Origin: an uncultured Oscillospiraceae bacterium
GTDB lineage: Bacteria; Bacillota; Clostridia; Oscillospirales; Ruminococcaceae
Length of the DNA: 5,254 nucleotides
NCBI GenBank assembly: GCA_934457235.1
Contig: CAKSHT010000147.1
Coordinates: 1-5,254 of the forward strand
Direction: 5' to 3'
The number at the start of each line of letters is the position of its first letter. Within the stretch, counting starts at the first letter, position 1. Positions 1-5,254 of this stretch are shown in pieces. Under the pieces are notes generated by a model. The model was not told where the DNA came from. It did no database searches and saw only the letters and a list, made by a program, of their open reading frames with translations. The position numbers and the translations under genes are program-made.

Positions 1-1
1 T

Positions 2-154
2 TCCAAGGTGTTCCCTACCGAAAAAAACAACAGCATATTTGTTGCCGTATCATACGACGCTTACCCGGCATACAGATTTGCGGATATTGGAGAACACAAG
101 GTCATAAAATGCGCATATTCTGCGGCATGGGTCAAATCCAACGCAGGAAAGTGA
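2..154 (+). CDS. C-terminal end of a probable TadE-like pseudopilin (5' partial)
   Basis: Frame 2 is open from the window edge to a TGA at 152-154 and encodes the last 50 residues of a protein whose start lies outside the window. The tail contains alternating hydrophobic residues typical of beta strands (IFVAVSYDAYPAYRF) and ends with a strand leading to AAWVKSNAGK. TadE/TadG-type minor pseudopilins often end in such strands with a final aromatic-containing segment, and the next gene is a prepilin peptidase, the enzyme that would process such a protein. No N-terminal pilin signal can be seen because that part is missing, so the family call rests mainly on context. The downstream start codon lies 21 bases after the stop, which suggests co-transcription. 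It could instead be another Tad accessory or an unrelated extracytoplasmic protein. That this is the coding frame is fairly secure; the function is tentative. Confidence 0.5.
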   Translation, partial: SKVFPTEKNNSIFVAVSYDAYPAYRFADIGEHKVIKCAYSAAWVKSNAGK

Positions 155-160
155 CAACAG

Positions 161-165
161 AGGAG
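161..165 (+). promoter_or_regulatory. Ribosome binding site for the prepilin peptidase
   Basis: AGGAG lies 10 bases before TTG at 176. It supports the TTG as start instead of the first in-frame ATG at 311, which would remove the first membrane segment. Confidence 0.6.
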
Positions 166-175
166 AGAGAATAAT

Positions 176-865
176 TTGACACTCGTTTTTTCGCTGCTGA
201 CAGCCACGATCATCGGCACCGGAGGATACTGGTTCACCAGATGGTACTTCAAAGTCAAGCACAGTGACGACCAGACAAAATATCCACGCAAAAAACGTAT
301 CCTATTTATTATGATCACACTGCTGATATTTGCTGCTGTATCAGTATGCCTGCCGCTCATGACGGATTTCCAGGAACGAAGCGTATTTGAGGTCCTCCGC
401 GCAGTATCAGCCATACTCGGTCTGTATTACGCAGCTGTTATCGACTGGAAGTTCCAGCTCATCCCCAACAGATATCTCCTGGGATTTCTGGCTCTGACTC
501 TCGTACTTCTGGCAGCGGAAGCACTGACGGATTTTTCCGGATTCCGTGCAACGATCATTCTGAGTCTTATAGGAAGTGCAGTATGTGGTGGTATTTTCCT
601 GCTCACAAATCTGCTCTCACATAATAGTCTTGGAATGGGAGACGTAAAACTTGTGTTCATTCTGGGACTTCTCCTGGGACTTGACGACACATTGGCGGGG
701 CTGCTGTGGACTTTTGTTTTCTCCGCCATTGCCGGTATAGTCCTGCTTATCAGGAAAAAGGCGAAAATGAAAACCAAAATAGCCATGGGACCGTTCTTTT
801 TTCTGGGATTTCTGTGCAGTAATATAATGTATATCATTTCGGGCTTTTCGGAGGTTCAGCTATGA
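176..865 (+). CDS. Prepilin peptidase, A24 family (CpaA/TadV-like)
   Basis: A 229-residue polytopic membrane protein, predicted to be the aspartic protease that cleaves the leader peptide of type IV/Tad prepilins at the cytoplasmic face of the membrane. Both catalytic aspartates are visible: D90 in VIDWKFQLIPNR, matching the D-x6-PN signature of the family, and D156 in GMGDVKL, matching G-x-GD-x-K. The C-terminal AMGPFFFLG (203-211) is the usual MGP turn before the last helix. Hydrophobic segments are at about 3-20, 43-62, 75-90, 100-117, 125-146, 158-190 (probably two) and 206-223. The N-terminal methyltransferase domain with its paired cysteines, present in PilD-type enzymes, is absent, as in the short CpaA/TadV branch. 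The start is TTG with AGGAG upstream. The stop overlaps the next start as ATGA, so translation is probably coupled. The substrates would be Tad pilins encoded outside the window and perhaps the gene just upstream. Confidence 0.9.
   Translation: MTLVFSLLTATIIGTGGYWFTRWYFKVKHSDDQTKYPRKKRILFIMITLLIFAAVSVCLPLMTDFQERSVFEVLRAVSAILGLYYAAVIDWKFQLIPNRYLLGFLALTLVLLAAEALTDFSGFRATIILSLIGSAVCGGIFLLTNLLSHNSLGMGDVKLVFILGLLLGLDDTLAGLLWTFVFSAIAGIVLLIRKKAKMKTKIAMGPFFFLGFLCSNIMYIISGFSEVQL
850..854 (+). promoter_or_regulatory. Ribosome binding site for the WG-repeat protein
   Basis: GGAGG lies 7 bases before the ATG at 862, inside the last codons of the prepilin peptidase gene. It supports the start that gives the 4-base ATGA overlap. 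Confidence 0.75.
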
Positions 866-2340
866 AGTTAGGCAAAACAATGGCGCTTGCCATGATAGGA
901 CTATCGGTAGTTTCAGCGGCCGCAGTCGCAATGTCATTCAGCTCATCGGGCGATGAAGCAAAAATGGAACAGCAGCTGCTCAGTCAGTATGAAATTTATG
1001 ACAAGAAAAAAATGTACCAGGAGGCGGCATCAACATACAAAGAACTTGTGAATGCACACCCGGACGACAATGAATTGTTCCGCACATATTCCGACTACTG
1101 CACTCAGCACGAGTTCTACGACGAATCCTACGCGATATGCAAGCAGCGTATCGACAGGCAGGCGGCATTGGAGGGACGGAACACCGAAACCGCTCTGCTT
1201 GGCGACGAGATCTGGCCCTTTGAAAGAGTACTGGAATACATGTACTCCCGCGAGGATGAACAGTTTTATACTGAACTGCACAGATACATCAGCACATTCA
1301 GTGCCGACAAATACCCGGAGGTAAGTAAATACCTGGCAGATCTTTACTCCGCCACCCGCGGAGATCTGAAGTACATGTCCGGAAAATTCACGGAGGTCAT
1401 GCCGTGGAACGACAGCTTCACCATCGCTCTGGATACCGACGGGCAGTACTCCGTGCTCAACTCCACGGGAGGTGCCGCAGGCACCAGCAAATACGGCAGG
1501 ATCTATTCATACAGCCCGTACGAGAACCTTATCGCATGCATACATGAGAACCAGATGGTTTACGTCAGCTTCTCCGGTTCGCGAAAGAGAGTTCCATTTG
1601 ACAAGGATAAAATGCAGCTTGTTAATTACGAATATCTCGGAACGTTCTCAAACGGAATAGCAAATATCCGGCTTTCTGCAGATGACTGGGGTTACATCAG
1701 CTGCGACCAGTCAGGAAGCATAAATCTTGTCATGGCAGGATATCAGTACGCCGCACCGATGAAAAATAATGTAGGCGCAGTTAAATCAGACAATGCATGG
1801 AAATTCTTCATACGCGGCAGGAATGGATTTACCGCTATTGACGGCAGCTACTACGACATATATCTCGATGAAAACCAGAACGCACTTTCCGGTTTCTATA
1901 TAAACGAAAACGGAGAAAACAAATACGTTCTTTCGGCATTCGTAAAAATGAAGTCTGGTGACGGCTGGACGCCGGTCATCATTCGTACCTCGGAGGACGG
2001 AGCAACAGTTACTCCGGCAGGCACGGAACAGTACACCGAAGTCACTCCGCTCACAGGATACGCCGCTGTGTGCTCCGGCGGAAAATGGAAGGTCATAGAC
2101 TACAACGGAAACACAGTCCTGACAACTGATCATGAAACGCTCGGCGCATACGGCTGCGGCTTTGTGGGCTTCAAATCCGGCGGAAAATGGGGATACATCT
2201 CCGTTGACGGAAAAACCCAAATTGATCCTGTGTTTGACGGGATAATTCCATTCAACAGCTCCGGCACAGCTTTCGTCAGCGAGAATAGTCTGTGGCACCC
2301 GATAAGGCTCAAGGAATATGTTTTCAAGGAGGAAGCCTGA
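862..2340 (+). CDS. Membrane-anchored or secreted TPR / WG-repeat protein
   Basis: A 492-residue protein of unknown exact role. Residues 1-26 (K3, K5, then a hydrophobic run to A23) form a signal peptide or signal anchor; there is no lipobox cysteine, and AVA-MS could be a signal peptidase I site. Residues about 35-105 form two TPR-like helix pairs (YDKKKMYQEAASTYKELV followed by HPDD, then FYDESYAICKQRID). From about 175 the protein becomes beta-rich and carries degenerate WG repeats: DDWGYIS (274-280), NAWKFFIRG (311-319), GGKWKVIDYNGN (406-417) and GGKWGYISVDGKTQIDP (440-456). The last is a textbook WG unit (KWGYID-x-x-GK-x-x-I-x-P-x-F/YD). Such repeats form propeller-like or solenoid surfaces in exported proteins of unknown ligand. 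It sits between a prepilin peptidase and an FHA gene, overlapping both, so it probably acts in the same envelope system, perhaps as an outside scaffold or sensor. The domain reading is firm; the function is not known. Confidence 0.8.
   Translation: MKLGKTMALAMIGLSVVSAAAVAMSFSSSGDEAKMEQQLLSQYEIYDKKKMYQEAASTYKELVNAHPDDNELFRTYSDYCTQHEFYDESYAICKQRIDRQAALEGRNTETALLGDEIWPFERVLEYMYSREDEQFYTELHRYISTFSADKYPEVSKYLADLYSATRGDLKYMSGKFTEVMPWNDSFTIALDTDGQYSVLNSTGGAAGTSKYGRIYSYSPYENLIACIHENQMVYVSFSGSRKRVPFDKDKMQLVNYEYLGTFSNGIANIRLSADDWGYISCDQSGSINLVMAGYQYAAPMKNNVGAVKSDNAWKFFIRGRNGFTAIDGSYYDIYLDENQNALSGFYINENGENKYVLSAFVKMKSGDGWTPVIIRTSEDGATVTPAGTEQYTEVTPLTGYAAVCSGGKWKVIDYNGNTVLTTDHETLGAYGCGFVGFKSGGKWGYISVDGKTQIDPVFDGIIPFNSSGTAFVSENSLWHPIRLKEYVFKEEA
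2326..2332 (+). promoter_or_regulatory. Strong ribosome binding site fixing the FHA start
   Basis: AAGGAGG, a near-perfect Shine-Dalgarno sequence, lies 7 bases before ATG 2340. It decides for this start over the in-frame GTG at 2292, which has no such site and would overlap the upstream gene by 49 bases. Confidence 0.85.
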
Positions 2341-3512
2341 TGTATAGCAACAAAATCAAGGTAATGACCGAAGGAGCACTGATAAAGCTCGTATACGAAA
2401 TGGCTCCGGGAGAGAGTATACGATGCTTTGATGACGGAATGCTGTCAAACAATACTATAAAGGGAATAGTAAGCTGCAGCGTGAGCTACGACCAGGAGAA
2501 CACCAGACTTATCTACAGTCTGAACGTCAAACCAAGCCTTGCCTCAATGCTGAGACAGAGCATGACAAAAAATATGGTGCTCTCTGTGTTCAGCGGCATC
2601 GCTTCAGTCATGGAAAATTCGCAGTCATTTATGCTCAGTGAAAGGAATTTCGTCCTTGACCCAAGGTATATTTTCATTGATACCGCAAATCATTCCGTTG
2701 AAATGATATACATTCCCACAAACGATGTATGCGGAGTATATCTCAGTCAGTTCATAAAGACCTGCATTTCACTGGGAGTTTTCGATACATCAATGGACAG
2801 CTCGTACCTTACGCGGCTGCTTAATTTCGTGAATACGCATACAGACGTTTCTGCCAGTGGAGTAAAAAAGCTGATAGACGAAATGATGAACAATAAGACG
2901 CCGGAAGCACCTGCGCGTCACCCGGTACAGCCCGCTCAGCAGTCTCAGTCCGCACAGTCAGCTCCGGCGCGCAGCTCACAGGCTATACCCTCATCTCCAG
3001 TCCCCAGGGAGAATCCGAATCCGCAGACTCCGCCGCCTGGCAAATCCAAGAACGGGATTTTCGGCTCTTTATTGGGCAAATCAAAGGAAACCGCTGCAAA
3101 GACTTCTGCCCCTGCTCCCGGCGCTCCTGGTTTTGCCGGGATAGCAATACCAGGCTCCGACCAGCTCATAATCGATAATGCTGCGTCAGTTAAGCAACCG
3201 CCCAAAGCCCCGCAGGCGCATCTTGTGGACAAAACCGGACGAAGCGCCATTATCGACAAATCACCGTTCTGGATAGGAAAAAGCAGACAGTCGCAGACTG
3301 CAAACAGTCTGATAATCGACGGAGACGCTGGCGTCAGCAAGAACCATGCCTACATAGAAAATTCAAACGGGAAATACTACATCGTTGACCCCAGATCCAC
3401 AAATGGAACGTTCATCAACGGAAAAATAATACCCAAAAACACCCGCACAGAGCTGAAAGACGGAATGAAAATAGGCATCTGGAAAGAAGAATTCATATTC
3501 AGGGTAAAGTAA
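2340..3512 (+). CDS. FHA-domain phosphothreonine-binding protein with N-terminal DUF6382-like domain
   Basis: A 390-residue, apparently cytoplasmic protein with three parts. Residues 1-180 form a folded domain with no metal or nucleotide motif that I recognise; by layout (SERNFVLDPRYIFID followed by VEMIYIP) it resembles the DUF6382 domain often found before FHA in Firmicutes, a call made from memory. Residues about 187-290 are a Pro/Ala/Gln/Ser-rich linker. Residues about 294-390 form an FHA domain: WIGKS (311-315), S333-x-x-H336, and STNGTFING (353-361), the signature that binds phosphothreonine peptides. Compared with Rad53 FHA1, the Ser, Thr and Asn contacts (S333, T354, N355) are present, while the usual Arg of the GR motif is Lys (K314). 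Its start overlaps the upstream stop by one base (TGATG) and a PP2C phosphatase gene follows after 4 bases. It is predicted to be the reader of a threonine-phosphorylation switch; likely ligands are discussed under the zinc-ribbon gene. Confidence 0.88.
   Translation: MYSNKIKVMTEGALIKLVYEMAPGESIRCFDDGMLSNNTIKGIVSCSVSYDQENTRLIYSLNVKPSLASMLRQSMTKNMVLSVFSGIASVMENSQSFMLSERNFVLDPRYIFIDTANHSVEMIYIPTNDVCGVYLSQFIKTCISLGVFDTSMDSSYLTRLLNFVNTHTDVSASGVKKLIDEMMNNKTPEAPARHPVQPAQQSQSAQSAPARSSQAIPSSPVPRENPNPQTPPPGKSKNGIFGSLLGKSKETAAKTSAPAPGAPGFAGIAIPGSDQLIIDNAASVKQPPKAPQAHLVDKTGRSAIIDKSPFWIGKSRQSQTANSLIIDGDAGVSKNHAYIENSNGKYYIVDPRSTNGTFINGKIIPKNTRTELKDGMKIGIWKEEFIFRVK
2898..3128 (+). other. Low-complexity Pro/Ala/Gln/Ser linker in the FHA protein
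   Basis: Codons for residues about 187-263 are rich in Pro, Ala, Gln and Ser (for example VQPAQQSQSAQSAPA and NPNPQTPPPG). The segment is predicted to be disordered and to tether the FHA head flexibly to the N-terminal domain. It includes a basic stretch, GKSKNGIFGSLLGKSK, of the kind that could be a short docking motif. Confidence 0.7.
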
Positions 3513-3516
3513 CGAT

Positions 3517-4284
3517 ATGAATTATAAATACTATCTGAAAAGCGACATCGGTACTACCCATTCTGTCAACCAGGATTCCGCTTTTGCGCTAGTGAAAAAC
3601 ACCGCACTTGGAAAGGCGTTCATAGGAGTCGTATGCGACGGCATGGGCGGCATGTCCGACGGGGATTATGCCAGCAATCTTGTTTCTGACACTTTATCGG
3701 AGTGGTTCAGCGAATTCAGCCCGGTCGATTCTGCCATTGCCATACAGGACCAGATCTTTCCGGAATGGGAAACACTTATAACCAGATGCAACCGAGATCT
3801 GTATGAACTCGGCGTAAATCAGCATGCCGCCATGGGGACTACCCTGTCCGTTCTTCTGCTGATCAACCGAGGTTATTTCATCACGCAGCTTGGCGACAGC
3901 CGCGTCTATCACCAGAGCGGGGATTCGCTTGTACAAATCACTCGGGATCATTCGTACGTGATGGATATGGTGCAGAAGGGCATGATGACGGAACGCGAAG
4001 CCTTTGCCTCAAAACAGCGCAATATACTCACGAAATGCATAGGCTGCACTGGTGAAGTAACTGCAGATTTCTACTGCGGCACGGTCGAACGCGGCGATAT
4101 ATTCTTGATGTCTACCGATGGATTCCACAGCGGTACCGATCTTGAAGAAATAGGCAGTATCATTGCTCCCGCCAGAGTTCTGAGACATTCGGGTCTGAAA
4201 AACAGCATACTGTCTGCAATAGATGAGCGCAAACGCAGTGGAGAAAAGGACAATATTACTGCACTTGCTGTTCAGCTGACATAA
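3517..4284 (+). CDS. PP2C-family Ser/Thr protein phosphatase
   Basis: A 255-residue single-domain protein, the usual length for bacterial PP2C enzymes (PstP/PrpC catalytic domain), with no membrane segment. Signature motifs appear in order: VNQDS with D20, VVCDGMGG with D41-G42, MGTTLS (106-111), LGDSRVY (125-131), ITRDHSYV (141-148), STDGF with D201, and the closing KDNITAL with D245-N246. The four aspartates (20, 41, 201, 245) are those that hold the two catalytic Mn/Mg ions, so the enzyme should be active on phosphoserine/phosphothreonine proteins. One oddity is that the phosphate-contacting Arg normally three residues before NQD is replaced by His (H15 in GTTHSVNQD). It begins 4 bases after the FHA stop with only a weak AGGG 12 bases upstream, so it probably depends on translation of the FHA gene. 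It is predicted to remove the mark that the FHA protein reads. No kinase gene is present in this window. Confidence 0.93.
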   Translation: MNYKYYLKSDIGTTHSVNQDSAFALVKNTALGKAFIGVVCDGMGGMSDGDYASNLVSDTLSEWFSEFSPVDSAIAIQDQIFPEWETLITRCNRDLYELGVNQHAAMGTTLSVLLLINRGYFITQLGDSRVYHQSGDSLVQITRDHSYVMDMVQKGMMTEREAFASKQRNILTKCIGCTGEVTADFYCGTVERGDIFLMSTDGFHSGTDLEEIGSIIAPARVLRHSGLKNSILSAIDERKRSGEKDNITALAVQLT

Positions 4285-4292
4285 CATCAGAA

Positions 4293-4298
4293 AAGAGG
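4293..4298 (+). promoter_or_regulatory. Ribosome binding site for the zinc-ribbon protein
   Basis: AAGAGG lies 7 bases before ATG 4306, in the 21-base gap after the phosphatase stop. There is no room for a full promoter, so the gene is probably read from the same transcript. Confidence 0.7.
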
Positions 4299-4305
4299 TT
4301 TTATT

Positions 4306-4743
4306 ATGTTTTGCATAAAATGCGGCACCCCAATAAATAATGGTGCAAAATTCTGCCCGGTCTGCGGCGCTCCGCAGAACTCCGGCGTCAGTGCGGCTGC
4401 TCCGGATTCCGAAAGCGACACAGTGTATTTCGGCGCCCCTGAACAGACCGCCCCCGGTGAGGAGGACACTGTATTCATGGGAACTGCCCCTAACTCAGGC
4501 GAAGAATACAACTCTGAATCCGATACAGTAATGATGGGCGCAGCTCCGCAGAATAACAGCGCATTCCCACAAACCAATATTCCCGCCCCGACGAAGCCCA
4601 CAAAAAACAGAAACAATCGCAACGCCAGCTACGAAAGCTCCAATATGGGCATGTCTACGACGAAAAAAATTATAATAATCGCCGGACTTGTTATCATAGC
4701 TGCTCTGGTTGTATATCTTGTATTTGACTTCATGTCCGCGTAA
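4306..4743 (+). CDS. Zinc-ribbon, tail-anchored protein with three acidic DTV motifs (candidate FHA ligand)
   Basis: A 145-residue protein in three parts. Residues 1-22 are a zinc ribbon with two knuckles, C3-x-x-C6-G and C17-x-x-C20-G, spaced as in the small zinc_ribbon domains common in Firmicutes membrane proteins. Residues 30-118 are predicted to be disordered, rich in Pro, Asn and acidic residues, and carry three copies of an acidic D-T-V-x-x-G motif with threonines T39, T55 and T74. Residues 121-140 (IIIIAGLVIIAALVVYLVFD) form one transmembrane helix preceded by KK, which by the positive-inside rule places the ribbon and the DTV motifs in the cytoplasm. The protein would thus display possible phosphothreonine peptides at the membrane to the FHA protein encoded two genes upstream, with the adjacent phosphatase removing the mark. 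The membrane and zinc readings are strong; the phosphorylation role is inference. It closes the run of tightly spaced genes. Confidence 0.8.
   Translation: MFCIKCGTPINNGAKFCPVCGAPQNSGVSAAAPDSESDTVYFGAPEQTAPGEEDTVFMGTAPNSGEEYNSESDTVMMGAAPQNNSAFPQTNIPAPTKPTKNRNNRNASYESSNMGMSTTKKIIIIAGLVIIAALVVYLVFDFMSA
4405..4548 (+). repeat. Three coding repeats of the acidic D-T-V-x-x-G-A-P motif
   Basis: Copies are at 4405-4440 (DSESDTVYFGAP), 4456-4491 (GEEDTVFMGTAP) and 4513-4548 (SESDTVMMGAAP), with starts 51 and 57 bases apart. The shared core is an acidic lead, D-T-V, two hydrophobic or aromatic residues, G, then A-P. Codons differ between copies (DTV is GAC ACA GTG, GAC ACT GTA, GAT ACA GTA), so the peptide is conserved while the DNA has diverged. 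This argues against a recent slippage duplication. Confidence 0.85.
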
Positions 4744-4754
4744 ATCACGATAAT

Positions 4755-5254
4755 CACTGCGTTGACATCGACATCACCACCGGATTACAGCACTGCTACG
4801 CAAGACTTGCGGAGGACGTCAAGAGCAAATATGGCGTGGTTCCCACGGGCTACGGCGCAATGGGAATCTCCGGCATGATGCACGGCTACATGGCGTTCGA
4901 CAAGGAAAATAATCTGCTCGTTCCGTTCCGCACATGGAGAAATACCATCACCGAGCAGGCGGCTTCCGAACTGTCGGAACTTCTCGGATTCAATATCCCC
5001 CAGCGCTGGAGCATCGCGCACCTCTACCAGGCGGTACTCAATGGCGAGGAGCACGTCAAAAACATCGCGCACATCAACACGCTCGCAGGATATATCCACT
5101 ATCAGCTGACCGGAAAACGCCAGGTCGGCGTTGGCGAGGCCTCCGGAATATTCCCGGTGGACGGCGATAACTACAATGCCGGATATATCGCAAAGGTAGA
5201 CGCGCTCCTGGAGCAGAAGAGATTCCACGGAAAGCTCAGCAACATTCTCCCGGC
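4755..5254 (+). pseudogene. FGGY-family carbohydrate kinase, N-terminally truncated and running off the window
   Basis: From about 4755 the frame whose codons begin at multiples of 3 encodes kinase-like protein to the window end without a stop. Its clearest mark is GAMGISGMMHGYMAFD, matching the SGQMHG substrate-site segment of xylulokinases, followed by FRTWRN, AHLYQAV, INTLAGYIHYQLTGKR and GEASGIFPVDG, the order seen in FGGY sugar kinases. The N-terminal ATP phosphate-binding segment (D-x-GT-type, normally the first 10-20 residues) and the residues up to about 40 before MHG are missing. The coding sequence of the zinc-ribbon gene, in another frame, occupies that place. The frame is open only from 4728, has no ATG before 4860 and no ribosome binding site. 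Hand counts of five 60-base lines here give about 57% GC against about 45-47% in two sampled lines of the upstream genes. It may be a gene remnant, a recombination product or an assembly join. The sugar substrate cannot be assigned. Confidence 0.7.

Follow-up and report, generated by a model that had tools for sequence, protein, structure and literature searches.

Three conserved threonine units of a zinc-ribbon protein with a predicted membrane helix are candidate ligands of a neighbouring DUF6382-FHA protein

Main finding

The window (the whole stretch of DNA that was analysed, 5,254 nt) encodes a zinc-ribbon protein with three acidic D-T-V units in its linker, which we regard as candidate phosphothreonine ligands of the FHA protein encoded nearby. 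Sequence comparison partly supported this reading, since similar units occur in the FHA linkers of relatives, behind zinc ribbons and in kinase-adjacent tails, and since the units of the window match the activation loops of kinases from related loci. The zinc-ribbon protein is probably a membrane-anchored dock with three sites, which would be written by a kinase, read by the DUF6382-FHA protein and erased by a PP2C phosphatase.

Gene content of the window

The + strand of the window carried a tight run of five genes:

176..865, + strand: A24 type IV prepilin peptidase (PF01478, 47 bits, cut-off 26.5)
862..2340, + strand: WG-repeat protein (PF14903, 45.7 bits, cut-off 25.6)
2340..3512, + strand: DUF6382-FHA protein, 390 aa (PF19909, 75.4 bits; PF00498, 56.3 bits)
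3517..4284, + strand: PP2C-type Ser/Thr phosphatase, 255 aa (PF13672, 43.1 bits, cut-off 24)
4306..4743, + strand: zinc-ribbon protein with three DTV units, 145 aa (PF13240, 32.6 bits, cut-off 25)

The prepilin peptidase and WG-repeat genes overlapped by 4 bases, and the stop of the WG-repeat gene shared one base with the start of the FHA gene. Four bases separated the FHA and PP2C genes (the PP2C gene starts 5 bases past the last base of the FHA gene), and 21 bases lay between the PP2C and zinc-ribbon genes. These overlaps and short gaps suggest that the five genes form a single operon. The FHA and PP2C genes (2340..3512 and 3517..4284) that a first-pass annotation of this DNA had placed just upstream of the zinc-ribbon gene were both supported by Pfam. 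Against the NCBIfam Stp1 model, the phosphatase scored 169.9 bits, under the cut-off of 230.

No protein kinase was found in the 5,254 nt of the window, neither a TsxC ATPase nor a WXG100 gene was seen there, and Pfam revealed no ubiquitin-like gene in the window ORFs submitted to it. From the Tad or type IV pilus repertoire, the window contained the prepilin peptidase; Flp pilin and TadB/TadC genes were not seen in it. A 50-residue fragment ahead of the prepilin peptidase had no clear match. Directly after the stop of the zinc-ribbon gene, a frame resembling FGGY/XylB sugar kinases (4744-5252) lacked its beginning, as the first profile position matched was 54 of 481. The frame hides whichever gene would normally come next, and it may reflect a rearrangement or a join made during assembly.

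Three units in the linker of the zinc-ribbon protein

The zinc-ribbon protein contained the following features, with unit scores from a matrix of kinase activation loops described below:

4306..4377, + strand: zinc ribbon, residues 1-24, CxxC...CxxC (translation and Pfam)
4417..4434, + strand: unit 1, DTVYFG, residues 38-43, with T39 (T in 8/8 aligned rows; kinase-loop matrix 9.6)
4465..4482, + strand: unit 2, DTVFMG, residues 54-59, with T55 (T in 8/8 rows; matrix 11.4)
4522..4539, + strand: unit 3, DTVMMG, residues 73-78, with T74 (T in 8/8 rows; matrix 11.4)
4621..4668, + strand: conserved juxtamembrane block, residues 106-121 (85% mean identity, 10/16 columns invariant)
4657..4737, + strand: predicted membrane helix, residues 118-144 (AlphaFold)

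The codons of T39, T55 and T74 begin at 4420, 4468 and 4525, which agrees with the places given for these threonines by the first-pass annotation. The units were preceded by SES, GEE and SES, respectively, that is, by acidic residues together with serine or glutamate. When residues 25-112 were shuffled 200,000 times, 625 shuffles contained one [DE]TVxxG and none contained two or more. The three units exceed chance expectation, and the repeat first noted by eye is genuine.

The AlphaFold model, of low confidence (mean pLDDT 60.3), had no regular structure between residues 25 and 117, in keeping with a disordered linker ahead of a single C-terminal membrane helix. The linker was previously described as disordered and cytoplasmic; the prediction is consistent with the former, and the zinc ribbon together with the basic residues ahead of the helix suggests that the linker faces the cytoplasm.

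Conservation of the units

A protein search with the zinc-ribbon protein yielded 9 homologues, and 7 relatives were aligned with the window protein (8 rows). The eight rows do not include two of the homologues: P0012, a fragment with the third unit only, and P0013, which has the C-terminal part alone in common and none of the units. All three units were present in all eight rows, and T39, T55 and T74 were invariant (24 unit copies). The departures within units were D to K in unit 2 of P0010 and V to I in unit 3 of P0007; unit 3 read DTVFMG in five of the seven relatives and DTIFMG in one. The spacing between units ranged from 13 to 24 residues. Mean identity was 97% in the unit columns, with 14/18 invariant, versus 56% in the linker outside the units, which drifts in sequence and length and has 3/63 columns invariant. 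The other linker threonines (T48, T60, T90, T96 and T99) were 38-50% conserved. Judged from this alignment, the units are under constraint.

The codons also differed between the units (gac aca gtg tat ttc ggc in unit 1, gac act gta ttc atg gga in unit 2 and gat aca gta atg atg ggc in unit 3). The fourth unit position was Y in unit 1 of all eight rows and F or M in units 2 and 3, which indicates that the copies are old and distinct. A trailing G-A-P had been counted as part of the motif; its G was kept in all three units of 8/8 rows, but A and P varied. The residue three places after the threonine was F in unit 1 (L in one relative) and M in units 2 and 3. It is hydrophobic, as had been pointed out, but F and M lie outside pTxx[ILV], which is listed with pTxx[ED] as an FHA ligand class in the available part of a review (PMC8786283), and they are therefore variants with respect to that list.

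The units were not the only conserved part, contrary to an expectation attached to the first-pass annotation. Identity reached 85% in the juxtamembrane block and 92% in residues 122-145 (helix and C-terminus), with 80% in the ribbon, and the zinc-ribbon protein therefore does more than present units. T118, which adjoins the helix, was also invariant (8/8 rows). Within the juxtamembrane stretch (4621-4668), S108, S111, S112, S117 and T118 were all invariant in the eight rows; these residues may be additional phosphorylation sites or form a packing surface.

The DUF6382-FHA protein

The FHA protein began with a DUF6382 match (residues 26-129; PF19909, 75.4 bits, cut-off 26.7), continued with a predicted disordered linker (residues 187-289, AlphaFold pLDDT under 50) and ended with an FHA domain:

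3273..3476, + strand: FHA domain, residues 312-379, with K314, S333, H336 and N355 (Pfam PF00498, above the gathering score)

With its N-terminal DUF6382, its C-terminal FHA domain and the adjacent PPM phosphatase gene, the protein has the make-up of DUF6382-FHA (TseJ-type) proteins. The predicted FHA fold resembled the FHA domains of EmbR, DgcB, GarA, OdhI and FhaA, and nearly all of the structure matches shown covered residues 286-390. The residues of the SxxH and NGT binding loops (S333, H336, N355 and T357) were present in 16/16 aligned sequences. The Arg that usually follows the first Gly of the FHA domain was replaced by Lys314; Lys stood there in 15 of the 16 sequences and Arg in one, and the related loci described below had Lys at this position in 26/26 scorable cases (8 were not scorable). 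The domain thus has the Ser and Asn loops of phosphothreonine binding and lacks the conserved Arg after Gly. It did not belong to the GarA/OdhI family by the NCBIfam OdhI model (20.8 bits, cut-off 200). In the DUF6382 part (2340-2894), a c-Abl kinase chain appeared at Foldseek rank 49 (246 columns, rmsd 9.8), which is a weak hint that DUF6382 may be kinase-like.

The linker of the window's FHA protein contained no unit and no [DE]TT. A search with this protein gave 15 homologues, eight close (66-99%) and seven more distant. With a relaxed unit pattern, the linkers of the window protein and its eight close homologues had no unit (0/9), and the top score of these nine linkers in the kinase-loop matrix was 4.4 (DTVSAV, P0021). 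Five of the seven distant homologues carried linker units by the relaxed pattern: DTIIG in P0022, ETVML in P0023 and P0025, ETSVL twice in P0026 and ETTVL twice in P0027. P0024 and P0028 had none. The matrix score was at most 3.0 in the linkers of P0022, P0023 and P0025, despite their relaxed-pattern units. A linker segment of the window clade (3138-3176), IPG-x-[DN]-Q-L-I-[IM]-D, was kept in 9/9 sequences and absent from the seven distant ones. It could be the remnant of a lost cis unit, as Q occupies the position of the unit T.

Units in related FHA loci

Around matches to the FHA protein, we took 40 loci (5.6 to 19.9 kb long), which contained 34 proteins that matched both the DUF6382 and the FHA profile. 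A unit ahead of the FHA domain was found in 27/34 of these by the relaxed pattern (7/34 had none) and in 21/34 by a stricter one. The difference between 27/34 and the 0/9 of the window protein and its close homologues gave a Fisher p of 2e-5, with rows that are not independent. By the strict pattern, DUF6382-FHA proteins contained 22.5 units per 10,000 residues, compared with 1.3 in 489 other proteins of the loci, where the matches fell mostly in kinases and tail proteins. The relaxed pattern was drawn up after tail and linker sequences had been inspected, and proteins in the compared loci are kin (for example L162/L163 and L161/L164); the Fisher values given here and below (2e-5 and 1e-16) are therefore optimistic. 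Loci with FHA and PP2C genes and no DTV protein, which the first-pass annotation had named as contrary evidence, do literally occur in many distant relatives; in most of these, a tail protein or the FHA linker has the units instead.

Nine FHA proteins of the 40 loci, of which seven had a DUF6382 match and two did not, held a zinc ribbon in the linker; one or two units came between ribbon and FHA domain in six of them. In the L169 protein, DUF6382, zinc ribbon and FHA domain were all found by Pfam. The zinc-ribbon protein of the window likewise has a ribbon and then units, but a predicted membrane helix replaces the FHA domain. It looks like a ribbon-unit cassette set free from the FHA chain, as the same layout occurs fused to FHA domains; this reading comes from the order of parts in the compared sequences. 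The nearest blastp match of the window protein among the locus proteins was L179_5 (E 4e-4, ribbon and linker). Between its FHA and PP2C genes, L175 encoded three zinc-ribbon proteins as separate chains with TTVL units. Among the 13 N-terminal zinc-ribbon proteins of FHA loci, a strict unit was confined to these three, and 10/13 had none. That the parts are fused in some genomes and separate in others suggests that they work together. Among control zinc-ribbon ORFs, 11/141 had one strict match each, and the four in which the site could be read had NGTTVL[LM]W, which is not an acidic linker unit.

The gene surroundings varied among the related loci. Some had Tad-like genes and some a type VII-like ATPase; by Pfam, L166 contained an Flp1-like protein and L172 two T2SSF proteins, and L169 also encoded an FtsK/SpoIIIE-FHA protein.

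Kinases, activation loops and tail proteins

A kinase with a readable activation loop was present in 20/33 DUF6382 loci, typically after the PP2C gene. The L166 kinase was assigned to Pkinase by Pfam and NCBIfam, nearest to the PknB-type PASTA kinases but under that cut-off. Twenty-five loops were extracted and L153_15, with a non-kinase-like loop, was dropped; the remaining 24 shared [DEN]-T-x-x-[LMIF]-G-T. A threonine-scoring matrix built from these 24 kinase loops alone gave 11.4 for T74, 11.4 for T55 and 9.6 for T39, and at most -4.0 for the other eight threonines of the zinc-ribbon protein. It thus singled out the unit threonines, and no others among the eleven, and each of the three exceeded 9.3, the 99.9th percentile of the background (11,298 threonines). 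A site above this level occurred in 17/34 DUF6382-FHA linkers, compared with 1.5% of length-matched random segments, and the other 17/34 had no such site. The matrix test is free of the post hoc pattern and is still affected by kinship.

The small membrane protein encoded right after the kinase carried a unit in 17/20 cases, compared with 2/116 control membrane ORFs of 120-450 aa (Fisher 1e-16 with the relaxed pattern and related proteins). These tail proteins had one to eleven units each, and ten had two or more. The strict matrix passed just 4/29 ORFs directly downstream of kinase matches, since the G of the loop is mostly replaced by D, N, S or T in tail units. In L179 (10923-12044), the membrane protein after the kinase held eleven TTVL-like units, many in SQATTVL.NSPDEY-like repeats. 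Many tail proteins (for example L142_9, L168_2 and L172_2) ended in an [IV]HT[DN]E[VI]I-like segment, separate from the units. A further protein, P0029 (827 residues), had an FHA domain, taken from a precomputed Pfam list, between two kinase domains.

Locus by locus, no clear covariation of units and kinase loops was apparent by eye. DTVSLGT loops (L146, L150, L167 and L169) accompanied mostly TTVL or TSVL units, and L179 had a DTINMGT loop beside ATTVL tails; L166, with a DTVCLGT loop and QTVIL/QTVVL units, fits covariation. We therefore read the resemblance of unit and loop as a consensus common to kinase and FHA domain and not as exact copying.

Searches for the lineage of the window

For the kinase of the window's clade, a loop near DTV[FYM][FM]GT is predicted. 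It was not found among 120 listed of 7,985 matches, whose loops read DTTCLGT (106), DTVCLGT (7), DTVSLGT (5) and DTICLGT (2); these 120 are skewed towards the relatives of the probe itself. A megablast of the window against a plasmid collection gave no match, and a scan of IMG/VR for the FHA protein returned 8 stretches that fit a pattern, but no relative was confirmed among them. Scanning contigs with the zinc-ribbon alignment gave 107 loci, of which 80 were kept. Their matches lay mainly in the ribbon, and tblastn found the window's FHA protein in 0/80, so that no locus of the window's clade was found there. Across 394 genomes of the order, a further search returned 17 matches, distributed over 16 genomes; these were again other zinc-ribbon proteins.

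Proposed mechanism and alternative explanations

We propose that T39, T55 and T74 are phosphorylated by a kinase of the PknB type, whose gene presumably lies beyond the window and which would act on these threonines owing to their likeness to its own activation loop. The phosphorylated units would then be bound at the membrane by the FHA domain of the DUF6382-FHA protein, the product of the gene two places upstream, and the neighbouring PP2C phosphatase would likely erase the signal. In most of the relatives, the cis unit beside the FHA domain could close the protein on itself; placing the cassette on a membrane protein, away from the FHA chain, would turn such an intramolecular switch into a recruitment switch. 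The output may concern the prepilin peptidase and a Tad-type pilus, given that the window encodes such a peptidase and that Flp-like and T2SSF genes occur in related loci. Several observations count against the dock: Lys in place of the usual Arg, F and M at +3, the absence of a kinase from the window, the tails missed by the strict matrix, FHA linkers and zinc-ribbon proteins without units, and the lack of covariation.

The units match the kinase loops in register (D-T-[TV]-x-[LMF]-G), and this would also suit a role mainly for the kinase, with the units as loop look-alikes that act as a substrate sink or pseudosubstrate while the FHA protein binds the kinase's own loop. A precedent is MupFHA-PknQ, where, in the part of the report available, the FHA protein interacts with the kinase, suppresses its autophosphorylation and docks on activation-loop residues (PMC4238996). 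We consider this unlikely in view of the 27/34 relatives that hold units beside the FHA domain in the same chain, and of the tail units, which mostly continue with D, N, S or T and not with G-T, as expected of a consensus held in common and not of a copy. Some of the same features could instead belong to a structural membrane adaptor that functions through its ribbon, juxtamembrane block and helix, with the DTV repeats as an ordinary repetitive linker. The high identity of the juxtamembrane block (85%) and of the helix with the C-terminus (92%) fits such an adaptor; zinc-ribbon proteins that combine hydrophobic segments with a variable linker were found repeatedly, and 10/13 N-terminal zinc-ribbon proteins in FHA loci lacked a strict unit. 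An ordinary linker does not account for unit columns that form the most conserved class of the protein (97%) while the intervening linker drifts. The 80 loci fetched with the zinc ribbon contained no ORF under 700 aa with two units, and the 11/141 single strict matches in control zinc-ribbon ORFs were non-acidic in the four readable ones (NGTTVL[LM]W). We give the adaptor little credence.

Least probable, in our judgement, is that the units are read unphosphorylated, as an acidic stretch with a V-hydrophobic-hydrophobic strand that is added to a partner such as the ubiquitin-like protein of a linked secretion system. Their composition is like that of acidic-hydrophobic beta-strand ligands of this kind. 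Type VII loci with DUF6382-FHA proteins contain ubiquitin-like components, according to the available part of one report (PMC11217815); the Pfam survey of window ORFs identified no such gene. Strand addition leaves unexplained both the invariance of the threonine in all 24 unit copies and the tracking of the units with FHA, PP2C and kinase genes. The dock remains our preferred reading.

A broader generalization is more tentative, and we hold it to be possible though somewhat less than evenly likely: the unit may be a transferable 'activation-loop tag', [DE]-T-[TV]-x-[LMF]-G, used in FHA linkers, membrane tails and zinc-ribbon proteins of clostridial pilus and type VII loci. If so, one kinase would write the tag and one FHA protein would read it on the kinase, the switch and the membrane dock, and the freed cassette of the window's lineage would turn a self-closing switch into a recruitment platform. 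DUF6382-FHA, PP2C and kinase genes recur in the related loci, for which the unit is a concrete candidate FHA ligand, and a recognisable unit offers a sequence-based route to finding partners. The window's lineage is a natural experiment, with the unit lost from the FHA protein and three units on a predicted membrane protein, and cis and trans use of the tag are therefore directly testable. We found no published description of the unit as a common ligand in the accessible FHA, type VII secretion, activation-loop and TssL literature (supplements and most subscription journals lay outside this search), and no literature match for 'ETTVL' with FHA.

Comparison with known systems

GarA and OdhI of Actinobacteria are close parallels: the predicted FHA fold resembles theirs, and relatives of the window's FHA protein recall them by acidic-T-T units that precede the FHA domain within one chain. 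In GarA, the phosphosite lies in the same chain as the FHA domain, and in both GarA and OdhI the chain closes on itself through the phosphorylated unit. The window differs in that its units are on another protein and its own FHA linker has neither a unit nor an acidic-T-T, so the earlier comparison with GarA is a loose one. Binding in trans has a parallel in FhaA and Rv3910, for which we know of no zinc ribbon or repeated units. There too, an FHA domain meets the intracellular part of another protein, as given in the accessible description of the complex of the FhaA FHA domain with the Rv3910 intracellular domain (PDB 3oun).

In type VII secretion variants, TseJ/TsfJ/TsjJ are DUF6382 and FHA components accompanied by a phosphatase, a kinase and TseK/TseH, and TseK and TsdH/TseH have a single helix and short unstructured cytoplasmic stretches, as far as the available part of the report goes (PMC11217815). 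To the same extent, the window is alike in its DUF6382-FHA protein next to a PPM/PP2C phosphatase, and TseK and TsdH/TseH resemble the unit-bearing tails after the kinase in related loci. Unlike these variants, as described there, the window has a prepilin peptidase, a WG protein and a zinc-ribbon protein after the PP2C gene. No ligand for the FHA domain of a DUF6382 protein was named in the available part of the DUF6382 literature that we found (PMC11217815).

A functional precedent is type VI secretion in Agrobacterium, where, according to the part of the report available, the kinase PpkA phosphorylates T14 of the membrane protein TssL, Fha then binds, and Arg30 and Ser46 of the Fha FHA domain both matter when mutated (PMC3953482). 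As far as this account reaches, the likeness lies in the set of a kinase, an FHA protein and a membrane protein with a cytoplasmic threonine, which for the window is proposed from sequence. TssL, by the same account, has one mapped site and is a core protein of a secretion system; the window pairs three predicted sites on a zinc-ribbon protein with a prepilin peptidase gene run.
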